A DNA stretch of 64,000 bases. It comes from Byssovorax sp. GTDB taxonomy: Bacteria > Myxococcota_A > Polyangia > Polyangiales > Polyangiaceae. A model generated the notes under the pieces. It was not told where the DNA came from. It did no database searches and saw only the letters and a program-made list of their open reading frames with translations. The stretch lies in contig JANYGI010000084.1 in NCBI GenBank assembly GCA_025362495.1, forward strand, positions 1 to 64,000, in the 5' to 3' direction. Numbering within the stretch: position 1 is the first letter of the stretch; each line of letters begins with the position of its first letter. A program made the translations under genes and the position numbers. Below are positions 1 to 64,000 of this stretch, one piece after another.

Positions 1-925
1 ACAGCTCGTTGGGGCTATCGGCCGCGCCGGGCACCCGGCATATCGGCTTGGGGCTGTAGACCGTCGTCCCCGGCGCCTGCGCGACCGTGGCGTACGACGG
101 AGCCTGGTAGAGCTTCACCGAGCTCCCGCCGAACATCCGCCAGCCGTCGGTGCCATAGATGTTGTCACCATCCAGGTCGAGGAGCTTGAGCGTCGAGGCC
201 TTGCGCCACTGGCTGTGCGTCGTGTAATCGCTGCCGGCGAACGTGATCGTGGCCGCAGGCGCGTTGCTGCACGTCACGCCGGTGTAGCCGCCCGCGCACT
301 GGCAAGCGTGGCTGTTCACCCCGTCGATGCACGCGCCGCCGTTCAGGCACGGGTTGGGCGAGCAGTCGTTGATGTCGATCTCGCAGTTCGCGCCGGTGTA
401 GCCGGAAGCGCACGCGCAAGCGTAGCTGTAGACGCCGTCCACGCAGGTGCCGCCGTGGAGGCACGGCCCGGAGGCGCACTCGTCGATGTTGACGTCGCAC
501 GCCGCGCCGGCCCAGCCGGGCAAGCAGGAGCACGTGTAGCTGTTGACGCCATCGACGCAAAAGCCGTTGCCGCAGCTCGCCGCGACGCAATCGTCGATGT
601 TGACGCTGCAGTCCTGCCCGGTCCACCCGGGGTCGCAGGCGCACGCGTAGCTGTTGACGCCGTCGACGCAGGTGCCATGGGAGCACGGGCTCGAGGCGCA
701 GTCGTCGATGTTGGTCTCGCAGTCCGCCCCGGCGAACCCCGGCGGGCACGCGCAAGAGTGGCTGTTCACGCCGTCGGTGCAGACGCCGCCGTTCTGGCAC
801 GGGTTCGGCGCGCAGTCGTCGATGTTCGTCAGGCACGTCGCCCCGGAGTAGCCGGGCGCGCAAGCGCAGGTGTAGCTGCCCACTCCATCGTTGCAGGCGA
901 TGTGGTATCGATGCATCGCGAGCAT
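1..925 (-). CDS. EGF-repeat surface protein, 3' end outside window
   Basis: The minus-strand frame entering the window's left edge encodes five complete calcium-binding-type EGF repeats and a truncated first one, between about 899 and 265. Each complete repeat has six cysteines, a DDC or DEC opening and a DGVNSY-like core. After them comes a non-EGF segment with a Lys-Leu-Leu-Asp-Leu-Asp-Gly-Asp motif, which runs off position 1. Such proteins are extracellular and adhesion-like. The start is unclear: ATG at 925 is the nearest in-frame start, but it gives no signal peptide and cuts the first EGF repeat. The frame stays open upstream to beyond 1260, although that part does not look like a protein. 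Either the gene lost its 5' end or a frameshift hides it. The EGF assignment is certain; the protein's role is unknown. Confidence 0.7.
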   Translation of the reverse strand, partial: MLAMHRYHIACNDGVGSYTCACAPGYSGATCLTNIDDCAPNPCQNGGVCTDGVNSHSCACPPGFAGADCETNIDDCASSPCSHGTCVDGVNSYACACDPGWTGQDCSVNIDDCVAASCGNGFCVDGVNSYTCSCLPGWAGAACDVNIDECASGPCLHGGTCVDGVYSYACACASGYTGANCEIDINDCSPNPCLNGGACIDGVNSHACQCAGGYTGVTCSNAPAATITFAGSDYTTHSQWRKASTLKLLDLDGDNIYGTDGWRMFGGSSVKLYQAPSYATVAQAPGTTVYSPKPICRVPGAADSPNEL

Positions 926-1548
926 CACCTCGCACCTGAAGCCATCGACTTCGCGGGTCGCGCGCTTCGCACGAGCGAAAGGCTGTCTGGCCTGAACTCG
1001 TGTACCTGCTGGCTCGTTGACCCGTGGGCTTGTCACAGCAGGTTCCGCGCCACCTTCACTCCAGAGCTCTTCGCGCCTGCCGAGTCGACCGTCGCGCTCT
1101 GGCTCGTCACGCCAGCAGCGAAGGAACGCCGAAATGCTCGGACAATCCACCGCCCGAGCGCCGACGGCGGAGCACGTCGACCCCTGTCGACGCGTCGAAC
1201 GATCGCGTCGACGCGTCGACGCGCGCGAGCCGCACGAGGGTGGTGTCGTCGCCGGCGCCGCTCCTGAGAAACTGAGCATGCTCAGTTTTCTCGTCGACGT
1301 CGCGCGCGACCCCTCACACTGCTTCGCTGTCCTGGTACTCACCGCGAGGCGCGGCGCCGTGCGCAATTCATGCGCGCCGAGGCATCGACGCGACGCGACG
1401 GATCACGCGCGCGACGCTGGCCTTCGCCGCCTGGCTTCGCTACATGCGCGTCGCAGCAGGTGCACGCGGCCCCGTCCGGGGCTGCCTTGGGCCTCGCCCC
1501 CGGTCTTCGCCGGGCGAGCGAGCCCGCCGAGTGCACGGAAGGACGACG
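926..1548. other. Gene-poor region upstream of sdhC with palindromes
   Basis: No convincing gene is visible between the EGF-repeat gene and sdhC; open frames here have unnatural Arg/Ala-rich composition. The stretch holds two near-identical 14-bp palindromes of the form GTCGACGCGTCGAC at 1186-1199 (last base differs) and 1207-1220 (perfect), 21 bp apart. A perfect 20-bp palindrome lies at 1269-1288. These are the plausible regulatory elements for either flanking gene. Confidence 0.5.
1269..1288. promoter_or_regulatory. 20-bp perfect palindrome upstream of sdhC
   Basis: AAACTGAGCATGCTCAGTTT is a perfect inverted repeat with no loop, about 260 bp upstream of the sdhC start. Flanking GAGA/TCTC bases almost extend the symmetry. 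The absence of a loop suggests a dimeric protein-binding site more than a terminator. The regulator is unknown. Confidence 0.4.
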
Positions 1549-2220
1549 ATGAGCGCGACCGTGGCAGGCACGGGATCCAGGTTCTACGAGACGGCGATCG
1601 GCAAGAAGATCGTGATGGCCGTGACGGGAGTGATCCTCGTCGGCTTCGTCTTCGTGCACATGACCGGCAACCTCCAGGTTCTCCAGGGTGCCGACAAGAT
1701 CAACCACTACGCGAAGCTGCTGCGGACCTCGATGCCGCTGCTGTGGACGGCGCGGCTGGTGCTGATCGCGTCGGTTGTCCTCCACGTTCGCGCGGCGCTC
1801 CAGCTCTACGCGCTCAAGGCCGCGGCGCGGCCGGTGGCCTACGCGAAGAAGGCCCACCGCGGCGCGACGCTGGCGAGCCGCACGATGATCTGGTCGGGCT
1901 ACACGCTCGCGATCTTCATCGTGCTCCACATCCTGCACTTCACGACGGGGACGATCCACACCGACTTCGTCGAGGGCGACGTCTTCCACAACGTGACGAC
2001 GGCCTTCAAGAACCCGCTCATCGCCGCCGGCTACGTCGTGATGATGGGCTTCCTGTTCATGCACATCTCGCATGGCATCTTCAGCCTCACGCAGTCGCTG
2101 GGCCTCAGCCACCCGCGCTACTCGGCCGCCGCGAAGACCGTGGCCCGGGTGCTCGCCGTCATCATTGCCGTCGGCTTCGCCGCGGTCCCGGTCGCGGTGT
2201 TCGCCGTGATCGCCAAGTAG
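1549..2220 (+). CDS. sdhC: Succinate dehydrogenase cytochrome b558 subunit
   Basis: This is the membrane anchor of complex II (223 residues), which binds haem b and quinone and holds SdhA and SdhB on the cytoplasmic face. It matches the single-subunit b558 family seen in Bacillus and many Deltaproteobacteria, not the SdhC/SdhD pair. The start of the mature-looking protein (SRFYETAIGKKIVMAVTG) is typical of that family. Several hydrophobic helices follow, with histidines inside them (VHMTGN, VLHV, HILHF, HISHG) as candidate haem ligands. ATG 1549 was chosen over the upstream in-frame ATG 1444 because GGAAGGA precedes it and the family start lies there. sdhA follows after 9 bp, and the order sdhC-sdhA-sdhB indicates an operon. 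No sdhD is present, as expected for this type. Confidence 0.93.
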   Translation: MSATVAGTGSRFYETAIGKKIVMAVTGVILVGFVFVHMTGNLQVLQGADKINHYAKLLRTSMPLLWTARLVLIASVVLHVRAALQLYALKAAARPVAYAKKAHRGATLASRTMIWSGYTLAIFIVLHILHFTTGTIHTDFVEGDVFHNVTTAFKNPLIAAGYVVMMGFLFMHISHGIFSLTQSLGLSHPRYSAAAKTVARVLAVIIAVGFAAVPVAVFAVIAK

Positions 2221-2229
2221 GAGACCGAC

Positions 2230-4164
2230 ATGACGCTCAACGCGCTCAACGCGAACGTGCCGGAAGGCCCCATCGAGAAGAAGTGGGACACGCGACGCTT
2301 CGAGATGAAGCTCGTCAATCCGGCGAACAAGCGCAAATACAAGGTGATCGTCGTCGGCTCCGGCCTCGCCGGCGGCTCGGCCGCGGCCTCGATGGCCGAG
2401 CTCGGCTACGACGTCGACTGCTTCTGCTACCAGGACAGCCCGCGGCGCGCGCACTCGATCGCCGCGCAGGGCGGCATCAACGCCGCGAAGAACTACCAGA
2501 ACGACGGCGACAGCGTCTGGCGCCTCTTCTACGACACGGTGAAGGGCGGCGACTACCGCGCCCGCGAGGCCAACGTCTACCGCCTCGCGCAGATCAGCGT
2601 GAACATCATCGACCAGTGCGTCGCGCAGGGCGTGCCCTTCGCGCGCGAGTACGGCGGCACGCTGGCCAACCGATCGTTCGGCGGCGCGCAGGTGTCGCGC
2701 ACGTTCTACGCGCGCGGCCAGACGGGGCAGCAGCTCCTCCTCGGCGCGTATCAATCGCTCGAGCGGCAGATCGGCGCCGGCAAGGTGAAGATGCACCCGC
2801 GCACCGAGATGCTCGATCTCGTCGTCGTCGACGGGCGCGCCCGCGGGATCATCACCCGCGATCTGGTGACAGGGAAAATCGAGGCCCACGCGGCTGACGC
2901 GGTGGTGCTCGGCACCGGCGGCTACGGCAACGTCTTCTACCTCTCGACCAACGCCAAGGGCTGCAACACCACGGCGATCTGGCGAGCCCACAAGCGCGGC
3001 GCGCACTTCGCGAACCCCTGCTTCACGCAGATTCACCCGACGTGCATCCCCGTCGCGGGCGACTACCAGTCGAAGCTCACGCTGATGAGCGAGTCGCTCC
3101 GCAACGACGGCCGCATCTGGGTGCCGCTCAAGGCGGGCGACACGCGCAAGGCCTCGGACATCCCCGAGGGCGAGCGTGACTACTATCTCGAGCGGCGTTA
3201 CCCGGCGTTCGGCAACCTCGTCCCGCGCGACGTGGCGTCACGCGCCGCGAAGCTCGCGTGCGACGAGGGGCGCGGCGTCGGCCCCGGCGGGCGCGGCGTG
3301 TACCTCGACTTCGCGGAGTCGATCGGCCGCCTCGGCGAGGCGATGATCCGCGAGCGCTACGGCAACCTCTTCGACATGTACGAGCGCATCACCGGCGAGA
3401 ACCCGTACCAGGTGCCGATGCGGATTTACCCCGCGATTCACTACACGATGGGCGGGCTCTGGGTCGACTACGACCTGATGAGCACCATCCCCGGGATGTT
3501 CGTGATCGGCGAGGCGAACTTCTCGGATCACGGCGCCAACCGCCTCGGCGCGAGCGCGCTGATGCAGGGCCTGGCGGATGGATATTTCATCCTGCCGTAC
3601 ACCATCGGCAACTACCTCGCGCAGTCGAAGGGGCCAAAGATCGACGCCTCGCACGCGGCCTTCAAGGACGCCGTGAAGGGCGTCACCGCGACGACCGACA
3701 AGCTCCTCGCGTCGAAGGGCAAGCGCACGGTCGACTCGTTCCACCGCGAGCTCGGCCTCCTGATGTGGGAGGCGTGCGGCATGGCGCGCAACGAGGCCGG
3801 CCTCACCGCCGCGCTCGAGAAGATCCCGCAGATCCGCGCCGAGTTCTGGAAGGACGTCATCCTCCCGAGCGGCGGCGCCGAGATGAACCAGGAGCTCGAG
3901 AAGGCCGGCCGCGTCGCCGACTTCCTCGAGCTCGGCGAGCTGATGTGCTTCGACGCGCTCCAGCGCAACGAGTCGTGCGGCGGCCACTTCCGCGAAGAGC
4001 ACGTCGAGACCGAGGGCGCCAACAAGGGCGAGGCCAAGCGCGACGACGACAACTACTGCTACGCCGCAGCGTGGGAGTACAAAGGCCCGGACGAGAGGCA
4101 AGCGCTCCACAAGGAGCCGCTCACGTTCGACAACGTCCATCTCACGCAGAGGGATTACAAGTGA
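2230..4164 (+). CDS. sdhA: Succinate dehydrogenase flavoprotein subunit
   Basis: This catalytic flavoprotein (644 residues) oxidises succinate to fumarate and passes electrons to SdhB. An FAD-binding GSGLAGGS motif lies near residues 43-50. [10 protein letters not shown] near residues 73-82 contains His75, the expected site of covalent FAD attachment. HPTCIP and the [10 protein letters not shown] region are typical substrate-domain motifs. Length and the long N-terminal extension fit the b558-linked family, which is close to quinol:fumarate reductases, so the physiological direction is inferred from the aerobic-style context. An AGGAG sequence a few bases upstream supports ATG 2230. The stop overlaps the GTG start of sdhB, indicating translational coupling. 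Confidence 0.96.
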
Positions 4165-4946
4165 CGCGAACGTTCTCCCTGACCCTCCACGTGTGGCGCC
4201 AGAAGAGCGCCAAGCAAGCTGGCCAGTTCGCGAAGTACATCGCAGCGAACGTCAGCGAGCACATGTCGTTCCTCGAGATGCTCGACGTGGTGAACCAGGA
4301 TCTCCTCGCCAAGGGCGAGGATCCCATCGCCTTCGATCACGACTGCCGCGAGGGCATCTGCGGCTCGTGCGGCTTCATGGTCAACGGCGACGCGCACGGC
4401 GGCCACCGCGGGACGACGATCTGTCAGCTCCACATGCGCCACTTCAAGGACGGCGAGGAGCTGTGGCTCGAGCCCTGGCGCTCGGCGGCGTTCCCGATCG
4501 TGAAGGACCTCGCGGTCGATCGCGGCGCGTTCGATCGCATCATCGCGTCGGGCGGCTTCGTGTCGGTGCCGACGGGCAGCGCCGTCGACGGCAACGCGAT
4601 CCCGGTGCCGAAGACGGAAGCCGATCTGGCGATGGACGCGGCCGCGTGCATCGGCTGCGGCGCCTGCGTGGCGATGTGCCCGAACAGCGCGGCGCAGCTC
4701 TTCACGGCGGCCAAGGTCGGCCACCTCGGCCTCTTGCCGCAGGGCCAGCCGGAGCGTGATCGCCGCGTCCTCGCGATGGTCGGCCAGATGACGGCCGAGG
4801 GCTTCGGCCACTGCACCAGCACCGGCGAGTGCGAGGCGGTGTGCCCGAAGGAGATCCCGATCGCCTTCATCGCGCGGATGAACCGCGACTACCTCGAGGC
4901 CAGCGTCAAAGAGCGACCGCAGGCGAATCGCGGCGGCTCGGGCTGA
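4161..4946 (+). CDS. sdhB: Succinate dehydrogenase iron-sulfur subunit
   Basis: This electron-transfer subunit of complex II has 261 residues. The plant-type [2Fe-2S] site is CREGICGSC (Cys62, Cys67, Cys70) with Cys88. The C-terminal half carries [12 protein letters not shown] (Cys163, 166, 169, 173) and Cys218, Cys224 and Cys228, which supply the [4Fe-4S] and [3Fe-4S] centres. The start is GTG 4161, overlapping the sdhA stop in a GTGA arrangement, with AGAGGG upstream as ribosome site. It is the last gene of sdhCAB and is followed by a strong hairpin. Confidence 0.96.
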
Positions 4947-4952
4947 TCCGGG

Positions 4953-4987
4953 GCCCCACTCGAGGAGCGCGACATCCTCGCTGGGGC
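4953..4987. terminator. Hairpin between sdhB and convergent gene
   Basis: A two-part stem starts 7 bp after the sdhB stop: GCCCCA (4953-4958) pairs with TGGGGC (4982-4987), and CGAGGA (4961-4966) pairs with TCCTCG (4975-4980). It lies between convergent genes, so it could end transcripts from both sides. There is no T-tract, so intrinsic termination is inferred only from position and stem strength. Confidence 0.5.
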
Positions 4988-5023
4988 GCGCGGCGTTCGG
5001 CGCCGGGAGCGCCTCGCGTGATT

Positions 5024-5509
5024 TCAGCCGGGGGCCGGCGTGCGCAGGCCCGCGGCGTGGAGCTGCGCCACGGCCCAGATCTCCGCGTCGGCCCGCGAAG
5101 CGGCGACGTGATGCGGGTGAGGAAGCGGCTGCACCCACAAGATCGCGGTGAGAAACCCGCGAACCACCGGGGAGCTGATGGCGAACGACGTCCCGAGACT
5201 GTAGGTCCTGAGAAGATGCTCGTGCTGCCGCTGCCACTCGGCTTGCCGCTTGCGCTGGCTCGGCAGCACGGTCTTCACGCCCATTGCGTCGATCAGCGTC
5301 ACGTTCTTCTCGCGCCGGAGCACGACGCGCGTCTGCCTCTCGAGGTAGTCCGTGAAGTCCTCCTCTGTCGGGACGCCGGTGAAGGTCACGACGAGAAGGG
5401 GCTTGCGGCTCTCGTCGATCTGGATGCTCGAGGCGGAGGACGCGGGACCGTGAGCGGAGTTGACGAAGCTTGACATGATCTCAGGCTCGACGCGGGTTGC
5501 CGAGGACAT
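5024..5509 (-). CDS. SpoIIAA/STAS-like protein
   Basis: This 161-residue protein has a core opening with a strand-like segment, KPLLVVTFTGVPTEEDF. Next come a helix (DYLERQTRVVLRR) and a second strand containing VTLIDAMG. This strand-helix-strand pattern matches small SpoIIAA/STAS-like domains, common in myxobacteria next to regulatory genes. The C-terminal part is predicted helical. ATG 5509 was preferred because GGAG lies six bases upstream; ATG 5476 or 5521 are alternatives. It is convergent with sdhB. The function is not known, and the fold is inferred from pattern only. Confidence 0.6.
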   Translation of the reverse strand: MSSATRVEPEIMSSFVNSAHGPASSASSIQIDESRKPLLVVTFTGVPTEEDFTDYLERQTRVVLRREKNVTLIDAMGVKTVLPSQRKRQAEWQRQHEHLLRTYSLGTSFAISSPVVRGFLTAILWVQPLPHPHHVAASRADAEIWAVAQLHAAGLRTPAPG

Positions 5510-5576
5510 CGGCGGCTCCATCGAGAACCTGAGGAGAATCATTCGCCGGTGCGCCCCGGGAATCGCTCGGGCCCTC

Positions 5577-6104
5577 TCAGCAGGTGGGGCAATCGCAGAC
5601 GAGCATCTCGGCTGCGTGGCTCTGGCACGTGAGACCTGCGGTGTCGCAGACCGTCTGAGCGCAAGCACAGTCCGTCGTGCCCGGGCACGGATCCTGGCGG
5701 CAACTGAACACCTCCTGGGAGTCGAACTGGTAGTCCACGCAGATCCCGCTCGCCGAGCAGCTCAGGCCGCCGAGGCAAGGAATGCAGGGCTGCGCGCACG
5801 CTGGAGACGAGAACTCCCAGACCTTCTTTTCACCGCAGATGGCGAGGCCATTGCAACACGCGAAGGGCACCGGGCAGACCTGGCCGGGGATCGTACATGC
5901 GGCCTGGATGAGGGGAAACTCGGGGCAGCCGTCGCCCGTGCTCGACGACGCGGCCACCGACGATGCGTCCGACGATGACGATGCGTCCGACGACGACGAG
6001 GTCGTGGCGCCGCCCGCGCCGAGATCGTGGTGGCCATCGACGACGCCTTTGCCTCCGCAGGCCGCGAGCGCGAGGGATCCGAGAAGCAAGAGTGAGGCGC
6101 GCAT
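5577..6104 (-). CDS. Cys-rich lipoprotein with Ser-rich linker
   Basis: This is a secreted lipoprotein of 175 residues. The signal peptide ends in a lipobox LAAC (Cys16). A low-complexity Ser/Asp/Ala linker follows, encoded partly by a tandem DNA repeat around 5955-6000. The globular part has about 18 cysteines in patterns such as CPVPFACC and CAQPCIPC, suggesting several disulfides. No enzymatic motif is recognised. ATG 6104 is chosen because it begins the signal peptide directly. A role at the cell surface is inferred. This linker-plus-Cys-rich layout recurs in the window at 37593 and 50668. Confidence 0.75.
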   Translation of the reverse strand: MRASLLLLGSLALAACGGKGVVDGHHDLGAGGATTSSSSDASSSSDASSVAASSSTGDGCPEFPLIQAACTIPGQVCPVPFACCNGLAICGEKKVWEFSSPACAQPCIPCLGGLSCSASGICVDYQFDSQEVFSCRQDPCPGTTDCACAQTVCDTAGLTCQSHAAEMLVCDCPTC

Positions 6105-6190
6105 GTCAATGGTTCTATCACGGCTCCACGCGCGAGCCGTGACGCAACTGCGAACCGTTGCCGCCGGCCCTGCCCGGCGTGACGACAACC

Positions 6191-8800
6191 TCACTTGCGC
6201 CTCGGCGGCCTCGGCGGCTTGGGCTCCGGCGGCGCTGCCGTGAGCGGATCGTCCGGCCAGCTGTGCCGCGGATACTTGCGCCGCAGCTCCTTAGCTATCG
6301 CCGGATAGTGCTTCGCCCAGAACCCCGCCAGATCGGTGGTCACCTGAACTGCCCTCTGATTGGGCGCCATCAGCTCCAGCACCACGGGGACACGGCCCCT
6401 CGCCACGCGCGGTCCCTCGGCCATTCCAAAGAAGTCTTGCAGCCGCGATCCCCCGCGCGGAGCTCCGCCAACCGCGTAATCCAGGCGAATTTTCCTGCCG
6501 CCTGGCAATGATACCGTATCAGGCGCGATCTTCGCGAGCTCCTGCGCCTGGCTCTGCGTGAGCTGCGCTCGGATCGCCGACGCCAGATCGCGCTCGCGCA
6601 GATCAGCAAAGCTCGATGCGCCCACGCAGAGCGCGTCCAGGGCCTGATCGATCGCGGCCTCGTCGAGCGCGGGAAACCCCACCTCCGGGCACTCGGCCCG
6701 GGCGAACGCGACCCGGGTCAGGAACCTATCGAGATCATCCCCATCGCCCTTCACGAACGCTCGCCACCCCTTCAAGCGCACCGCGGCGGCCAGCGCCCGC
6801 GCGATCGCCAGGGGATCGCCGGTGCGACTCCGGGTCTCCTCCAGCACGAGGCCGTCGTAGGCGAGCCGCCGCACGACCTCGACGCGCTCGGCCGCGGCGT
6901 TCCAGGTGGCCTCCGTCGTGTCACGGATCGAGTCGGTGAACAGATCGAGCAGCCAGTCGGCCTCCACGGCGCTGGCGATCCGCACCGTCGTGCGCGGGCG
7001 CCCCGCGAGCGGACGGCCCACCGACGGGAGCTCGCTCCGCTCCTCGGCGTCGACGGCGACCACGAGATCGACCTCGGCGACGCCGCTCGATTCGGCCAGC
7101 ACCGCCGTGCCTCCGCCGGCAAAGACGATCTCGCGCGCGCTCCGCCCCGTGGCGTTCGCCGGGCGACGCAGGCGACCGACGCGATCGGGGTACCCCGCGA
7201 GGATGGCAATCAGCTGCTCTCGCTCGCGATCCGCAGGTGATTTCGGTGGCGCGACCTTGCGATCGACGAGCCGCGCGAGCTGCTTCTCGACGCGGGCAAC
7301 AGCGTTGACGCGCGCGGGATCGAGGCCCATCCAGCGCAATTTTTCCGGCGCGAAGTCGGCGCGCTCGGCCTCGTCGAAGGCGTCGAGCAAGGCCAGCAGA
7401 TCGGAGCGATGGCTCGCGTCCTTGCGCTGGCGAGCGTCGCGACCCGAGGCGATGTCGCGCTCGCCGGCGAGCGCCGCGAGCACGCAGCCGTCGGGTCCGA
7501 CGCCGCGCCGCTCGGCCTCGGCGATCATCCGCGCGAGGCGAGGATGCACCGGGAAACGCAGCATTCGCCGGCCGATGGTGGTGACGGAGCGCGCGGCGTC
7601 GACGGCGCCGAGGCGCACCAGCAGCTCCTCGGCGGCGGCGAGCGAGGCCAGGGGCGGCGCCTCGAACCAGGCGAACTGCGCGAGATCGCGGACCCCCGCG
7701 GAGTAGAGCTCGAGCGCGGTCTCGGCGAGATCGGCGCGCGCCACCTCGGGTGCGTCGTGCTCCGGCCGCGCGGCGTGATCCCCCTTGGTATAAAGCCTCA
7801 AGCAGCGCCCGGCGCGGGTGCGGCCGGCGCGTCCCGCGCGCTGCGTGGCCGAGGCGCGCGAGATCTTGGCGAGGCGCAGCACCGGCAGCCCCGACCACGG
7901 CGCGTGGCCGGCGACGCGCGCGAGGCCGCCGTCGATCACCGCCGCGACGCCGTCGATCGTCACGCTCGTCTCGGCGACGTTGGTCGAGAGGATGATCTTG
8001 CGGCGATCGGCGGGCCGGATCGCGCGGTCTTGCTCGGCGGCCGTGAGCGAGCCGTGGAGCGGCAAAACAAGCAGATTTGCGCGCTGCGCGACCTGCGCGC
8101 ACGACTCGGTCGCGCGGCGGATCTCGAGCGCGCCGGGGAGGAACACCAGGACGTCGCCGTCGAGCCCCTCGTCGACGAGGCGCCGCACCGCCGAGGCGAC
8201 CTGCGATTCGAGCGGGCGATCGTCGCTCTGGGCGAGGTGCTCGATCTCGACCTCGAAGCGCCGCCCTTCGGCGCGCAGCACCGGCGCGTTGTCGAGGAAC
8301 GCCGCGATCGGCGCGGCCTCGAGCGTCGCCGACATCGCCACGAGCTTGAGATCTGGCCGCGCCCCGAGCTGCAAGCGGCGCAGCAGCGCCAGCGCGAGAT
8401 CGCCGTCGAGGTGCCGCTCGTGAAACTCGTCGAGCACCACCGTGCCGACGCGCGCGAGCTCCGGATCGCTCACGAGCCGTCGGGTCAAGATCCCCTCGGT
8501 CACGAAGCGGATCCGCGTCCGTGGACCGCCGACGTCCTCGAAGCGCATCTGGTAACCGATGGTCTGCCCCGGCGCCTCGCCGAGCTCCTCCGCGACGCGC
8601 TGCGCGGCCATCCGCGCGGCGAGGCGGCGCGGCTCCAGCACCAGGATTTCGCCTCGATCCGCGAAGCCGTGATCGAGCAGAGCGCGGGGCACGCGCGTGG
8701 TCTTGCCCGCGCCCGGCGGCGCCTCGAGCACCAGGTTGTTTCCTGTCGTGAGGAGCTCGCACAGGCGCGGGAGGAGCGGATCAATCGGGAGCTCGATCAT
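6191..8800 (-). CDS. hrpB: ATP-dependent helicase HrpB
   Basis: This DEAH/DExH-family superfamily 2 helicase has 869 residues, close to the usual 810-850. Visible motifs are Walker A APPGAGKTT (27-35), motif II DEFH (124-127), motif III SAT (157-159) and motif VI QRAGRAGR (320-327). A C-terminal HrpB-specific region ends in GGRKIRLDY and a basic tail. HrpB is widespread; its cellular role is poorly defined and probably involves RNA. ATG 8800 was chosen because it begins the family N-terminus (IELPIDPLLP); upstream codons in frame look non-coding. It is divergent from the amidase gene with only 79 bp between them, so the two promoters must be close together. Confidence 0.93.
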   Translation of the reverse strand: MIELPIDPLLPRLCELLTTGNNLVLEAPPGAGKTTRVPRALLDHGFADRGEILVLEPRRLAARMAAQRVAEELGEAPGQTIGYQMRFEDVGGPRTRIRFVTEGILTRRLVSDPELARVGTVVLDEFHERHLDGDLALALLRRLQLGARPDLKLVAMSATLEAAPIAAFLDNAPVLRAEGRRFEVEIEHLAQSDDRPLESQVASAVRRLVDEGLDGDVLVFLPGALEIRRATESCAQVAQRANLLVLPLHGSLTAAEQDRAIRPADRRKIILSTNVAETSVTIDGVAAVIDGGLARVAGHAPWSGLPVLRLAKISRASATQRAGRAGRTRAGRCLRLYTKGDHAARPEHDAPEVARADLAETALELYSAGVRDLAQFAWFEAPPLASLAAAEELLVRLGAVDAARSVTTIGRRMLRFPVHPRLARMIAEAERRGVGPDGCVLAALAGERDIASGRDARQRKDASHRSDLLALLDAFDEAERADFAPEKLRWMGLDPARVNAVARVEKQLARLVDRKVAPPKSPADREREQLIAILAGYPDRVGRLRRPANATGRSAREIVFAGGGTAVLAESSGVAEVDLVVAVDAEERSELPSVGRPLAGRPRTTVRIASAVEADWLLDLFTDSIRDTTEATWNAAAERVEVVRRLAYDGLVLEETRSRTGDPLAIARALAAAVRLKGWRAFVKGDGDDLDRFLTRVAFARAECPEVGFPALDEAAIDQALDALCVGASSFADLRERDLASAIRAQLTQSQAQELAKIAPDTVSLPGGRKIRLDYAVGGAPRGGSRLQDFFGMAEGPRVARGRVPVVLELMAPNQRAVQVTTDLAGFWAKHYPAIAKELRRKYPRHSWPDDPLTAAPPEPKPPRPPRRK

Positions 8801-8879
8801 CTGTTTTCGCCGTGTACACAGGAGCGTGGAGGAGCGCGGACAGTAGACGACCGCCGCCATTCGGGCTACCTCGCAGCCC

Positions 8880-10445
8880 GTGACGAGCGATCTCTGTTCG
8901 AAGTCCGCGACCGAGCTTTCACGCCTCCTCACCGCCGGTGAGATCAGCTCCGAAGAGGTGACGAAGGCGCACCTCGAGCGCATCGACGCCGTCGATCGCA
9001 AGGTGCGCGCGTTCACCGCCGTCCTTCGCTTCGAGGCCCTCGCCGCCGCGCGGAGGGCCGATGAAGAGCGCCGCCGCGGCGAGGTCCGCGGCCCGCTCCA
9101 CGGCCTCCCGGTGACGGTGAAAGAGTCGCTCGACATGGCGGGCTTCGCCTCGACGCTCGGCGCGCCCTCGCGCAGCAACCTCCGCGCGAAGGAAGACGCC
9201 GGCATAACCCAGGTGCTGCGCGAGGCCGGCGCGGTGATCCTGGGCCGCACCAACCTCTCGCAACTGATGCTCTACAACGAGGCTCGTAACCCGATCTTCG
9301 GGCAGACGGCCAACCCCTGGAGCCTCGATCACTCGCCCGGCGGCTCGTCCGGCGGCGAGAGCGCGGCCATCGCAGCGGGCATGTCGCCGCTCGGCATCGG
9401 CACTGACATCGGCGGCAGCATCCGCGTGCCGGCGTACTCGTGCGGGATCGCCGGGCTCAAGCCCACGCTCGATCGCTGGACCAACAAGGGATCGAACACC
9501 GCGCTCCTCGGCCAGGAGGTGATCCGCTCGCAGCTCGGCCCGATGGCTCGCAGCGCGCAAGATCTCGTGCTGGCGATGCGCGCCCTCGACCCGGTGCGCA
9601 TGAGCGCCATCGATCCTCGCGTGCCGCCGCTGCCGTTCGCCGATCCCGCCCTCATCGATCCCACGTCGCTGCGGGTCGGCGTGTTCACCGACGACGGCCT
9701 CATCCCCTCTTCGTCGAGCGTGGTCCGCGCGGTGAACGAGGCCGCCGCCGCGCTGCGAGCGCGCGGCGCGACGGTGATCGATTTCACGCCGCCCGGCATG
9801 AAGGAGGCGGCCTACGACTACTTCGGGGCGATGAGCGCCGACGGCGGCGCGACCGCGCAGCGCGTGCTCGCGGGCGGCGCGGTCGATCCCTCGCTCCAGC
9901 CGCTGCTGCTGCTCGCGCGCGTGCCTCCGGCGGCGCGGCGCGCGGCGGCCCGGCTCGCCGAGGTCGCGGGCGAGCACCGACTCGCGCGCTTCCTCGCGGC
10001 GGTGGGCGAGAAGACCGTCGCCGAGATGTGGGCGATCACCGCGCGTCTCCGCAACGTGCGCACTGCCATCCTCGCCGCGATGGCCGAAGCGAAGATCGAT
10101 CTCCTGGTCGGCCCCGTGTACGCGACGGCGGCGATCCCTCACGGCGTCTCGAAAGACTTCACCATGGCAGGCACGCCCGCGATGCTCTGGAACGCGACGC
10201 AATTCCCCTCCGGCGTCGTGCCCGTCACCCGCGTGACCGAGGCCGAAACGAAGCGCAAGAGCCCTGGAGATCGCCTGGAGAAGCGAGCCGCCGAGGTCGA
10301 CGCAAAGAGCCTGGGTTTGCCCGTCGGCGTGCAGGTGATCGGTCGACCGTGGGAGGAAGATCGCGTGCTGTCGGCGATGATCGCCATCGAGAGCGTCGTC
10401 TCCAAGGCGCCTGGTTTCCCGCGCACGCCGGTGCGCTCGCTCTGA
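8880..10445 (+). CDS. Amidase-signature family hydrolase
   Basis: This 521-residue amidase-signature enzyme has the Ser-cisSer-Lys triad visible. Lys81 lies in VTVKESLD, cis-Ser156 in PGGSSGGES and nucleophile Ser180 in GTDIGGSIR. The family hydrolyses amide bonds; members include fatty-acid amide hydrolases, aryl amidases and GatA. The sequence resembles stand-alone amidases of the FAAH type. No GatB or GatC lies nearby, so a tRNA amidotransferase role is unlikely. The start is GTG 8880, whose product begins TSDLCSKSATELSRLL, the usual N-terminal helix. The substrate cannot be told from sequence. There is no lipobox or obvious signal peptide, so it is probably cytoplasmic. Confidence 0.88.
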   Translation: MTSDLCSKSATELSRLLTAGEISSEEVTKAHLERIDAVDRKVRAFTAVLRFEALAAARRADEERRRGEVRGPLHGLPVTVKESLDMAGFASTLGAPSRSNLRAKEDAGITQVLREAGAVILGRTNLSQLMLYNEARNPIFGQTANPWSLDHSPGGSSGGESAAIAAGMSPLGIGTDIGGSIRVPAYSCGIAGLKPTLDRWTNKGSNTALLGQEVIRSQLGPMARSAQDLVLAMRALDPVRMSAIDPRVPPLPFADPALIDPTSLRVGVFTDDGLIPSSSSVVRAVNEAAAALRARGATVIDFTPPGMKEAAYDYFGAMSADGGATAQRVLAGGAVDPSLQPLLLLARVPPAARRAAARLAEVAGEHRLARFLAAVGEKTVAEMWAITARLRNVRTAILAAMAEAKIDLLVGPVYATAAIPHGVSKDFTMAGTPAMLWNATQFPSGVVPVTRVTEAETKRKSPGDRLEKRAAEVDAKSLGLPVGVQVIGRPWEEDRVLSAMIAIESVVSKAPGFPRTPVRSL

Positions 10446-10601
10446 AGCGCCGACGCTCGACTGGCATCCTTCAGGGCTGACAGGAGAGCGTCAGTCGCCC
10501 CGCTTCCTCGAGTGGGCCTGTGCGATCCCGCGCGCGGGCAGGAGAGCACGAAAGCGTCGGTGGGGAGTCGCGGCGCTGGCTGCATCACTCGGCGCTGCCG
10601 T

Positions 10602-10631
10602 GCGCCCCGGCCTGCCTTCGAGGCGGGGCGC
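10602..10631. other. GC-rich hairpin in convergent intergenic region
   Basis: GCGCCCCGGCCT pairs with AGGCGGGGCGC, with one bulged G and a 7-base loop. It lies between the convergent amidase gene and the Lys-rich small gene. It may help end amidase transcripts, but there is no T-run. Confidence 0.3.
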
Positions 10632-10709
10632 GGAGCCCGGGGAACCCCGATGCGCCGGCGCACGACAAGGGCTCCCGCGGGGAGAGCCAGCCGGCTCGAT
10701 CCCCGGGAA

Positions 10710-10729
10710 ATCGGCGCCGAAGCGCCGAT
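10710..10729 (-). terminator. UUCG-loop terminator of the Lys-rich small gene
   Basis: On the minus strand ATCGGCGC-TTCG-GCGCCGAT forms a perfect 8-bp stem with a stable UUCG tetraloop. It begins 11 bases after the stop at 10740 and is followed by TTCCC. Position and loop type support a rho-independent terminator with a weak T-tract. Confidence 0.6.
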
Positions 10730-10739
10730 CGGGAGAGCG

Positions 10740-10868
10740 CTACTTGCCCTTCTTCGCGGGCGCGGGCGCGGGCGTCGCCTTGGTGTTGGCGGCGGTCTTC
10801 TTCGCGCTCTTGTCGGCTTCGCCTTGCTTCTTCTTCTTGTCGTTGGCTTTCGGAGACTTGTCGCCCAT
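10740..10868 (-). CDS. Small Lys-rich protein (42 aa)
   Basis: This 42-residue, strongly basic protein begins MGDKSPKANDKKKKQ and ends in an Ala/Pro/Lys-rich tail. The start is supported by AGGTGG upstream of ATG 10868, and a UUCG hairpin follows the stop. Proteins with this N-terminus are, from memory, widely annotated as hypothetical in Proteobacteria. The composition suggests an unstructured protein that may bind nucleic acid, which is inference. It stands alone, convergent to the amidase gene and divergent from the FHA gene. Confidence 0.72.
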   Translation of the reverse strand: MGDKSPKANDKKKKQGEADKSAKKTAANTKATPAPAPAKKGK

Positions 10869-11162
10869 GGGAGCACCACCTGAGGTTGGGGTTGAAACGG
10901 AGAGAACGCGATAGACGCTAACACCATCGGTCGCCTCGTCCATGAACATTTGCCGGCCGCACGACAAATGATCTCGCGCGAACATCCCGGGGCTCTCTCG
11001 GCTCTTCGACGATCCGGCCGGCCGATCCGAGGGCGGATTGCGCTGCTCGCCCGCGGCCGCGACGGACCGCTCGCGGGTCCCTGTCTGCGCTGGCAACTTT
11101 CGTGAACTGCAGGGAGCCTCGTCGTCGAAATGTGGATACGCTCGCCTCGAGGAGGGAGCGGC

Positions 11163-12179
11163 ATGCTGGACGACTCGACGAGCGCGGGCAGGCCGCGCGA
11201 CGCCAACGCACACACGCGGCGCGGCGACGCCGGGGATCCCCACGGCGCTGGCCGCGAAGGGCCGCTCGGCCCACGCGAAGCCTTTCTCGTCGCGTACGAG
11301 CGGCTGGCGCTGCTCGCGCAGGTCGTCCGGGCACCGGCCTTCGTCGTCGCGGCCGTCGACGCCCGCGCCCAGGTGACGGCCTCTCTCGTGCTCAACGACG
11401 GTCGGGCGCTCATCCTCGGTCGTCACAGCCAGTGTGGTTTGCGCATCGAGGACAGCACCGTGGCTCTCCGCCACGTCGCGGCCCTGGTGCGCTGCGAGGC
11501 GGGCCGACCCGTCCTCCACGTCCGCGATCTCGGCACCGAGGTCCCGTTCGTCACCGAGGATGGCACCCGCAACGCCGGCGTGATGGCGGATGGGCCGCTC
11601 TACATCGCTGTCGGGAGCGTGGCAGTCTGGTTCCTCCCCTGCCCCGGATCGAGCTTCCCCGCCCGCACCGACGAGGCCTGGAGCGCCCTCGCCCCGCGCT
11701 CGTTCCTCGATCGCCGCGCCCCCGAGGACGGGGTGCGCCCCGCCATGCCTGCCGCGCGATCAGCGCCGCGGGCGCGCCGCGGAGAGGGCCCGATCAGCGT
11801 CGTGACGAGCTACGCCCCTCCGTTGCTGCTCGGCGACGACGACGACGCGGAGATCGGCTGGGGGACGGTGAAGCTCATCAGCGGGGCTCAACGGGTGAAG
11901 CGATCGATCTCCGCCGAGCGCCTCGAGCAGGGGATACTCGTCGGCCGCTATGGCCGCTGCAGCCTGATGGTCGACACGGCCGAAGGCACCGTGTCCCGCG
12001 TTCACGTCCTGCTCGTGCGCCTCGGGATCGACGTGTGGATCATCGACACCGCCAGCACCAACGGCGTGCAGCGCGGCGGCGACGAGGTGCTCGCGAGCGT
12101 GCTGCGCGACGTCGACAGTCTCACGCTGGGCCGCGGGCTCACCCTCGCGTGGGCGCGGATCCAGCACGCCGAGGCGTGA
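11163..12179 (+). CDS. Double FHA-domain protein
   Basis: This 338-residue protein has two forkhead-associated-like domains. The first (about 65-150) contains a degenerate GRHSQCGLRI...VALRHVAA, where the usual Ser after the Arg loop is altered. The second (about 245-335) contains VGRYGRCSLMV, VSRVHVLL and TASTNGVQ, matching the GR, SRxH and NG phosphothreonine-binding motifs. FHA proteins read Ser/Thr kinase signalling, which is abundant in myxobacteria; the partner kinase is not in this window. ATG 11163 was chosen because GGAGGGAGCGG immediately precedes it. The linker between the domains is Pro/Arg-rich. Only the second domain looks competent for phosphopeptide binding. Confidence 0.85.
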   Translation: MLDDSTSAGRPRDANAHTRRGDAGDPHGAGREGPLGPREAFLVAYERLALLAQVVRAPAFVVAAVDARAQVTASLVLNDGRALILGRHSQCGLRIEDSTVALRHVAALVRCEAGRPVLHVRDLGTEVPFVTEDGTRNAGVMADGPLYIAVGSVAVWFLPCPGSSFPARTDEAWSALAPRSFLDRRAPEDGVRPAMPAARSAPRARRGEGPISVVTSYAPPLLLGDDDDAEIGWGTVKLISGAQRVKRSISAERLEQGILVGRYGRCSLMVDTAEGTVSRVHVLLVRLGIDVWIIDTASTNGVQRGGDEVLASVLRDVDSLTLGRGLTLAWARIQHAEA

Positions 12180-12239
12180 TGGCGAGCGAGCCCCGCCGGC
12201 AGCGCGGGGCTCGTGGGCGCCCGGCCGGCGCTCACCGCC

Positions 12240-13262
12240 TCATCGATCCTTCTGCTCGACGTGACCGTCGGCGTGTCGCGCGAAGCGGCCAGCGTCCTTG
12301 TCGTGCACCGGATCATCCGACGGCCACGGCCACCCGCCGAAGCGCGTCCGCTGATAGTCGCTGATGGCGCGCTGGATCTCGGCGCGGGTGTTCATCACGA
12401 ACGGGCCGTGCGCCACCACCGGCTCGCCGATCGGGCGGCCCTGGAGGACGAGGATCTCGCACTCATCGGAGCCGGCCTCGAGGGCGACGTCGACGTCCGC
12501 GCGCACCCTCACGGCCGCGTGCGAGCCGATCTTCTCACTGGCGACGACGATCGACGGTCCCCGGAAAAAATAGAGCGTGCGTACCGTCTTCGCGCTCGCG
12601 GCCGCGGGCAGCGTGAAGCGCGCGCCGGGGGCCAGCTTCACGCACCAGATGGCCACGTCGGTGTCCGCGCGCGCGGCCCACGATCGCGGCGGCGGAGCGG
12701 GCGCGCGGCTGTCCGCGAGCTGCCCGGCGACGACGGTGACCTCGGTCGTTCGGCCGGCGTCGTCGGCGAAGACTGCGCGAGGAATCGCCTCGTTCCAGAG
12801 CATCGAGAAATGGGGCCGGACCAGCTTGTCTTCACCGGGGAGGTTGAGCCAGATCTGGAAGAGCTCGAGCGGATTGGGCTTGGTGCGATCGAGCAGCGGG
12901 AACATCTCCGCGTGCGAGATGCCCTCGCCGGCCGTCAGCCACTGCACGTCGCCGCCGCCGAAGCGGGCCGCTGCGCCGAGCGAGTCCGAGTGATCGATGA
13001 GGCCGCGCCGCACGATGGTGACTGTCTCGAAGCCGCGGTGCGGGTGCTGCGGAAACCCCGGCACGACCTCGCCGTGGTACATGCGAAACCCATCTTTACC
13101 CGCGAAATCCTGGCCAATGTTGCGCCCGGCGAGCGACACCGCGGGCCCGAAGCGCTCGTTGCCGGCGGGGTACGCGTCATCGTGATGGACGCAGAACAGG
13201 AAGGGATCCGCCGTCTCCCAGGGGAAGCCGAGCGGGCGAATTTGAAGGACGGTAGCGTTCAC
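12240..13262 (-). CDS. Pirin-family protein
   Basis: This bicupin protein of the pirin family has 340 residues. The N-terminal cupin holds the metal site typical of pirins: His73 and His75 in HPHRGFET, then His117 and Glu119 in GISHAEM. The C-terminal cupin ends in the GEPVVAHGPFVMNT segment common to quercetinase-like pirins. Functions in the family range from quercetin dioxygenase activity to regulation; the one here is unknown. GTG 13262 gives the family start (NATVLQIRPLGFPW). An upstream in-frame ATG at 13304 adds an Arg-rich stretch and seems less likely. The AlkZ-like gene ends 65 bp upstream on the same strand, so co-transcription is possible. Confidence 0.88.
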   Translation of the reverse strand: MNATVLQIRPLGFPWETADPFLFCVHHDDAYPAGNERFGPAVSLAGRNIGQDFAGKDGFRMYHGEVVPGFPQHPHRGFETVTIVRRGLIDHSDSLGAAARFGGGDVQWLTAGEGISHAEMFPLLDRTKPNPLELFQIWLNLPGEDKLVRPHFSMLWNEAIPRAVFADDAGRTTEVTVVAGQLADSRAPAPPPRSWAARADTDVAIWCVKLAPGARFTLPAAASAKTVRTLYFFRGPSIVVASEKIGSHAAVRVRADVDVALEAGSDECEILVLQGRPIGEPVVAHGPFVMNTRAEIQRAISDYQRTRFGGWPWPSDDPVHDKDAGRFARHADGHVEQKDR

Positions 13263-13326
13263 GCGTGGAGCATAGCGCGCGACTCCGCGGGCGCGACGGC
13301 TCACTCGTGAAAACAGCCGCGATCGA

Positions 13327-14442
13327 TCAACCAGCCTTCTCTTTCTCGATCTCGATCTCGATCTCGAACGTGCGAGCGTCGCTCTCCAGGAAGCGCAGCA
13401 GCGCGCTCGCCTCTTCTTCCACGGCCGCGCGCGTCTTCTTCGGCAGCGCCGCGAACGGCGAGATCACAAGCTTGGCGACTGCCTTCTTGCGCTCCGTCTT
13501 CCACGTGGCCGCCGCGCATCCATCGACGAGCATCGTCGGCAGCACGCGCAGGGCCGAGAGGAAGATCGATGAGCGATGCTCTTCCGCGACGAACCGCGCG
13601 TCGGCGCGCGACACGATGAGGTTGTCAAACTCGGGGAGAAACCGGGTCGGCGCCGCGGTGTCCTCATCGGGCCTGGGCGCGTCCGGCAGATCGAAGAGCT
13701 CACGACCACGCTCGTCGCGGAGCGCAACGAGCCCGGGACGAAGCGCTTCCATCACCTCGCGCAGCCCCTGGAGGCCAGACCACGCCTGGGCGTCGGCCAC
13801 CGTCGCGGGGCCGAAGGCGGCGAGATAGCGCAGCACGAGCGCCCCGGGCGAGGCATCGTTGCCGAGCGGCGCGCCGAGGAACGTTTCGGCGACAGCGAAG
13901 TCCGCGTCGGCCGGGAAAGCCCACGTCGCCGCGGTCGGGACCTGAACGAGCGGCAAATGCGTGCGCACGGCGAAGCCCATGGCCCGCTCGTCGCCTGTCG
14001 GGTGGAGCGTCATGAGATGATCGCGCAGCTCCGTGAACGTCCGCGGCTCGGCCTCGAAGAAGGCGCGCGCCGCGGCCACGAGCGCGGGGACGTCGAGCGC
14101 CGTGGCGCGATCGCGGAGGATGGACTTCATCCCGCGGGTCAACACCGGTTGAATCGCGGGGCGCAACCGCTGAAAATCGCGTGCGCTCACGACATGGAGC
14201 GTCCCGCGCATCATCGATGCTCGGACCAGCTCGCGGCGCTGGAGCGCTGTCGCCAGATCTTCGCGCTGGAACCCCTCGAGGCGCGACCAGAGCCCCACGA
14301 ACGGCGGCCGCGGCCACTGGGACTGAAGCCCCATCAGGCGCTCGACGGCAGCGATCACGCTCGATTTCTCGCGCGCCAGCAGCATCTGCCGCGCGAGCGT
14401 CGCTCGGTTGAGGGCCCGCGAGGTGAGCTTGGTGGTCGTCAT
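13327..14442 (-). CDS. AlkZ-like winged-helix DNA glycosylase
   Basis: This 371-residue protein belongs to the HTH_42 (winged-helix, AlkZ/YcaQ) family. The N-terminus (LTSRALNRATLARQMLL) is characteristic. GLQSQW near residues 39-43 supplies the paired glutamines Gln40 and Gln42. In AlkZ a QxQ motif is the catalytic signature for unhooking azinomycin-type interstrand crosslinks, whereas YcaQ/AlkX proteins carry QxD. That distinction is established for the family; activity here is inferred. The C-terminal half has TRFLPEFDNLIVSR, another family motif, and the tail is a run of Glu/Ile/Lys. No biosynthetic cluster lies nearby, so general alkylation repair is the simplest reading. Confidence 0.85.
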   Translation of the reverse strand: MTTTKLTSRALNRATLARQMLLAREKSSVIAAVERLMGLQSQWPRPPFVGLWSRLEGFQREDLATALQRRELVRASMMRGTLHVVSARDFQRLRPAIQPVLTRGMKSILRDRATALDVPALVAAARAFFEAEPRTFTELRDHLMTLHPTGDERAMGFAVRTHLPLVQVPTAATWAFPADADFAVAETFLGAPLGNDASPGALVLRYLAAFGPATVADAQAWSGLQGLREVMEALRPGLVALRDERGRELFDLPDAPRPDEDTAAPTRFLPEFDNLIVSRADARFVAEEHRSSIFLSALRVLPTMLVDGCAAATWKTERKKAVAKLVISPFAALPKKTRAAVEEEASALLRFLESDARTFEIEIEIEKEKAG

Positions 14443-14506
14443 CCGGCCAGGCCTTACTCCACCTGCGGCCAGAGAGCACCTCCCGCCTCGAAGAGGCCTT
14501 CTCCGT

Positions 14507-14809
14507 TCAGGCCGCGATCTTGAGCTGCAGGAGATAGCGAGAGCAGATCTCGTCGTGCTTCATCATCTCCTGGTGCGCCTCGGCCACCGGGAAGCTGGAC
14601 CAGTCCACCTCTTCTGTCCGCAGGGTCCGACAGCCCGGCGCGTTCTCGATAACCCACACGCCCGGCGACGGCTTGCCCCGGCGCCAGTGAAAGAGCTCGA
14701 CGATGCGGCTCGGCCCGGTGAGCGTGATCGGGAAGGACGGGTCGCCGGTCTGAACGCGCAGTGTCTGCCATGAAACAGTCACCATCAGGGGCCAAGCACG
14801 TGTGTTCAT
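14507..14809 (-). CDS. Hypothetical protein (100 aa)
   Basis: This 100-residue protein starts at ATG 14809 behind AGGAGTCTACA, a good ribosome site; longer in-frame starts have unnatural composition. It looks like a small beta-rich cytoplasmic protein: MVTVSWQTLRVQTGD, then RIVELFHWRRGKPSPGVW. A helix carrying HQEMMKHDE follows near the end. I do not recognise a family. It lies in the same orientation as its neighbours, but with more than 60 bp on either side. Confidence 0.6.
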   Translation of the reverse strand: MNTRAWPLMVTVSWQTLRVQTGDPSFPITLTGPSRIVELFHWRRGKPSPGVWVIENAPGCRTLRTEEVDWSSFPVAEAHQEMMKHDEICSRYLLQLKIAA

Positions 14810-14916
14810 TGTAGACTCCTGATCTCGAGCGTGTCGTCGTCGCTGGGGGTCGGCAGCCCCGTTACTGCCGCGGCTCACGATTGCATCAGCAGAAGTCGTG
14901 CCACCAAGGAGAATGG

Positions 14917-15396
14917 TTAGAATCCGCCGCTCCCCTTGGCGAAGCCGTCCCCCGCCGCGCGCCTCTGCGGCGTGAGCGCCTGCCCGCCCAGCTCACCGGT
15001 GTTGGGATCCACACCGGGACCGCCCTTTCCCACCTCGGCCTCGCCCTGCCGGGCCGGCTTGGCGGTCTCGTTTCCGAGCTGCCCGTGGTTGGCGGCGTCG
15101 GTGGTTTTCGGGCCATCCGCTGCGGGGACAGCAGCCTTGGGCGGCGGCGCCGGGCCGTCATTCTCGACGCGCGCTCGCCACGCCTGCGCGAGCGAGTGCT
15201 CGATCCCGAGGGTCAGCTCGTCGCGCGCGTCCTCGCTGAGATTGCGAGGAAATCCCTCGATTTTCCCACCGTTCCAGGTCGCGGCGCCGACGGACGCGCC
15301 GTCGCGGAACAGCTCGATCCGGTTGCCATCGAGCTCGGCTCGATAGTGATATTCGCCGATTGTCGCGTCTACCGTGGTCTTCGTCACCGTGGCCAT
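14917..15396 (-). CDS. Hypothetical protein with disordered tail
   Basis: This 159-residue protein starts at ATG 15396 behind GAAGGATC. The first 70 or so residues look like a compact beta-sandwich (ATIGEYHYRAELDGNRIELFRDG). The C-terminal half is low complexity, rich in Pro, Ala, Gly, Asn and Lys, and probably disordered. There is no signal peptide. Family unknown. Confidence 0.6.
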   Translation of the reverse strand: MATVTKTTVDATIGEYHYRAELDGNRIELFRDGASVGAATWNGGKIEGFPRNLSEDARDELTLGIEHSLAQAWRARVENDGPAPPPKAAVPAADGPKTTDAANHGQLGNETAKPARQGEAEVGKGGPGVDPNTGELGGQALTPQRRAAGDGFAKGSGGF

Positions 15397-15678
15397 GATC
15401 GATCCTTCGCGGTCCGCGGGACGCCCACGCAAGAACGCGCGACCGTCAGGACCGTCACTGCGCCGACTGCATGTTCGATGCCCTCCGACGCCTGGCGGAG
15501 ATCCGACAGGGATCAACCATATCGCCCTGTGTCGAATTGTCGCTCGTCGCCAGACCGCCTCACGCGCCCCGCGGCGCTCCTCCGTGCACAGTGCCGCCGA
15601 GCTCGGCGCCCGGTTGCGCAGCTCGCGCACACGCCACGGCGACTCGCTCCCCCGACGCGCGAAGGCCCGTTGCGCTGG

Positions 15679-16755
15679 TCACGCGCCGCGGGCGGATTCC
15701 ACGAGCGATGGAGTGGAGGCGCGAGATCGGCGGCGCAACTTCACGGAAACCTGGGTTGTCACCAGCTCCAGCAGCCGGTCCGACGTGATGCGCGGCGATC
15801 CCGCGCGCGCCTGCTCCGCCTGCTTCACGAGGGCGATCAGCGCCCGGTTCACCGGCACGGCCACGCCGCCAGCGTCCGCGAGGCGCACGATCTCGCCGTT
15901 CAGATAGTCAATCTCTGTCGTGCGGCGGAGCTCGAGATCGTCGAGCATGGACGAGCGCGCGGTCCGGTCGACCTTGACCATCAGCGAGGCGACGCGCAGA
16001 AAAATGACGTCGGGCAGCAAGAGCAGGGTCGGCGCGAGCGTCGGCAGCATGCGGCCCACGCGCGCGATCTTCATCCCGTTGGCCCGCATCGCGGCGATGC
16101 CCTCGCGCACGCAGAGCGCCATGATCCGTCGGTAGGTGCGGTCGCGGATCTGCTGGTAGAGCGGCACGCCCCCGAGCGCGTTGACGGCGTTGTTGAGGTT
16201 GATGAGCAGCTTGCTCCACTGGAGCGCTTCGAGCGCCGCGTGGACCTCGACCTCGAACCCCGCGCTCCGCAGCGCCGCGGCGATCGGCGCCTCGACGCCG
16301 CCTCGCTGCTCGATCGCGAGAGGCCCGCTCGTGCCGTTGTGGAAGCGCCCCGGCGCCGTCCGAGCGACGTTGAACGGCACCATCCCCGCGAGGATCGGGT
16401 GACCCGGTAGCACCCCTCGCAGCCGCAGAGGATTGGAGACCCCGTTCTGGAAGCTGACGATCGGCGTGGGCCGTTGAAGTATCGCGGCGAGCGGCCGCGC
16501 CGCGTCCTCGGTGGCCTGGGACTTCACCGTCAACAGCACCGCCTCCACGTCCGCGAGCGCCTCCGGCCCGGTGACGTAACGCACCCGATCCGCCCCGAGA
16601 TCGACGCGCGATCCCGTGTAATCGGTGAGCCCGAGCCCGCTCGCGCGGATCTCATCGCCGAGGCGCCCCACGAGCACGACGTCGTGCCCCGCCGCGATCA
16701 GCTTGCCGCCGAGGTAACAGCCGATGGCGCCCGCGCCGAGGATCCCGATCTTCAT
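15679..16755 (-). CDS. panE: 2-dehydropantoate 2-reductase
   Basis: This NADPH-dependent ketopantoate reductase of 358 residues acts in pantothenate synthesis. The N-terminal Rossmann motif GAGAIGCYLGG lies at residues 7-17. SFQNGVSN and LQWSKLLINLNNAVNAL carry the family's conserved Asn and catalytic Lys regions. It is longer than E. coli PanE (about 300 residues), with a basic C-terminal extension of Ser/Arg. Related 6-phosphogluconate-like reductases share the fold, so the substrate is likely but not certain. The next gene upstream on the same strand ends 15 bp away. Confidence 0.85.
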   Translation of the reverse strand: MKIGILGAGAIGCYLGGKLIAAGHDVVLVGRLGDEIRASGLGLTDYTGSRVDLGADRVRYVTGPEALADVEAVLLTVKSQATEDAARPLAAILQRPTPIVSFQNGVSNPLRLRGVLPGHPILAGMVPFNVARTAPGRFHNGTSGPLAIEQRGGVEAPIAAALRSAGFEVEVHAALEALQWSKLLINLNNAVNALGGVPLYQQIRDRTYRRIMALCVREGIAAMRANGMKIARVGRMLPTLAPTLLLLPDVIFLRVASLMVKVDRTARSSMLDDLELRRTTEIDYLNGEIVRLADAGGVAVPVNRALIALVKQAEQARAGSPRITSDRLLELVTTQVSVKLRRRSRASTPSLVESARGA

Positions 16756-16770
16756 GCGCGCGACTCTACC

Positions 16771-17805
16771 TCAAGGCCGGTTGGGCCCGCGCTCCGTCGT
16801 CGTCCAACCCTTGCTGATCTTGCCTCCCGGCGGAGGGTGCTTCGCGAGGGGCGGAGCCTTCCAGATCGTCCCTTTGCCGTCCTGCTCGGCCTCCGCTTCG
16901 CCCGACGCCTCTCCGCAGCACCGGAACGAGATGAAGTAATAGGTGAACTCCGGCGGATGGCTCGTCGTCATCGGCCGACAGGCGTTGCGCACGTGCCCCC
17001 AGGCGCCGCCCTTCAGCCCCGCCCATCGAGAAGGCTTGTGGGTGTCCTCGTCGGCCGTCACCCACTCATCCACGTTGCCGGTGAGATCGTGGACGCCAAA
17101 GCCGCTCACGCAGCCGGGCTTCTCGCCGCTCGGCACGCTCTGGTCCAGGTTGAGCAGCTCCCTGTCCTGCACGCTCGGGTTCGACGAGTAAACCAGATCG
17201 AGGTGCGGCTTCACGTACGAATTGTCGAAGTTGCACTGCTGCGGATCGCGGCTCTTCCCATACGGGAACGGTAGCTTCTCCGGCCCCTCGCAGGCGCTGA
17301 CCCACTCGCTCTCGCGGCAGAGGCGCTTGCCCTCGGCCTCGCAGGCGGCCTCGCCGTCGAACCAGCTCACCATCACCGGCGGGTGCGCCCCGGCCTTGTT
17401 GGGATACTCGTACTCGTCGATGCAGAAGCGCTGTCGCCGCGGCGCGACGAGACACGTTTGGCCCTCGGCGAACCTGTAACAGATGGTGATGTGATTGGGC
17501 TTGTCGTACTCGTCCTTCAGGCACTTGAGCCGCGGCTTCGGGCAATACATCGTGTCGACGAGCTTCATCCCCGCGGGGCACGCGCTCGGCCCCTCTGTGC
17601 TCGCGTCGCTCGCGTCCGCGCCCGCATCGGGCAGCATCGTGGCCACCGTCACCGTCGACGGAGGCGGCGGCTCCGCTCGCGGCGGCGCCGCGCTCGCGTC
17701 GATGGGCGGCGGCGTCGTCCCGCAGCCGGCGGCCGCGAACAGGGGCGAAAAAGCGAGCAGACAAGCCGCAGAAGCCCGCCGGAAAATCACGCTCGAAGGA
17801 GGCAA
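16771..17805 (-). CDS. FGE-sulfatase-type (SUMF1) lipoprotein 1
   Basis: This lipoprotein carries a formylglycine-generating-enzyme-type C-terminal domain. The signal peptide ends in AAAGC (Cys28), then a Pro/Ala/Asp/Ser linker. The FGE fold is recognisable from RFCIDEYEYPN, VSWFDGEAACEAEGKRLCRESEW, GVHDLTGNVDEW and SRWAGLKGGAW. Most bacterial proteins of this type are not sulfatase activators. Many Cys residues outside the fold suggest extra disulfides. The start was taken as TTG 17805 because AAAGGAG precedes it by 8 bases; GTG 17790 is an alternative and ATG 17859 would overlap sucC. It has a close paralogue at 38148-39155. It is divergent from sucC. Confidence 0.82.
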   Translation of the reverse strand: MPPSSVIFRRASAACLLAFSPLFAAAGCGTTPPPIDASAAPPRAEPPPPSTVTVATMLPDAGADASDASTEGPSACPAGMKLVDTMYCPKPRLKCLKDEYDKPNHITICYRFAEGQTCLVAPRRQRFCIDEYEYPNKAGAHPPVMVSWFDGEAACEAEGKRLCRESEWVSACEGPEKLPFPYGKSRDPQQCNFDNSYVKPHLDLVYSSNPSVQDRELLNLDQSVPSGEKPGCVSGFGVHDLTGNVDEWVTADEDTHKPSRWAGLKGGAWGHVRNACRPMTTSHPPEFTYYFISFRCCGEASGEAEAEQDGKGTIWKAPPLAKHPPPGGKISKGWTTTERGPNRP

Positions 17806-17857
17806 AGCCGGGTCTCCTTTACGCCTTGCGGTGTGATAGGGTGCGCCCCCTACTCCC

Positions 17858-19048
17858 ATGAAAATTCACGAGTATCAAGCCAAGCAAATCTTCGCTCGGT
17901 ACGGCGTACCGGTGCCCAAGGGCGAGCTCGCCCTCACCGTCGCCGAGGTCGGGCCGATAGCCGAAAGGCTCATCGCCGAAACCAAGATCCCGGTCACCGT
18001 CGTCAAGGCGCAGATCCACGCCGGTGGTCGCGGCAAGGGCGGCGGCGTCAAGGTCGCGAAGGGCGGCGCTGCCGGCGCGACCGCGCTCGCTCAGGAGATC
18101 CTGGGCATGCAGCTCGTCACCAAGCAGACGGGCCCCGCCGGGCAGAAGGTGCGTCGGCTCTACATCGAGCAAGGCCTGGACATCGCGCGCGAGCTCTACC
18201 TCGCGCTCCTCGTCGACCGCGACGCTCGCCGCATCGCGATCATCGCCTCGACCGAGGGCGGGATGGACATCGAGGAGGTCGCCCACAGCGCCCCCGAGAA
18301 GATCATCACCATCCACATCGATCCGGTGCTCGGCCTCGCTGGCTACCAGGCGCGCAAGCTCGCCTACGCGCTCGGCGTCGGCGGCAAGGAGACGATGAAG
18401 GCCTTCACGAAGGCCGTCGACGCGCTCTACCGCTGCTTCCTCGCGGAAGACTGCTCGATGCTCGAGATCAACCCGCTCGTCGTCACGAAGACGAACGAGA
18501 TCGTCGCCCTCGACGCCAAGGTCACCTTCGACGACAACGCCGAGTTCCGCCACCCCGAGTGGGAGGCGCTCCGCGACATCGAGGAAGAAGATCCGGTCGA
18601 GCTCGAGGCCAAGCGCGCCGGCCTCTCGTACGTCTCGCTCGACGGCGACATCGGTTGCCTCGTCAACGGCGCCGGCCTCGCCATGGGCACGATGGACATC
18701 ATCCAGCACTACGGCGGATCGCCGGCGAACTTCCTCGACGTCGGCGGCGGCGCCACGCAGGAGCAGGTCACCAAGGCCTTCCGGATGATCCTCAGCAGCC
18801 CCAAGGTGAAGGGGATCTTCGTCAACATCTTCGGCGGCATCATGCGCTGCGACATCGTCGCGGCCGGCGTCGTCGCCGCCACGAAAGAGCTGGGATTGAA
18901 GGTCCCGCTCGTCGTCCGCCTCGAAGGCACCAACGTCGAGCAGGGCAAGAAGATCCTCAACGAGAGCGGCCTCGCCATCCAGGCGGCCGGCTCGATGGGC
19001 GAGGGCGCGCAGATGATCGTCGCCGCCGTCCGCGGAAAGGCCGCGTGA
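17858..19048 (+). CDS. sucC: Succinyl-CoA synthetase beta subunit
   Basis: This is the ADP/GDP-forming succinyl-CoA ligase beta chain (396 residues). With SucD it converts succinyl-CoA to succinate, yielding nucleoside triphosphate. The start [20 protein letters not shown] is the family N-terminus. The ATP-grasp region carries [16 protein letters not shown], and the C-terminal CoA-ligase part has [13 protein letters not shown]-like and [10 protein letters not shown] motifs. Its stop is four bases from the sucD ATG, indicating an operon. Confidence 0.96.
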
Positions 19049-19052
19049 ACAA

Positions 19053-19925
<873 letters not shown>

Positions 19926-19935
19926 TCCGGCGCGC

Positions 19936-19977
19936 GATTTCTCGCGGGTGGGCGGGCGGCGCTCACCGCGAGAAATC
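19936..19977 (+). terminator. Long hairpin after sucD
   Basis: GATTTCTCGCGGGTG (19936-19950) pairs with CACCGCGAGAAATC (19964-19977) around a 13-base loop, with one bulged G. This 14-bp stem starts 10 bases after the sucD stop and ends 19 bases before the next gene. It is probably a terminator or attenuator, although no T-run follows. Confidence 0.6.
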
Positions 19978-19996
19978 CGTGGTAGGTTCCGCGATC

Positions 19997-20521
19997 GTGT
20001 CCCCCATCCGCGAGCGAAAGTTCACCGCCGTCGCCCTCCAGGCGATGGACTTCGCGACCCTCTTCCACATCAATTTCGCGGCGGGCTTGCCCGGCCCCGT
20101 CCACTGCAAGATCGAGCTGACGACGCCCGTCGGTCCCTCGACCGAAGGCGGCAAGCAGGCCTTGCAGCACCTGCGCCTCGTGCCCGCCGACGGCACCTCG
20201 GCCATCGTCATCGGCTCGACCACGCCGGTGAACAAGAGCGCCGAGATCCGCACGCTGCGGCACCTGCGCGACGTCCACGCGATGCGCTTCAAGGGCGCTC
20301 CGTTCCCCCTCGACGGCGCGGCATATCAGGATCTCGTCGGTCGGCTCCAGCAGTTCTTCGCCGCGCAGGGCCACGCCGTGGTGATGCTCGACGCGGCGAC
20401 GGCCTCGATGGCGCCGCCCGCTCTGCAGTCGACTGGCACGGTCTCGGGCACCCTCGTGGCCATCGTCGTCGTCGCGACGATCATCATCGCTTCGGTGATT
20501 GGCGCCCTCGTAATGCGTTGA
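19997..20521 (+). CDS. C-terminal single-span membrane protein
   Basis: This 174-residue protein has a soluble N-terminal domain of about 145 residues and one C-terminal membrane segment (LVAIVVVATIIIASVIGALV) followed by a two-residue tail. That is a tail-anchor layout with the domain in the cytoplasm. GTG 19997 starts it (SPIRERKFTAVALQAMDF). I recognise no family. It follows sucCD on the same strand beyond the hairpin, so it may have its own promoter or be read at a reduced level. Confidence 0.65.
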   Translation: MSPIRERKFTAVALQAMDFATLFHINFAAGLPGPVHCKIELTTPVGPSTEGGKQALQHLRLVPADGTSAIVIGSTTPVNKSAEIRTLRHLRDVHAMRFKGAPFPLDGAAYQDLVGRLQQFFAAQGHAVVMLDAATASMAPPALQSTGTVSGTLVAIVVVATIIIASVIGALVMR

Positions 20522-20524
20522 GCC

Positions 20525-22084
20525 TCACTCGGGCTTCTTGATCCACAGCGCCACGTTGCGATCGCCCACGGCCCCGGTGCCGTCACCCACCCAGCCGGAC
20601 GTGTAATCCACGACGGATCGCTTGCGGCCGTCCGCGGCGACGGGATCGCCGTCGACCTGATAATCGAGCGCCGTCCCGCGGATCGTCAGGTATCCATCGT
20701 CCTCGTCCCAGATCTCGATCATCCGCATCTGGTGCGGGAAATCGGCCAGCGCCGAGGTCTCGAGCTCCCAGTACGCGTGCCCGCCGGAAGGCGTCGTCTT
20801 CGTCACGCGGTGAACGTGAGTGTGGCCGGCGAGGTGCAAAAGCACGTTGTCGTAGCCGCCAACGAAGGCCTGCCACGCCTTGACGGAGAGCGCGTCGGCC
20901 TGCTTCGGGAACCCGAGCGAGCCCCCGTCACCGAGCAGCCGCGAGGCGTGGTGCGACGTGAGGATCACCCACTTCTTCTCGGCCCTGGCCTGATCGAGCG
21001 CCGGCTTCACGAACGCGTCGACGTCGGTCTGGTGAATGATCCCGTCGGATACGCCCGACTCCGCGGCCGTGTCGAGCACGACGACACGGAGCGGCGTGCC
21101 CTTGACGTCGAACGTGTAAAAGGCCTTCCCCAGCGTCTTCGCCCCGGCGCCGATGCCGTGGCCGTCACCGGCCTTCGACACCGCGTCCAGCATCGAGGCG
21201 CGGGTCAGCACCTCGCGCCGGGGATCGGCGGGCACATCCTCCTTGATCACCGGCGCTCCCGGCTGCGACCAGTCGCGCGTGCCGCTGAACGAGTACGCCC
21301 CGATCGCGTCCGCGGCGTGATCGGCGGGCGGGAAGTTGCCCTGATTGAGCACGTCGTGATTGCCAGTCACCCAGAGCCACGGCACCTTCAACCCCTCGGC
21401 GACGAACGGGTCCTTGGGATCGTTGTTCGGCCCCTTCACCGGATCATCGTCGTTGCCCGAGTCACACTCCACGCTCGGCGCACCGTCCAGGATCGAGAGG
21501 AACCAGCCGAGCTCGTTCTTCTGCGCGTTGTCGGCGTTGTCGCCCCCGAGCACCACGAAATCGACAGGAGCCGTGTGGTGAAGCACGTTGATCGTTCGCA
21601 CCGCCGCGTTGAGGATCCGGCACTCGTGCCCTTCCTGGGGCCGGAACGCGCCGGAGATCCCGGGGGAATCGAAGGCCGCGAGCCGAGCGGGCGACTCGTC
21701 GTCGGCGAGCTGCGTATCGGAGAGGTGGATAAAGCGTGTCAGTCGCTTCGCGTGGATCCCCGGCTGGGGCGGCGCCGCGTCGTCGAGCGTGCGCGGGACC
21801 ATCGGCCAGGCGGGCCCATTCTTCAGATCGCCGAAGCCGTCGCTCAGCATCGAATCGATGGCCGCGGGCACGGCAGGATCGCGTTCGAGCGTGGGAGCGA
21901 GCACCGCATGCACCGGCACCAGCGTCAGCTCGGTCGTCAGCGGCGCGCTCGTGAGCGGCGGGAGCGCCGTCGGCAGCTCGACCTTGCCGAGCGGACTCGG
22001 CGTTGGTTCGTCCGGGCTGGAGCACGAGGCCGCGAGCGAGGCGACCACGATCACCGGGAAAACAAGGTCCGCCAAGCGTCGCAT
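20525..22084 (-). CDS. Secreted metallophosphoesterase lipoprotein
   Basis: This calcineurin-like phosphoesterase of 519 residues is anchored as a lipoprotein (lipobox AASC, Cys21). The two-metal site motifs occur in order: HLSDTQ (near 120-125), GGDNADN, GNHD, TSHH and GHTH. A Pro/Thr-rich linker follows the lipid site. The enzyme would act in the periplasm or on the cell surface; the substrate is unknown (phosphate esters or diesters). It is convergent with the tail-anchored gene and divergent from the porin gene. Placement next to an OprP/O-like porin and a PHP-type hydrolase suggests phosphate-ester use, which is inference. Confidence 0.85.
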   Translation of the reverse strand: MRRLADLVFPVIVVASLAASCSSPDEPTPSPLGKVELPTALPPLTSAPLTTELTLVPVHAVLAPTLERDPAVPAAIDSMLSDGFGDLKNGPAWPMVPRTLDDAAPPQPGIHAKRLTRFIHLSDTQLADDESPARLAAFDSPGISGAFRPQEGHECRILNAAVRTINVLHHTAPVDFVVLGGDNADNAQKNELGWFLSILDGAPSVECDSGNDDDPVKGPNNDPKDPFVAEGLKVPWLWVTGNHDVLNQGNFPPADHAADAIGAYSFSGTRDWSQPGAPVIKEDVPADPRREVLTRASMLDAVSKAGDGHGIGAGAKTLGKAFYTFDVKGTPLRVVVLDTAAESGVSDGIIHQTDVDAFVKPALDQARAEKKWVILTSHHASRLLGDGGSLGFPKQADALSVKAWQAFVGGYDNVLLHLAGHTHVHRVTKTTPSGGHAYWELETSALADFPHQMRMIEIWDEDDGYLTIRGTALDYQVDGDPVAADGRKRSVVDYTSGWVGDGTGAVGDRNVALWIKKPE

Positions 22085-22235
22085 CGCCCCAGGCTAGCCC
22101 ACATGACGCCGGATCGTCACCGGAGCGCCGCGAATTTGCGGCGAAGAAGCGACCTGTCCTCTTGAGATCCCGTGGCGTTTCGCGTTACCTGGCGGCGCGA
22201 CCCGGGGTGCATCGCCTCCGGTCAGGAGGCCTCCC

Positions 22236-23453
22236 ATGCAGTCGCGCGCCCGCGCCCTCGTCTTCGGTGCTCAGCTCTCCGCATTTGTGTCGGTTCTCGC
22301 GATCGGGGCGACACCGGCCCTCGCGCAGACCGCCGCAGCGCCGGCCCCCGTCGAGAACGCCCACACCACGAGCGGCGACGACGACGATCGCTCGCGCGAC
22401 TTCCGCGAGATGCTCCACGTCGACCTCGGGCCGCTCACCATCGCGCCGGTGGTGCTGCTCCAGGCGCAGGCCATCCCGTACGTCGGCAAAGACTCGTTCC
22501 TCCAGGCGGGCGATCCCGCGGAGCGCGCCGGCTTCCGCATGCGACGCGCGCGCTTCGGCGTCGAAGGCAAGCTCTACGACCGCGTTCCCTTCAAGATCAG
22601 CGCCGAGTTCAGCTCGGACGAGCAGGGCACCGCGCACCTCCACGACGCGTGGTTCGGCTACGACAAGTGGAAGTCGGTGCAGGTCTTCGCCGGCGCGCGC
22701 GACATGCCGTTCTCGCGCTCGGCGATGGTCGAGTCGGGCGGCGGCGCGATGATCGAGCGGCCCCTCGCGGTGCGCGCGATGGCGCCCTTTCACCAGCTCG
22801 GCATGAGCGTCGAGGGCCACTTCTGGAAGGGCGCGCTCGGCTACGCCGTCGGCGTGTACAACGGCCTCGAGCGATCCGACCGCTTCTACGAGGGCTACGG
22901 CGAGAACGCGGCGCTCCTCGGCAACCGCTTCGACGGCCTCACCTACGCGGGTCGCCTCGAGAGCGCGCCGCTCGGCTCGCTCGGCAACACCATCGAAGAC
23001 CTGAAGAAGGGGCCCTTCCGCGTCGGCATGGGCGCGAGCTTTTTCTTCAGCAACGGCGGTACGCGCGATCTCCTCGGCGCCGGCGGCGACGTGCTCCTCC
23101 ACTCGCACGGCTTCCACCTCCTCGGCGAGTTCATCTCCAACCACTCTTCGCCGCACGCGATCCCCACGCAGCCCACGTCGCAGATCTCCACGGTGCAGTC
23201 GCTCGCAGTGATCGGCGAGCTCGGCTACGTGCTCGTGAAGAACCGCCTCGGCATCAACACCCGCTTCGAGTGGATCGATCCCAACACCTCGGTGTCGGAC
23301 GAGGCGGACAGCTGGCTCGCGAGCGGCGGCCTCGCCTACCACGTGCTCCACGACTTCTTGAAGGCCAACCTCGACTTCACGCACCGGCAGGAAATCCACG
23401 GGAATTCGTTGAAGAACGACTCTCTGGTCTTCCAGCTCCAGCTCAACCTCTGA
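22236..23453 (+). CDS. OprP/OprO-like outer-membrane porin
   Basis: This 405-residue outer-membrane beta-barrel has a signal peptide ending ATPALA (about residue 30). The barrel resembles the phosphate-selective porin family: RMRRARFGVEGKLYDRVPFKI near 105-125, then VQVFAGARDMPFSRSAM. An amphipathic final strand, DSLVFQLQLNL, ends the protein. AGGAGG lies 6 bases upstream of ATG 22236. The PHP-type gene follows 16 bp later, so the two are likely one transcript. Anion selectivity is inferred from the family only. Confidence 0.82.
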   Translation: MQSRARALVFGAQLSAFVSVLAIGATPALAQTAAAPAPVENAHTTSGDDDDRSRDFREMLHVDLGPLTIAPVVLLQAQAIPYVGKDSFLQAGDPAERAGFRMRRARFGVEGKLYDRVPFKISAEFSSDEQGTAHLHDAWFGYDKWKSVQVFAGARDMPFSRSAMVESGGGAMIERPLAVRAMAPFHQLGMSVEGHFWKGALGYAVGVYNGLERSDRFYEGYGENAALLGNRFDGLTYAGRLESAPLGSLGNTIEDLKKGPFRVGMGASFFFSNGGTRDLLGAGGDVLLHSHGFHLLGEFISNHSSPHAIPTQPTSQISTVQSLAVIGELGYVLVKNRLGINTRFEWIDPNTSVSDEADSWLASGGLAYHVLHDFLKANLDFTHRQEIHGNSLKNDSLVFQLQLNL

Positions 23454-23469
23454 CGCCGGAGAGAAGCCG

Positions 23470-26400
23470 ATGACGAATCGCAAACAGGTCCTGCGCCGCT
23501 CGGTGATCGCCGCGGCGCTCCTCGCTGGCCTCGGCGTCGCGCCGGGGATCCCCGGCTGCGCCGACGGCAAAGATCTCCTCCGCGCCAAGACGGTCGAGGA
23601 CCGCGCGGAGCTTATCGGCGGCCCGGTGGCGATGGCCGATCTCGGCGATTTCCTCCTCGAAAACGACAAGATCCGCGTCAACATCCTCGGCCCGAAGGAC
23701 TCGCCCGGCCCCGGCGTCTTCGGCGGCAGCATCGTCGACGTCGACATCCGCCGCGACCGCGTCGGCGACGAGAACAACCTCGGTCACGACCGCTTCGCCG
23801 AGCTCTTTCCCATCGCCAACCTGCTCGTGCCCAACCCCGAGGCCACGCAGGTCAAGGTGCTGAAGGACGGCAGCGACGGCGCCGAGGCCGCGATCCGCGT
23901 CGACGGGACGGGCGCGTTCCTGTTCGAGGCGCTGGCGATCTTGCGCAACCAGAAGGACCTGCTGGGCGCGCTCTTCCCCGAGATCAAGACCCAGATCCAT
24001 TTCCGCACCGACTACATCCTTCGCCCCGGCGATCGCCACGTCACGATCAAGACGGTGCTGATGCTCGAAGAGCCCGGCCCCGATGGCTGCGGCCCGCTCC
24101 CCGCGTGCGACCTCAACAAGTGCGACAAGGGCTTCAAGGCCGACGACAAGGGCTGCCCCACCTGCGAGTGCGGCGAGCCGCTGCCGCTCGATCAGACGCA
24201 GGGCGTGACCAGCGTCTTCGACACCATCTTCGGCGACAACCAGAACAGCACCAACCCGAAGCCGAAGCACCGCGCCGGCATGCTCGCGGGCGACTTCGTG
24301 TTCTTCGGCAACCAGACCGACGTCTGGGCCCCGCGCATGGGCTTCGACGAGGAGAAGGCCGTCAACGAGGCCTTCTACGCCGGCCGCAACACCTTCCAGA
24401 AGCCGCTCACGTTCGACTTCGTCGCGGCCTCGAGCAGCGACGTCTCGTACGGGTACTTCACCGTCCCGCGCGAGGGCGAGGGCCCGACCGTGGTCAACGT
24501 CCCGATCTTCGCCAGCGCGGCGACGGCGTTCCTCGCCGCGACGAAGAGCTGCCTCTTCGACACCTCCGACGACGCCGCCTGCGACAACCAGCGCGCCTTC
24601 ACCTACGAGCGCTACCTCGCGGTCGGCGACGGCGACGTCGGCAGCATCGCCGACGAGGTGTGGAAGACGCGCAAGACGCCGACGGGCGTGGTCGCGGGCG
24701 TCGTGCAGATGTCGAGCGGCGATCCGGGCGCGAACGCCCACGTGTTCTTCTTCCGCGATCCCGACGCGAGCAAATTGTGGAACAGCGTTGACGAAGTTGC
24801 CGAGGCGAATTACCGCGCCGAGAACGACGTCGGCCTCCTCGACGTCGTCGACGCCGACGTCGGCCTCGACCTCGTGGAAGACGGCGACTTCAAGGCGACG
24901 ATCCCCGCCGGCACGTACCTCGTCGTCGCCCGCAGCGAAGACGGGATGTCGATCTCGAAGCCGCAGCGGATCACCGTCGTCGCGGGCAAGGCGGTGTCGA
25001 TCGATCCGGTGCTCCCGCAGGCCGCGACGATCGAGTACCGCGTCGTCGACGAGAGCGGCGGCGACACGCCCGCGAAGATCGCGCTCGTCTCGCTCGACGC
25101 GCAGGGCCAGCCGCTCGAGCGCGACGGCGCGCGACGCCCGTACATGGGTGACGGCCGGCTCGGCAACGGCGTGCGATCGATCGACTACTCCGCGACGGGC
25201 GTGGGACAGGTGCGGATCGAGCCGGGCCGCTACCGCCTGCGCGCGTCGCGCGGGCCCGAGTTCAGCATCTTCGAGAAAGACGTCACCGTCGCCGCGGGCG
25301 ACATCAAGCGCTTCGACGCCCTGATCAAGCACGAGGTCGACACGACGGGGTGGCTGTCGACGGACATGCACCTCCACTCGCAGCCGAGCTTCGACAGCGG
25401 GATGCCGCTACCGAAGCGCGTGACGACGATCGTCGACGAGCAGATCGAGCTGGCGATCCCCACCGATCACGACGTCGAGACCGACTACTCACCGACGCTG
25501 CGCGATCTCTTCCTCGCGCCGTACGTGGCGACGGCGATCGGCGTCGAGACGACGACGATCGAGCAGGGCCACTTCATCGCGTTCCCGCTCAAGTACGACT
25601 CGCAGATTCAGCCCACGCACGGCTCGCACGATCCGACGTGCCAGTCGGGCGCGCAGATCATCGACGCTCTGCACCACATGGGCGACGGCGACACGGTGCC
25701 GTTCACCATCCTCGCCCACCCGCGCGACGGCTTCTTCGGCTACATCGATCAGCTCGGCGTCGACCCGTTCACGATGGAGCGCACGCTCGGCACGCTCGAG
25801 GCCAAGAACCCGGTGTTCCGCACCGCGACCTGCGACTTCGACGCGATGGAGCTCATCAACGGCAAGCGCTTCGATCTCGTCCGCACGGCCACCGTGGAAG
25901 AGGTCGTCGATTACAACCGCTGTCGCGCCCGCCTCGACGTCGCCAAGGACGAGGGCGAGCTCGCCACGTCGTGCCCCGAGCTCTCGACGGGCCTGTTCGC
26001 GGCTTGCAAGCCGGGTGAGCGCTTCGACGTCTGCAAGCACCGGAACCGCACCGCGCTGGCCTGGGAGTCGATGAAGCACATCCTCACGCGCACCCCCGAG
26101 GAGCAGGAGGCGCTCTGGAATTTCCCCCTCACCGCCGTCGAAGGGCAGAGCCTGTGCGACCCGAAGACGTACGGTAACGGCCCGGTCCCGCGCGACGCGG
26201 CCCAGCAGCCCTGCACCTACCGCTCGGGGCACGTCGACGATTACTTCCGCTACCTCGAGCGCGGGATGATCAAGACGCACATCGCCAGCAGCGACAGCCA
26301 CGATGGCGTGCACGAGCCGGGCTACCCGCGCACCTGGTTCCAGAGCCCCACCGACGATCCGGGCTCGCTCGCGATAAGCCAGGCGACCGATAGCCTGCGC

Positions 26401-27075
26401 GCCGGCACCGCGGTGACGAGCTATGGCCCGTTCATCCGCGCCAGCATCGACGGCAAGACGTTCGGCCAGACGGCCTCGGCGACCCGCGGCGGCAAGGCGA
26501 CGCTCGATCTCCACGTCTCGACGGCGAGCTGGTTCGGCGTCGATCGCATCGAGATCTACGAAAATGGCCACCTGGTCTCGGTGAAGGAGCCGAAGAGCGT
26601 CCCCTCGGACATCGACGACTTCAACGAGAAGGTCGTGCTCGACGTGCCCGCCGAGAAGCGCGACAGCTGGATTGTCGTCATCGCGATGGGCCTCAAGACC
26701 CAGAACCTGATGAGCCCTGTCTCGGTCGACGTGCCCTTTGGCGAGATCCAGCTCTCCAAGGTGACGTCGGACGCGTTCGCCCTGATCCCCGTCGTGAACA
26801 CGTTCTTCGGCTCCACGCCGATCCTGCCCGACTGGTTCCCGACGCCGGCCTATGCCGTCTCCAATCCCATTTACCTCGACACCGACGGTAACGGGAAATA
26901 CGACGCTCCCCTGCCCTACCCCGACTTCTGCTCGAAGCCCTGCAATCCGAAGAAGTTCGATCCGACGCAGTGCCCGGCGACGCAGAACTGCCTCGATCCC
27001 GAGGGTGTCTGTGGCGTCAGCATCCCGCTGACATGCAACCACCGCATCCCCTGGGTTTCGACCGAGCACAACTGA
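23470..27075 (+). CDS. Large PHP-type (CehA/McbA-like) metallohydrolase lipoprotein
   Basis: This is a 1201-residue exported protein. A long signal peptide ends in GIPGC (Cys30), probably a lipid anchor. A PHP-type metal-dependent phosphoesterase domain is marked by MHLHS (His634, His636), PTDHDVE (Asp666, His667) and SSDSHDG (Asp942, His944). This matches CehA/McbA-family hydrolases, which include carbaryl esterase. The N-terminal 600 residues are mostly beta-rich, with a Cys cluster near 215-235, and look like carbohydrate-binding or carboxypeptidase-regulatory-like folds. A further Cys-rich segment near 1160-1195 ends the protein. GGAGAGAAGCCG precedes the ATG. The substrate is unknown. 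It follows the porin gene closely. Confidence 0.8.
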   Translation: MTNRKQVLRRSVIAAALLAGLGVAPGIPGCADGKDLLRAKTVEDRAELIGGPVAMADLGDFLLENDKIRVNILGPKDSPGPGVFGGSIVDVDIRRDRVGDENNLGHDRFAELFPIANLLVPNPEATQVKVLKDGSDGAEAAIRVDGTGAFLFEALAILRNQKDLLGALFPEIKTQIHFRTDYILRPGDRHVTIKTVLMLEEPGPDGCGPLPACDLNKCDKGFKADDKGCPTCECGEPLPLDQTQGVTSVFDTIFGDNQNSTNPKPKHRAGMLAGDFVFFGNQTDVWAPRMGFDEEKAVNEAFYAGRNTFQKPLTFDFVAASSSDVSYGYFTVPREGEGPTVVNVPIFASAATAFLAATKSCLFDTSDDAACDNQRAFTYERYLAVGDGDVGSIADEVWKTRKTPTGVVAGVVQMSSGDPGANAHVFFFRDPDASKLWNSVDEVAEANYRAENDVGLLDVVDADVGLDLVEDGDFKATIPAGTYLVVARSEDGMSISKPQRITVVAGKAVSIDPVLPQAATIEYRVVDESGGDTPAKIALVSLDAQGQPLERDGARRPYMGDGRLGNGVRSIDYSATGVGQVRIEPGRYRLRASRGPEFSIFEKDVTVAAGDIKRFDALIKHEVDTTGWLSTDMHLHSQPSFDSGMPLPKRVTTIVDEQIELAIPTDHDVETDYSPTLRDLFLAPYVATAIGVETTTIEQGHFIAFPLKYDSQIQPTHGSHDPTCQSGAQIIDALHHMGDGDTVPFTILAHPRDGFFGYIDQLGVDPFTMERTLGTLEAKNPVFRTATCDFDAMELINGKRFDLVRTATVEEVVDYNRCRARLDVAKDEGELATSCPELSTGLFAACKPGERFDVCKHRNRTALAWESMKHILTRTPEEQEALWNFPLTAVEGQSLCDPKTYGNGPVPRDAAQQPCTYRSGHVDDYFRYLERGMIKTHIASSDSHDGVHEPGYPRTWFQSPTDDPGSLAISQATDSLRAGTAVTSYGPFIRASIDGKTFGQTASATRGGKATLDLHVSTASWFGVDRIEIYENGHLVSVKEPKSVPSDIDDFNEKVVLDVPAEKRDSWIVVIAMGLKTQNLMSPVSVDVPFGEIQLSKVTSDAFALIPVVNTFFGSTPILPDWFPTPAYAVSNPIYLDTDGNGKYDAPLPYPDFCSKPCNPKKFDPTQCPATQNCLDPEGVCGVSIPLTCNHRIPWVSTEHN

Positions 27076-27155
27076 CGCGCTCGCGGCGCCCGACGGGGTA
27101 GAGGCTCGTTTTCGCGGGGGGCACGAGCGCCGCGTTCGGTGCTACCGTCGCCCGC

Positions 27156-28511
27156 ATGCTCCCCGATCTCGTCTTCAAGAGCCGCCGGGTCGTCACCGGC
27201 GGCGCGGTGGCTCCGGCATCCATCCACGTGACGCGAGGCGTGATCACCCGCGTGGCGAGCCTCGACGACGTCCCCGAGGGGTGCCCCACGCACGATGCCG
27301 GTGATCTGGTGATCATGCCCGGCATCGTCGACTCCCATGTTCACATCAACGAGCCTGGCCGCACCGAGTGGGAGGGCTTCGCCACGGCGACGCGCGCCGC
27401 CGCGGCCGGCGGGGTGACGACGATCGTCGACATGCCACTCAACAGCATCCCGCCGACGACCACGGTGGAAGGGCTGGAGGCCAAGGCCAGCGCGGCCGAG
27501 GGCCAGTGCTGGATCGATGTAGGCCTGTGGGGCGGCGCCGTGCCCGGCAACGCGAAGGAGCTGCGAAAGCTGCTCGACGCGGGCGCCCTCGGCTTCAAGT
27601 GCTTCATGGTCGACTCGGGCGTGCCGGAGTTCGGCTGGGTGAGAGAGCCGGATCTGCGCCTGGCGATGGCGGAGCTGGCCGGGTCGGGCGCGCCGCTTCT
27701 GTGTCATGCCGAGCTGCCAGGACCGATCGAGGAGGCCGCGGCGCTGATCGAGGGCCTCGATCCGCGGACCTACGCCGCCTACGTGAAGTCCCGCCCGCGC
27801 GCCGCCGAGGATCTGGCGATTGCCTTGCTGGTGACGCTTTGCCGTGAAACGAAGGCTTCGGTGCACGTCGTCCACCTCTCGTCGTCGGGCGCCCTCGGGA
27901 GCCTGCGACAAGCGCGCGAGGAGGGGCTGCCCTTCACCGCGGAGACGACGCCTCATTACCTTCACTTCGCGGCCGAGGACATCCCCGATGGCGCGACGCC
28001 GTACAAGTGCGCTCCGCCGATCCGCGAGCGAGAGAACCGCGAGAAGCTCTGGGCGGCGCTGGGAGAGGGCCTGATCGATCTCGTGGTGTCGGATCACTCG
28101 CCCTGCACGCCGGCGCTGAAGAAGCTGGAAGCGGGGGATTTCGCCGAGGCGTGGGGTGGTATCGCCTCGCTGCAGCTTGGTTTGCCGGTGATCTGGACCG
28201 AGGCCCGGAAGCGGGGAAAGACGATCGCCGATCTCGCCGCGTGGATGTGCGAGGGCCCGGCGAAGCTCGCCGGTCTGGGCGCGAAGAAGGGCAAGATTGC
28301 TGCGGGCATGGATGCCGATCTGGTGATCTGGGATCCCGAGGCGGCGCACGTGATCCAGCCGGCGGAGATCCAGCACAAGCACAAGATCACCCCCTATGCG
28401 GGGGAGTCGCTGTTCGGGGCTGTTCGCTCGACGTACCTGCGCGGAGAGAGCGTGTACGAGGCGGGCAGCTTCCCGGGGAGCGCGCGCGGGCGGCTGATCC
28501 GCAGGAGTTGA
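27156..28511 (+). CDS. allB: Allantoinase
   Basis: This cyclic amidohydrolase opens the allantoin ring to allantoate (451 residues). Metal ligands are visible: His61 and His63 in DSHVHINEPG, Lys148 (carboxylated in the family) in GFKCFM, His184 in LLCHAELP, His240 in VVHLSSSGA and Asp313 in VSDHSPCTP. The DSHVHINEPGRTEWEGF stretch is characteristic of allantoinases and separates it from dihydroorotases and hydantoinases. It lies about 1 kb upstream of the other ureide genes on the same strand, separated by one minus-strand lipoprotein gene. Confidence 0.93.
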   Translation: MLPDLVFKSRRVVTGGAVAPASIHVTRGVITRVASLDDVPEGCPTHDAGDLVIMPGIVDSHVHINEPGRTEWEGFATATRAAAAGGVTTIVDMPLNSIPPTTTVEGLEAKASAAEGQCWIDVGLWGGAVPGNAKELRKLLDAGALGFKCFMVDSGVPEFGWVREPDLRLAMAELAGSGAPLLCHAELPGPIEEAAALIEGLDPRTYAAYVKSRPRAAEDLAIALLVTLCRETKASVHVVHLSSSGALGSLRQAREEGLPFTAETTPHYLHFAAEDIPDGATPYKCAPPIRERENREKLWAALGEGLIDLVVSDHSPCTPALKKLEAGDFAEAWGGIASLQLGLPVIWTEARKRGKTIADLAAWMCEGPAKLAGLGAKKGKIAAGMDADLVIWDPEAAHVIQPAEIQHKHKITPYAGESLFGAVRSTYLRGESVYEAGSFPGSARGRLIRRS

Positions 28512-28552
28512 GCGAACACCCGGCCGGCGTCCGCCCGAACAGATCCCGCCGC

Positions 28553-29323
28553 CTACTTGAACTTCAGCGCGATCTCGACCTTCCCCGGCGCCGCCGCCGA
28601 GATCTTCACTTTGATCTCCGCTCCGGCCAGCTTCTCGTGCCATACGGCCACGGTGTACTCGCCGTCGACGAGTCCCTTGATCGTGAACGAGCCATCGGCT
28701 TTCGTCACCGCGAAATACGGGTGCTCCATCACGCCGGCGTAGGCGCGCATCCACGGGTGGACATCGCACTTGATGGTGGCCATCACCGCCGAGTCGTTGA
28801 GCTTCATGTCCTTCTTCGTGCTGAACGGGAAGGCCTGGTTGAACTCGGGCGACTTCACGTTGTGAAGGAGCTTGTCGCTGTTGTTGCCGGCGATGTCTTG
28901 CCCGGCCATCACGCCGAAGACGCGCGGGGAGAACTCGCAGCCCTTCTGATCGAACGGGACCGAGGCGGTGGGCGTGGGGTACGAGCCCCTGGGCAAGCCC
29001 TCTTTCACGTAGACGAAGGCCTCTTCCACCTTCTTGTCCTGCACCTTCACCGTCTGGATCGTCTCGGGGCGCAGCGTCTTGCACTCGGGGTTGCTCGCGC
29101 CGGCCCACGGCTCGGGCGCGGGGACGGCGCCGTCGAACGTCACCACGCCGGTGATCATCGCCTGGCCCGTCGGCGCGGGCACGTCGGCCACGGGCTTCGC
29201 GGCGCCGGAACCGCCGGGCTTGTCGCTCTTGTTGCTGCACGCGACGCCGCCGAAGACGGCGACACCGAGGAGAGCTGCGCAGGCGAGGCGACGAGCGGGC
29301 ATCCGAGCTTGGAGGAGTTTCAT
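28553..29323 (-). CDS. Type-1 copper (cupredoxin-like) lipoprotein
   Basis: This lipoprotein of 256 residues has lipobox GVAC (Cys29). Residues 53-120 resemble a methylamine-utilisation/rhamnogalacturonan-lyase-like beta domain. His154 (LLHNV) and Cys186, His189 and Met192 (KCDVHPWM) make a full set of type-1 copper ligands. HPYFAVT and a carboxypeptidase-regulatory-like segment (GSFTIKGLVDGEYTVAVWHEK) follow. A periplasmic electron-transfer or copper-binding role is inferred. It points against the ureide genes on both sides, so it is a separate unit inserted in that locus. Confidence 0.78.
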   Translation of the reverse strand: MKLLQARMPARRLACAALLGVAVFGGVACSNKSDKPGGSGAAKPVADVPAPTGQAMITGVVTFDGAVPAPEPWAGASNPECKTLRPETIQTVKVQDKKVEEAFVYVKEGLPRGSYPTPTASVPFDQKGCEFSPRVFGVMAGQDIAGNNSDKLLHNVKSPEFNQAFPFSTKKDMKLNDSAVMATIKCDVHPWMRAYAGVMEHPYFAVTKADGSFTIKGLVDGEYTVAVWHEKLAGAEIKVKISAAAPGKVEIALKFK

Positions 29324-29565
29324 GGGGCGCGCGACTGTAGTCGGTTTCGGGGGGCGCAGACAACCCGCGGCCGCGCGGTGCGGCCTTGCAGCCGGGGCGC
29401 GTGCGGCGGTAGGCTCCCCCGCGAAGGCCGCATCGTCCGGCGACGAGACCCCAGAAATCAGCAGTAATTCTCGATAACTGTCCGAACGTGGCGAGAGCGC
29501 GTACCCCGGCGCGCGAACGCGGCCCGGCCCGCGAAATTCGCCGGTCCCCTCCCGAGGTCATTTCA

Positions 29566-30420
29566 ATGGATTCCTCCGACGTCCTCGTATGGTTGCAAAT
29601 CGCCGTCCGGTGGGTGCACATCTTTGCCGCCATCCTCTGGATCGGACAGACGTACCTCTTCAACTGGTTCGAGAAGAGCTTCGTCTCCGACGCGAGCACG
29701 CCCCCGAACGTCGTCGGTAACCTCTGGATGGTCCACGGCGGCGGCTTCTATCTGGTCGAGAAGCAGAAGCAGCCCGAGATCATGCCGCGCACGCTCCACT
29801 GGTTCAAATGGGAGTCGGCGATCACCTGGCTGAGCGGCGTCGTGCTGATCACCCTCACCTACTACTTCGGAGGCCTCCTGGTCGAGCCGGAGCAGAGCTT
29901 TCAGACGGCCGCGCTCGTCGGCGTGGGCGTCGTCCTCGGCGGCTGGATCGTCTACGATTTGCTGGTGCAATCGCCCCTCGGCAAGCACGACATCGTCATC
30001 GCCGTGATTGGCTTCTTCGCCCTCGTCGGCCTCTCGTACGGCCTGAAGAAGGTGATGAGCCCCCGCGCCGCCTTCATCCACGTCGGCTTCGTTATCGGCA
30101 CGATCATGGCCGCGAACGTGTGGATGCGGATCCTGCCATCGCAGACCCGGATGCTCGCCGCCGCCAAGGAGGGCAAGAAGCCTGAAGCGTCGCTGTCCGC
30201 GCGCGGGCCGCAGCGGTCGAAGCACAACACCTTCCTCGTCGTCCCGCTGGTGTTCCTGATGCTCAGCAATCATTACCCGAACACCTTTGGCAACGACTAC
30301 AGCTGGGTGATCCTCGGCGTGATGATCCTGGTCGGGTGGACGGCGGCGCGGATCATGCGCGGGACCCGCCCCTCCGAGGGCAAGTCGGCTGTCGCGGCGC
30401 CCGCCGCCAAGGAAGGTTGA
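29566..30420 (+). CDS. puuD: Membrane urate hydroxylase, short form
   Basis: This is a urate oxidase of the integral-membrane PuuD type (284 residues), converting urate to 5-hydroxyisourate. Several membrane helices are visible, starting with WLQIAVRWVHIFAAILWIG, the family hallmark. GGGFYLVEKQK, LHWFKWES and LSNHYPN are further conserved segments. Characterised PuuD proteins carry a C-terminal cytochrome c domain with CxxCH; none is present here, so a separate electron acceptor must be assumed. ATG 29566 was chosen behind CGAGG because the first helix follows at once. The allantoicase fusion begins three bases after its stop. Confidence 0.87.
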   Translation: MDSSDVLVWLQIAVRWVHIFAAILWIGQTYLFNWFEKSFVSDASTPPNVVGNLWMVHGGGFYLVEKQKQPEIMPRTLHWFKWESAITWLSGVVLITLTYYFGGLLVEPEQSFQTAALVGVGVVLGGWIVYDLLVQSPLGKHDIVIAVIGFFALVGLSYGLKKVMSPRAAFIHVGFVIGTIMAANVWMRILPSQTRMLAAAKEGKKPEASLSARGPQRSKHNTFLVVPLVFLMLSNHYPNTFGNDYSWVILGVMILVGWTAARIMRGTRPSEGKSAVAAPAAKEG

Positions 30421-30423
30421 GAC

Positions 30424-31944
30424 ATGGCTTCGTTCACCGAGCTCCTCGATCTCGCCTCCGAGCGCCTGGGCGGCGCCGTGATCTACGCCAACGACGACTT
30501 CTTCGCCGAGAAGGAGAACCTGCTCAAGCCCAGGGCGGCCGTGTTCCTCGAGCACGAGTACACCGACCGCGGCAAGTGGATGGATGGCTGGGAGTCTCGC
30601 CGCAAGCGCGGGCCCGGCCACGATTTCGCCATCGTCCGCCTCGGCGCGCCCGGCGTCGTCCGCGGCGTGGTCGTCGACACCGCGTTCTTCCGCGGCAATT
30701 ACCCCGATCATTGCTCGATCGAGGCCTGCTCGGCGCGCCTCGACGCCTCGGCTGAAGAGCTGCTCTCGCCCGCGACGAAGTGGGAAGAGATCCTGGCGAA
30801 GTCGCCCCTCAACGGTGACTCGAAGAACCTCTTCGCCGTCAGCTCACCGCACCGCTATACCCACCTCCGACTCAATATCTTCCCCGACGGCGGCGTGGCC
30901 CGGCTCCGCGTCCACGGCGACGTGGTGCCCGACATTCGCCGCCTCGGTGGCAAGGGCGCCGCCTACGAGATCGACGTCGCCGCCGCGGAGAACGGCGCGC
31001 GAGTGCTCTCGTGCAGCGACATGTTCTTCGGGATCCGCCACAACCTGATCATGCCTGGTCGCGCCGTGAACATGGGCGATGGCTGGGAGACGAAGCGCCG
31101 CCGCGGACCGGGCTTCGACTGGGCCCTGATCGAGCTGACGGGGGAAGCCACGCTGTCGCGGATCGAGGTCGACACCAATCATTTCAAGGGCAACTACCCC
31201 GACACGTGCATGATCGAGGGCTGTCAGGTCGGCCCCGGCGGCGACGCGAGCGGCCCGGGCGTCGAGTGGAGAGAGATCCTCCCGCGCGCCAAGCTAGAGG
31301 CCCACACGCGCCACAACTTCGAGGACGAGCTCCAGGACCGCGGCCCTTTCAGCCACGTTCGACTCAACATCTACCCCGACGGCGGGGTGAGCCGACTCCG
31401 CCTCTTCGGCATGCTCAGCTGGGCTGGCCTCATCAACGCGCGCGTGGCCAGGCTCGATACGCTGACGCGGGCCGAGGCCGAGGCCGAGCTCTACGCGTGC
31501 TGCGGATCGCCTGCATGGGCCGCGAAGATGGCGGCGCGACGCCCGTTTGGCACGATGACCCGCGCCCTCGCCGCGGCCGACGAGATCTGGGCTGGCCTCG
31601 CCAAGAGCGACTGGCTGGAGGCGTTCCGCGCCCACCCCCGCATCGGCGAGGCGAAGGCCGAGAAGGAGCAAAGCGCCCTCGCCAGGCAGTGGTCGCACGA
31701 GGAACAGGCCACCTCGGGGCCGCTGTCGAGCCAGGTCGCCGCGGCGCTCGCGGCCGGCAATCGGGCCTATGACGCGAAGTTCGGCCACATCTACATCGTC
31801 TGTGCCACCGGGAAGACGCCCTCCGAGATGCTGGCCATCCTGACCGAGCGCCTCGACAACGACGCTGCCACCGAGGTCGGCGTCGCGGCTGAAGAGCAGC
31901 GCAAGATCACCCGGATCCGCCTGGAGAAGCTGTTTTCCGCATGA
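30424..31944 (+). CDS. Allantoicase - OHCU decarboxylase fusion
   Basis: This is a bifunctional ureide enzyme of 506 residues. Residues 1 to about 335 are an allantoicase with two homologous halves, seen in the repeated motifs GWESRRKRGPGHDFAIVRL / GWETKRRRGPGFDWALIEL and FRGNYPDHCSIE / FKGNYPDTCMIE. It cleaves allantoate to ureidoglycolate and urea. Residues about 340-506 are a 2-oxo-4-hydroxy-4-carboxy-5-ureidoimidazoline (OHCU) decarboxylase, with the catalytic HPRIG at 404-408 and the SHEEQ segment after it. The two activities are not consecutive in the pathway, because allantoinase acts between them. It is coupled to puuD upstream, and its stop overlaps the uraH start (ATGA). Confidence 0.93.
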   Translation: MASFTELLDLASERLGGAVIYANDDFFAEKENLLKPRAAVFLEHEYTDRGKWMDGWESRRKRGPGHDFAIVRLGAPGVVRGVVVDTAFFRGNYPDHCSIEACSARLDASAEELLSPATKWEEILAKSPLNGDSKNLFAVSSPHRYTHLRLNIFPDGGVARLRVHGDVVPDIRRLGGKGAAYEIDVAAAENGARVLSCSDMFFGIRHNLIMPGRAVNMGDGWETKRRRGPGFDWALIELTGEATLSRIEVDTNHFKGNYPDTCMIEGCQVGPGGDASGPGVEWREILPRAKLEAHTRHNFEDELQDRGPFSHVRLNIYPDGGVSRLRLFGMLSWAGLINARVARLDTLTRAEAEAELYACCGSPAWAAKMAARRPFGTMTRALAAADEIWAGLAKSDWLEAFRAHPRIGEAKAEKEQSALARQWSHEEQATSGPLSSQVAAALAAGNRAYDAKFGHIYIVCATGKTPSEMLAILTERLDNDAATEVGVAAEEQRKITRIRLEKLFSA

Positions 31945-32282
31945 GCGCCATCACCACCCACATCCTCGATACGTCGCGCGGGCGCCCGGCCCACGGCGTC
32001 GTCGTCGTCCTCGACTCGCAGAGCGGCGACAGCCACCGAGAGCTCGGCCGCGGCGAGACCGACGCCGACGGGCGCCTCCGCACCCTGCTCCCGCAAGGCG
32101 CCCCCATCGCCGCCGGCGTCTACCGGTTAACGTTCCACACCGCCGCGTATTTCAAGGCGATCGGCGTCGAAGGGTTCTATCCCGAGGTGACGATCGCCTT
32201 CGAGATCAAGGACCCTGCGCAGCATTACCATGTCCCGCTGCTGCTCAATCCCTACGGGTACTCGACGTACCGCGGGAGCTAG
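31941..32282 (+). CDS. uraH: 5-hydroxyisourate hydrolase
   Basis: This transthyretin-like HIU hydrolase (113 residues) converts 5-hydroxyisourate to OHCU. The start THILDTSRGRPAHGV and the C-terminal YRGS are the defining family signatures. Catalytic histidines are His7 and the one in HYHVPLLL. There is no signal peptide, so it is cytoplasmic. It overlaps the fusion gene by four bases and ends the ureide operon. Confidence 0.95.
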   Translation: MSAITTHILDTSRGRPAHGVVVVLDSQSGDSHRELGRGETDADGRLRTLLPQGAPIAAGVYRLTFHTAAYFKAIGVEGFYPEVTIAFEIKDPAQHYHVPLLLNPYGYSTYRGS

Positions 32283-32417
32283 ATCACCGCCTCGACAAGT
32301 ATCCGCCGGCTCTGCTCGCCGATCGGGGCGCACGATCTCGCGGGCAACGTCGCCGAGTGGACGATCGGGCCGAATGGCCCCGTGGTCCCCGGCGATTCCA
32401 GGGATCAGGGGCTATAG
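32283..32417 (+). pseudogene. FGE-sulfatase domain remnant after uraH
   Basis: Directly after the uraH stop, in the same frame, the sequence reads SPIGAHDLAGNVAEWTIGPN and then a stop at 32415-32417. GxxDLAGNVAEW is highly diagnostic of the FGE-sulfatase (SUMF1) domain, so this is about 30 codons left from a larger gene. No start codon or remainder of the domain is visible. It overlaps the end of the minus-strand NIPSNAP-like gene. Confidence 0.65.
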
Positions 32418-33043
32418 GGCATCTTTCGCAGGTACGTCATCTCGACCTGGCTGGAGACCTCGGCGATCGCCGCGAAGGCCTTCGCCACCTCGGGATCTTC
32501 GGCGATGAGATCGTGAATGGAGAGGTTGCGGGCAGAGTCCGGGAGCTGCCACAGGTTCATCATCATGCCGGTGACGCCCGTCGCGCGGCCCCACGATCCG
32601 AGGAACCGCCAGCCCCGCTTCTCGAGCAGCGGCACCGCCTGCGTGAACAGGCCGGCGAGGGTGCTTGCCTTGCCGGGGAGCGCCGTCACCGTCTCGCGCA
32701 GATAGACAGTCTTCGGACCCGGGGCCATCGCGCCCGCGGGCGACGAGGCCGCCGCGGTCTGGTTCATCAGCGTGAGCTCGTTGTGGATCATCGCGTGATC
32801 GAGCCCGATCATGATCTGCAAGAGCTCGGCGTCCTTGCCGAGCTGAGCAGGGAGGCTGATGAACGCGTTGGCGTCGGGGATGTCCCACAGGTTCAAGATC
32901 GTGCGCGTCGGCCCGTTGAGCAGGAGAAACGAGGCCGTGAGCTTCCACTCTAGCCTGGCAATCAGCGGGAGCGACCGGGTGAGCAGATCGGTCACCTCCT
33001 GATCCTTGCCGGGCGCGAGCGTCATCGAGGCGTGAACGTGCAT
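32405..33043 (-). CDS. NIPSNAP-like dimeric alpha-beta barrel protein
   Basis: This 212-residue protein is made of two similar ferredoxin-like halves. RTILNLWDIPDANAFISLP in the first corresponds to MMMNLWQLPDSARNLS in the second, and each half starts with a strand/helix pair (MHVHASMTLAPGKDQEV; TVYLRETVTALPGKAS). This layout fits the NIPSNAP or antibiotic-monooxygenase-like superfamily. ATG 33043 was chosen behind GAGAGGGACTGAAG. There is no signal peptide, and the function is unknown. It is convergent with uraH and in line with the maiA group. Confidence 0.62.
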   Translation of the reverse strand: MHVHASMTLAPGKDQEVTDLLTRSLPLIARLEWKLTASFLLLNGPTRTILNLWDIPDANAFISLPAQLGKDAELLQIMIGLDHAMIHNELTLMNQTAAASSPAGAMAPGPKTVYLRETVTALPGKASTLAGLFTQAVPLLEKRGWRFLGSWGRATGVTGMMMNLWQLPDSARNLSIHDLIAEDPEVAKAFAAIAEVSSQVEMTYLRKMPYSP

Positions 33044-33160
33044 CTTCAGTCCCTCTCGCGGGCGAGCGCCCCGCGGGCGAATTTGTATCACAGCTCGGAT
33101 TGGCGACGACGACGACGATCTGGCGCTGGCCGAGGGGCTCGGCGCCGCGGCGCTCGTCGC

Positions 33161-33817
33161 TCAGCCGAGGCTTCCGCCGGGCTGATTCTCGGGTCGGGCG
33201 GCCTCGGCGTGCGGCGTCGCGCGCGCGGCCGCCTCGGCGGCGAGCACGCGCGGAAAGCGGCTGACGTCGACCTGGAAACGGCGCGCGCCGTAGACCTGCG
33301 GCACGAGGAACAGGTCGGCCGCCGTCAGCCTGTCGCCGATCGAGAAAGGGCCATTTCCCCCGCCTTCTGCGGCGATTTGCCCGAGGAGCGCTTCGTACGC
33401 GCCGAGGCCGAGCTCGTTGTAGTGGGCGGCCCACGCGCGCTGCACCGGGACCTCGGGTGAGAGGCGCCGCAGCATCGAGATGTTCTGCATCGGCTGCACC
33501 GAAGCGTTCACGATCTCCACGAGCTGCCGCGTCCGCGCGCGCTGCCAGGGATCTTCCGGGTAGAGCGCCGGCGCGGGGACCGTCTCTTCGAGCCACTCGA
33601 GGATCGCTACCGACTCGGCGAGGCTTCGGCCGTCGGCGAGCACCAGCGCCGGGACGCGGCCGAGCGGGTTGCGCGCCTGGTGCTCCGGCGTGCTCTGCTC
33701 GCCCGCGACGAGATCGACGCCGACGACGTCGTGCTCGACGCCCTTGATCGCCAGGGCCCAGCGGACGCGCCAGGAGGCCGAGGATCGCCAGTAGTGATAG
33801 AAGGTACAGCGCTGCAT
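33161..33817 (-). CDS. maiA: Maleylacetoacetate isomerase (zeta-class GST)
   Basis: This 218-residue glutathione transferase is of zeta class. The N-terminal thioredoxin fold carries SSASWRVRWAL (12-22), the family's glutathione-site signature. NPLGRVPALVLADG supplies the cis-Pro, and SIGDRLTAADLFLVPQV the conserved C-terminal helix. Zeta GSTs isomerise maleylacetoacetate to fumarylacetoacetate in tyrosine degradation. No other tyrosine pathway gene is here, so the role rests on similarity. Its product pathway ends in fumarate, which fits nearby fumC only loosely. Confidence 0.87.
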   Translation of the reverse strand: MQRCTFYHYWRSSASWRVRWALAIKGVEHDVVGVDLVAGEQSTPEHQARNPLGRVPALVLADGRSLAESVAILEWLEETVPAPALYPEDPWQRARTRQLVEIVNASVQPMQNISMLRRLSPEVPVQRAWAAHYNELGLGAYEALLGQIAAEGGGNGPFSIGDRLTAADLFLVPQVYGARRFQVDVSRFPRVLAAEAAARATPHAEAARPENQPGGSLG

Positions 33818-33855
33818 CGGGCGACGGTAGCACCGCCCGCCATCGCCCCGAAAGG

Positions 33856-35301
33856 CTACGGAGAGCGCCGGTCGGCCACGATCTTCGCGAAGCTCTTGCC
33901 GCGGAGCTCGGCGATCGAGAGCCCGGTCCGCTGGGCCGCTTCGTCGTCGGTGATCGCGCCCGCGTCGACGGCGCGGAGGAAGAAGTTGAGCAGCCCCTGC
34001 CCCGTCGCGGCGTCGTCGAACACCTGGCCCACGCGCGTGGCCTGGGCCGCTGTGTTGACGAAGTTGACGAGGCGCGACGAGGCGACCTCGAGGCCCTCCA
34101 GGAAGAAGGCGTACGTCGCGGCGTAGCGCACCGGCAGCTGGTTCGGGTGGAGGTCCCAGCCCTGGTAAAAGCCCTGGATCAGCGCGTGGCGGATGCTGTC
34201 GTGGTGGAGCTTCCACGCGGCGATGACCGTCGCGTGGTTGTGCGAGATCTGGTGAGAGCCGAGGTAGCCGCCCCGGCTGACCTTGTGCGGCGGGATCGGG
34301 AGCACGTTGGTGCCACCGTCGGAGAGGCGGACGCCCGTGCCCGCGAAGGCGAGCTGCATCGTCTGGCGCGCGAGGTCGCACGCGGGGTGCGCGAGGCTCT
34401 GGTGCGCCGCCACGATGTCGCAGGCGGCGGTGTAGTCGTAGGCGCCGAAATGCGCGCCGACGACGCGGCCGCGCCCGGCGTCGAGGAGGCGCGGCAGCAG
34501 GCTCTCACCGCTCGGGCCGAGGAGGAGCTGCGGAGCTTCGATCATCAGCTCGACGCCGACGGCGCCGTTCGCGAGGCCGAGCTTCGCCTCGAGCGCGTCG
34601 AGGATCGAGGCCAGCGCGGCGACCTCTTCGGCCACGGTGATCTTCGGCAACGTGACGACGAAGTCCGAGGGCAGGCGACCGCGGTGCGTCGACGCGAGGG
34701 TGGTCAGGAACAGATCGAGCGTGCGCACCGCGCGGGCGCGCGTCTCGGCGCCGAGCGACTTGATGCGGACGCCGAGGAACGGCGGCAGCGTCTTGCGGTT
34801 CATCCCGTCGCCCACGGCGCGCGCAGCGACGATGGCGTGCTCGTCTTCCTCGGCGTCGGGGCGCGCGCCGTAGCCGTCCTCGAAGTCGATGCGCAGGTCT
34901 TCCACCGGCTCGCGGCGGAGCTTCTCGAGGACGCGCGCGTGCACCGTCTCGGCGAGCCACAGCGGCCCGCGCGATGCGTGGTGGTCCTCGGAGAACGCCG
35001 CGTTGAACGAGGCGATCGCGCCGGGCGGAGCGGCGAGCGCCGCCGATCCGGGGAGCCCGAGCGCGATCGCGAGCGTCGTAGCGTCGGGCGCGTAGGTGGT
35101 CATCGCGCCGATCGCAGCGGCGCCCAGCTTGTGCGCGAGATCGGCGCGGAACAGGTGCGCTCCGCCGTAGACCGTGTGCACCGGCCGGCGCGCCGCGGCG
35201 CCCCCGGGATAGCGGCGGGCGAACGCGGCGCCGGCGCTCGCGATCGGCGCGCACGCTTCGTCGACGACCTCGGCGGAGAGGCTGATGAGGCTCGAATTCA
35301 T
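33856..35301 (-). CDS. DUF6986 / HpcH-like lyase family protein
   Basis: This 481-residue protein resembles the aldolase/citrate-lyase-like superfamily. RIDFEDGYG (about 140-148) holds the acidic residues expected to bind metal, KITVAEEV and ELMIEAPQLLLG follow, and GAHFGAYDYTAACDI is another strongly patterned stretch. From memory it matches DUF6986 proteins, sometimes labelled phosphoenolpyruvate kinase, which in actinobacteria can lie near ureide or glyoxylate genes. A role with glyoxylate or pyruvate-like substrates is therefore possible, but is inference. It runs in line with the ROK gene, which ends 26 bp upstream of its start. Confidence 0.75.
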   Translation of the reverse strand: MNSSLISLSAEVVDEACAPIASAGAAFARRYPGGAAARRPVHTVYGGAHLFRADLAHKLGAAAIGAMTTYAPDATTLAIALGLPGSAALAAPPGAIASFNAAFSEDHHASRGPLWLAETVHARVLEKLRREPVEDLRIDFEDGYGARPDAEEDEHAIVAARAVGDGMNRKTLPPFLGVRIKSLGAETRARAVRTLDLFLTTLASTHRGRLPSDFVVTLPKITVAEEVAALASILDALEAKLGLANGAVGVELMIEAPQLLLGPSGESLLPRLLDAGRGRVVGAHFGAYDYTAACDIVAAHQSLAHPACDLARQTMQLAFAGTGVRLSDGGTNVLPIPPHKVSRGGYLGSHQISHNHATVIAAWKLHHDSIRHALIQGFYQGWDLHPNQLPVRYAATYAFFLEGLEVASSRLVNFVNTAAQATRVGQVFDDAATGQGLLNFFLRAVDAGAITDDEAAQRTGLSIAELRGKSFAKIVADRRSP

Positions 35302-35327
35302 GGGGCTTCTTGATCGACCTCAGCGGC

Positions 35328-36020
35328 TCAGCGCCACAGGCGGATGCCGCCGAGGAGGCCGGCGACGTTGTCGACGACGGCGACGTTCGCGGGCAGCTCG
35401 CTCGTCTCGAGGTGCTTGGTGTTGCCGCCGCCGATGTAGAGCTTGCGGTAGTTGAACAGCGCCTCGATCTGCGCGATCGCCCGGCGGACTTGCTTGTTCC
35501 AGCGCTTGTTGCCGGCCGACTTTCGCGCCGCGTTGCCGAGGCACTCTTCGTACGTCTCGCCCTTGCGGAAGGGGTGGTGCGCGAGCTCGAGGCCGGCGGC
35601 GTGCCCGTCGACGTAGACCGCGCAGCCCAGGCCCGTGCCGAGGGTGATCACCACCTCGAAGCCGAGCCCTTCGATCACGCCGAGGCCCTGCACCGCCGCG
35701 TCGTTGAGCACGCGCGCCGGGCGACCGAGGCGCCGCTCGATGTCGAGCGCGAGGGCAAAGCCGTCCCAGCTCGGATCGAGGTTGGGAGCGGTCTTGACCA
35801 CCCCGTCCTTGACCACGCCGGGGAAGCCGACCGAGACGCGATCGAAGTCGTGCTGGACCTTGACGAGCTCGTCGATGACGGCGAGCACGGCGTCCGGCGT
35901 GGCGGGCGACGGCGTCTCCAGCCGGGTCCGTTCGGTGAGGGGCTGCCCCTCGAGATCCAGGGTGATCGCCTTGATGCCAGTGCCGCCGATATCGATGGAG
36001 AGCGTGCGCATGGCGCGCAT
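35328..36020 (-). CDS. ROK-family kinase, polyphosphate-glucokinase-like
   Basis: This sugar kinase of the ROK superfamily has 230 residues. The phosphate-1 motif SIDIGGTGIK, SVGFPGVVKDGVVKTAPNLD, VLNDAAVQG and TLGTGLGCAV follow the order seen in polyphosphate glucokinases. It lacks the CxCGxxGC zinc motif of other ROK kinases, also as in that group. It would phosphorylate glucose using polyphosphate and/or ATP. ATG 36020 was preferred because GGAG lies five bases upstream; ATG 36011 is the alternative. It sits 38 bp downstream of fumC on the same strand. Confidence 0.82.
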   Translation of the reverse strand: MRAMRTLSIDIGGTGIKAITLDLEGQPLTERTRLETPSPATPDAVLAVIDELVKVQHDFDRVSVGFPGVVKDGVVKTAPNLDPSWDGFALALDIERRLGRPARVLNDAAVQGLGVIEGLGFEVVITLGTGLGCAVYVDGHAAGLELAHHPFRKGETYEECLGNAARKSAGNKRWNKQVRRAIAQIEALFNYRKLYIGGGNTKHLETSELPANVAVVDNVAGLLGGIRLWR

Positions 36021-36058
36021 GTTCTCTCCAAATCGCAAAAGAGGCCAGAGCTGCGCAG

Positions 36059-37456
<1,398 letters not shown>

Positions 37457-37592
37457 CGCGTGCTTCTACTGCGCGCACCTGGATCGGCCAGCTCGGAGCC
37501 GCGACGCGTCACCGCGTTTTTTTCGGTGCTGACGCGGACGCGGCGCTACGCTGCGCCTCGCGCACCCTTCACCGTCGCAGGAGACCTCAGGA

Positions 37593-38084
37593 ATGAGCCA
37601 CAGATCGAATCACCGGGTAACCGTCAGCGTCGGGGCGGCGCTCGCTCTCGGGTTGCTCGTCACGGCCTGCGATCGCGGTCGCGGCGCCGACGATCCCTCG
37701 GCGCAACAGGGCCAGTACGGCGCTCCGCAAGGCCAGTACGGGCAGCCGCAGCAGGGCTACCCGCCGCCGCAGGGCTACCAGCAGCCGCAGCAGGGGTACC
37801 CGCCGCAGCAGGGGTACCAGCAACCGCAGCAGTATCCGCAGCAGCAAGGGTATCCGCAGCAGGCGCCGCAGCAGGGCTACCCGCAGCAACCGCAGCAGGC
37901 CCCGGCCGCCGCGCCGAGCCCGCTCGCCCTGCCCTGCTCGAGCGACATCACCTGCGGCACGCACCGCTGCAACCCGCAGACGGGCCGCTGCGCCTTCCCC
38001 TGCACGGCGAACACCGATTGCGCGGGCGGCTTCTCGTGCCTCGGCGCCGGCGGGCCCACGGCGATCTGCGTGCCCGGCGGCTGA
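37593..38084 (+). CDS. Lipoprotein with Gln/Pro/Tyr/Gly repeats
   Basis: This lipoprotein of 163 residues has lipobox VTAC (Cys26). Residues about 38-110 are imperfect repeats of the type [14 protein letters not shown], a flexible Q/P/Y/G segment. The C-terminal 50 residues form a small six-or-more-cysteine domain ([32 protein letters not shown]) of the kind common on myxobacterial surface proteins. AGGAGACCTCAGGA precedes the ATG. The role is unknown; cell-surface placement is inferred. Confidence 0.78.
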
Positions 38085-38147
38085 TCCGCGCGATGATCAC
38101 GAGGTCTGGAGGCCGACGCGGGGTTCCGCCGGCCTCTGGCCCGATCG

Positions 38148-39155
38148 CTACTTCGCCGCTGCGTCCTTGCAGCAGCGGAAGCCCTCTTCGTAGCCGTAGT
38201 CTTCCTCGTGGTGGAATCCCACCGTCGGCCGGCAGCGGCCGCGGACAGGGCCCCACCAGCCGCCTTTGAGGCCGCTCCGGTTCGGCGGCTTCTCCTTGGG
38301 CCGGAACACCCACTCGTTGATGTTGCCGTTGAGATCGTAGACGCCGAAGGGCGATACGCACGCGGGCATCGAGCCGGTGGGGAGGCGCTGATCGAGCTTC
38401 TCGAGCTCGGCCTTGCACTGCGGCTTCTTCATGCACGAGGCGTACTTGAAGAGCTTGTGCTCGCGCTTGCGATAGGGTTTATCGATGTTGCATTTCGTGG
38501 CGTCGCGCTCGTAACCGTAGGTGTACGGGAGCATGGCCTCGCCCTCGCAGGCGAAGTTGAACTCCTCCTCGGTGCAGAGGCGTTTGCCCTTGTCTTCACA
38601 CATCTTCCTGGCGTCGATCCACGACATCAAGAGAGCAGGGAGCTCGCCCTTCTGGTTGGGCCACTCGTAGCGATCCATGCAGAAGCGGGACTTGCGGCGC
38701 TTGACCAGGCACTCGGAAGGGGCCTTGTACTTCAAGCAGCGCTCGCTCACGGTGCTGGCGGCGACGTCCTCGCCCGAGTCGCGCTTGGCCTTCTTCTTGG
38801 CCTCGTCGTGCTGGAACTCCTTGTGTTCTTCCAGGCAGTCTTGGCGGACGGAAGGGCAGTAGTCGCCGTCGATGAGCAGCATGTCGGCCGAGCAGCCCTC
38901 CGAGGTGCCCGGGAACGTCGGCGCGGCGGCGTCGGCGTCGGCAGCGGCGTCGTCGGCCGCGTCGGCGGCGGCGTCCGCGGCGGCGGCGTCGGCGAGCTCG
39001 ACCGCGGCGTCTCGGGCCTCGGCGGCGGCGTCGGGCGCGGACGCGTCGGGCGACGACGGTGACGATGTTCCACAGGCGGCCACACCGATGACGGCGAGGC
39101 CCACGAGGGCGAGGAGGCGGCGCGTGAGGACGGCGGAGGAAGGACGAGAGCGCAT
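38148..39155 (-). CDS. FGE-sulfatase-type (SUMF1) lipoprotein 2
   Basis: This is a 335-residue paralogue of the lipoprotein at 16771-17805. The signal peptide ends GVAAC (Cys28). An unusually long Ala/Asp-rich linker (about 40-80) precedes an FGE-type domain: RFCMDRYEWPN, MSWIDARKMCEDKGKRLCTEEEF, FGVYDLNGNINEW and NRSGLKGGWWGPVRGRC. The Cys-rich pre-domain (CPSVRQDCLEEHKEF) also corresponds to the paralogue. Its ATG lies one base after the stop of the M28 peptidase gene, so translation is coupled. The activity is unknown, and sulfatase activation is not implied. Confidence 0.83.
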   Translation of the reverse strand: MRSRPSSAVLTRRLLALVGLAVIGVAACGTSSPSSPDASAPDAAAEARDAAVELADAAAADAAADAADDAAADADAAAPTFPGTSEGCSADMLLIDGDYCPSVRQDCLEEHKEFQHDEAKKKAKRDSGEDVAASTVSERCLKYKAPSECLVKRRKSRFCMDRYEWPNQKGELPALLMSWIDARKMCEDKGKRLCTEEEFNFACEGEAMLPYTYGYERDATKCNIDKPYRKREHKLFKYASCMKKPQCKAELEKLDQRLPTGSMPACVSPFGVYDLNGNINEWVFRPKEKPPNRSGLKGGWWGPVRGRCRPTVGFHHEEDYGYEEGFRCCKDAAAK

Positions 39156-39156
39156 G

Positions 39157-41046
39157 TCAGCGACCGGGAGCGGGGATGATCTGGAGCGGGATCTTCGCGC
39201 CGCCGCGCTCGACCTCGATGACGATGGCGCGGCCGGGCTCGAGATCGCCGAGGGCGAACGAGTAATCGTGGATGTTGGTGATGGCGTGGGGCCCGAGCTT
39301 CACGACCACGTCGCCGGCCCTGAGGCCCGCGCGCTCGGCCGGCGAGTCGGGGCGCACGCCGCTGAGCTTCACGCCCGCGCCGGTGAACGCGTAGTCGGGG
39401 ATGCTGCCGAGCGAGACCTTGAAGCCGCCGCCGACGCCGCGGTGCGGATCGGCCGGCGCGTCGACGAACACGAGGCGCTCGGGGCGCTCCGCCACCGCGA
39501 GCGCGAGCCGCGCGGCGAAGGTGGTCACGCGCTCCTCGCCGGCGGCGTTGATCTTGTCGGCCGTGTCGGTGGGCTGGTGGTAGTCGTCGTGCACGCCCGT
39601 GAACAGGAACGCGACCGGGATGCGCGCGACCGTGAACGAGGTGTGATCGCTGGCGCCGAAGCCCTCGGCGCCGAGCGCGAGATCGAGGCCGAGCTTCTCG
39701 TCGGCGGCGCGCGCGAGCTCGGGCCATGGGGCGGCGGTGCCGGTGCCGTCGACGAGGAGGTGATCGTCGCGGAGGCGACCGACCATGTCGGCGTTGATCA
39801 TCGCCGTCACCGAGGCGAGCGGGACCGTCGGGTGGTCGACCCAGTAGCGCGAGCCGATGGTGCCAATCTCCTCGGCGCCGAAGGCCAGGAAGAGCACGTT
39901 GCGATCGGGGGCGCGCGGGAGCGCGTGGAGGCGGCGCGCGGCTTCGAGGACGAGCGCCGTGCCCGAGGCGTTGTCGTCGGCGCCGGGGTGCACCGCGTGC
40001 GAGCCGGGGCTGCGCGAGAACGCGCCGCCGTGACCGAGGTGATCGTAGTGCGCGCCGACGACGACGTACTCGTTCGCGTGCGCCGAGCCCGCGCGCGCGC
40101 GGAGGATCGCCGCGACGTTCCACGCCGGCGCCTCGACCGGATCGACGCGCGTGGCGAGCGCGATCTGGACCGGGAGCCCCCTGGGCTCGGTCGATTTCGC
40201 CGGGGCCCACGTCGACGCCTTGGTGAGCGAAAGGCCTGGAATCAAGGCGTTGACGGCGTTCACCGTCGTCACCACGGCGGGGACGCCCATGCTGCTCGGA
40301 TCGGCGGGGCCGTCGGGCAGCGCGCCGCGCGTGACGATCACCACGCCGGCCGCGTGATGCTCGCGCGCGGTGCGGAGCTTGTAGCGGATGGTGCCGAAGT
40401 CGCGGAGCGGGTTGGGCGGAGGCGGCGCGGTGCGCTCGGCGCCGGCCTTCGTCGAGGCCGCGGGCGGCGTGGGCACGCCGTCGAGGATCACCACGATCCT
40501 GCCGCTGAGATCGCCTCGCTGGTAGTCGTCCCAGCCGACAGCGGCGGCGGTGATGCCGTAGCCGACGAACACCGCGGGGCCGCTCGCCTTGTCGGTCGCG
40601 CTGCCCTCGGCGACGCGCGACGCGGCCGGATCGACCTGTTTCGCCTTGCCATGGAATGGCGTGATCGCGAGCTCGGGAGGGCTGGCCTTGGCGCCGACGC
40701 GCGCGGTGAACTCTTGCGTGAAGCTCGCGCCGTCGACACCGCCGGCGGGCGCGAGGCCAAGCTCGGTGAAGCGCTTGACGATGAAGTCGCGGGCGAGCAG
40801 CGCGCCGGGCTCGCCGGTGCCGCGGCCCGCGAGCTCGGGCGACGCGAGGTAGGTGATGTCGGCCGCGATCCGCTGCGTTCCGGCGGGATCCGGCGCCACG
40901 GTGAGCGGCGCTTCCGCCGTGGTCGGCGTCGTGGTCGCGACCTCGGGCGGCAGCGGCGGAGGCGGCGCGAGCGGCGCGGCCGGCGGCCCGCAGGCGGCGA
41001 TCAGCGCGAGAGCGGGGAGCAGCGGCGAGAGGGAAGAGGCACGCAC
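39157..41046 (-). CDS. M28 aminopeptidase lipoprotein with PDZ domain
   Basis: This is an exported zinc aminopeptidase of 629 residues with lipobox IAAC (Cys19) and a Pro-rich linker. A PA-like inserted domain lies before or within the catalytic part. The M28 zinc site is visible in HYDHLG, HPGADDNASGTA, GAEEIG, NADMVG and DDYHQPTDT, in that order. The C-terminal 100 residues form a PDZ domain (VKLSGVRPDSPAERAGLRAGDVVVKL). Such enzymes trim peptides in the periplasm or outside. It is upstream of, and translationally coupled to, the second FGE-type lipoprotein. Confidence 0.88.
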   Translation of the reverse strand: MRASSLSPLLPALALIAACGPPAAPLAPPPPLPPEVATTTPTTAEAPLTVAPDPAGTQRIAADITYLASPELAGRGTGEPGALLARDFIVKRFTELGLAPAGGVDGASFTQEFTARVGAKASPPELAITPFHGKAKQVDPAASRVAEGSATDKASGPAVFVGYGITAAAVGWDDYQRGDLSGRIVVILDGVPTPPAASTKAGAERTAPPPPNPLRDFGTIRYKLRTAREHHAAGVVIVTRGALPDGPADPSSMGVPAVVTTVNAVNALIPGLSLTKASTWAPAKSTEPRGLPVQIALATRVDPVEAPAWNVAAILRARAGSAHANEYVVVGAHYDHLGHGGAFSRSPGSHAVHPGADDNASGTALVLEAARRLHALPRAPDRNVLFLAFGAEEIGTIGSRYWVDHPTVPLASVTAMINADMVGRLRDDHLLVDGTGTAAPWPELARAADEKLGLDLALGAEGFGASDHTSFTVARIPVAFLFTGVHDDYHQPTDTADKINAAGEERVTTFAARLALAVAERPERLVFVDAPADPHRGVGGGFKVSLGSIPDYAFTGAGVKLSGVRPDSPAERAGLRAGDVVVKLGPHAITNIHDYSFALGDLEPGRAIVIEVERGGAKIPLQIIPAPGR

Positions 41047-41111
41047 GACGGCGGGTCGTACTACGAGATCGGGCGCCGCGCGAGCCGCCCTCGGGCGCGA
41101 TCACAGCCCGG

Positions 41112-41465
41112 TCAGATCCCGACGATCTGAGCCGCCAGCCAGGCGCGGTACGCCGGGTTGCCTTCGCCCGCGACGAACGGCAGCGCGAGCACCTCGGGCA
41201 CCGCGTACGGATGCGCCGCGAGGAGCGCGGCCGTGAGCGCCGGCAGGTGCGACGCCGTGGTCTTGATCAGCAGCGTCGACTCGAGATCACGCTGAATCGC
41301 GCCGTCCCACCAGTACAGGCTGACGACGCCGGGGACGATGTTCACGCACGCGGCGAGCCGCAGCTCGAGCACGGCGCAAGCGATCTCCTCGGCGCGATCC
41401 GGCGGCGCGTTGCAGAGGACGAGGCGGAGCGCGGGCTCTCCCGCGGTGGAGGCGTCCGCGCTCAT
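41112..41465 (-). CDS. cutA: CutA1 divalent-cation tolerance protein
   Basis: This 117-residue CutA1-family protein contains LVLCNAPPDRAEEIACAVLELRLAACVNIVPGV and SLYWWDGAIQRDLESTLLIKT, both matching the family's trimeric ferredoxin-like core. HPYAVPEVLALPF is the C-terminal signature. The family is linked to copper tolerance, but its biochemical role is uncertain. ATG 41465 lies four bases after the stop of the gene upstream, indicating co-transcription. Confidence 0.9.
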   Translation of the reverse strand: MSADASTAGEPALRLVLCNAPPDRAEEIACAVLELRLAACVNIVPGVVSLYWWDGAIQRDLESTLLIKTTASHLPALTAALLAAHPYAVPEVLALPFVAGEGNPAYRAWLAAQIVGI

Positions 41466-41469
41466 TCGA

Positions 41470-41883
41470 TCACCAGGGGTGGGATTTCTGGCCGGCGCGC
41501 ACCAGCTCCAGCGAGCGGCGGCCCACGTACTCTTCGACGTCGGCGGGGGCGATGTGGCGATCCTTCGCGAAGTCGAACTCGCGCGGCTTGCCGTCGCCGA
41601 AGGTGATCTTGATGATCGCCGCGTCGCGCAGGAGCTCGAGTGAGAGCGACAGATCGTGGAGCGTGACCTTGACGCTGTCGGGCGCCTCGACGAGCTCGGC
41701 CGCCTGGGATTTTCCGCGGAGGTGCTCGCAGGTGAAGCGCAGCCCTTCGATGCCGAGGGCCATCGCGGCCTCGGCGGTGGCGAGGGCCTCTTCGACCCGC
41801 TTCTTGTGGCGCGCCTGCTCCTCGGCATCGCGCTCGGCCTTGGTCTTGATCACCTCGATCAGCTCATCGCGCCAGCTCGCCAT
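41470..41883 (-). CDS. Hypothetical protein upstream of cutA
   Basis: This 137-residue cytoplasmic protein has a charged N-terminal helix (residues 1-45, many Glu/Lys/Arg) and a beta-rich C-terminal half (SVKVTLHDLSLSLELLRDAAIIKITFGDGKPREFDF). GGAG lies upstream of ATG 41883. I do not recognise the family. Tight spacing with cutA indicates one operon. Confidence 0.68.
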   Translation of the reverse strand: MASWRDELIEVIKTKAERDAEEQARHKKRVEEALATAEAAMALGIEGLRFTCEHLRGKSQAAELVEAPDSVKVTLHDLSLSLELLRDAAIIKITFGDGKPREFDFAKDRHIAPADVEEYVGRRSLELVRAGQKSHPW

Positions 41884-42083
41884 GGACCCGCTCTCCCTCT
41901 CGCAACGTGGGCGCGAGGTATCTTCCAGAATGCCGCTCGCGTCCAGTCTCGGGAGCCGTCACGGCGACGGTTGCGCGTCGGGGCCGTGTTTCCTACCATG
42001 ACGTTTTCCCGCGTTTCAGGGCGTACTTGCCGGCCCGAGCGCGACGCGGACACCCGCCGAGGCGAGCGCACGAGGGCACCACG

Positions 42084-42659
42084 ATGAACGCAGACCGGAC
42101 CGCGAACGCGGAGCCCGAGACCGAGACGATCAGCGAGGAAGCGAGCGCGAGCGACGGCGAGACGTGGCTCTCGCTGGTCCTCGCCGAGCACCGGGCGCGC
42201 CTCGGGCCGGAGGCGCCGGAGCCCGCGCGGATCGAGGGGATCGTCGTCGCGCGCGTCGCCGCGATCGGCCCCGGCGGCGAGCCGCGGATCGACCTGCCCT
42301 GGTCGCGCGAGCCGGCCGCGGCGAAGGCAATGATCCCCGTCGCCGAGGCCGACGTGGGCGTCGAGGTCGCCGTGCTCTTCGAGAGCGGCGATCCGCGGCG
42401 CCCGGTGATCATGGGGCGGATGCACGTACCGACGCCCGTCGCCGCGAGCGAGGCGCCCGTCGAGAGCGCGCCCGAGCCCGAGGTGACGACCGACGGAGAA
42501 CGCCTGGTTTTCTCGGCCGAAAAAGAGATCGTGCTCCGCTGCGGCGAGTCGAGCATCACGCTGACGCGCGCGGGGAAGATCCTGATCCGCGGGGCCTACG
42601 TGCTCACGCGATCGTCGGGAGTGAACCGGATCCAGGGCGGATCCGTCCAGATCAACTGA
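42084..42659 (+). CDS. DUF6484-type protein (T6SS-associated-like)
   Basis: This 191-residue acidic protein has a central OB-like beta segment (GIVVARVAAIGPGGEPRIDLP; GVEVAVLFESGDPRRPVIMGRMH) like the gp5/VgrG base, then a short beta-helix-like end (ITLTRAGKILIRGAYVLTRSSG). From memory this layout matches DUF6484 proteins found beside type VI secretion VgrG or PAAR genes. No other T6SS gene is visible here, so it may be an orphan. ATG 42084 lies behind CGAGGGCACC. It is divergent from the cutA operon. Confidence 0.7.
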   Translation: MNADRTANAEPETETISEEASASDGETWLSLVLAEHRARLGPEAPEPARIEGIVVARVAAIGPGGEPRIDLPWSREPAAAKAMIPVAEADVGVEVAVLFESGDPRRPVIMGRMHVPTPVAASEAPVESAPEPEVTTDGERLVFSAEKEIVLRCGESSITLTRAGKILIRGAYVLTRSSGVNRIQGGSVQIN

Positions 42660-42671
42660 CCGGCGCGCGTC

Positions 42672-43904
42672 TCAGAGGGGGGAGCGCCGCCCTGTGAGGA
42701 CGTCCCAGGCGACCGGCGCCGCCCCGCCCTGCAGGACCCAGCGGTGATCGGGCGAGAACGAGACGTCGAGATCGAAGATCATCGCCCCGTCGAGCCCGCG
42801 TATCTTGCGACCGGTGTAGGCGTCGAGGATCTCGGCCGAGCCATCGGCGAGCACGTGCAGCACGATCGCGCCGTCGTCGGACATCGTCCCCTTCTCGCGA
42901 TCCTCGGGCAGCGCGGGGGCCCAGCGGGAGCGCGGCGAGAGCGAGGGCACGTTCCACGAGGCCGAGCGCCCCGCCAGCGAGCTGGCGATCAGCGTGCGTG
43001 AGTCCCGTGAAAAGTACACGCCGTTGAGGTGATCGGCGCAGCCGTTCGCCTGGTCGAGGTGCACCTCGTGCTGGGCGCCGAGGCCCCACGCGATCAAGGC
43101 GTGTTGCTCGAGGGAGGTTGCGGCGAAGGTGCCATTGGGGCTGAGGGCGACCGGGCTCGTCGCACCGGTTTCAAAGCCACGACCACCGGTCCTCTTTCCA
43201 GATCGAATATCCCAGACCACGACCTGCAGCGCGTCGAACCCTGCGAGCTGGCGGTCGTCCGGCAGGAATGCGAGCTGCCAGAAGCCAGAGATCTCTTGCG
43301 GAGGGGCGACGTCGGGGAGCACGGCGCCCGTCTTCGTGTCCCAGATGCGCAGGCTGCGCGTCTGATCGCCGGCCTCGATCGACGCGGCCAGGAGCTTTCC
43401 ATCGTGCGAGAAGCAGGTGCCGGTGAGCCGGTGCGCCTCGTCGACGAGCGTGAGCGCGCGGGCGCCGGTCGCGGTGCTCCAGAGCTCGATCGGACCGTCT
43501 TCCGGGTGGGTCATCATCTGCGCTCCGTCGTCGGAGAACACGAGGTTTTCGACGGCGCCGGAGAGCGGACCGACCGCGAGAGCGCCGGCCGGGCGCGCGG
43601 GATCGACCAGCGTGATCGCGCCTCCGCGCAGGAGCGCGGCGCGGTGGCCACGTGGTTGCCAGGCGATCCTCGTGAGCGGCTCGGCGTCCGCGGGCGGAGG
43701 CAGCGGGGCAGCCGCGTCGACCGCATCGACGGGCGCCGACGGGACCGGAGCGCTGGTGCCCGCGCTCGCCGTCGTCGCCGCCGCGAGGCCCGACGAGCTG
43801 CTCGAGCACGCGCCGCTGCGGCAAGCGAGCAGCAGCGCCGCGACGACGAGGGCCGCGACGGCGCGGGGGATCGCCTGGCGAAGGGAGCACATCACGCGGG
43901 CCAT
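42672..43904 (-). CDS. WD40-like beta-propeller lipoprotein
   Basis: This 410-residue exported protein has a signal peptide ending LLLAC (Cys28) and a Ser/Ala/Pro linker. The rest is a set of WD40-type blades: LVFSDDGAQMMTHPEDGPIELWS, CFSHDGKLLAA...LRIWDTKTG, VVVWDIRSGKR, VYFSRDSRTLIA and FSPDHRWVLQGG. A periplasmic or surface scaffold role is inferred. It follows the HEAT-repeat gene on the same strand after 188 bp. Confidence 0.8.
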   Translation of the reverse strand: MARVMCSLRQAIPRAVAALVVAALLLACRSGACSSSSSGLAAATTASAGTSAPVPSAPVDAVDAAAPLPPPADAEPLTRIAWQPRGHRAALLRGGAITLVDPARPAGALAVGPLSGAVENLVFSDDGAQMMTHPEDGPIELWSTATGARALTLVDEAHRLTGTCFSHDGKLLAASIEAGDQTRSLRIWDTKTGAVLPDVAPPQEISGFWQLAFLPDDRQLAGFDALQVVVWDIRSGKRTGGRGFETGATSPVALSPNGTFAATSLEQHALIAWGLGAQHEVHLDQANGCADHLNGVYFSRDSRTLIASSLAGRSASWNVPSLSPRSRWAPALPEDREKGTMSDDGAIVLHVLADGSAEILDAYTGRKIRGLDGAMIFDLDVSFSPDHRWVLQGGAAPVAWDVLTGRRSPL

Positions 43905-44092
43905 GGTCGCACGGTCGGCGCGGGATCCCGAGCTCGCCCTGGAGCGGCGCCTTCGAGCGTCGTTTGCGATGCGAACGCGGGATTCGTGGGGAGCAGGAGA
44001 GTCGGGGTAGCCCGGCCGTCGGCGCGCGACGATCGAGCAGAGACATCCACGCCGGGGCGAGAGCGGGGGCCCTCACCCCGTCAGGCGCGGAG

Positions 44093-46759
44093 CTACGGCA
44101 TCATCTTCACTTTGCCCTTGTCCTGCGCAGGATCGGGCGTCTTTTCGGCGGCGTAGACCTTGGGGTTCATCACCTCGTGGAAGGCCTTCTTGGAGAGCTC
44201 GCCGACGATGCCGGGCTCGTGACGGAGGGCCATGAGCACGCCCTTCTCCTTCATGAACTCGAGCGTCTCGATCGCGCCCTTGGCGGTGTCGGGGCTCTTC
44301 GCCGCCGTGTAGAGGCGATAGCGAAGGACGACGCGCGTCTCGGAGTGCGGGCCGTTGTCGAACTTGAGGTTGTCGAACTGCGCCTGGAGCTTCTGGCGCG
44401 CCCAGTCCTGCGGGGTGTCGTTCACCTTCACGTGGGTGATGGCGATGGCGTTGGCGACCCAGCGGTAGAGGTTGCCGTGCTTGAAGTCCTCGTCCGACCA
44501 GTAGCCGAAGGCGTTGAAGTAGTGGTCCTTCAGATCGTCGAGCGAGCTCTTGTCGAAGTCGGCGTACATGGCGACGGTGCGCGCCGCGATCTCGGGCGTG
44601 CCGCCCATGATCAGCGCGAGGGCCGCGGCGTTGCGGAGCTCGACGTCCTTCATCTTCTCGTAGAGCTTGGCCTCGCTCGCGGCGTCGAAGCCGCTGACGC
44701 CGATGGCGCGGGCGATCGCCATCCGCACGTGCATCTCGACGTCGGGCGAGAGCAGATCGACGAGCGCGGGCACCGCCGAGGGCACCGGCTTGAGCGCGAG
44801 CGTCGACGCGTAGCAGGCCCCGATCAGGGCCTTGGTCGGCTCCTTCTTGGCGGCGAAATCTTTCGCCCGCTTCGCGACCTCGGCCATCGTCTTGTCGTCG
44901 GCGCACCAGGCGAGCGCCTCGCACGCGGCCTGGCGAGCCTCCTCGTGCCAGGTCTCGTCCTCGATCAGGTCCATCAGCGGCTTCACCGCGCGCGGATCGC
45001 CCCACTGCGCGAGGCCGTTCGCCGCGCCGTACGCCACCGCGCGGAGGGCCATGCCGAGCATCGCCACGCCGGCGCCGTTGAGGCCCGACTGCGTGATGTC
45101 GAGCTTCTTGTCCTTCTTGCGCTTGAACTGATCGGTCAGCTTCGTGAACGACGCCTCGTCCTTCATCCAGCCGATGTAGCGGAGGGCGCTCTGCGCGGTC
45201 TCGTACTCGGACGGGAACGGCGGCTGCTGCCCCTCCTTCGGGAGCTCCTTCTTCGGGAAGGCCCAGTCGCGCATATCGTTGAGCGCCTTGGGAGAGTTGA
45301 TCGCCGCGAGGAAGCGCAGCCCGTTGGCGTGCGGCTGCGGGTGATCCTTGATCCAGAAGAGCGTCGAGTCCTCCGCGGCGGCGGTGAGCTCGGCCCTGGC
45401 CTCGGGGTGCATCACCGCGAGATCGGCGAGCATGCGGGCGCCGACGACGCGCGGCAGATCGGTGCGCGAGAGGTTACCGCCCTCGTCGGCCTGCCAGAAC
45501 TTCGCCATCTGGTAGAGCTTCGTCGGGTCCGCGCGCATGCGCTCGCCGAGGTACTTCGCGGCGCGGACGTCGCCGACCTCGGCGAGGCGGGTGCCGGCCT
45601 CGTAGCGCCAGTGATCGATCGGCTTCACGCGCTCGATCCACTTCACGAGCGCGTCGCCCTCGCGCGGATCGGCGAGATCGCGCAGCATTTCCATGACCTG
45701 CTTGGTCTGGAACCAGGTCGTCTCCTCGGTCGCGTCGGGCTTGATGCTGTCGAGCGCGAGGACGAGGCCCTCGCCGCCGATGCCGTCGCGGAGCGCCTCG
45801 AGGAACTTCTGGCGGCTGTCCTTATCGGCGCCTTTGAGCGCATCGAGGAGCGGGCCGCGCGCGCCCTCGTCGGCGATCTTGCCGAGGCCGTTGGCGGCCT
45901 CGCGGCCGACCTCGGGATCCTTGTCCTTCACGAGCTTGACGAGCACGCTCGTCCACTTCGACTCGGCGTTGCGCGAGAGCACCGTCGCGACGAGCTGGCG
46001 CACCGAGGCGCTCGGATCGCCGGCGAGCTCGGCCAGCTTCTCCAGCGGGACGAGGCTCGACAAGAGCTCGGGATCGAAGGCGCCGCCGCCGCCGAGGCGC
46101 TCGACCTTGGTGAGGAAGCCGGCTCGGTAGGCCTCCATCGCCTGGGGGAAGACCGCGGGCTCCTTCAGCGTCACGAGGGCCCAGACGATCTGCGGGCGAT
46201 CGCTGTCATCGGCCGTCTTCAGGGCCTCGAGCAGCGGGGCCTTGCCGGCGTCGCCCTTCGGCGATCCGTAGTACGCGAGCACCTGCGCCGCGACGCCGCG
46301 GACGCGGTGATCGGGCTGCGCGAGCGCGAGCGACGCGAGGCGCACGCCCTCGGGATCCTCGGCCCAGGCGAGCTGCTGGAGGGCCTCCTGCTGGAGCGCG
46401 AACTCGGTCGTCTGCGTGCCCCATTTGCGCCAGAGCGGGATCTGATCCTTCACGGGGAGGATGAAGATGTTCTTCTTCTCCTTCGAGATCTGCTCGACCG
46501 TCATCTTGTCTTTTTCGGCGAGGAAGCCGAAATAGAGCGCCGCGGCGGCGCCGCCGACGAGCAGCAGCGCGACGAGGATCGCGATGGGGCTGAAGCGGCC
46601 GCGTTTGAAGTTGCCGTCGTCGGCGAAGCCTCCGCCGCCGCCGGCCGGCGGGGTTGCCGAGGGCAGGTCGCCGTCGTCGGGCGGAAACTTCGCGAAGAGC
46701 ACGCTGGGGGGCGGCGCTTTTCGGCCTGGTTTGCGGGGAGTCTCGTGGCGGTCGAGCAT
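44093..46759 (-). CDS. HEAT-repeat membrane-anchored protein
   Basis: This 888-residue protein has a cytoplasmic N-terminal tail of about 57 residues, one membrane segment (SPIAILVALLLVGGAAAALYF, about 57-77), then a long alpha-helical solenoid. Repeats such as SVRQLVATVLSRNAESKW, VGREAANGLGKIADEG and HEEARQAACEALAWC are of HEAT/PBS-lyase type. The solenoid would lie in the periplasm. GAGGAATC precedes the ATG. Such solenoids are scaffolds; the partner is unknown. It is divergent from the TlpA-like gene. Confidence 0.8.
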   Translation of the reverse strand: MLDRHETPRKPGRKAPPPSVLFAKFPPDDGDLPSATPPAGGGGGFADDGNFKRGRFSPIAILVALLLVGGAAAALYFGFLAEKDKMTVEQISKEKKNIFILPVKDQIPLWRKWGTQTTEFALQQEALQQLAWAEDPEGVRLASLALAQPDHRVRGVAAQVLAYYGSPKGDAGKAPLLEALKTADDSDRPQIVWALVTLKEPAVFPQAMEAYRAGFLTKVERLGGGGAFDPELLSSLVPLEKLAELAGDPSASVRQLVATVLSRNAESKWTSVLVKLVKDKDPEVGREAANGLGKIADEGARGPLLDALKGADKDSRQKFLEALRDGIGGEGLVLALDSIKPDATEETTWFQTKQVMEMLRDLADPREGDALVKWIERVKPIDHWRYEAGTRLAEVGDVRAAKYLGERMRADPTKLYQMAKFWQADEGGNLSRTDLPRVVGARMLADLAVMHPEARAELTAAAEDSTLFWIKDHPQPHANGLRFLAAINSPKALNDMRDWAFPKKELPKEGQQPPFPSEYETAQSALRYIGWMKDEASFTKLTDQFKRKKDKKLDITQSGLNGAGVAMLGMALRAVAYGAANGLAQWGDPRAVKPLMDLIEDETWHEEARQAACEALAWCADDKTMAEVAKRAKDFAAKKEPTKALIGACYASTLALKPVPSAVPALVDLLSPDVEMHVRMAIARAIGVSGFDAASEAKLYEKMKDVELRNAAALALIMGGTPEIAARTVAMYADFDKSSLDDLKDHYFNAFGYWSDEDFKHGNLYRWVANAIAITHVKVNDTPQDWARQKLQAQFDNLKFDNGPHSETRVVLRYRLYTAAKSPDTAKGAIETLEFMKEKGVLMALRHEPGIVGELSKKAFHEVMNPKVYAAEKTPDPAQDKGKVKMMP

Positions 46760-46881
46760 GATTCCTCGTTGGGACGCGATGGTCGGGCCCGGGGCGCTGC
46801 CGCCCAGGAACGCGGGGCGGCGACCATACAGGACCGGGAATGGGGCGTGGGCCCAAAGATTTGCTATGAAAGCCGGATCCC

Positions 46882-47445
46882 ATGGCGGTCCCCGAGTTCT
46901 ACTCCGGCAAGATTCTCTACCCGGCCATCGCCGTCCTGCTCGGCCTCAGCGGCCTGTTCGGGCTGGCCATCCTGCCGCGCCTCGCTCCCGGCGCCGGCGG
47001 GATGGTGGGCAAGGCAGCCCCGACGTTCACCCTCCCCGTCGCGGCGAACGGGAAGGCCGACGCCGCCAACGCCGCGAACGAGACCGTCGATCTCGCCGCG
47101 CTCAAGGGCCACCCGGTCATCCTCGACTTCTGGGCGAGCTGGTGCGGCCCCTGCGCGATCGAGGCCCCGGTGCTCGATCGGCTGGCGCGGCGCTACGAGA
47201 GCAAGGGCCTCGTCGTGCTCGGCGTCAACGTCTCGGACCCGCCCAGCGTCATCAAGCAGTACGCGACGCAGAAGGGGTTGAGCTATCCCATGCTCGTCGA
47301 GTCGGGCAGCAACGTCTCTGACAGCTATGGAGTGAAGAACCTGCCCAGCCTGGTGATCCTCGATAAAGAGGGCAAGGTGATGGCCTATCTCGTCGGCGTG
47401 GTCGACGAGGCCTCGTTGAACGAGATCGTCGGAGCTGCGCTGTAG
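46882..47445 (+). CDS. TlpA-like membrane-anchored thioredoxin
   Basis: This 187-residue thioredoxin-fold protein has an N-terminal anchor (ILYPAIAVLLGLSGLFGLAIL). The redox motif WCGPC (Cys88, Cys91) and the cis-Pro loop NLPSLVILD are intact, and GKAAPTFTLP is the TlpA/ResA/AhpC-type start. It would reduce disulfides in the periplasm, for instance for cytochrome c maturation. No ccm or DsbD-like partner lies nearby. Confidence 0.88.
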   Translation: MAVPEFYSGKILYPAIAVLLGLSGLFGLAILPRLAPGAGGMVGKAAPTFTLPVAANGKADAANAANETVDLAALKGHPVILDFWASWCGPCAIEAPVLDRLARRYESKGLVVLGVNVSDPPSVIKQYATQKGLSYPMLVESGSNVSDSYGVKNLPSLVILDKEGKVMAYLVGVVDEASLNEIVGAAL

Positions 47446-47482
47446 CGGTCGGCGGGAGCGGACACCGCCGGAATTTCTGGCG

Positions 47483-47528
47483 CAGGTGGGGACCGAATGG
47501 TCCGCTACGCTTTCACGATCCCCACCTG
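47483..47528. promoter_or_regulatory. Inverted repeat upstream of Uma2 gene
   Basis: CAGGTGGGGA (47483-47492) and TCCCCACCTG (47519-47528) form a perfect 10-bp inverted repeat, with GGACC-GAAT-GGTCC nested inside at about 47490-47503. It ends 39 bases before the Uma2 start and lies after the TlpA-like gene. It is either a terminator for the latter or an operator for the former. Confidence 0.45.
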
Positions 47529-47567
47529 GATGGGGCCGGACCGAGCGGGATCTGGTAGGTTCGAGGC

Positions 47568-48173
47568 ATGACTGCTCGTGCTCCGATCCAGGGACCCGCG
47601 ACGCTGGAAGATCTCCTCGCGATCCCCGAGGAAAAACGACGGCACGAGCTCATCGAGGGGTCTATCGAGGAGAAAGGCGCGACCACTGCCGAGCACGGCG
47701 ACGCCCAGCACTCGCTGTCCGCGTTCACTTTTGCCTTCAAGCACCGGCCGGGCGGCCGCTGGCCGGGGGGATGGTGGTTCGGGACCGAGGTTGAAGTCTA
47801 CTTCGATCCGGCGAATACCTTCCGCCCGGACGTGACGGGCTGGCGGCGAGATCGGGTAGCCGAGCGTCCGCGAGGTACTCCAGTCCTGATCCGGCCCGAC
47901 TGGGTGTGCGAGATCCTCTCGACCAACCGGCGCAACGATCTCGTGCGAAAGAAGCGCGTTTACCACCGCTTCGGCGTGCCCCACTACTGGATCATCGATC
48001 CTGCGGAGGAGACGTTGAGCGTCTTGCGATGGAGTCAGGATGGGTATGTGGAGATCCTGACGGCGGAGCGCAGCGAGACCGTTCGGGCCGAGCCCTTCGA
48101 GGCGATGCCGCTCCAGGTGGGGATCTTGTTCGGGGATGACGAGAAGGACGACGAGCCTGCGGCGGAGGGCTGA
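47568..48173 (+). CDS. Uma2-family (DUF820) nuclease-like protein
   Basis: This 201-residue protein is of the Uma2 family, which has a PD-(D/E)xK nuclease fold. Motifs are ELIEGSI with Glu, FRPDVTGW with the catalytic Asp, VCEILS with Glu and KKRVYHRFGVPHYWIIDP. Catalytic residues appear intact. The family is very abundant in cyanobacteria and myxobacteria, often in many copies, and its function is unproven. A perfect inverted repeat lies just upstream. Confidence 0.87.
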   Translation: MTARAPIQGPATLEDLLAIPEEKRRHELIEGSIEEKGATTAEHGDAQHSLSAFTFAFKHRPGGRWPGGWWFGTEVEVYFDPANTFRPDVTGWRRDRVAERPRGTPVLIRPDWVCEILSTNRRNDLVRKKRVYHRFGVPHYWIIDPAEETLSVLRWSQDGYVEILTAERSETVRAEPFEAMPLQVGILFGDDEKDDEPAAEG

Positions 48174-48195
48174 AGCGGTTTCGCATGCCGCGAGG

Positions 48196-48942
48196 TCAAG
48201 CGCCGAGCAGCACCGACAGCGCGGTCGCGGCGGGCGTGGAGCGCAGCGCCCTCAGGCACGCATGGTTGTGCTCGTCCGCCTGGAGGAGCCTGGCTGCGAA
48301 CGATCCGGCATCAGGATGAAGCGCCGCGTTCCAGAGCCGGAATGCGCGCTTGTACCCGTGCGTCGGCACCAGCGCGCAAAGCAACGTGGTGGCGTCTCTT
48401 GCCCAGCGTGTGACCGGTTCGGACACGCCTGCTTGCAGGATTCCATCGATGAGCACGCGTTCGAGGCAGTGCTCGTCGGGGAGCCCCGCGAACCTTTCGA
48501 TCGAGCTGGAGCGCCAAGGTGCGGGCAGCAAGACGACTTCGCGACGATCCATCTTGAAGGCGCGAGCGCCTGCTGGATTGCGGTCGAGCGGTCCGACCTT
48601 ACCCTTGGCGCCCGTATGCTCGCCGAACGCCTTCTCGAAGAATGCAAACTCGCGGGCCGGCGCGTCTCGGTCGGGATCGAATGACACCAAGATCATGTCC
48701 GGGCGCCCGCCGGCGCCCGCCTGCGCAAGGTCGATCGCGTGCTGCGCCAACCCGCTCTTCCCATTGCGTGATTCAAGCTGGATCTCGAGGTCGCCGATCT
48801 CGAAGCGCTGAGCCCGTGACGCCCCAGCCTGTGCAGTGAGCTGGGGTTTCTTGCGACACCCGTCCTCCAACAAGAGAGCACGGATCGCCGCGAGATCATC
48901 AGGCCCCTCGCATACGATCGCCCGGAAGCGCTTTGCCGCCAT
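48196..48942 (-). CDS. TOPRIM-like (DUF3226/OLD-type) protein
   Basis: This 248-residue protein appears to hold an OLD-type TOPRIM core: Glu12 in AIVCEGPDDLAAI and an Asp cluster Asp89, Asp91 and Asp93 in LVSFDPDRDAP. These are the acidic residues that bind metal in TOPRIM nucleases. The C-terminal half is helical, without a recognised domain. ATG 48942 lies two bases after the ATPase gene stop, so the two are co-translated. Separate ATPase and TOPRIM subunits are found in PARIS (AriA/AriB) and other OLD-related defence systems; here it may be a DUF3226 variant. Nuclease activity is inferred. Confidence 0.72.
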   Translation of the reverse strand: MAAKRFRAIVCEGPDDLAAIRALLLEDGCRKKPQLTAQAGASRAQRFEIGDLEIQLESRNGKSGLAQHAIDLAQAGAGGRPDMILVSFDPDRDAPAREFAFFEKAFGEHTGAKGKVGPLDRNPAGARAFKMDRREVVLLPAPWRSSSIERFAGLPDEHCLERVLIDGILQAGVSEPVTRWARDATTLLCALVPTHGYKRAFRLWNAALHPDAGSFAARLLQADEHNHACLRALRSTPAATALSVLLGA

Positions 48943-48944
48943 AC

Positions 48945-49973
48945 TCAGAGCCTCACGTCGTGGCCGAACTCGAGGACTCGCCGTTTCGCGTCCGGTCCCT
49001 CGATCACCACCGGATCGAGGACACCCGCGTCCATGCGCAGGCCGATCACGGCCACCTTCTCGGGCTCGTTCTCGAACACCTGAAGCACAGTCGCGATGAA
49101 CTCCAGGCTGTGCGTGGCAAACACGACCTGCGTACCGTCGTGAACCACGAGGCGCATCAGCGAGGCGATCGCACCGAACATTCCGGGGTGAGCGAAGACC
49201 TCCGGCTCGTCGATGGCGGCGACTCCGCCCTTCGCGCGGGCGAACGCTCCCGCAAGGAGGAGCGCTCGCCGGAACCCATCGCCCGCGTAAGCGAGCGGAT
49301 AGCCAATCCGGGGTTTGCCCTCGAAGAGGTGCGGCTCGTCCCGGTCGCCCACGGCGATGCTTTCGATCGACGTAACGTTGGGGCGAAGCTCCTGGAGGTA
49401 CTTGAACCAATCGTCGTACCAGGAGCTCAGCTTGATTGCGCTCAATGCCGTTCGGAGTGCGCTGGAGAAGCGGCCGCCCTGAAATCGCGCAGTCGCTCCC
49501 GCGGGACGATCAACGAAGTTCCCTTGCAACGCGAAGGGGACCTGCCCCGGGACCGCGGGCGTGACAGCGAGCCAGGCCCCATCTTCGTCAATGTAACCGT
49601 CGAGCGGACCGGAGCTGGTTCCGCCCGGTTGCCCCCGTTGAACCGTGAGAATGCGCGGATCGGTCTGCGAGCGGCGAACACGCACGCCACGAGTCAGCGG
49701 CCCCACCGGCCCGTCGGAATCGAATGTCGCGTCCACCACGGCGCCGTTATCATCGAACCAGTACTTCATCCCCGCGAGCCCGAGCCATTCGCGCGATGCG
49801 AGCGCCTCGAATACGGCGTTGGGTGATGGCCCCGCGCATGCGACGCCCAGGGCTTCGAGAACCGTTGACTTCCCGCAGCCGTTGGCCCCCACGATCATCG
49901 TGAGGGGCGCGAGGCCGTCGATCTGCCCGTCACGGATCCCGCGCAGTCCCTGGATGCGAATGCTGGTGATCAT
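48945..49973 (-). CDS. AAA/ABC-type ATPase, OLD/RecF-like
   Basis: This 342-residue ATPase is of the AAA_15/AAA_21 type used by OLD, RecF and SMC-like proteins. Walker A is GANGCGKST (29-37), Walker B AAIDEPE (252-258) and the H-loop FATHS (His288). LAYAGDGFRRAL near 228-239 stands where the ABC signature is expected. The start SIRIQGLRGIRDGQI is typical of OLD-like ATPases. The coiled-coil insert is short. It is paired with the TOPRIM-like gene two bases downstream, which suggests an ATPase-sensor plus nuclease-effector module. Confidence 0.82.
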   Translation of the reverse strand: MITSIRIQGLRGIRDGQIDGLAPLTMIVGANGCGKSTVLEALGVACAGPSPNAVFEALASREWLGLAGMKYWFDDNGAVVDATFDSDGPVGPLTRGVRVRRSQTDPRILTVQRGQPGGTSSGPLDGYIDEDGAWLAVTPAVPGQVPFALQGNFVDRPAGATARFQGGRFSSALRTALSAIKLSSWYDDWFKYLQELRPNVTSIESIAVGDRDEPHLFEGKPRIGYPLAYAGDGFRRALLLAGAFARAKGGVAAIDEPEVFAHPGMFGAIASLMRLVVHDGTQVVFATHSLEFIATVLQVFENEPEKVAVIGLRMDAGVLDPVVIEGPDAKRRVLEFGHDVRL

Positions 49974-50068
49974 GATCCGCGCCGGTTTACTCCAATCTAC
50001 CGGCAGAAACTACCGCGGAGATGCCGCGGCTGAGGAACGCCGGTCGCTGACCTCCTCCGATCCTGGAT

Positions 50069-50311
50069 GCGGCCCGGTCGGCACCGCCCGCAGCTACTTG
50101 CGGCCCGGTCGGCACCGCCCCGCGACTACCTTCGGCCCGGTCGGCACCGCCCCGCGACTACCTGCGGCCCGGTCGGCGCCGCCCCGCGGCTACCTGCGGC
50201 CCGGTAGGCACCGCCCCGCGACTACCTTCGGCCCGGTAGGCACCGCCCCGCGGCTACCTGCGGCCCGGTCGGCACCGCCCCGCGGCTACCTGCGGCCCGG
50301 TCGGCACCGCC
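50069..50311. repeat. 32-bp tandem repeat array, 7 full units plus one partial
   Basis: Units start GCGGCCCGGTCGGCACCGCC and end CGCGGCTACCT or CGCGACTACCT. Starts are 50069 (31 bp), 50100, 50132, 50164, 50196, 50228 and 50260 (32 bp each), then a 20-bp partial unit at 50292-50311. Variation is limited to a few positions: G/T at the first base, C/A at the eleventh, and A/G near the end. Each unit contains CGGT-CGGC-ACCG, able to form a small hairpin. No spacers separate the units. Confidence 0.95.
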
Positions 50312-50380
50312 AGATCGGTGGACGCGGCGCCTCCGCCCGCCGACGCGCTGACGAGTCGAACTCGCTGCGACGGCCTTGCC

Positions 50381-50416
50381 GTGCTCAGACAAGGCGGGGA
50401 TCCCCGCCCTGAGCAC
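50381..50416. promoter_or_regulatory. Nested 36-bp palindrome
   Basis: GTGCTCAG (50381-50388) pairs with CTGAGCAC (50409-50416). Inside, GGCGGGGATCCCCGCC (50393-50408) is itself a perfect 16-bp palindrome; only ACAA at 50389-50392 is unpaired. The symmetry is too long for chance. It may be a protein-binding site or a cruciform-forming element between two divergent genes. Confidence 0.55.
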
Positions 50417-50667
50417 GCGACGCGTGCGATTTGGGCGGGGCGGGCCGCGCGGAGCCGCGAAGCGGCGAGCACGGACCGGGGGTGGGCATCAACTCTTCTT
50501 TTCTCTTCTGGTCCTCGAAGCCACGCAGCGGGGCCCGGGTCATCCCCTGGCTATCCTCGATAAGAGGGCAACTTGTAGCGCCGCGGAGCGAGAGCGCCGT
50601 CCTCTGGGTTCCTCTTGCATCGACGACCGTCGCGGTGCGAGAGTCCCCCCCAGGGGTAAATACTAGA

Positions 50668-51714
50668 ATGTCTAGCTTCAGAATCTTTCGTTCCAGTCTC
50701 GTCCTTGCTTCGATCGTCGCGCTCACCGCCGCTCTCACCGGCGGAGGCTGCGCGACCGCCAACAACCCGGTGGGAAGCGGCGGCGGCACCACCAGCGGTG
50801 GAGGCGCCGAGGCCCGCTGCACCGGTACGCCGCCGGCCTGCGCCGGGCTCGACGACTTCGATTGCCAGACGACCAACGGCTGCACCCACGTCGGTGCGTG
50901 CCAGGGCACGGCGCTCGACTGCGCCTCGCTCTCGGCCTCGGGGTGCGCCAAGCAACCTGGCTGCACCTCGATGACGACCAGCAGCTGCGCGGGCTCGGCC
51001 CAGCCCTGCTTCAACTTCAGCAACCCCTCGATCTGCACGCAGCAGAAGGGCTGCACCTGGGACCCGAACAACTTCTTCTGCAACGGCGTGCCGACGAGCT
51101 GCCAGCAGCTCTCCGGCCAGGCCTGCGCGTCGCAGCTCGGGTGCAACGCCGGCCAGGGCTCGAGCGCTTGCCTGGGCACCCCCGCCGCGTGCCCGACGTT
51201 CCTGGCCAAGGACGGCTGCGCCACGGAGATCGGGTGCGTCTGGGTCTCGCAGTGCGCGGGCGCGCCGACCGCCTGCGCGACGCTGAAGGACGCCGACTGC
51301 GCCTATCAGCCGGGCTGCTCCTGCGCCGATTGCGGGAGCACGTCGTCGAGCTCCACCGGCGGAGGCCCGGTGTGCCACGGCCAGAGTGACTGTAGCCCCG
51401 CCCAGGATGCCTGCCGGACGGGCGACTGCATCAACGGCGAGTGCACGCGCCTCCCGAATTGCCAGGCGTGCGTGAAGCAGGTGCAGTGCAATCCGCACCA
51501 GCAGGCGTGCTTCACCGGCAACTGCATCGACGGCATGTGCCAGGCGAAGCCGAGCTGCCAGGCCTGCTCCGCGCCGGCCGACTGCAACACCACCACCAGC
51601 AAGTGCTTCACCGGCAACTGCGTCGACCAGAGCTGCGAGGTGACGACGATGTGCACCAGCGGCGACGGCTGCTGCCCGCCGGGCTGCGCCGGCCTCGACA
51701 CCGACTGCAACTGA
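50668..51714 (+). CDS. Cys-rich repeat lipoprotein
   Basis: This lipoprotein of 348 residues has lipobox GGGC (Cys28) and a Gly/Ser/Thr linker. Residues about 50-240 hold repeats of the form C..C..L....C....GC, with Trp or Thr before the next Cys (for example CATEIGCVWVSQC). After a Ser-rich hinge come three repeats of the form C...CFTGNCIDGMCQ. Many disulfides and surface exposure are likely. No catalytic motif is seen. ATG 50668 was chosen because the signal peptide starts there; the ribosome site is weak. Confidence 0.78.
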   Translation: MSSFRIFRSSLVLASIVALTAALTGGGCATANNPVGSGGGTTSGGGAEARCTGTPPACAGLDDFDCQTTNGCTHVGACQGTALDCASLSASGCAKQPGCTSMTTSSCAGSAQPCFNFSNPSICTQQKGCTWDPNNFFCNGVPTSCQQLSGQACASQLGCNAGQGSSACLGTPAACPTFLAKDGCATEIGCVWVSQCAGAPTACATLKDADCAYQPGCSCADCGSTSSSSTGGGPVCHGQSDCSPAQDACRTGDCINGECTRLPNCQACVKQVQCNPHQQACFTGNCIDGMCQAKPSCQACSAPADCNTTTSKCFTGNCVDQSCEVTTMCTSGDGCCPPGCAGLDTDCN

Positions 51715-51738
51715 GCTACGAGAGGATCGCGACACCCC

Positions 51739-52242
51739 ATGGCCAGACCCGAGATCGAGAGAGTCATTCCCGGACCTGGCCAGGAGTCCGTCTGGGATTA
51801 TCCGCGGCCGCCGTGCGTCGAGCTGACGACCAGGCACATCGAGGTCTTCGCTGGAGGCGCGCTCCTCGCCGAGACCCGGCGCGCGCAGCGGCTGCTCGAG
51901 ACCAGCCATCCTCCCACGTATTACCTCCCGCGCGCCGACATCGACATGACGCGGCTCATCGCCTCTCCGCGGCAGAGCTTCTGCGAGTGGAAGGGGGTGG
52001 CCTCGTATTTTCACGTCCTCGTCGGGGAAGCGCTGCTCCGCGACGTCGCCTGGACCTACGAGGCGCCCACGTCGGGATTCGCCGCGCTCGCGTCGCACGT
52101 GGCCTTCTACGCCGCGGCGATGGATCGCTGCCTCGTCGACGGCGAGCTCGTGCGCCCGCAGCCAGGTGGCTTTTACGGTGGGTGGGTGACGGACGATGTC
52201 GTCGGCCCGTTCAAAGGCTCGCCCGGCACCATGGGGTGGTGA
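51739..52242 (+). CDS. DUF427-domain protein
   Basis: This 167-residue protein of the DUF427 family shows VWDYPRPPCVELTTRHIEVFAGG, TYYLPRADIDMTRL and CEWKGVASYFHV, all typical. The terminal GGWVTDDVVGPFKG is also conserved. The family has a small beta-fold; its function is unknown. It follows the Cys-rich lipoprotein gene by 24 bp but is probably unrelated in function. It is convergent with the WYL regulator gene. Confidence 0.87.
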   Translation: MARPEIERVIPGPGQESVWDYPRPPCVELTTRHIEVFAGGALLAETRRAQRLLETSHPPTYYLPRADIDMTRLIASPRQSFCEWKGVASYFHVLVGEALLRDVAWTYEAPTSGFAALASHVAFYAAAMDRCLVDGELVRPQPGGFYGGWVTDDVVGPFKGSPGTMGW

Positions 52243-52288
52243 GAGGAGAGAGGCAGTCAGGATCAGGCGGAGCCGCGCGTACCTGCCA

Positions 52289-52975
52289 TCAACGCCGCGG
52301 AGGCCGCGTCTTTCGCCAGCGGGCCCGCAGCGTGCTCGGCTTGTCGTCGTAGGTCTCGTCGAGGAACGAGGCGCTGACCACGCGGTCGGCGCGGAAGTGC
52401 CGGAAGTCTTGCCGCAGCTCGCAGAAGGCCGCGAGGATGCGGGTCGTATCGAAGTAACCGACGATCACCGGCCACACCACGCGCTCGCTCTCACGCTCGC
52501 TCTCGTCGCGATAACGCAGCCGGATCTTGGTGCCGGCGCGGATGGCCTGGCGCACGGCGACCATGTCGAGCGTGTCGGGCAACACCTGGAGCGCGGGAGG
52601 CGTGCTGATGGCGGGATTGAGCACGAGAGGGCGCAGGCGCTCGGGCACGGTCGCGGAGATCTTGGCGATGAGGTCTTGAGCGGCGCGGCGCAGCGCGCTG
52701 TCACCGCGCGACGAGACCCACTCCGCGCCGAGCACGGCGACCTCGATCTCGTCGGGCGTGAGCATCAGCGGCGGCATGTCGTAGCCGCGATCGAGCACGT
52801 AGCCCGTGCCCGCCTCGCCGCGGATCGGGACGCGCTGGGCCATGAGATCGGCGACGTCGCGGTAGATCGTGCGCTTCGACGTCTCGAGCTCGGTGGCCAG
52901 CGCGTCGGCCGTGATCGGCGCGCGCTGGCGGCGGAGGATCTGGATGATTTGAAAGAGTCGGTCGGCCCGGCGCAT
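52289..52975 (-). CDS. YafY-type WYL-domain transcriptional regulator
   Basis: This 228-residue regulator has an N-terminal winged helix (MRRADRLFQIIQILRR...ITADALATELETSKRTIYRDVADL, residues 1-50) of the DeoR-like HTH_11 type. A WYL-like ligand domain follows at about 130-200 (IRLRYRDESERESERVVWPVIVGYFDTTRILAAFCEL), in which the literal WYL is replaced. It is divergent from a GST gene, and a perfect inverted repeat directly upstream of its ATG is a candidate operator. Control of itself and of the GST gene is inferred. Confidence 0.87.
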   Translation of the reverse strand: MRRADRLFQIIQILRRQRAPITADALATELETSKRTIYRDVADLMAQRVPIRGEAGTGYVLDRGYDMPPLMLTPDEIEVAVLGAEWVSSRGDSALRRAAQDLIAKISATVPERLRPLVLNPAISTPPALQVLPDTLDMVAVRQAIRAGTKIRLRYRDESERESERVVWPVIVGYFDTTRILAAFCELRQDFRHFRADRVVSASFLDETYDDKPSTLRARWRKTRPPRR

Positions 52976-52976
52976 G

Positions 52977-53000
52977 CTGCTGACAGCAGGGTGTCAGCAG
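52977..53000. promoter_or_regulatory. Candidate WYL-regulator operator
   Basis: CTGCTGACA-GCAGGG-TGTCAGCAG is a perfect 9-bp inverted repeat with a 6-bp centre, one base upstream of the regulator start codon and 60 bp upstream of the divergent GST gene. The TGACA-N6-TGTCA core resembles, from memory, sites in front of YafY-type regulators. It probably autoregulates the pair. Confidence 0.6.
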
Positions 53001-53060
53001 GGGCGTCGTACATCAAGCCCGCTGGATCCACGGAGGATCCACGGAAGCAGCGAGACCCCC

Positions 53061-53777
53061 ATGATTACCCTCTTCGGCGTCGGCCCCGGATTTGGACTCC
53101 CCGAGGCCAGCCCCTTCGTGACCAAGACCGAGGCCCAGATCCAGATGCTCGGGATCCCCTACAAAAAGAGCACCGCGCGGCCCGATCAAGCGCCCAAGGG
53201 GCAGGTCCCGTTCATCGATGATGCGGGGAAGCGCATCGGCGACTCGAACCTTCTGCGCGAGCACCTCGAGAAGGCGGCGGGCAAGGCGCTCGACGCGCAC
53301 CTCGACGACCGGCAGCGCGCCGAAGCCTGGGCGATCGAGCGGATGCTCGATGATCACCTCGGCCCGATCCTGCGTTACATGCGGTGGCTCCTGCCCGAGA
53401 ACTTCGCCAAGGGCCCGGCGCACTTCGCGGACGCGGCGCCCGAGGAGGCTCGCCCGAAGCTGCGCGAAACGATCCTGAGCAACATTCGCGAGGGCCTGCG
53501 CGCCGTCGGCCCGGCGCGGCACTCGCTGGGCGAGGTGACGGAGCTCGGCGATCGATCGCTGTCGGCCCTCAGCGTGCTTCTCGGCGACAAGCCCTATCTG
53601 TTCGGCGAGAAGGCCTCCGGCGTGGACGCCACGGCCTTCGCGATGGTCTCCGGGATCCTGACGCCGTTCTTCGATTCGCCCCTGCGCGAGAAGGCGTTGA
53701 GCCACGCCAACCTGGTGGCCTGTGCAGCGCGGATGATGAAGCAGTATTACCCGGAGCATCGCTGGGACGTGGGGTGA
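53061..53777 (+). CDS. Glutathione S-transferase-like protein
   Basis: This 238-residue GST-fold protein has a thioredoxin-like N-terminal part (ITLFGVGPGFGLPEASPFVTKTEAQIQMLGI) with the cis-Pro in GQVPFIDDAG. A helical C-terminal domain follows, with YLFGEKASGVDATAFAMVSG as the conserved Asp-containing helix. The start at ATG 53061 fits the family N-terminus, although the upstream ribosome site is poor. It resembles metaxin/FAX-type bacterial GSTs. It is divergent from the WYL regulator, so induction by stress or a small ligand is plausible. Confidence 0.82.
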   Translation: MITLFGVGPGFGLPEASPFVTKTEAQIQMLGIPYKKSTARPDQAPKGQVPFIDDAGKRIGDSNLLREHLEKAAGKALDAHLDDRQRAEAWAIERMLDDHLGPILRYMRWLLPENFAKGPAHFADAAPEEARPKLRETILSNIREGLRAVGPARHSLGEVTELGDRSLSALSVLLGDKPYLFGEKASGVDATAFAMVSGILTPFFDSPLREKALSHANLVACAARMMKQYYPEHRWDVG

Positions 53778-53832
53778 TGAGCGGGACCCGCGCGCGGCTC
53801 CCGGCGCTCCCGTCTCCGCTCCGGGACGGGCG

Positions 53833-54663
53833 TCACCCGCGCGCGATCGCGATCGCGGCCGGCGCGCGTCGCTTCATGAACGCCACCGGCGAGACGCCCG
53901 CGAGCTCGCGGAACTCTCTGACCAGGTGCGGTTGATCGCAGTAGCCGCTCGCGAGGGCGACCTCGGACCAGGATCCGCGTGCGACCTCCAGGTTCGAGAC
54001 GACGCGCTGGAAGCGGGTGATGCGCGCGTAGCGCTTCGGCGAGACTCCCACGGTCGCCACGAAGGCGCGTCGCAGGTTCCGCGGGCTGATGTGGAGGGCG
54101 CTCGCCGTCTCTCCCAGGGTGGTTCCTCCGAGCGAGAGCTGCCGGACCGCGGCGCGCGCGACGGCCGCCGAGGCGGGCTCGAACATGTCGGGGCCTTGCA
54201 GGCGGCCTTCCAGGGCGCGCTCGATCGCCTCCGAGCAGGCGCGCGCGCGATCGAGCGAGGCGCCGGTCGCGACCGCGACCAGCTGCTCCACCAGGGCGTC
54301 GGCGTGGGAGCCCCAGAGATCGCGGGCCGGGACCATGCGATCGGCGAGCTCGTCCATCGGCACTCCGAAGAAGGGATAGGCGCCGCCGGGTCGAAAGACC
54401 ACCTGCGCTGCGAGCAGGCAGCGAGGCGCGCGCTTGTACAGGGCTCGCGTCTGCGGCCCGAGGACGACGAGGTCGGCGCGGTCGCCGTCGCGGAGTCGAA
54501 AGACCAGCGTCGTCGAGCCGTCGGGCAGAAGCTCGATGTCCGTGATCGGCGTCGCTCTGGCGCTGACGGCGACGATGAACTTGCGGAGCACGCGCGACGC
54601 CGGCGCGGAGGCCTCCGGGTGCGGGGCGCCACCCTCGGTGGCCGGTTCGATCGATTGCAGCAC
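53833..54663 (-). CDS. AraC-family transcriptional regulator
   Basis: This 276-residue regulator has an N-terminal ligand-type domain (about 25-120, containing VFRPGGAYPFFGVP and a DUF6597-like DELADRMVP). The C-terminal AraC double HTH (about 180-265) is visible as ETASALHISPRNLRRAFVATVGVSPKRYARITRFQRVV and SEVALASGYCDQPHLVREFRELAGVSP. It is divergent from the aldo/keto reductase gene 141 bp away, which is a likely target. Confidence 0.88.
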   Translation of the reverse strand: MLQSIEPATEGGAPHPEASAPASRVLRKFIVAVSARATPITDIELLPDGSTTLVFRLRDGDRADLVVLGPQTRALYKRAPRCLLAAQVVFRPGGAYPFFGVPMDELADRMVPARDLWGSHADALVEQLVAVATGASLDRARACSEAIERALEGRLQGPDMFEPASAAVARAAVRQLSLGGTTLGETASALHISPRNLRRAFVATVGVSPKRYARITRFQRVVSNLEVARGSWSEVALASGYCDQPHLVREFRELAGVSPVAFMKRRAPAAIAIARG

Positions 54664-54804
54664 GAGGCCACTCTGCGCTCACCTCTCGGCGCCAGCAACC
54701 CATCCGGCCGCGTCCTGGCCGTTTCCTCCAAGATTGCCCGCGGTCACGGGCGCACCCTGCGGACCAGCTGAAGCCACTTCAGCGCGATCCCAAGGAAACC
54801 CACC

Positions 54805-55893
54805 ATGCAACTCGATCACTACGTCACCCTCGGCCGCTCCGGGCTGCGCGTCAGCCCCCTTTGCCTCGGCGCCATGACCTTCGGCGACGACCTCGGCGCT
54901 GGATCCAGCGTGAAGGACTCCGAGGCCATCCTCGATCGCTTCCTCGATCGCGGCGGCAACTTCATCGATACCGCCAACTTCTACACCAAGGGTCACTCCG
55001 AGAAGATCATCGGCGACCACCTCGGTCGCCACGCCGGCAAGCGCGATCGGGCGGTGATCGCCACCAAGTTCACGGCCAACCTCTACCTCGGGGATCCCAA
55101 TGGCGGAGGCGCCGGCCGGAAGGCCATCATCGCGCAGTGCGAGCAGTCGTTGCGCCGCTTGCAGACGGACTACATCGATCTCTACTGGATGCACATCTGG
55201 GACAGGAACACGCCGATCGAGGAGACGATGCACGCGCTCCACGATCTCGTGACGGCCGGCAAGGTGCGCTATCTCGGCGTCTCCGACACGCCGGCGTGGA
55301 AGGTGGCGCAGGCGAACGGCATCGCGGGCTCCCGCGGGTGGTCGCAGTTCATCGCGCTGCAAGTCGAGCACTCGCTACTCGAGCGCACGGTCGAGGGCGA
55401 GCTGATTCCCATGGCGCGCGAGCTGGGCCTCGGCGTCACGCCGTGGTCGCCTCTCAAGAGCGGTGTTCTCTCTGGCAAGTACCTGCGAGAGAACCACGGG
55501 AAGCACACCCCCGATCGTGGTCACTTCGTGCTCTCGGCGCTCGGCGACAGGGCGTACACCATCGTCGAGAAGCTTGGCGAGATTGCCAGAGATCTCGACA
55601 CCACGCCGGCGCGCGTGGCCCTCGCGTGGGTGGTTGGCCGGCCGGGCGTCACCTCCCCGATCATCGGCGCGCGCACGCTGGCGCAGCTCGACGACAACCT
55701 CGCTTGCCTCTCGGTCAAGCTCACCTCCGATCAGGTGGCCGCGCTCGACGCGCTCTCGGCGCCGACGCTGGACTTCCCCGCTGCATTCCTGGCGCACGCG
55801 GCCGGCGCGTTCCTGAACGGCGGGACGACGGTGAACGGCGAGAGCTCGGCGGCGCTGCCGATGGCACCGCAGAGCGAGAGTGAGCGGTACTGA
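54805..55893 (+). CDS. Aldo/keto reductase
   Basis: This NADPH-dependent oxidoreductase of 362 residues has a TIM barrel and the catalytic tetrad Asp55 (FIDTANFY), Tyr60, Lys88 (IATKF) and His130 (LYWMHIWD). GVTPWSPLKSGVLSGKY and SPIIGART are cofactor-region motifs. The family reduces aldehydes or ketones; the substrate is unknown. A C-terminal extension beyond the barrel (about 35 residues, Ser/Ala/Gly-rich) is slightly long. The divergent AraC gene probably controls it. Confidence 0.9.
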   Translation: MQLDHYVTLGRSGLRVSPLCLGAMTFGDDLGAGSSVKDSEAILDRFLDRGGNFIDTANFYTKGHSEKIIGDHLGRHAGKRDRAVIATKFTANLYLGDPNGGGAGRKAIIAQCEQSLRRLQTDYIDLYWMHIWDRNTPIEETMHALHDLVTAGKVRYLGVSDTPAWKVAQANGIAGSRGWSQFIALQVEHSLLERTVEGELIPMARELGLGVTPWSPLKSGVLSGKYLRENHGKHTPDRGHFVLSALGDRAYTIVEKLGEIARDLDTTPARVALAWVVGRPGVTSPIIGARTLAQLDDNLACLSVKLTSDQVAALDALSAPTLDFPAAFLAHAAGAFLNGGTTVNGESSAALPMAPQSESERY

Positions 55894-55950
55894 CCAGCGC
55901 GAGCCTCATCGCAGGTGCGCGACGTCGACAAGAGGGCTGATTTCGATCGT

Positions 55951-56598
55951 CTACCAGCCGACGGCGCGCGCGCAGTCGCCGAAGCCGAGGAACCGCCCAT
56001 GGCACCACAGCGACGCGACCTCTTCGTTCTGCCCGAAGATGCGCTGCCATTCCGGCGTCGTGAAGGTCAGTCGGACTCGCTGCCACCATCCGCCGTCAGG
56101 GTGCATTGCGTCGCGTTCCTCGGTGTCGGCCAATGCCCATTCGGGGGTGATGGTCAGCGGCGCCAGCGCGAGGGCGTCCTGCTGCTCGTCGGTGATCCAC
56201 GACGCGGCGTCGGCGGCGCTTCGACGGATCCGTTCGAGGACGAGCTCGACGGCGGTCGCGATCGGGAGCGCCTCGAGCACGCCCTCACGGATGTTCCTTG
56301 GCAGGCTCTCGACCTCGTCGTAGCTGCTCGGAAGGTCGTCCCGGTGATCCCAGGCCCACGCCGCCCCTTCGTATTTTGCGTGGAGGCTCGCGTTGAGCTG
56401 GTCGAGATCGACGCCGGGGATGGCGAGGTGCTTCACCGGGACCCATACCGGGCGAGGGTTCCAGTCGATTGCCTCCGGCTCACCCGGAGGCGAGATCGCC
56501 TCTTCGCTCGATCCGACGCACGACGCGAGCACCAGAGAGGCGCTCGCGGCCAGGGCACTGCGACGGGTGACGGGATCCATGCGCGGGACGCTACTCAT
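55951..56598 (-). CDS. Hypothetical lipoprotein (about 215 aa)
   Basis: This exported protein has a signal peptide containing TRRSALAASASLVLASC and a lipobox ending in Cys27. The mature part is rich in Trp and acidic residues (PRPVWVPVKHLAIPGVDLDQLN; LFTTPEWQRIFGQ-type end segments) without a known domain. Its PVWVPVKHLAIPG segment and its RVRLTFTTPEWQRIFGQ near the end resemble FAVWVPHDGRDSG and HFTDTREELFG in the next lipoprotein, so the two may be distant paralogues. ATG 56598 is taken here; ATG 56580 and GTG 56604 are equally possible. Confidence 0.6.
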   Translation of the reverse strand: MSSVPRMDPVTRRSALAASASLVLASCVGSSEEAISPPGEPEAIDWNPRPVWVPVKHLAIPGVDLDQLNASLHAKYEGAAWAWDHRDDLPSSYDEVESLPRNIREGVLEALPIATAVELVLERIRRSAADAASWITDEQQDALALAPLTITPEWALADTEERDAMHPDGGWWQRVRLTFTTPEWQRIFGQNEEVASLWCHGRFLGFGDCARAVGW

Positions 56599-56644
56599 CG
56601 GCACGTGGCCTGTCGAGCGCCACGGTACGAGGTGGTGGGCGCGG

Positions 56645-57151
56645 CTACTGCGCGGTGATCCTTGCCCCGGTTGGACCTCCCGGGAGGTGGTTGAGGATGC
56701 CCGCCATGCCTTCCGCCAGCCGCTTACAGAAAATCACAGAGACGGGCCACGATGGCTGACTGTGGATCACTGTCGAGCCGGCGGAGTCCGCCGCGAGCGC
56801 CGTCAGCTCGGCGGCGCGATCGGGCGTGATCACCTGGTAGCTCCGCCGAATCGGCAGCTCTGCCACGACGAGACACGTCCAGTTCTTGCCGAACAGTTCC
56901 TCGCGCGTATCGGTAAAGTGCAGTGTTGCGATGGCGCGCTGCCATCCGCCGCCGCTGTCCCGCCCGTCGTGGGGGACCCAGACAGCGAACTTGAACAGGG
57001 ATGGATCGAACGCCGACCGCTCTTCTCCCGTCGGCTCCTCGGGACGACTGGCGCCCTGCTCGCCGCCATCCAGGGCGCACCCACCGACGATCGCCAGCGC
57101 AGCCACGATCCCGAGCTTGGCAACATACCTCGCCGTCATCAGCATAGGCAT
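56645..57151 (-). CDS. Hypothetical lipoprotein (168 aa)
   Basis: This exported lipoprotein has signal peptide LGIVAALAIVGGC (Cys25). After an acidic linker the mature domain begins FKFAVWVPHDGRDSGGGWQRAIATLHFTD, then LFGKNWTCLVVAELPIRR, a small alpha/beta domain. No family is recognised. It lies 46 bp upstream of a possibly related lipoprotein on the same strand, so the two may be a duplicated pair. Confidence 0.62.
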   Translation of the reverse strand: MPMLMTARYVAKLGIVAALAIVGGCALDGGEQGASRPEEPTGEERSAFDPSLFKFAVWVPHDGRDSGGGWQRAIATLHFTDTREELFGKNWTCLVVAELPIRRSYQVITPDRAAELTALAADSAGSTVIHSQPSWPVSVIFCKRLAEGMAGILNHLPGGPTGARITAQ

Positions 57152-57336
57152 GCCACGTGCGAAGGCCGGGCCACCGCGGTGCGTGCGCGACGGACACGGC
57201 CGAGCGCCGCGTCACGCGCATCGAGGAGGCGTCAAGCGACAGCCGCCGATCGGTGACTCTGGAGAGCGCGGAGAGCGCGGAGCCTATCGCAGAGGCGGGC
57301 GATAACCGCTGAGCTGGCTCGGCCATCGGGCTGGCC

Positions 57337-57525
57337 ATGATGATCAAGCTCAAGCCCATCGTGGGAATCGCTCTCGTCGCTGTGTTGCTCTCGGCGTGCT
57401 CCGCGGCGAGCTCGCGCTATGGCGGCTCGCAGGCCGGTGGACCGGGCGTCGGGACAGCGCGGGAGGCCGCCCACGTCGGCTCTGGAGCGATGAAGCCGCG
57501 CGCGGCGGGCGGAGGGCAGGAGTAG
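57337..57525 (+). CDS. Small lipoprotein (62 aa)
   Basis: This 62-residue lipoprotein has a clear signal peptide (KLKPIVGIALVAVLLSAC, lipobox Cys21). A short Gly/Ala/Ser-rich mature part of about 40 residues has no fold evident. It lies alone on the plus strand between minus-strand genes. ATG 57337 and ATG 57340 are adjacent, and the choice is arbitrary. Confidence 0.55.
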   Translation: MMIKLKPIVGIALVAVLLSACSAASSRYGGSQAGGPGVGTAREAAHVGSGAMKPRAAGGGQE

Positions 57526-57553
57526 CCGGGTCATCGCGCCGGGGGCAACACGA

Positions 57554-57784
57554 TCACCGCCCCTCGCGCTCGGCTCTCTCCTGCTCGCTCAGCTCTCGTT
57601 CCCGGTCCTGCCCTTCGCGCATACAGAGCGTGCCGAACAGGACGAGCAAGGCCGGGAACATCGTGCGCAGCGCGCCCAGCACGGTCCACTCGGGCGGCGT
57701 GCGGTAGTACCGCATTGCCGGGAGGACCAGCAGAGCGAAGCAGAGCCCGATGAAGATGGCTCGGATGGGTCGGCTGACACGCAT
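57554..57784 (-). CDS. Small two-helix membrane protein
   Basis: This 76-residue protein has two membrane segments (AIFIGLCFALLVLPA and FPALLVLFGTLC) and a charged C-terminal tail ending ERAEREGR. GAGGAACC precedes ATG 57784. The same tail and layout occur, split in two, in the genes just upstream (57855-58072), so this is the intact copy of a local duplication. Function unknown. Confidence 0.62.
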   Translation of the reverse strand: MRVSRPIRAIFIGLCFALLVLPAMRYYRTPPEWTVLGALRTMFPALLVLFGTLCMREGQDRERELSEQERAEREGR

Positions 57785-57854
57785 GGTTCCTCGGAGCCCT
57801 CTCCCCCTCGGTCCGAATCTCACGAAACCACCAGGCACGGCCGAGAACAGCCAA

Positions 57855-58072
57855 TCACCGGCCCTCGCGCTCGGCTCGCTCGCGCCCCTCGTCGATCAGG
57901 AGATTGGCGAGCACATAGAACGTCAACGGGAACAGCAGGCGGATGAAGTGCATGGCCTTCATCACCGCCGGTGACACCCCAGATAGCAAGCGACCTGCGG
58001 GGTCAAGAGCAGGGCGCCGCAGACGAAGATGCCGATCGTCCTGGGAGCCCTGGGCACGCGCCGCGGTCGCAT
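57855..58072 (-). pseudogene. Split duplicate of the two-helix membrane protein
   Basis: The first half, ATG 58072 to stop 57962 (36 residues), has a good GAGG ribosome site and one membrane segment (TIGIFVCGALLLTP). The second half, ATG 57962 to stop 57855 (35 residues), has the other segment (FIRLLFPLTFYVLANLLI) and the tail ERAEREGR. The halves overlap by one base (TGATG). Together they match the intact neighbour at 57554-57784, so a frameshift has divided the gene. Termination-reinitiation could still give both peptides. Confidence 0.6.
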
Positions 58073-58078
58073 GCGGCC

Positions 58079-58402
58079 TCAGATGACCGCGCAGAGCAGC
58101 CCGAGACCACCACCGCCGAGCGCCGTTATCGCCCGGTAGCCGGTCGGGTTCTCCGCGCTCGGGCTGTATCCCTGCTCGCACACGGCAATGAGCTGGTCGC
58201 GCCCCGCCGCGACGATCGCCGGAATCGCAGTCTCCGCCGTGGCGTCGCCGCCGAGGCGGACCGCGAAAGGCTGCGCTGCTCCGGCCGACTCTCCCGCAGC
58301 GCCCGGAGCGGTGGTATCGAGGCTGGTCGTGGTCTCGGCCGCACACCCGGTGAGCATCGCGCACCAGGCTAGCACTGCCATCGTCGAGAGGGTTCTGAGC
58401 AT
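58079..58402 (-). CDS. Small lipoprotein with hydrophobic C-terminus
   Basis: This 107-residue lipoprotein has a signal peptide ending AMLTGC (Cys20). A Thr/Ala/Gly-rich linker is followed by a small domain and a hydrophobic C-terminus (ALGGGGLGLLCAVI). GGAGGCCGAACG precedes ATG 58402. Its stop is six bases upstream of the split membrane-protein gene, indicating a small minus-strand operon 58402-57554. Function unknown. Confidence 0.62.
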   Translation of the reverse strand: MLRTLSTMAVLAWCAMLTGCAAETTTSLDTTAPGAAGESAGAAQPFAVRLGGDATAETAIPAIVAAGRDQLIAVCEQGYSPSAENPTGYRAITALGGGGLGLLCAVI

Positions 58403-58510
58403 CGTTCGGCCTCCGTCCCGGGCCACTGCGAAGGCCAGGCCATCCGGGACGGGCAGCGCGTGTCGTTGCGCCGGGGCGGCCGCGAGGCTGTCGTGCTCAG
58501 CGCCGCGGCG

Positions 58511-58722
58511 TCAGGCGACGATCTCGGCGACGACCGCCCCGGCGAGCTTCTGCGCGGTGGACTCCGCGCGGCGGAGGGCCGCTTCGAGGCTGTCGCAAAG
58601 GGCCATGAGCTGGTCAACCTTGGCGACGATGCGCGCCTGTTCGGCGAGGGGGGCAAATCCATGGGCGCCCGCATCAGGTCGGCCTTCGTCAGCTTATTTC
58701 GCCCGGTAGTCCCGGCGGTCAT
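58511..58722 (-). pseudogene. hsdS remnant: type I restriction specificity C-terminus
   Basis: Only the last 70 or so codons of an HsdS subunit remain. One frame reads GRNKLTKADLMRAPMDLPP. After a run of six cytosines (58648-58653 on the complementary strand) the next frame continues LAEQARIVAKVDQLMALCD, SLEAALRRAESTAQKLAG and a stop at 58511. PLAEQxRIVAKVDxLMALCDxLE is the classical HsdS distal-helix sequence. One lost base in the C-run explains the shift. A stop lies just upstream of the fragment, and hsdR and hsdM are absent from the window. Confidence 0.8.
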
Positions 58723-58881
58723 CGGAATAAATGGGTATTGACGGCGGCGCGCCTCCCCGAACCGTCACACCATCGCTCGGCGCCGCGGACACCAGCCCTT
58801 CGGAGGTTGCTCGGGTGGGGCGGTCAGCTCGACGCTCCCCCGGGCTGGACATCCGGGCGCCGTGCCTGCCATCATACCCGC

Positions 58882-60122
58882 ATGATGACGCGTCTCGAGC
58901 GGTTCCGCGGCTACATGGCGCGGCTCAACCCGGCCGGGAGCGCGCTGAAGGCCGTTCGCGACGGCCTCTATGTGCCTCGGCCTGGTCGCTCGGCAGCGGA
59001 TGAGATCGCGGCCCGACTGGAGCTGGACCCGACCTCTCGCACCTCATCGTCGGCGGTATCGGCTCGGGAAAGACCACACAGCTCCTGATCACCCGCGATC
59101 GGCTCGCGCAGCTACCGGACACCCATGCTGAATACATCGACGTGGCCGATTTGCACGACCTCACCCAGCTCCGTCCAGGGATCCTGATCGTCCTCGCGGG
59201 GCTCGCGCTGAGCCGGCTTGTGGACCGACCAGCGGACAATGCCACCCGCTCGGCCCTGCGGCAGTTCAAGCGCTGGGCAGACGGAGAGCTGGAGCGGATC
59301 GAGGTCGATCCCAGGGATCGTGAGTGGCAGCCCGACGAACCGGACGACGACTACGATCGCCCCCACTACGAGCTCGTCGAGCACAAGCCTCTTCTCGTTC
59401 CTCCCGAGAAGCCGATCGACGCATCGGTGCAGCACAAGGCATCTTTCCTTTCCCATCTGCGTACCGCGACGAGTGACCGAGCCCCCCACGTGGTCTTGCT
59501 CTTCGACTCGCTCGATCGGCTCGCCGATCCGTCTGTTTTCGCGGCCGTCGTGGAAGAGGACGTGCGAGCCATCCAGAAGACGGGGATCGGCCTCGCGCTC
59601 GTCGGGCCGCTGGCGTCGATGTACGGCTCTCACCGATCGGTGACGGATCATTTTCAGCATTTCTATCTCCAGGGTGCTGTCGACGTCCGGAGCGACGCCG
59701 CAGGACGAGCCTTCGCGATCGATCTGCTCCGCCACCGCGCCAGCGCGGATCTACTCCCGGATGCCTCTGCAGCTCGGCTGGCCGAGTGGTCGGGGGGTGT
59801 TCTGCGTGACCTCATTGCCCTGGCTCGCGCCGCGGGCGAAGAGGCGTACATGCGCGGCGCCGACCAGGTCGAGGAAGAGCACGTGAACATCGCTGCCGAC
59901 GCCTTCGGTCGGCAGCTCGTCTTCGGGCTTGGCGATTCGGAGATTGAGGTGCTCCGGCGCGTCGCCGAGAAAGGCAACTTCGTCCAGACCTCGGACCGAG
60001 ACGTGGCGCTCCTCGTCACGCGCCGCATCCTCGAATATCCTTCCGGCAGTCCGCGCTTCGCCGTTCACCCCACGGTCATGCCTCTCCTCCATCAACTGGA
60101 GCCCTTGCAGGTAGCCTCGTGA
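58882..60122 (+). pseudogene. P-loop/ORC-like ATPase, frameshifted
   Basis: A start at ATG 58882 gives RLERFRGYMARLNP...DEIAARLELDPTS and, unless the frame changes, stops at 59088. About position 59040 the downstream frame takes over and reads HLIVGGIGSGKTTQLL (Walker A, 59052-59075), LLFDSLDRL (Walker B) and ALVGPL (sensor-like). A helical lid (SGGVLRDLIALARAA) and a winged-helix-like end follow, with the stop at 60122. One lost base explains the break. The layout resembles ORC/Cdc6- or STAND-type ATPases. Apart from the frameshift it looks intact, so a sequencing error is possible. The next gene overlaps its end by four bases (GTGA). Confidence 0.72.
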
Positions 60123-60826
60123 ATCTCTCGCCAATCTCTGCGCGCGATCTGGGGCAGCGAGCAGCGATTACCCTCGGACAGCCAAGCTTCATGGCCGTGG
60201 TCGCACCGGCCGAGGCCGACGTCGCCACGCGGATCGGACACAGCGCGCTTCGCCTGGACGCGCCCGCCGACGCGCGGGCACTCTCCGCGCGCCTGCATGA
60301 CAGCGACGCAGATCCGGTGGTCGTATCCGGCCTCGATCGGCTCACTGACGACGCCTGGCGTCAGCTCGACCGCCTGCGCACCCATATCACCCGCGATCGA
60401 CTCACCGTACTCGTGCTCTCTCCGCCGTCCGCAGAGCGACTCGCGCGTCACGCGCCGAACCTGGCGAGCATTTTCGGATCATTCCTTCGCTGGGAGGAAA
60501 CGCCCGCGCGGCCGGCGGCTCCGGCGATCGACGAGGCGGCGCAGGTCGAGTTCGACCGCCTCGCCAGGAGCTGGCTCGAGGAGACGCAGTCGCTTTCCTC
60601 GCTGACGCGGATGACGCGCCACCCGGCGTATCAGGCGATCATTGCCATGGGGGAGAGCGCCATCCGCCCCATCCTGCGGGATCTCCAGCGGGCGCCCGAG
60701 CTCTGGGGCCCGGCGCTACACGCGATCACCGGAGCCTTGCCCGTGCCCGCCGCCGACGCAGGACGGGTCGCGCGCGTGGCAGACGCCTGGCTCGCATGGG
60801 GCAGAGAGAACGGCTATGTCTGGTGA
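60119..60826 (+). CDS. ATPase-like partner with C-terminal HPAYQ/ITG domain
   Basis: This 235-residue protein starts at GTG 60119, overlapping the ATPase stop. Residues 20-125 read like an ATPase fold without a P-loop (VVSGLDRLTDDAWRQL as Walker B-like, TVLVLSPPS as sensor-like). The C-terminal 85 residues (HPAYQAIIAMGESAIRPIL...LWGPALHAITGALPVP...WLAWGRENGY) match, from memory, a widespread uncharacterised domain usually encoded just upstream of the next gene's family. Translation of the next gene begins inside this one. No function is established. Confidence 0.68.
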   Translation: MNLSPISARDLGQRAAITLGQPSFMAVVAPAEADVATRIGHSALRLDAPADARALSARLHDSDADPVVVSGLDRLTDDAWRQLDRLRTHITRDRLTVLVLSPPSAERLARHAPNLASIFGSFLRWEETPARPAAPAIDEAAQVEFDRLARSWLEETQSLSSLTRMTRHPAYQAIIAMGESAIRPILRDLQRAPELWGPALHAITGALPVPAADAGRVARVADAWLAWGRENGYVW

Positions 60827-61280
60827 GCGTCCGCGTGCTGCGATGATCGAGCACATTTTTCCGGACATCGTCGACTGGGGTTACGTGGTGACCAGTGACA
60901 TCACCTGCGAGTACAGTTGCATCGCGTGGGCAGCCGGCGATGACACCCGACAATGGTGGCCGTCGCCGGACGAGGGCACAGCGTACTGGCCGCCTGCAGC
61001 GCCGCGCACGCTCAGCGTGGACGCGTTCGCGATCGCCTGTGCCACCCTCGGCTATGCCACTTGCGAGGAAGACGATTTCGAGGTCGGATTCGAGAAGGTC
61101 GCCCTCTTCGCTGATGGTTCGGGGAAGCCCACCCACGCCGCGCGACAGATCAATGAGATCGGCTGGACGAGCAAGGTGGGGCGCTTGCAAGACATCCGAC
61201 ACCCGCTGCGAGCGCTGGAGGGCGAGAAGTATGGGCGGGTGGTGCGGATCATGAAGCGTTCGCTCCCCACCCCCAGGTAG
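60816..61280 (+). CDS. DUF7689-like protein with Cys/His pair
   Basis: This 154-residue protein starts at ATG 60816 and overlaps the upstream stop by 11 bases. Conserved-looking segments are CEYSCIAWAAGD (Cys35), QWWPSP, AYWPP, FEKVALFAD, THAARQ (His107), WTSKVG and LQDIRHPL. From memory these match a family now called DUF7689. A Cys in a helix start followed by a His in a strand resembles NlpC/P60- or papain-like thiol hydrolases. That is inference and needs a structure. It is the last gene of a three-gene cassette, which suggests an effector role. Confidence 0.7.
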   Translation: MSGERPRAAMIEHIFPDIVDWGYVVTSDITCEYSCIAWAAGDDTRQWWPSPDEGTAYWPPAAPRTLSVDAFAIACATLGYATCEEDDFEVGFEKVALFADGSGKPTHAARQINEIGWTSKVGRLQDIRHPLRALEGEKYGRVVRIMKRSLPTPR

Positions 61281-61312
61281 GCGGCCCACACCGAAGCTGC
61301 GCCGAGGGCGAT

Positions 61313-62011
61313 TCACACCGGCATGTAGTCAGGCCCGCGGCAGACCCGGAACTTGCCGGTGATCTGGATCTTCGCCGGGATCCCCGCGGGATCCACCGGA
61401 GTCACCGTCGCGCTGAACGTGCCAGTGACGACGCCGCCCACGGCCTCGAACGTGAGCACGTCGAGCTGGCTGCCGCTGCCCGCGCTCCCGTGGTACTCGG
61501 CGCCGGCGTGGTAGTAGACGATGTCGACCTTGGTGATCGACGCAGGCCACGTGTCCGAAAACCCGGAGATCACCAGCGACGAGACCGGCGCCGTCAGACA
61601 GGCGTTGATCACCAGCGTGCCTTGCTGCGGCTGCGGCGGCGGGCCGGGCGACGGCGCCGGCGCGCCGCCGGGGAGCAGGAGCCAGGCCAAGGGCCCGCAG
61701 CTCGCGTCGAAATGCTGATCGGGGCCGTCGCCGACGAGATCGACAAACGAAAGAGAGGCGTCGCAGGTGGCGGGCTCGACACCGGTGCTCGTCGAGCTCA
61801 TGAAGCTACCGCCGACACCCATCGTGCTGCCGCCGACACCCATCGTCCCGCCGGCACCGGTCGCGGTTGCAGTCGCGCTGCCAGCCGCACCGCCGTTGCC
61901 CGACGTGGTGGTCGACGATTGCGACGGGAGGATCACCTCTCCTCCGCAGCCCGAGGCGAAGGTGGTGAAGGCCGTGAAAAATAGGAGAAAGCGTGCTCCG
62001 ATCAAGCGCAT
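61313..62011 (-). CDS. Lipoprotein with Gly/Ser/Thr-rich linker
   Basis: This lipoprotein of 232 residues has a signal peptide ending FASGC (Cys22). The linker holds a short tandem repeat (GGTMGVGGSTMGVGGS), encoded by a 21-bp DNA repeat near 61805-61850. The mature C-terminal domain (about 90-232) is beta-rich and has no known family: SLFVDLVGDGP-like start, VINACLTAPVSSLVISGFS, TGTFSATVTPVDPAGIPAKI. It is convergent with the DUF7689-like gene. Confidence 0.68.
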   Translation of the reverse strand: MRLIGARFLLFFTAFTTFASGCGGEVILPSQSSTTTSGNGGAAGSATATATGAGGTMGVGGSTMGVGGSFMSSTSTGVEPATCDASLSFVDLVGDGPDQHFDASCGPLAWLLLPGGAPAPSPGPPPQPQQGTLVINACLTAPVSSLVISGFSDTWPASITKVDIVYYHAGAEYHGSAGSGSQLDVLTFEAVGGVVTGTFSATVTPVDPAGIPAKIQITGKFRVCRGPDYMPV

Positions 62012-62035
62012 GAGATTGAGTAGGCATCAGCCGCG

Positions 62036-62350
62036 TCAGGATGGCAATTCAATTCCGTGGAGCGCGCTCCCGGCCGGCGCGGACGCGCTGTCCGGCGAGC
62101 CTCCATCGACGCTGTCGCGATCCTCCCCGCGGCTACCGTGGCTCAGGACCGGTTGAACGTGGCTGAAATCCGCGTTGTGCTCGATCACCTGGAGGCCAAT
62201 GCTGAGCGACGTCTCGAACGTCGTTTCGAGCACGTCGAGGGCCTGTTGCGCCCACCCGACGCCGTCACGATGAGGGTGGTAGATGGCCTCGAGCACGCTG
62301 ACGAAATCAGCGCGCTCACGGAGCAAAGATCGTCGTGGAATACTCCGCAT
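62036..62350 (-). pseudogene. Probable LuxR-type regulator N-terminal remnant
   Basis: About 104 codons starting near ATG 62350 read LLRERADFVSVLEAIYHPHRDGVGWAQQALDVLE and then SLSIGLQVIEHNADFSHVQPVL. This resembles the N-terminal sensor part of the myxobacterial LuxR/HTH regulators, from memory of such proteins. It then turns into low-complexity sequence and a stop at 62036, with no HTH domain. The fragment is either a truncated regulator or chance similarity. Flanking sequence to 62554 holds nothing else I can support. Confidence 0.35.
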
Positions 62351-62554
62351 GGCCCGGCGCTTCCCCGCATCGCCGATGGTCATCTTCGAGGAAAACGCGC
62401 CTCATTTCAAGGCTCGCCTGTCCCACGGTGCCAGCAACGACGCCTCGCGCCCCGCGAAGCCGCGGCCAGCCCCGACGCATCGTGGCCCGCGCCGCGGTGG
62501 GCTCCCGGTCGATCCCGCTGTGCAGGCTCGCGTCGCGCGCGTACAAGCCTGGTG

Positions 62555-64000
62555 ATGCCGCTCCGACCCCTCTTGCGCGGCGCCCGCGACGGCGCCCGGG
62601 GTGGGCGGCGTTTGCCACCGACACGCGCAATCGCCGCGACCGCGCTGGGTGCGCTGGCGCTCCTCGGCAGCGCCTCGATCGTGGGCCGCGCTGCCGCCGC
62701 GCCGCCCACTGTCGTGTCGGCCGTCATCGCGCCTCGTATCGACCCTCCGCCGCAGGTGGCTTATCCTGCATCCGGATCGGGCGACGCCGAGGTCACTCTC
62801 ATCCTCACGATCGACAAGGACGGAGCAGTGCAGCTGGCCGAGATCGAGGCCGGCCCGGAGCCGTTCGCCTCCGCGGCGAAGAGCGCCGCCGCCGCGTGGC
62901 ACTTCACGCCGGCGACGCGCGACGGGATCCCCGTGGGGGCCAAGATCCGGTTTGTCGCGACGTTTCACGGCCAAAAGACCGTCCCCGCGCCCGCAGAGCC
63001 CACGAAGTCGTCGTCCGTCGAGGTGCCTTTGCCTCCGGGCGAGCCCACCGCTCCCAGGGCCTCTTCGCCTGCGGCACCCATCGAGATCTCGGTCCGCGCC
63101 GACAAGCTCCCTCCGTCGACCACGTCGCTCTCGCGCGCCGAGGTGCGCCAGATCCCGGGCACCTTCGGCGATCCCTTCCGCGCCATCGAGGTGCTGCCGG
63201 GCGTGACACCGACCGTCTCCGGACTGCCTTTCTTCTACGTCCGCGGGGCGCCTCCGGGCAACGTGGGGTATTACCTCGACGGCATCCGCGTCCCGTATCT
63301 CTTCCACGTCTTCGTCGGGCCCTCGATCGTCAATCCGGCGATGGTGGAGCGCGTGGATCTCCACTCGGGCGGCTATCCGGCCCAGTATGGCCGCTACGCC
63401 GGAGCTATCGTGTCCGCCGAGACCACCGCGCCGCGGGACGACTTCCACGGCGAGGGCAACCTCAGGATCTTCGACGTCGGCGCCCTGATCGAGAGCGGCT
63501 TTGGCGACGGGCGGGGCACCGCGCTCGTGGGCGGGCGCTACTCGTACACCGGCGCGCTGTTCTCGCTGATCTCCCCGTCGTTGACCCTCGACTATCGCGA
63601 CTACCAGGCGCGGATCACCTGGAACCTGACGCCGCGCGACCAGATTGGCCTCTTCGCCTTCGGCGCCTACGATCTGCTGGCCCAGGAGCAGAACAAGATC
63701 GAGAACATCGTGTTCGGGTCCGAGTTCTACCGCTTCGATCTCCGCCTCGATCACCGCTTCGCCGACGGCGGGACGCTGCGCCTGGCGACGACGGTCGGCT
63801 TCGATCAGACCCGGATCGCGACCGGCCAGCAGAACGCGCGCAACCTGCCGATCGGCACGCGCCTGGAGATCACTCACCCGCTCCGGTCGGGCGTCCTGGC
63901 GCGCGCGGGGATCGACGCCCAGTTCGACAGCTACACCGCCGATCCGGCCCGCTGGGGCGATCCCCGAGATCGGGATACCCGAGCTTTCAACGCGCTGTTC
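62555..64000 (+). CDS. TonB-dependent receptor with N-terminal TonB-C-like domain, 3' end outside window
   Basis: The first 482 codons of an outer-membrane receptor lie in the window. Residues 24-54 form a signal peptide with a long basic n-region (TRAIAATALGALALLGSASI). Residues about 60-135 look like the TonB C-terminal energy-transducer fold (PRIDPPPQVAYPASGSGDAEVTLILTIDKDG; AAAAWHFTPATRDGIPV). A Pro/Ser linker precedes the plug domain: LSRAEVRQIPGTFGDPFRAIEVLPG, PFFYVRGAPPGNVGYYLDGI and SGGYPAQYGRYAGAIVSAET. Barrel strands follow to the window edge. Myxobacteria carry several such receptors. The ligand is unknown. The ribosome site before ATG 62555 is weak. Confidence 0.85.
   Translation, partial: MPLRPLLRGARDGARGGRRLPPTRAIAATALGALALLGSASIVGRAAAAPPTVVSAVIAPRIDPPPQVAYPASGSGDAEVTLILTIDKDGAVQLAEIEAGPEPFASAAKSAAAAWHFTPATRDGIPVGAKIRFVATFHGQKTVPAPAEPTKSSSVEVPLPPGEPTAPRASSPAAPIEISVRADKLPPSTTSLSRAEVRQIPGTFGDPFRAIEVLPGVTPTVSGLPFFYVRGAPPGNVGYYLDGIRVPYLFHVFVGPSIVNPAMVERVDLHSGGYPAQYGRYAGAIVSAETTAPRDDFHGEGNLRIFDVGALIESGFGDGRGTALVGGRYSYTGALFSLISPSLTLDYRDYQARITWNLTPRDQIGLFAFGAYDLLAQEQNKIENIVFGSEFYRFDLRLDHRFADGGTLRLATTVGFDQTRIATGQQNARNLPIGTRLEITHPLRSGVLARAGIDAQFDSYTADPARWGDPRDRDTRAFNALF

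Follow-up and report, generated by a model that had tools for sequence, protein, structure and literature searches.

What is the short tandem array that lies between two divergent genes of this Byssovorax sp. genome, and does it serve the genes beside it? The array spans positions 50068-50311, with no strand assigned, of the window, by which we mean the whole 64,000-nucleotide stretch of DNA that was analysed, and it sits in the 694 bp that separate an ATPase gene on the minus strand from a divergent lipoprotein-like gene on the plus strand. An earlier note had offered three readings of it, a variable-number repeat, a repeated protein-binding site or a structured RNA leader, and had placed it upstream of what was called an AAA-TOPRIM pair. 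On the evidence set out here, the array is most probably a tandem repeat of the ordinary sort and no working part of the neighbouring ATPase pair; of the three readings, the variable-number repeat is the best supported, if in part.

The architecture that had been described, seven full units and one partial unit of 32 bp, contiguous and with a period that is not a multiple of three, is borne out by both TRF and unit-by-unit alignment, save that the first unit has 31 bp. TRF reports a period of 32, 7.7 copies and 92% matches (score 411) at 50068-50311, and the consensus unit is CGGCCCGGTCGGCACCGCCCCGCGGCTACCTG. The units start at 50070, 50101, 50133, 50165, 50197, 50229, 50261 and 50293; units 2 to 7 have 32 bp each and unit 8 ends after 19 bp. 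Aligned across this array and a second one described below, the unit resolves into a 23-bp core, CGGCCCGGTCGGCACCGCCCCGC, and a 9-bp linker. The first core copy (50070-50092, plus strand), in the unit that is 1 bp short, is identical at 20 of 23 positions without gaps, and the last, partial unit (50293-50311, plus strand) holds the first 19 bp of the core, with unrelated sequence beyond. Such an array is far above chance: if three mismatches are allowed, the 19-bp core CGGCCCGGTCGGCACCGCC matches the window eight times, each time inside the array, where dinucleotide shuffles lead one to expect 0.39, and with lags of 20-60 bases the array has a self-similarity of 0.85, the rest of the window at most 0.56. 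Among tandem repeats with a period not divisible by three, it was the top-scoring one in the 0.83 Mb of the genome that was sampled. Tandem repeats of other kinds were also seen, one at 277-878 with a 114-bp period, a multiple of three, which is probably a Cys-rich coding repeat, and one elsewhere in the genome (L064, 27-136), with 2.6 copies of a 43-bp unit of unrelated sequence.

Interior units of the array differ at few sites, and its terminal units are degenerate or truncated. Similarity is greatest between units that lie three apart, which differ on average at 1.3 sites, compared with 2.0 for adjacent units and 2.5 for units two apart, a pattern which, on these few comparisons, fits a 96-bp duplication. 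The internal variation also bears on whether the array, or its copy number, was set by the assembler. The 10.8-Mb genome is split into 240 contigs, one of which ends in the second array, which suggests that arrays of this kind may break assembly; the window array, however, has unique sequence on both sides within a 150-kb contig, and the variants that distinguish its units follow an order, which is not what a simple copy loop would give. We regard an artefact, which had been named as grounds for dismissing the array, as very improbable, and take the array to be real, although in an assembly of 240 contigs its copy number may be wrong.

By pattern searches, by BLAST and by a two-unit sequence model alike, arrays of the unit occur at two loci in the genome, the window and contig C97, and the next best match of the model after these two arrays has E = 0.37. 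Weak matches by the starts of contigs C65 and C75 were inspected and hold no array. The search for other arrays, a check proposed with the original description, has been run and returned one further array, at C97:77704-77855 on the minus strand, beside unrelated genes. An unrelated open frame of 273 aa stops about 23 bp before this array, which is cut off by the contig end, the coordinates being those of the part on the contig. A genome-wide dispersed repeat was rejected on this count of two loci. Beyond this genome, searches of 107 further genomes of the family and of 182 further genomes of the order, none of them from the same genus, did not recover the unit. In the order one match alone fell under 1e-6, a collagen-like coding repeat of 27 bp (G048); this and a 39-bp lipoprotein-type repeat (G073) were rejected as homologous arrays, the best matches in relatives being coding repeats or due to chance. 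An exact-pattern scan of GTDB representative contigs and IMG/VR gave no match, and the unit was not found in plasmid and phage collections at the sensitivity used; these collection scans require an exact match, so that diverged arrays may escape, and records closest to this genome may be excluded. A literature search found no earlier description of the 32-bp unit.

The array could be a regulatory element of the adjacent pair, for example a phase-variable promoter spacer or an autoregulatory operator, and its position speaks for this: the gap to the ATPase start codon, ATG 49973, is 94 bp, close to the distance of about 100 bp given before. The ATPase (48945-49973, minus strand) is an AAA_21/AAA_15 protein of the OLD/AbiEii-like group that matches many defence ATPase models, none at the NCBIfam family cut-off. 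For its partner (48196-48942, minus strand) the label TOPRIM is plausible, but it is not confirmed by the Toprim match at Pfam E = 0.17, which lies under the curated cut-off. Adjoining the pair at 47568-48173 is a Uma2-family putative endonuclease that matches the candidate defence model PDC-S03. The array also lies upstream of the divergent gene at 50668, which was absent from the earlier note; its product, a Cys-rich lipoprotein-like protein (50668-51714, plus strand), has no Pfam or NCBIfam match and was not found among 58 relatives. Between the array and this gene, at 50380-50417, there is an imperfect 38-bp inverted repeat (CGTGCTCAG...GGCGGGGATCCCCGCC...CTGAGCACG) that has no other copy in the genome and is possibly an operator or terminator-like hairpin.

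Several results argue against an element that belongs to the pair. The second array adjoins unrelated genes, and upstream of two close ATPase relatives (51-53% identity) there is no tandem array, a comparison of small number (n=2) in which the two are independent, GTDB L143 being apparently the same genome as G022 (identical upstream sequence). A close relative of the ATPase was found in just one other genome of the family, and it is one of the two compared. A simple scan gave no promoter or terminator match, sigma-70-type promoters included. With a second array beside other genes and relatives that have none, it is best to regard the array and the pair as unconnected; the link drawn in the earlier note is not supported, and an element specific to the pair seems quite improbable. 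Within about 200 bp upstream of one ATPase relative (starting at 2501 in L144) there are two identical 37-bp copies of GGGCGACGACTCGATGGATACCGCAGCGTCTCTCTGG, about 40 bp apart and unrelated in sequence to the window unit.

A short CGGT/ACCG hairpin is possible in each window unit, as had been claimed, with one G-T wobble in unit 4 and no special stability, and it is this hairpin that could point to a structured RNA leader or a non-coding RNA. The array nevertheless folds worse than dinucleotide shuffles on both strands (z = +1.9 each), the hairpin has no compensatory changes, with no pair changed on both sides, and an Rfam search of the array gave no match up to E = 1. In some decayed or diverged units the dyad is disrupted, and what pairing there is can be accounted for by GC-rich composition. 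The suggestion of an RNA leader was not upheld by these results, and we give an RNA of either kind hardly any credence. A protein-coding repeat was likewise rejected on the period of 32 and on the lack of a codon-position GC bias, GC by codon position being 0.73/0.77/0.76 in the array frame against 0.70/0.48/0.79 and 0.52/0.66/0.92 in the neighbours; the array looks non-coding.

A working definition of the bacterial minisatellite asks for head-to-tail units of at least 20 bp, in two or more copies, with about 90% identity (PMC2884548), and the window array falls within it by the TRF values given above. We lean towards the view that the array is a genome-specific intergenic minisatellite of the VNTR type, amplified locally by slippage and unequal recombination, and rank this explanation first. 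It draws on the lack of structure and of a coding signature, on the different gene neighbours of the two loci (the ATPase pair and the lipoprotein-like gene in the window, unrelated genes on C97), and on the confinement of the unit to two loci of this genome, with none elsewhere among the genomes searched. A 32-bp unit would have been amplified and homogenised locally via replication slippage and unequal recombination, and amplified again at a second, unrelated site; the array would grow, shrink and homogenise while its edges decay, its copy number probably varying between strains, and it would be near-neutral, needing no function in the adjacent genes. Concerted evolution within each array would be expected to give the C97 array a linker version of its own and edge units that are decayed yet still in phase.

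One observation is poorly explained by a minisatellite, and it concerns these same edge units. The identical 23-bp core is common to both arrays whereas the linkers differ, the main ones being GGCTACCTG, GACTACCTG and GACTACCTT in the window array and AGGTACGCG in the C97 array. Moving away from the contig end, the C97 units keep the exact 32-bp phase, and units 3, 4 and 5 keep 23, 17 and 20 of the 23 core positions but match at 3, 2 and 0 of the 9 linker positions. Pooled, the core matches at 60/69 positions and the linker at 5/27 (Fisher p = 3e-10; block-contrast permutation 2/2000), in a test that is post hoc and compares units related by descent. The best core match at any of 63,698 background positions of the window is 17/23, a value seen five times, and the in-phase edge units on C97 are therefore real. 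Neutral decay should not spare a core, and the contrast counts against the minisatellite; a core spared at exact 32-bp steps hints at a protein-binding core.

The explanation ranked second, which we hold as tentative, is accordingly an iteron-like array in which a regulator, a nucleoid protein or a partition-type protein is predicted to bind the 23-bp core. The core holds a short dyad, CGGT-4-ACCG, and a step of 32 bp, about three helical turns, would place successive cores on one face of the DNA and favour cooperative binding; the putative binding might control the divergent promoters or organise the chromosome. Besides the shared core, it is in keeping with such a role that the window array both opens and closes with the core and that both arrays are intergenic, and there is a precedent in enhancer-binding proteins, those of Myxococcus among them, whose recognition sites are tandem repeats upstream of sigma-54 promoters (PMC7910581). 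The region holds 3 sigma-54-like sites where 1.5 are expected, however, which is not clearly above expectation, and a sigma-54 enhancer was rejected for want of a clear excess. The dyad is broken in decayed units, the array is not conserved in relatives, and a search of the genome gave no convincing solitary core sites between genes. The best 10 core matches outside the arrays and the 9 next-best model matches all fall within long open frames, most with a coding-type GC bias by a test that is crude in a GC-rich genome; the array itself falls in an open frame by the same test, which makes the evidence from solitary sites weak. To our knowledge there is no candidate binding protein for the core. 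The earlier suggestion of a repeated protein-binding site is a possible reading of these alignments, the core being spared and the linkers diverged in the second array. The fuller proposal, that both arrays are iteron-like putative sites of a lineage-specific DNA-binding protein, with the core and the 32-bp phasing selected and the linkers free, appears unlikely.

Were the array a minisatellite, its main value would be as a potential marker for typing strains and as a caution that arrays of this sort can interrupt assemblies; were the core a binding site, it would mark a DNA-binding system, so far undescribed, that is confined to one lineage. Comparison with known systems helps to place it. 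Like a CRISPR array, the C97 locus has conserved repeats parted by shorter variable stretches at a constant period, but linkers of about 9 bp are far too short for the unique spacers of about 25-40 bp that are required, they are nearly identical within the window array, and no cas gene was recognised beside the array; a CRISPR array was rejected. With REP, BIME and REPIN elements it shares short GC-rich intergenic repeats that are sometimes tandem, whereas here the unit forms no stable palindrome, there are two loci rather than many, and all units are in direct orientation within each array. Iteron arrays of plasmid origins and partition sites likewise have direct repeats, a core of about 20 bp and a spacing of near-integral helical turns; here no adjacent replication or partition gene was seen, and the two loci lie on long contigs of a 10.8-Mb genome, and no protein is known to bind them. 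With the VNTR loci used in MLVA typing the window array shares intergenic head-to-tail units that reach 20 bp or more in length and about 90% or more in identity, and a homogenised interior, the difference being that in the C97 array the core resists divergence more than the linker.
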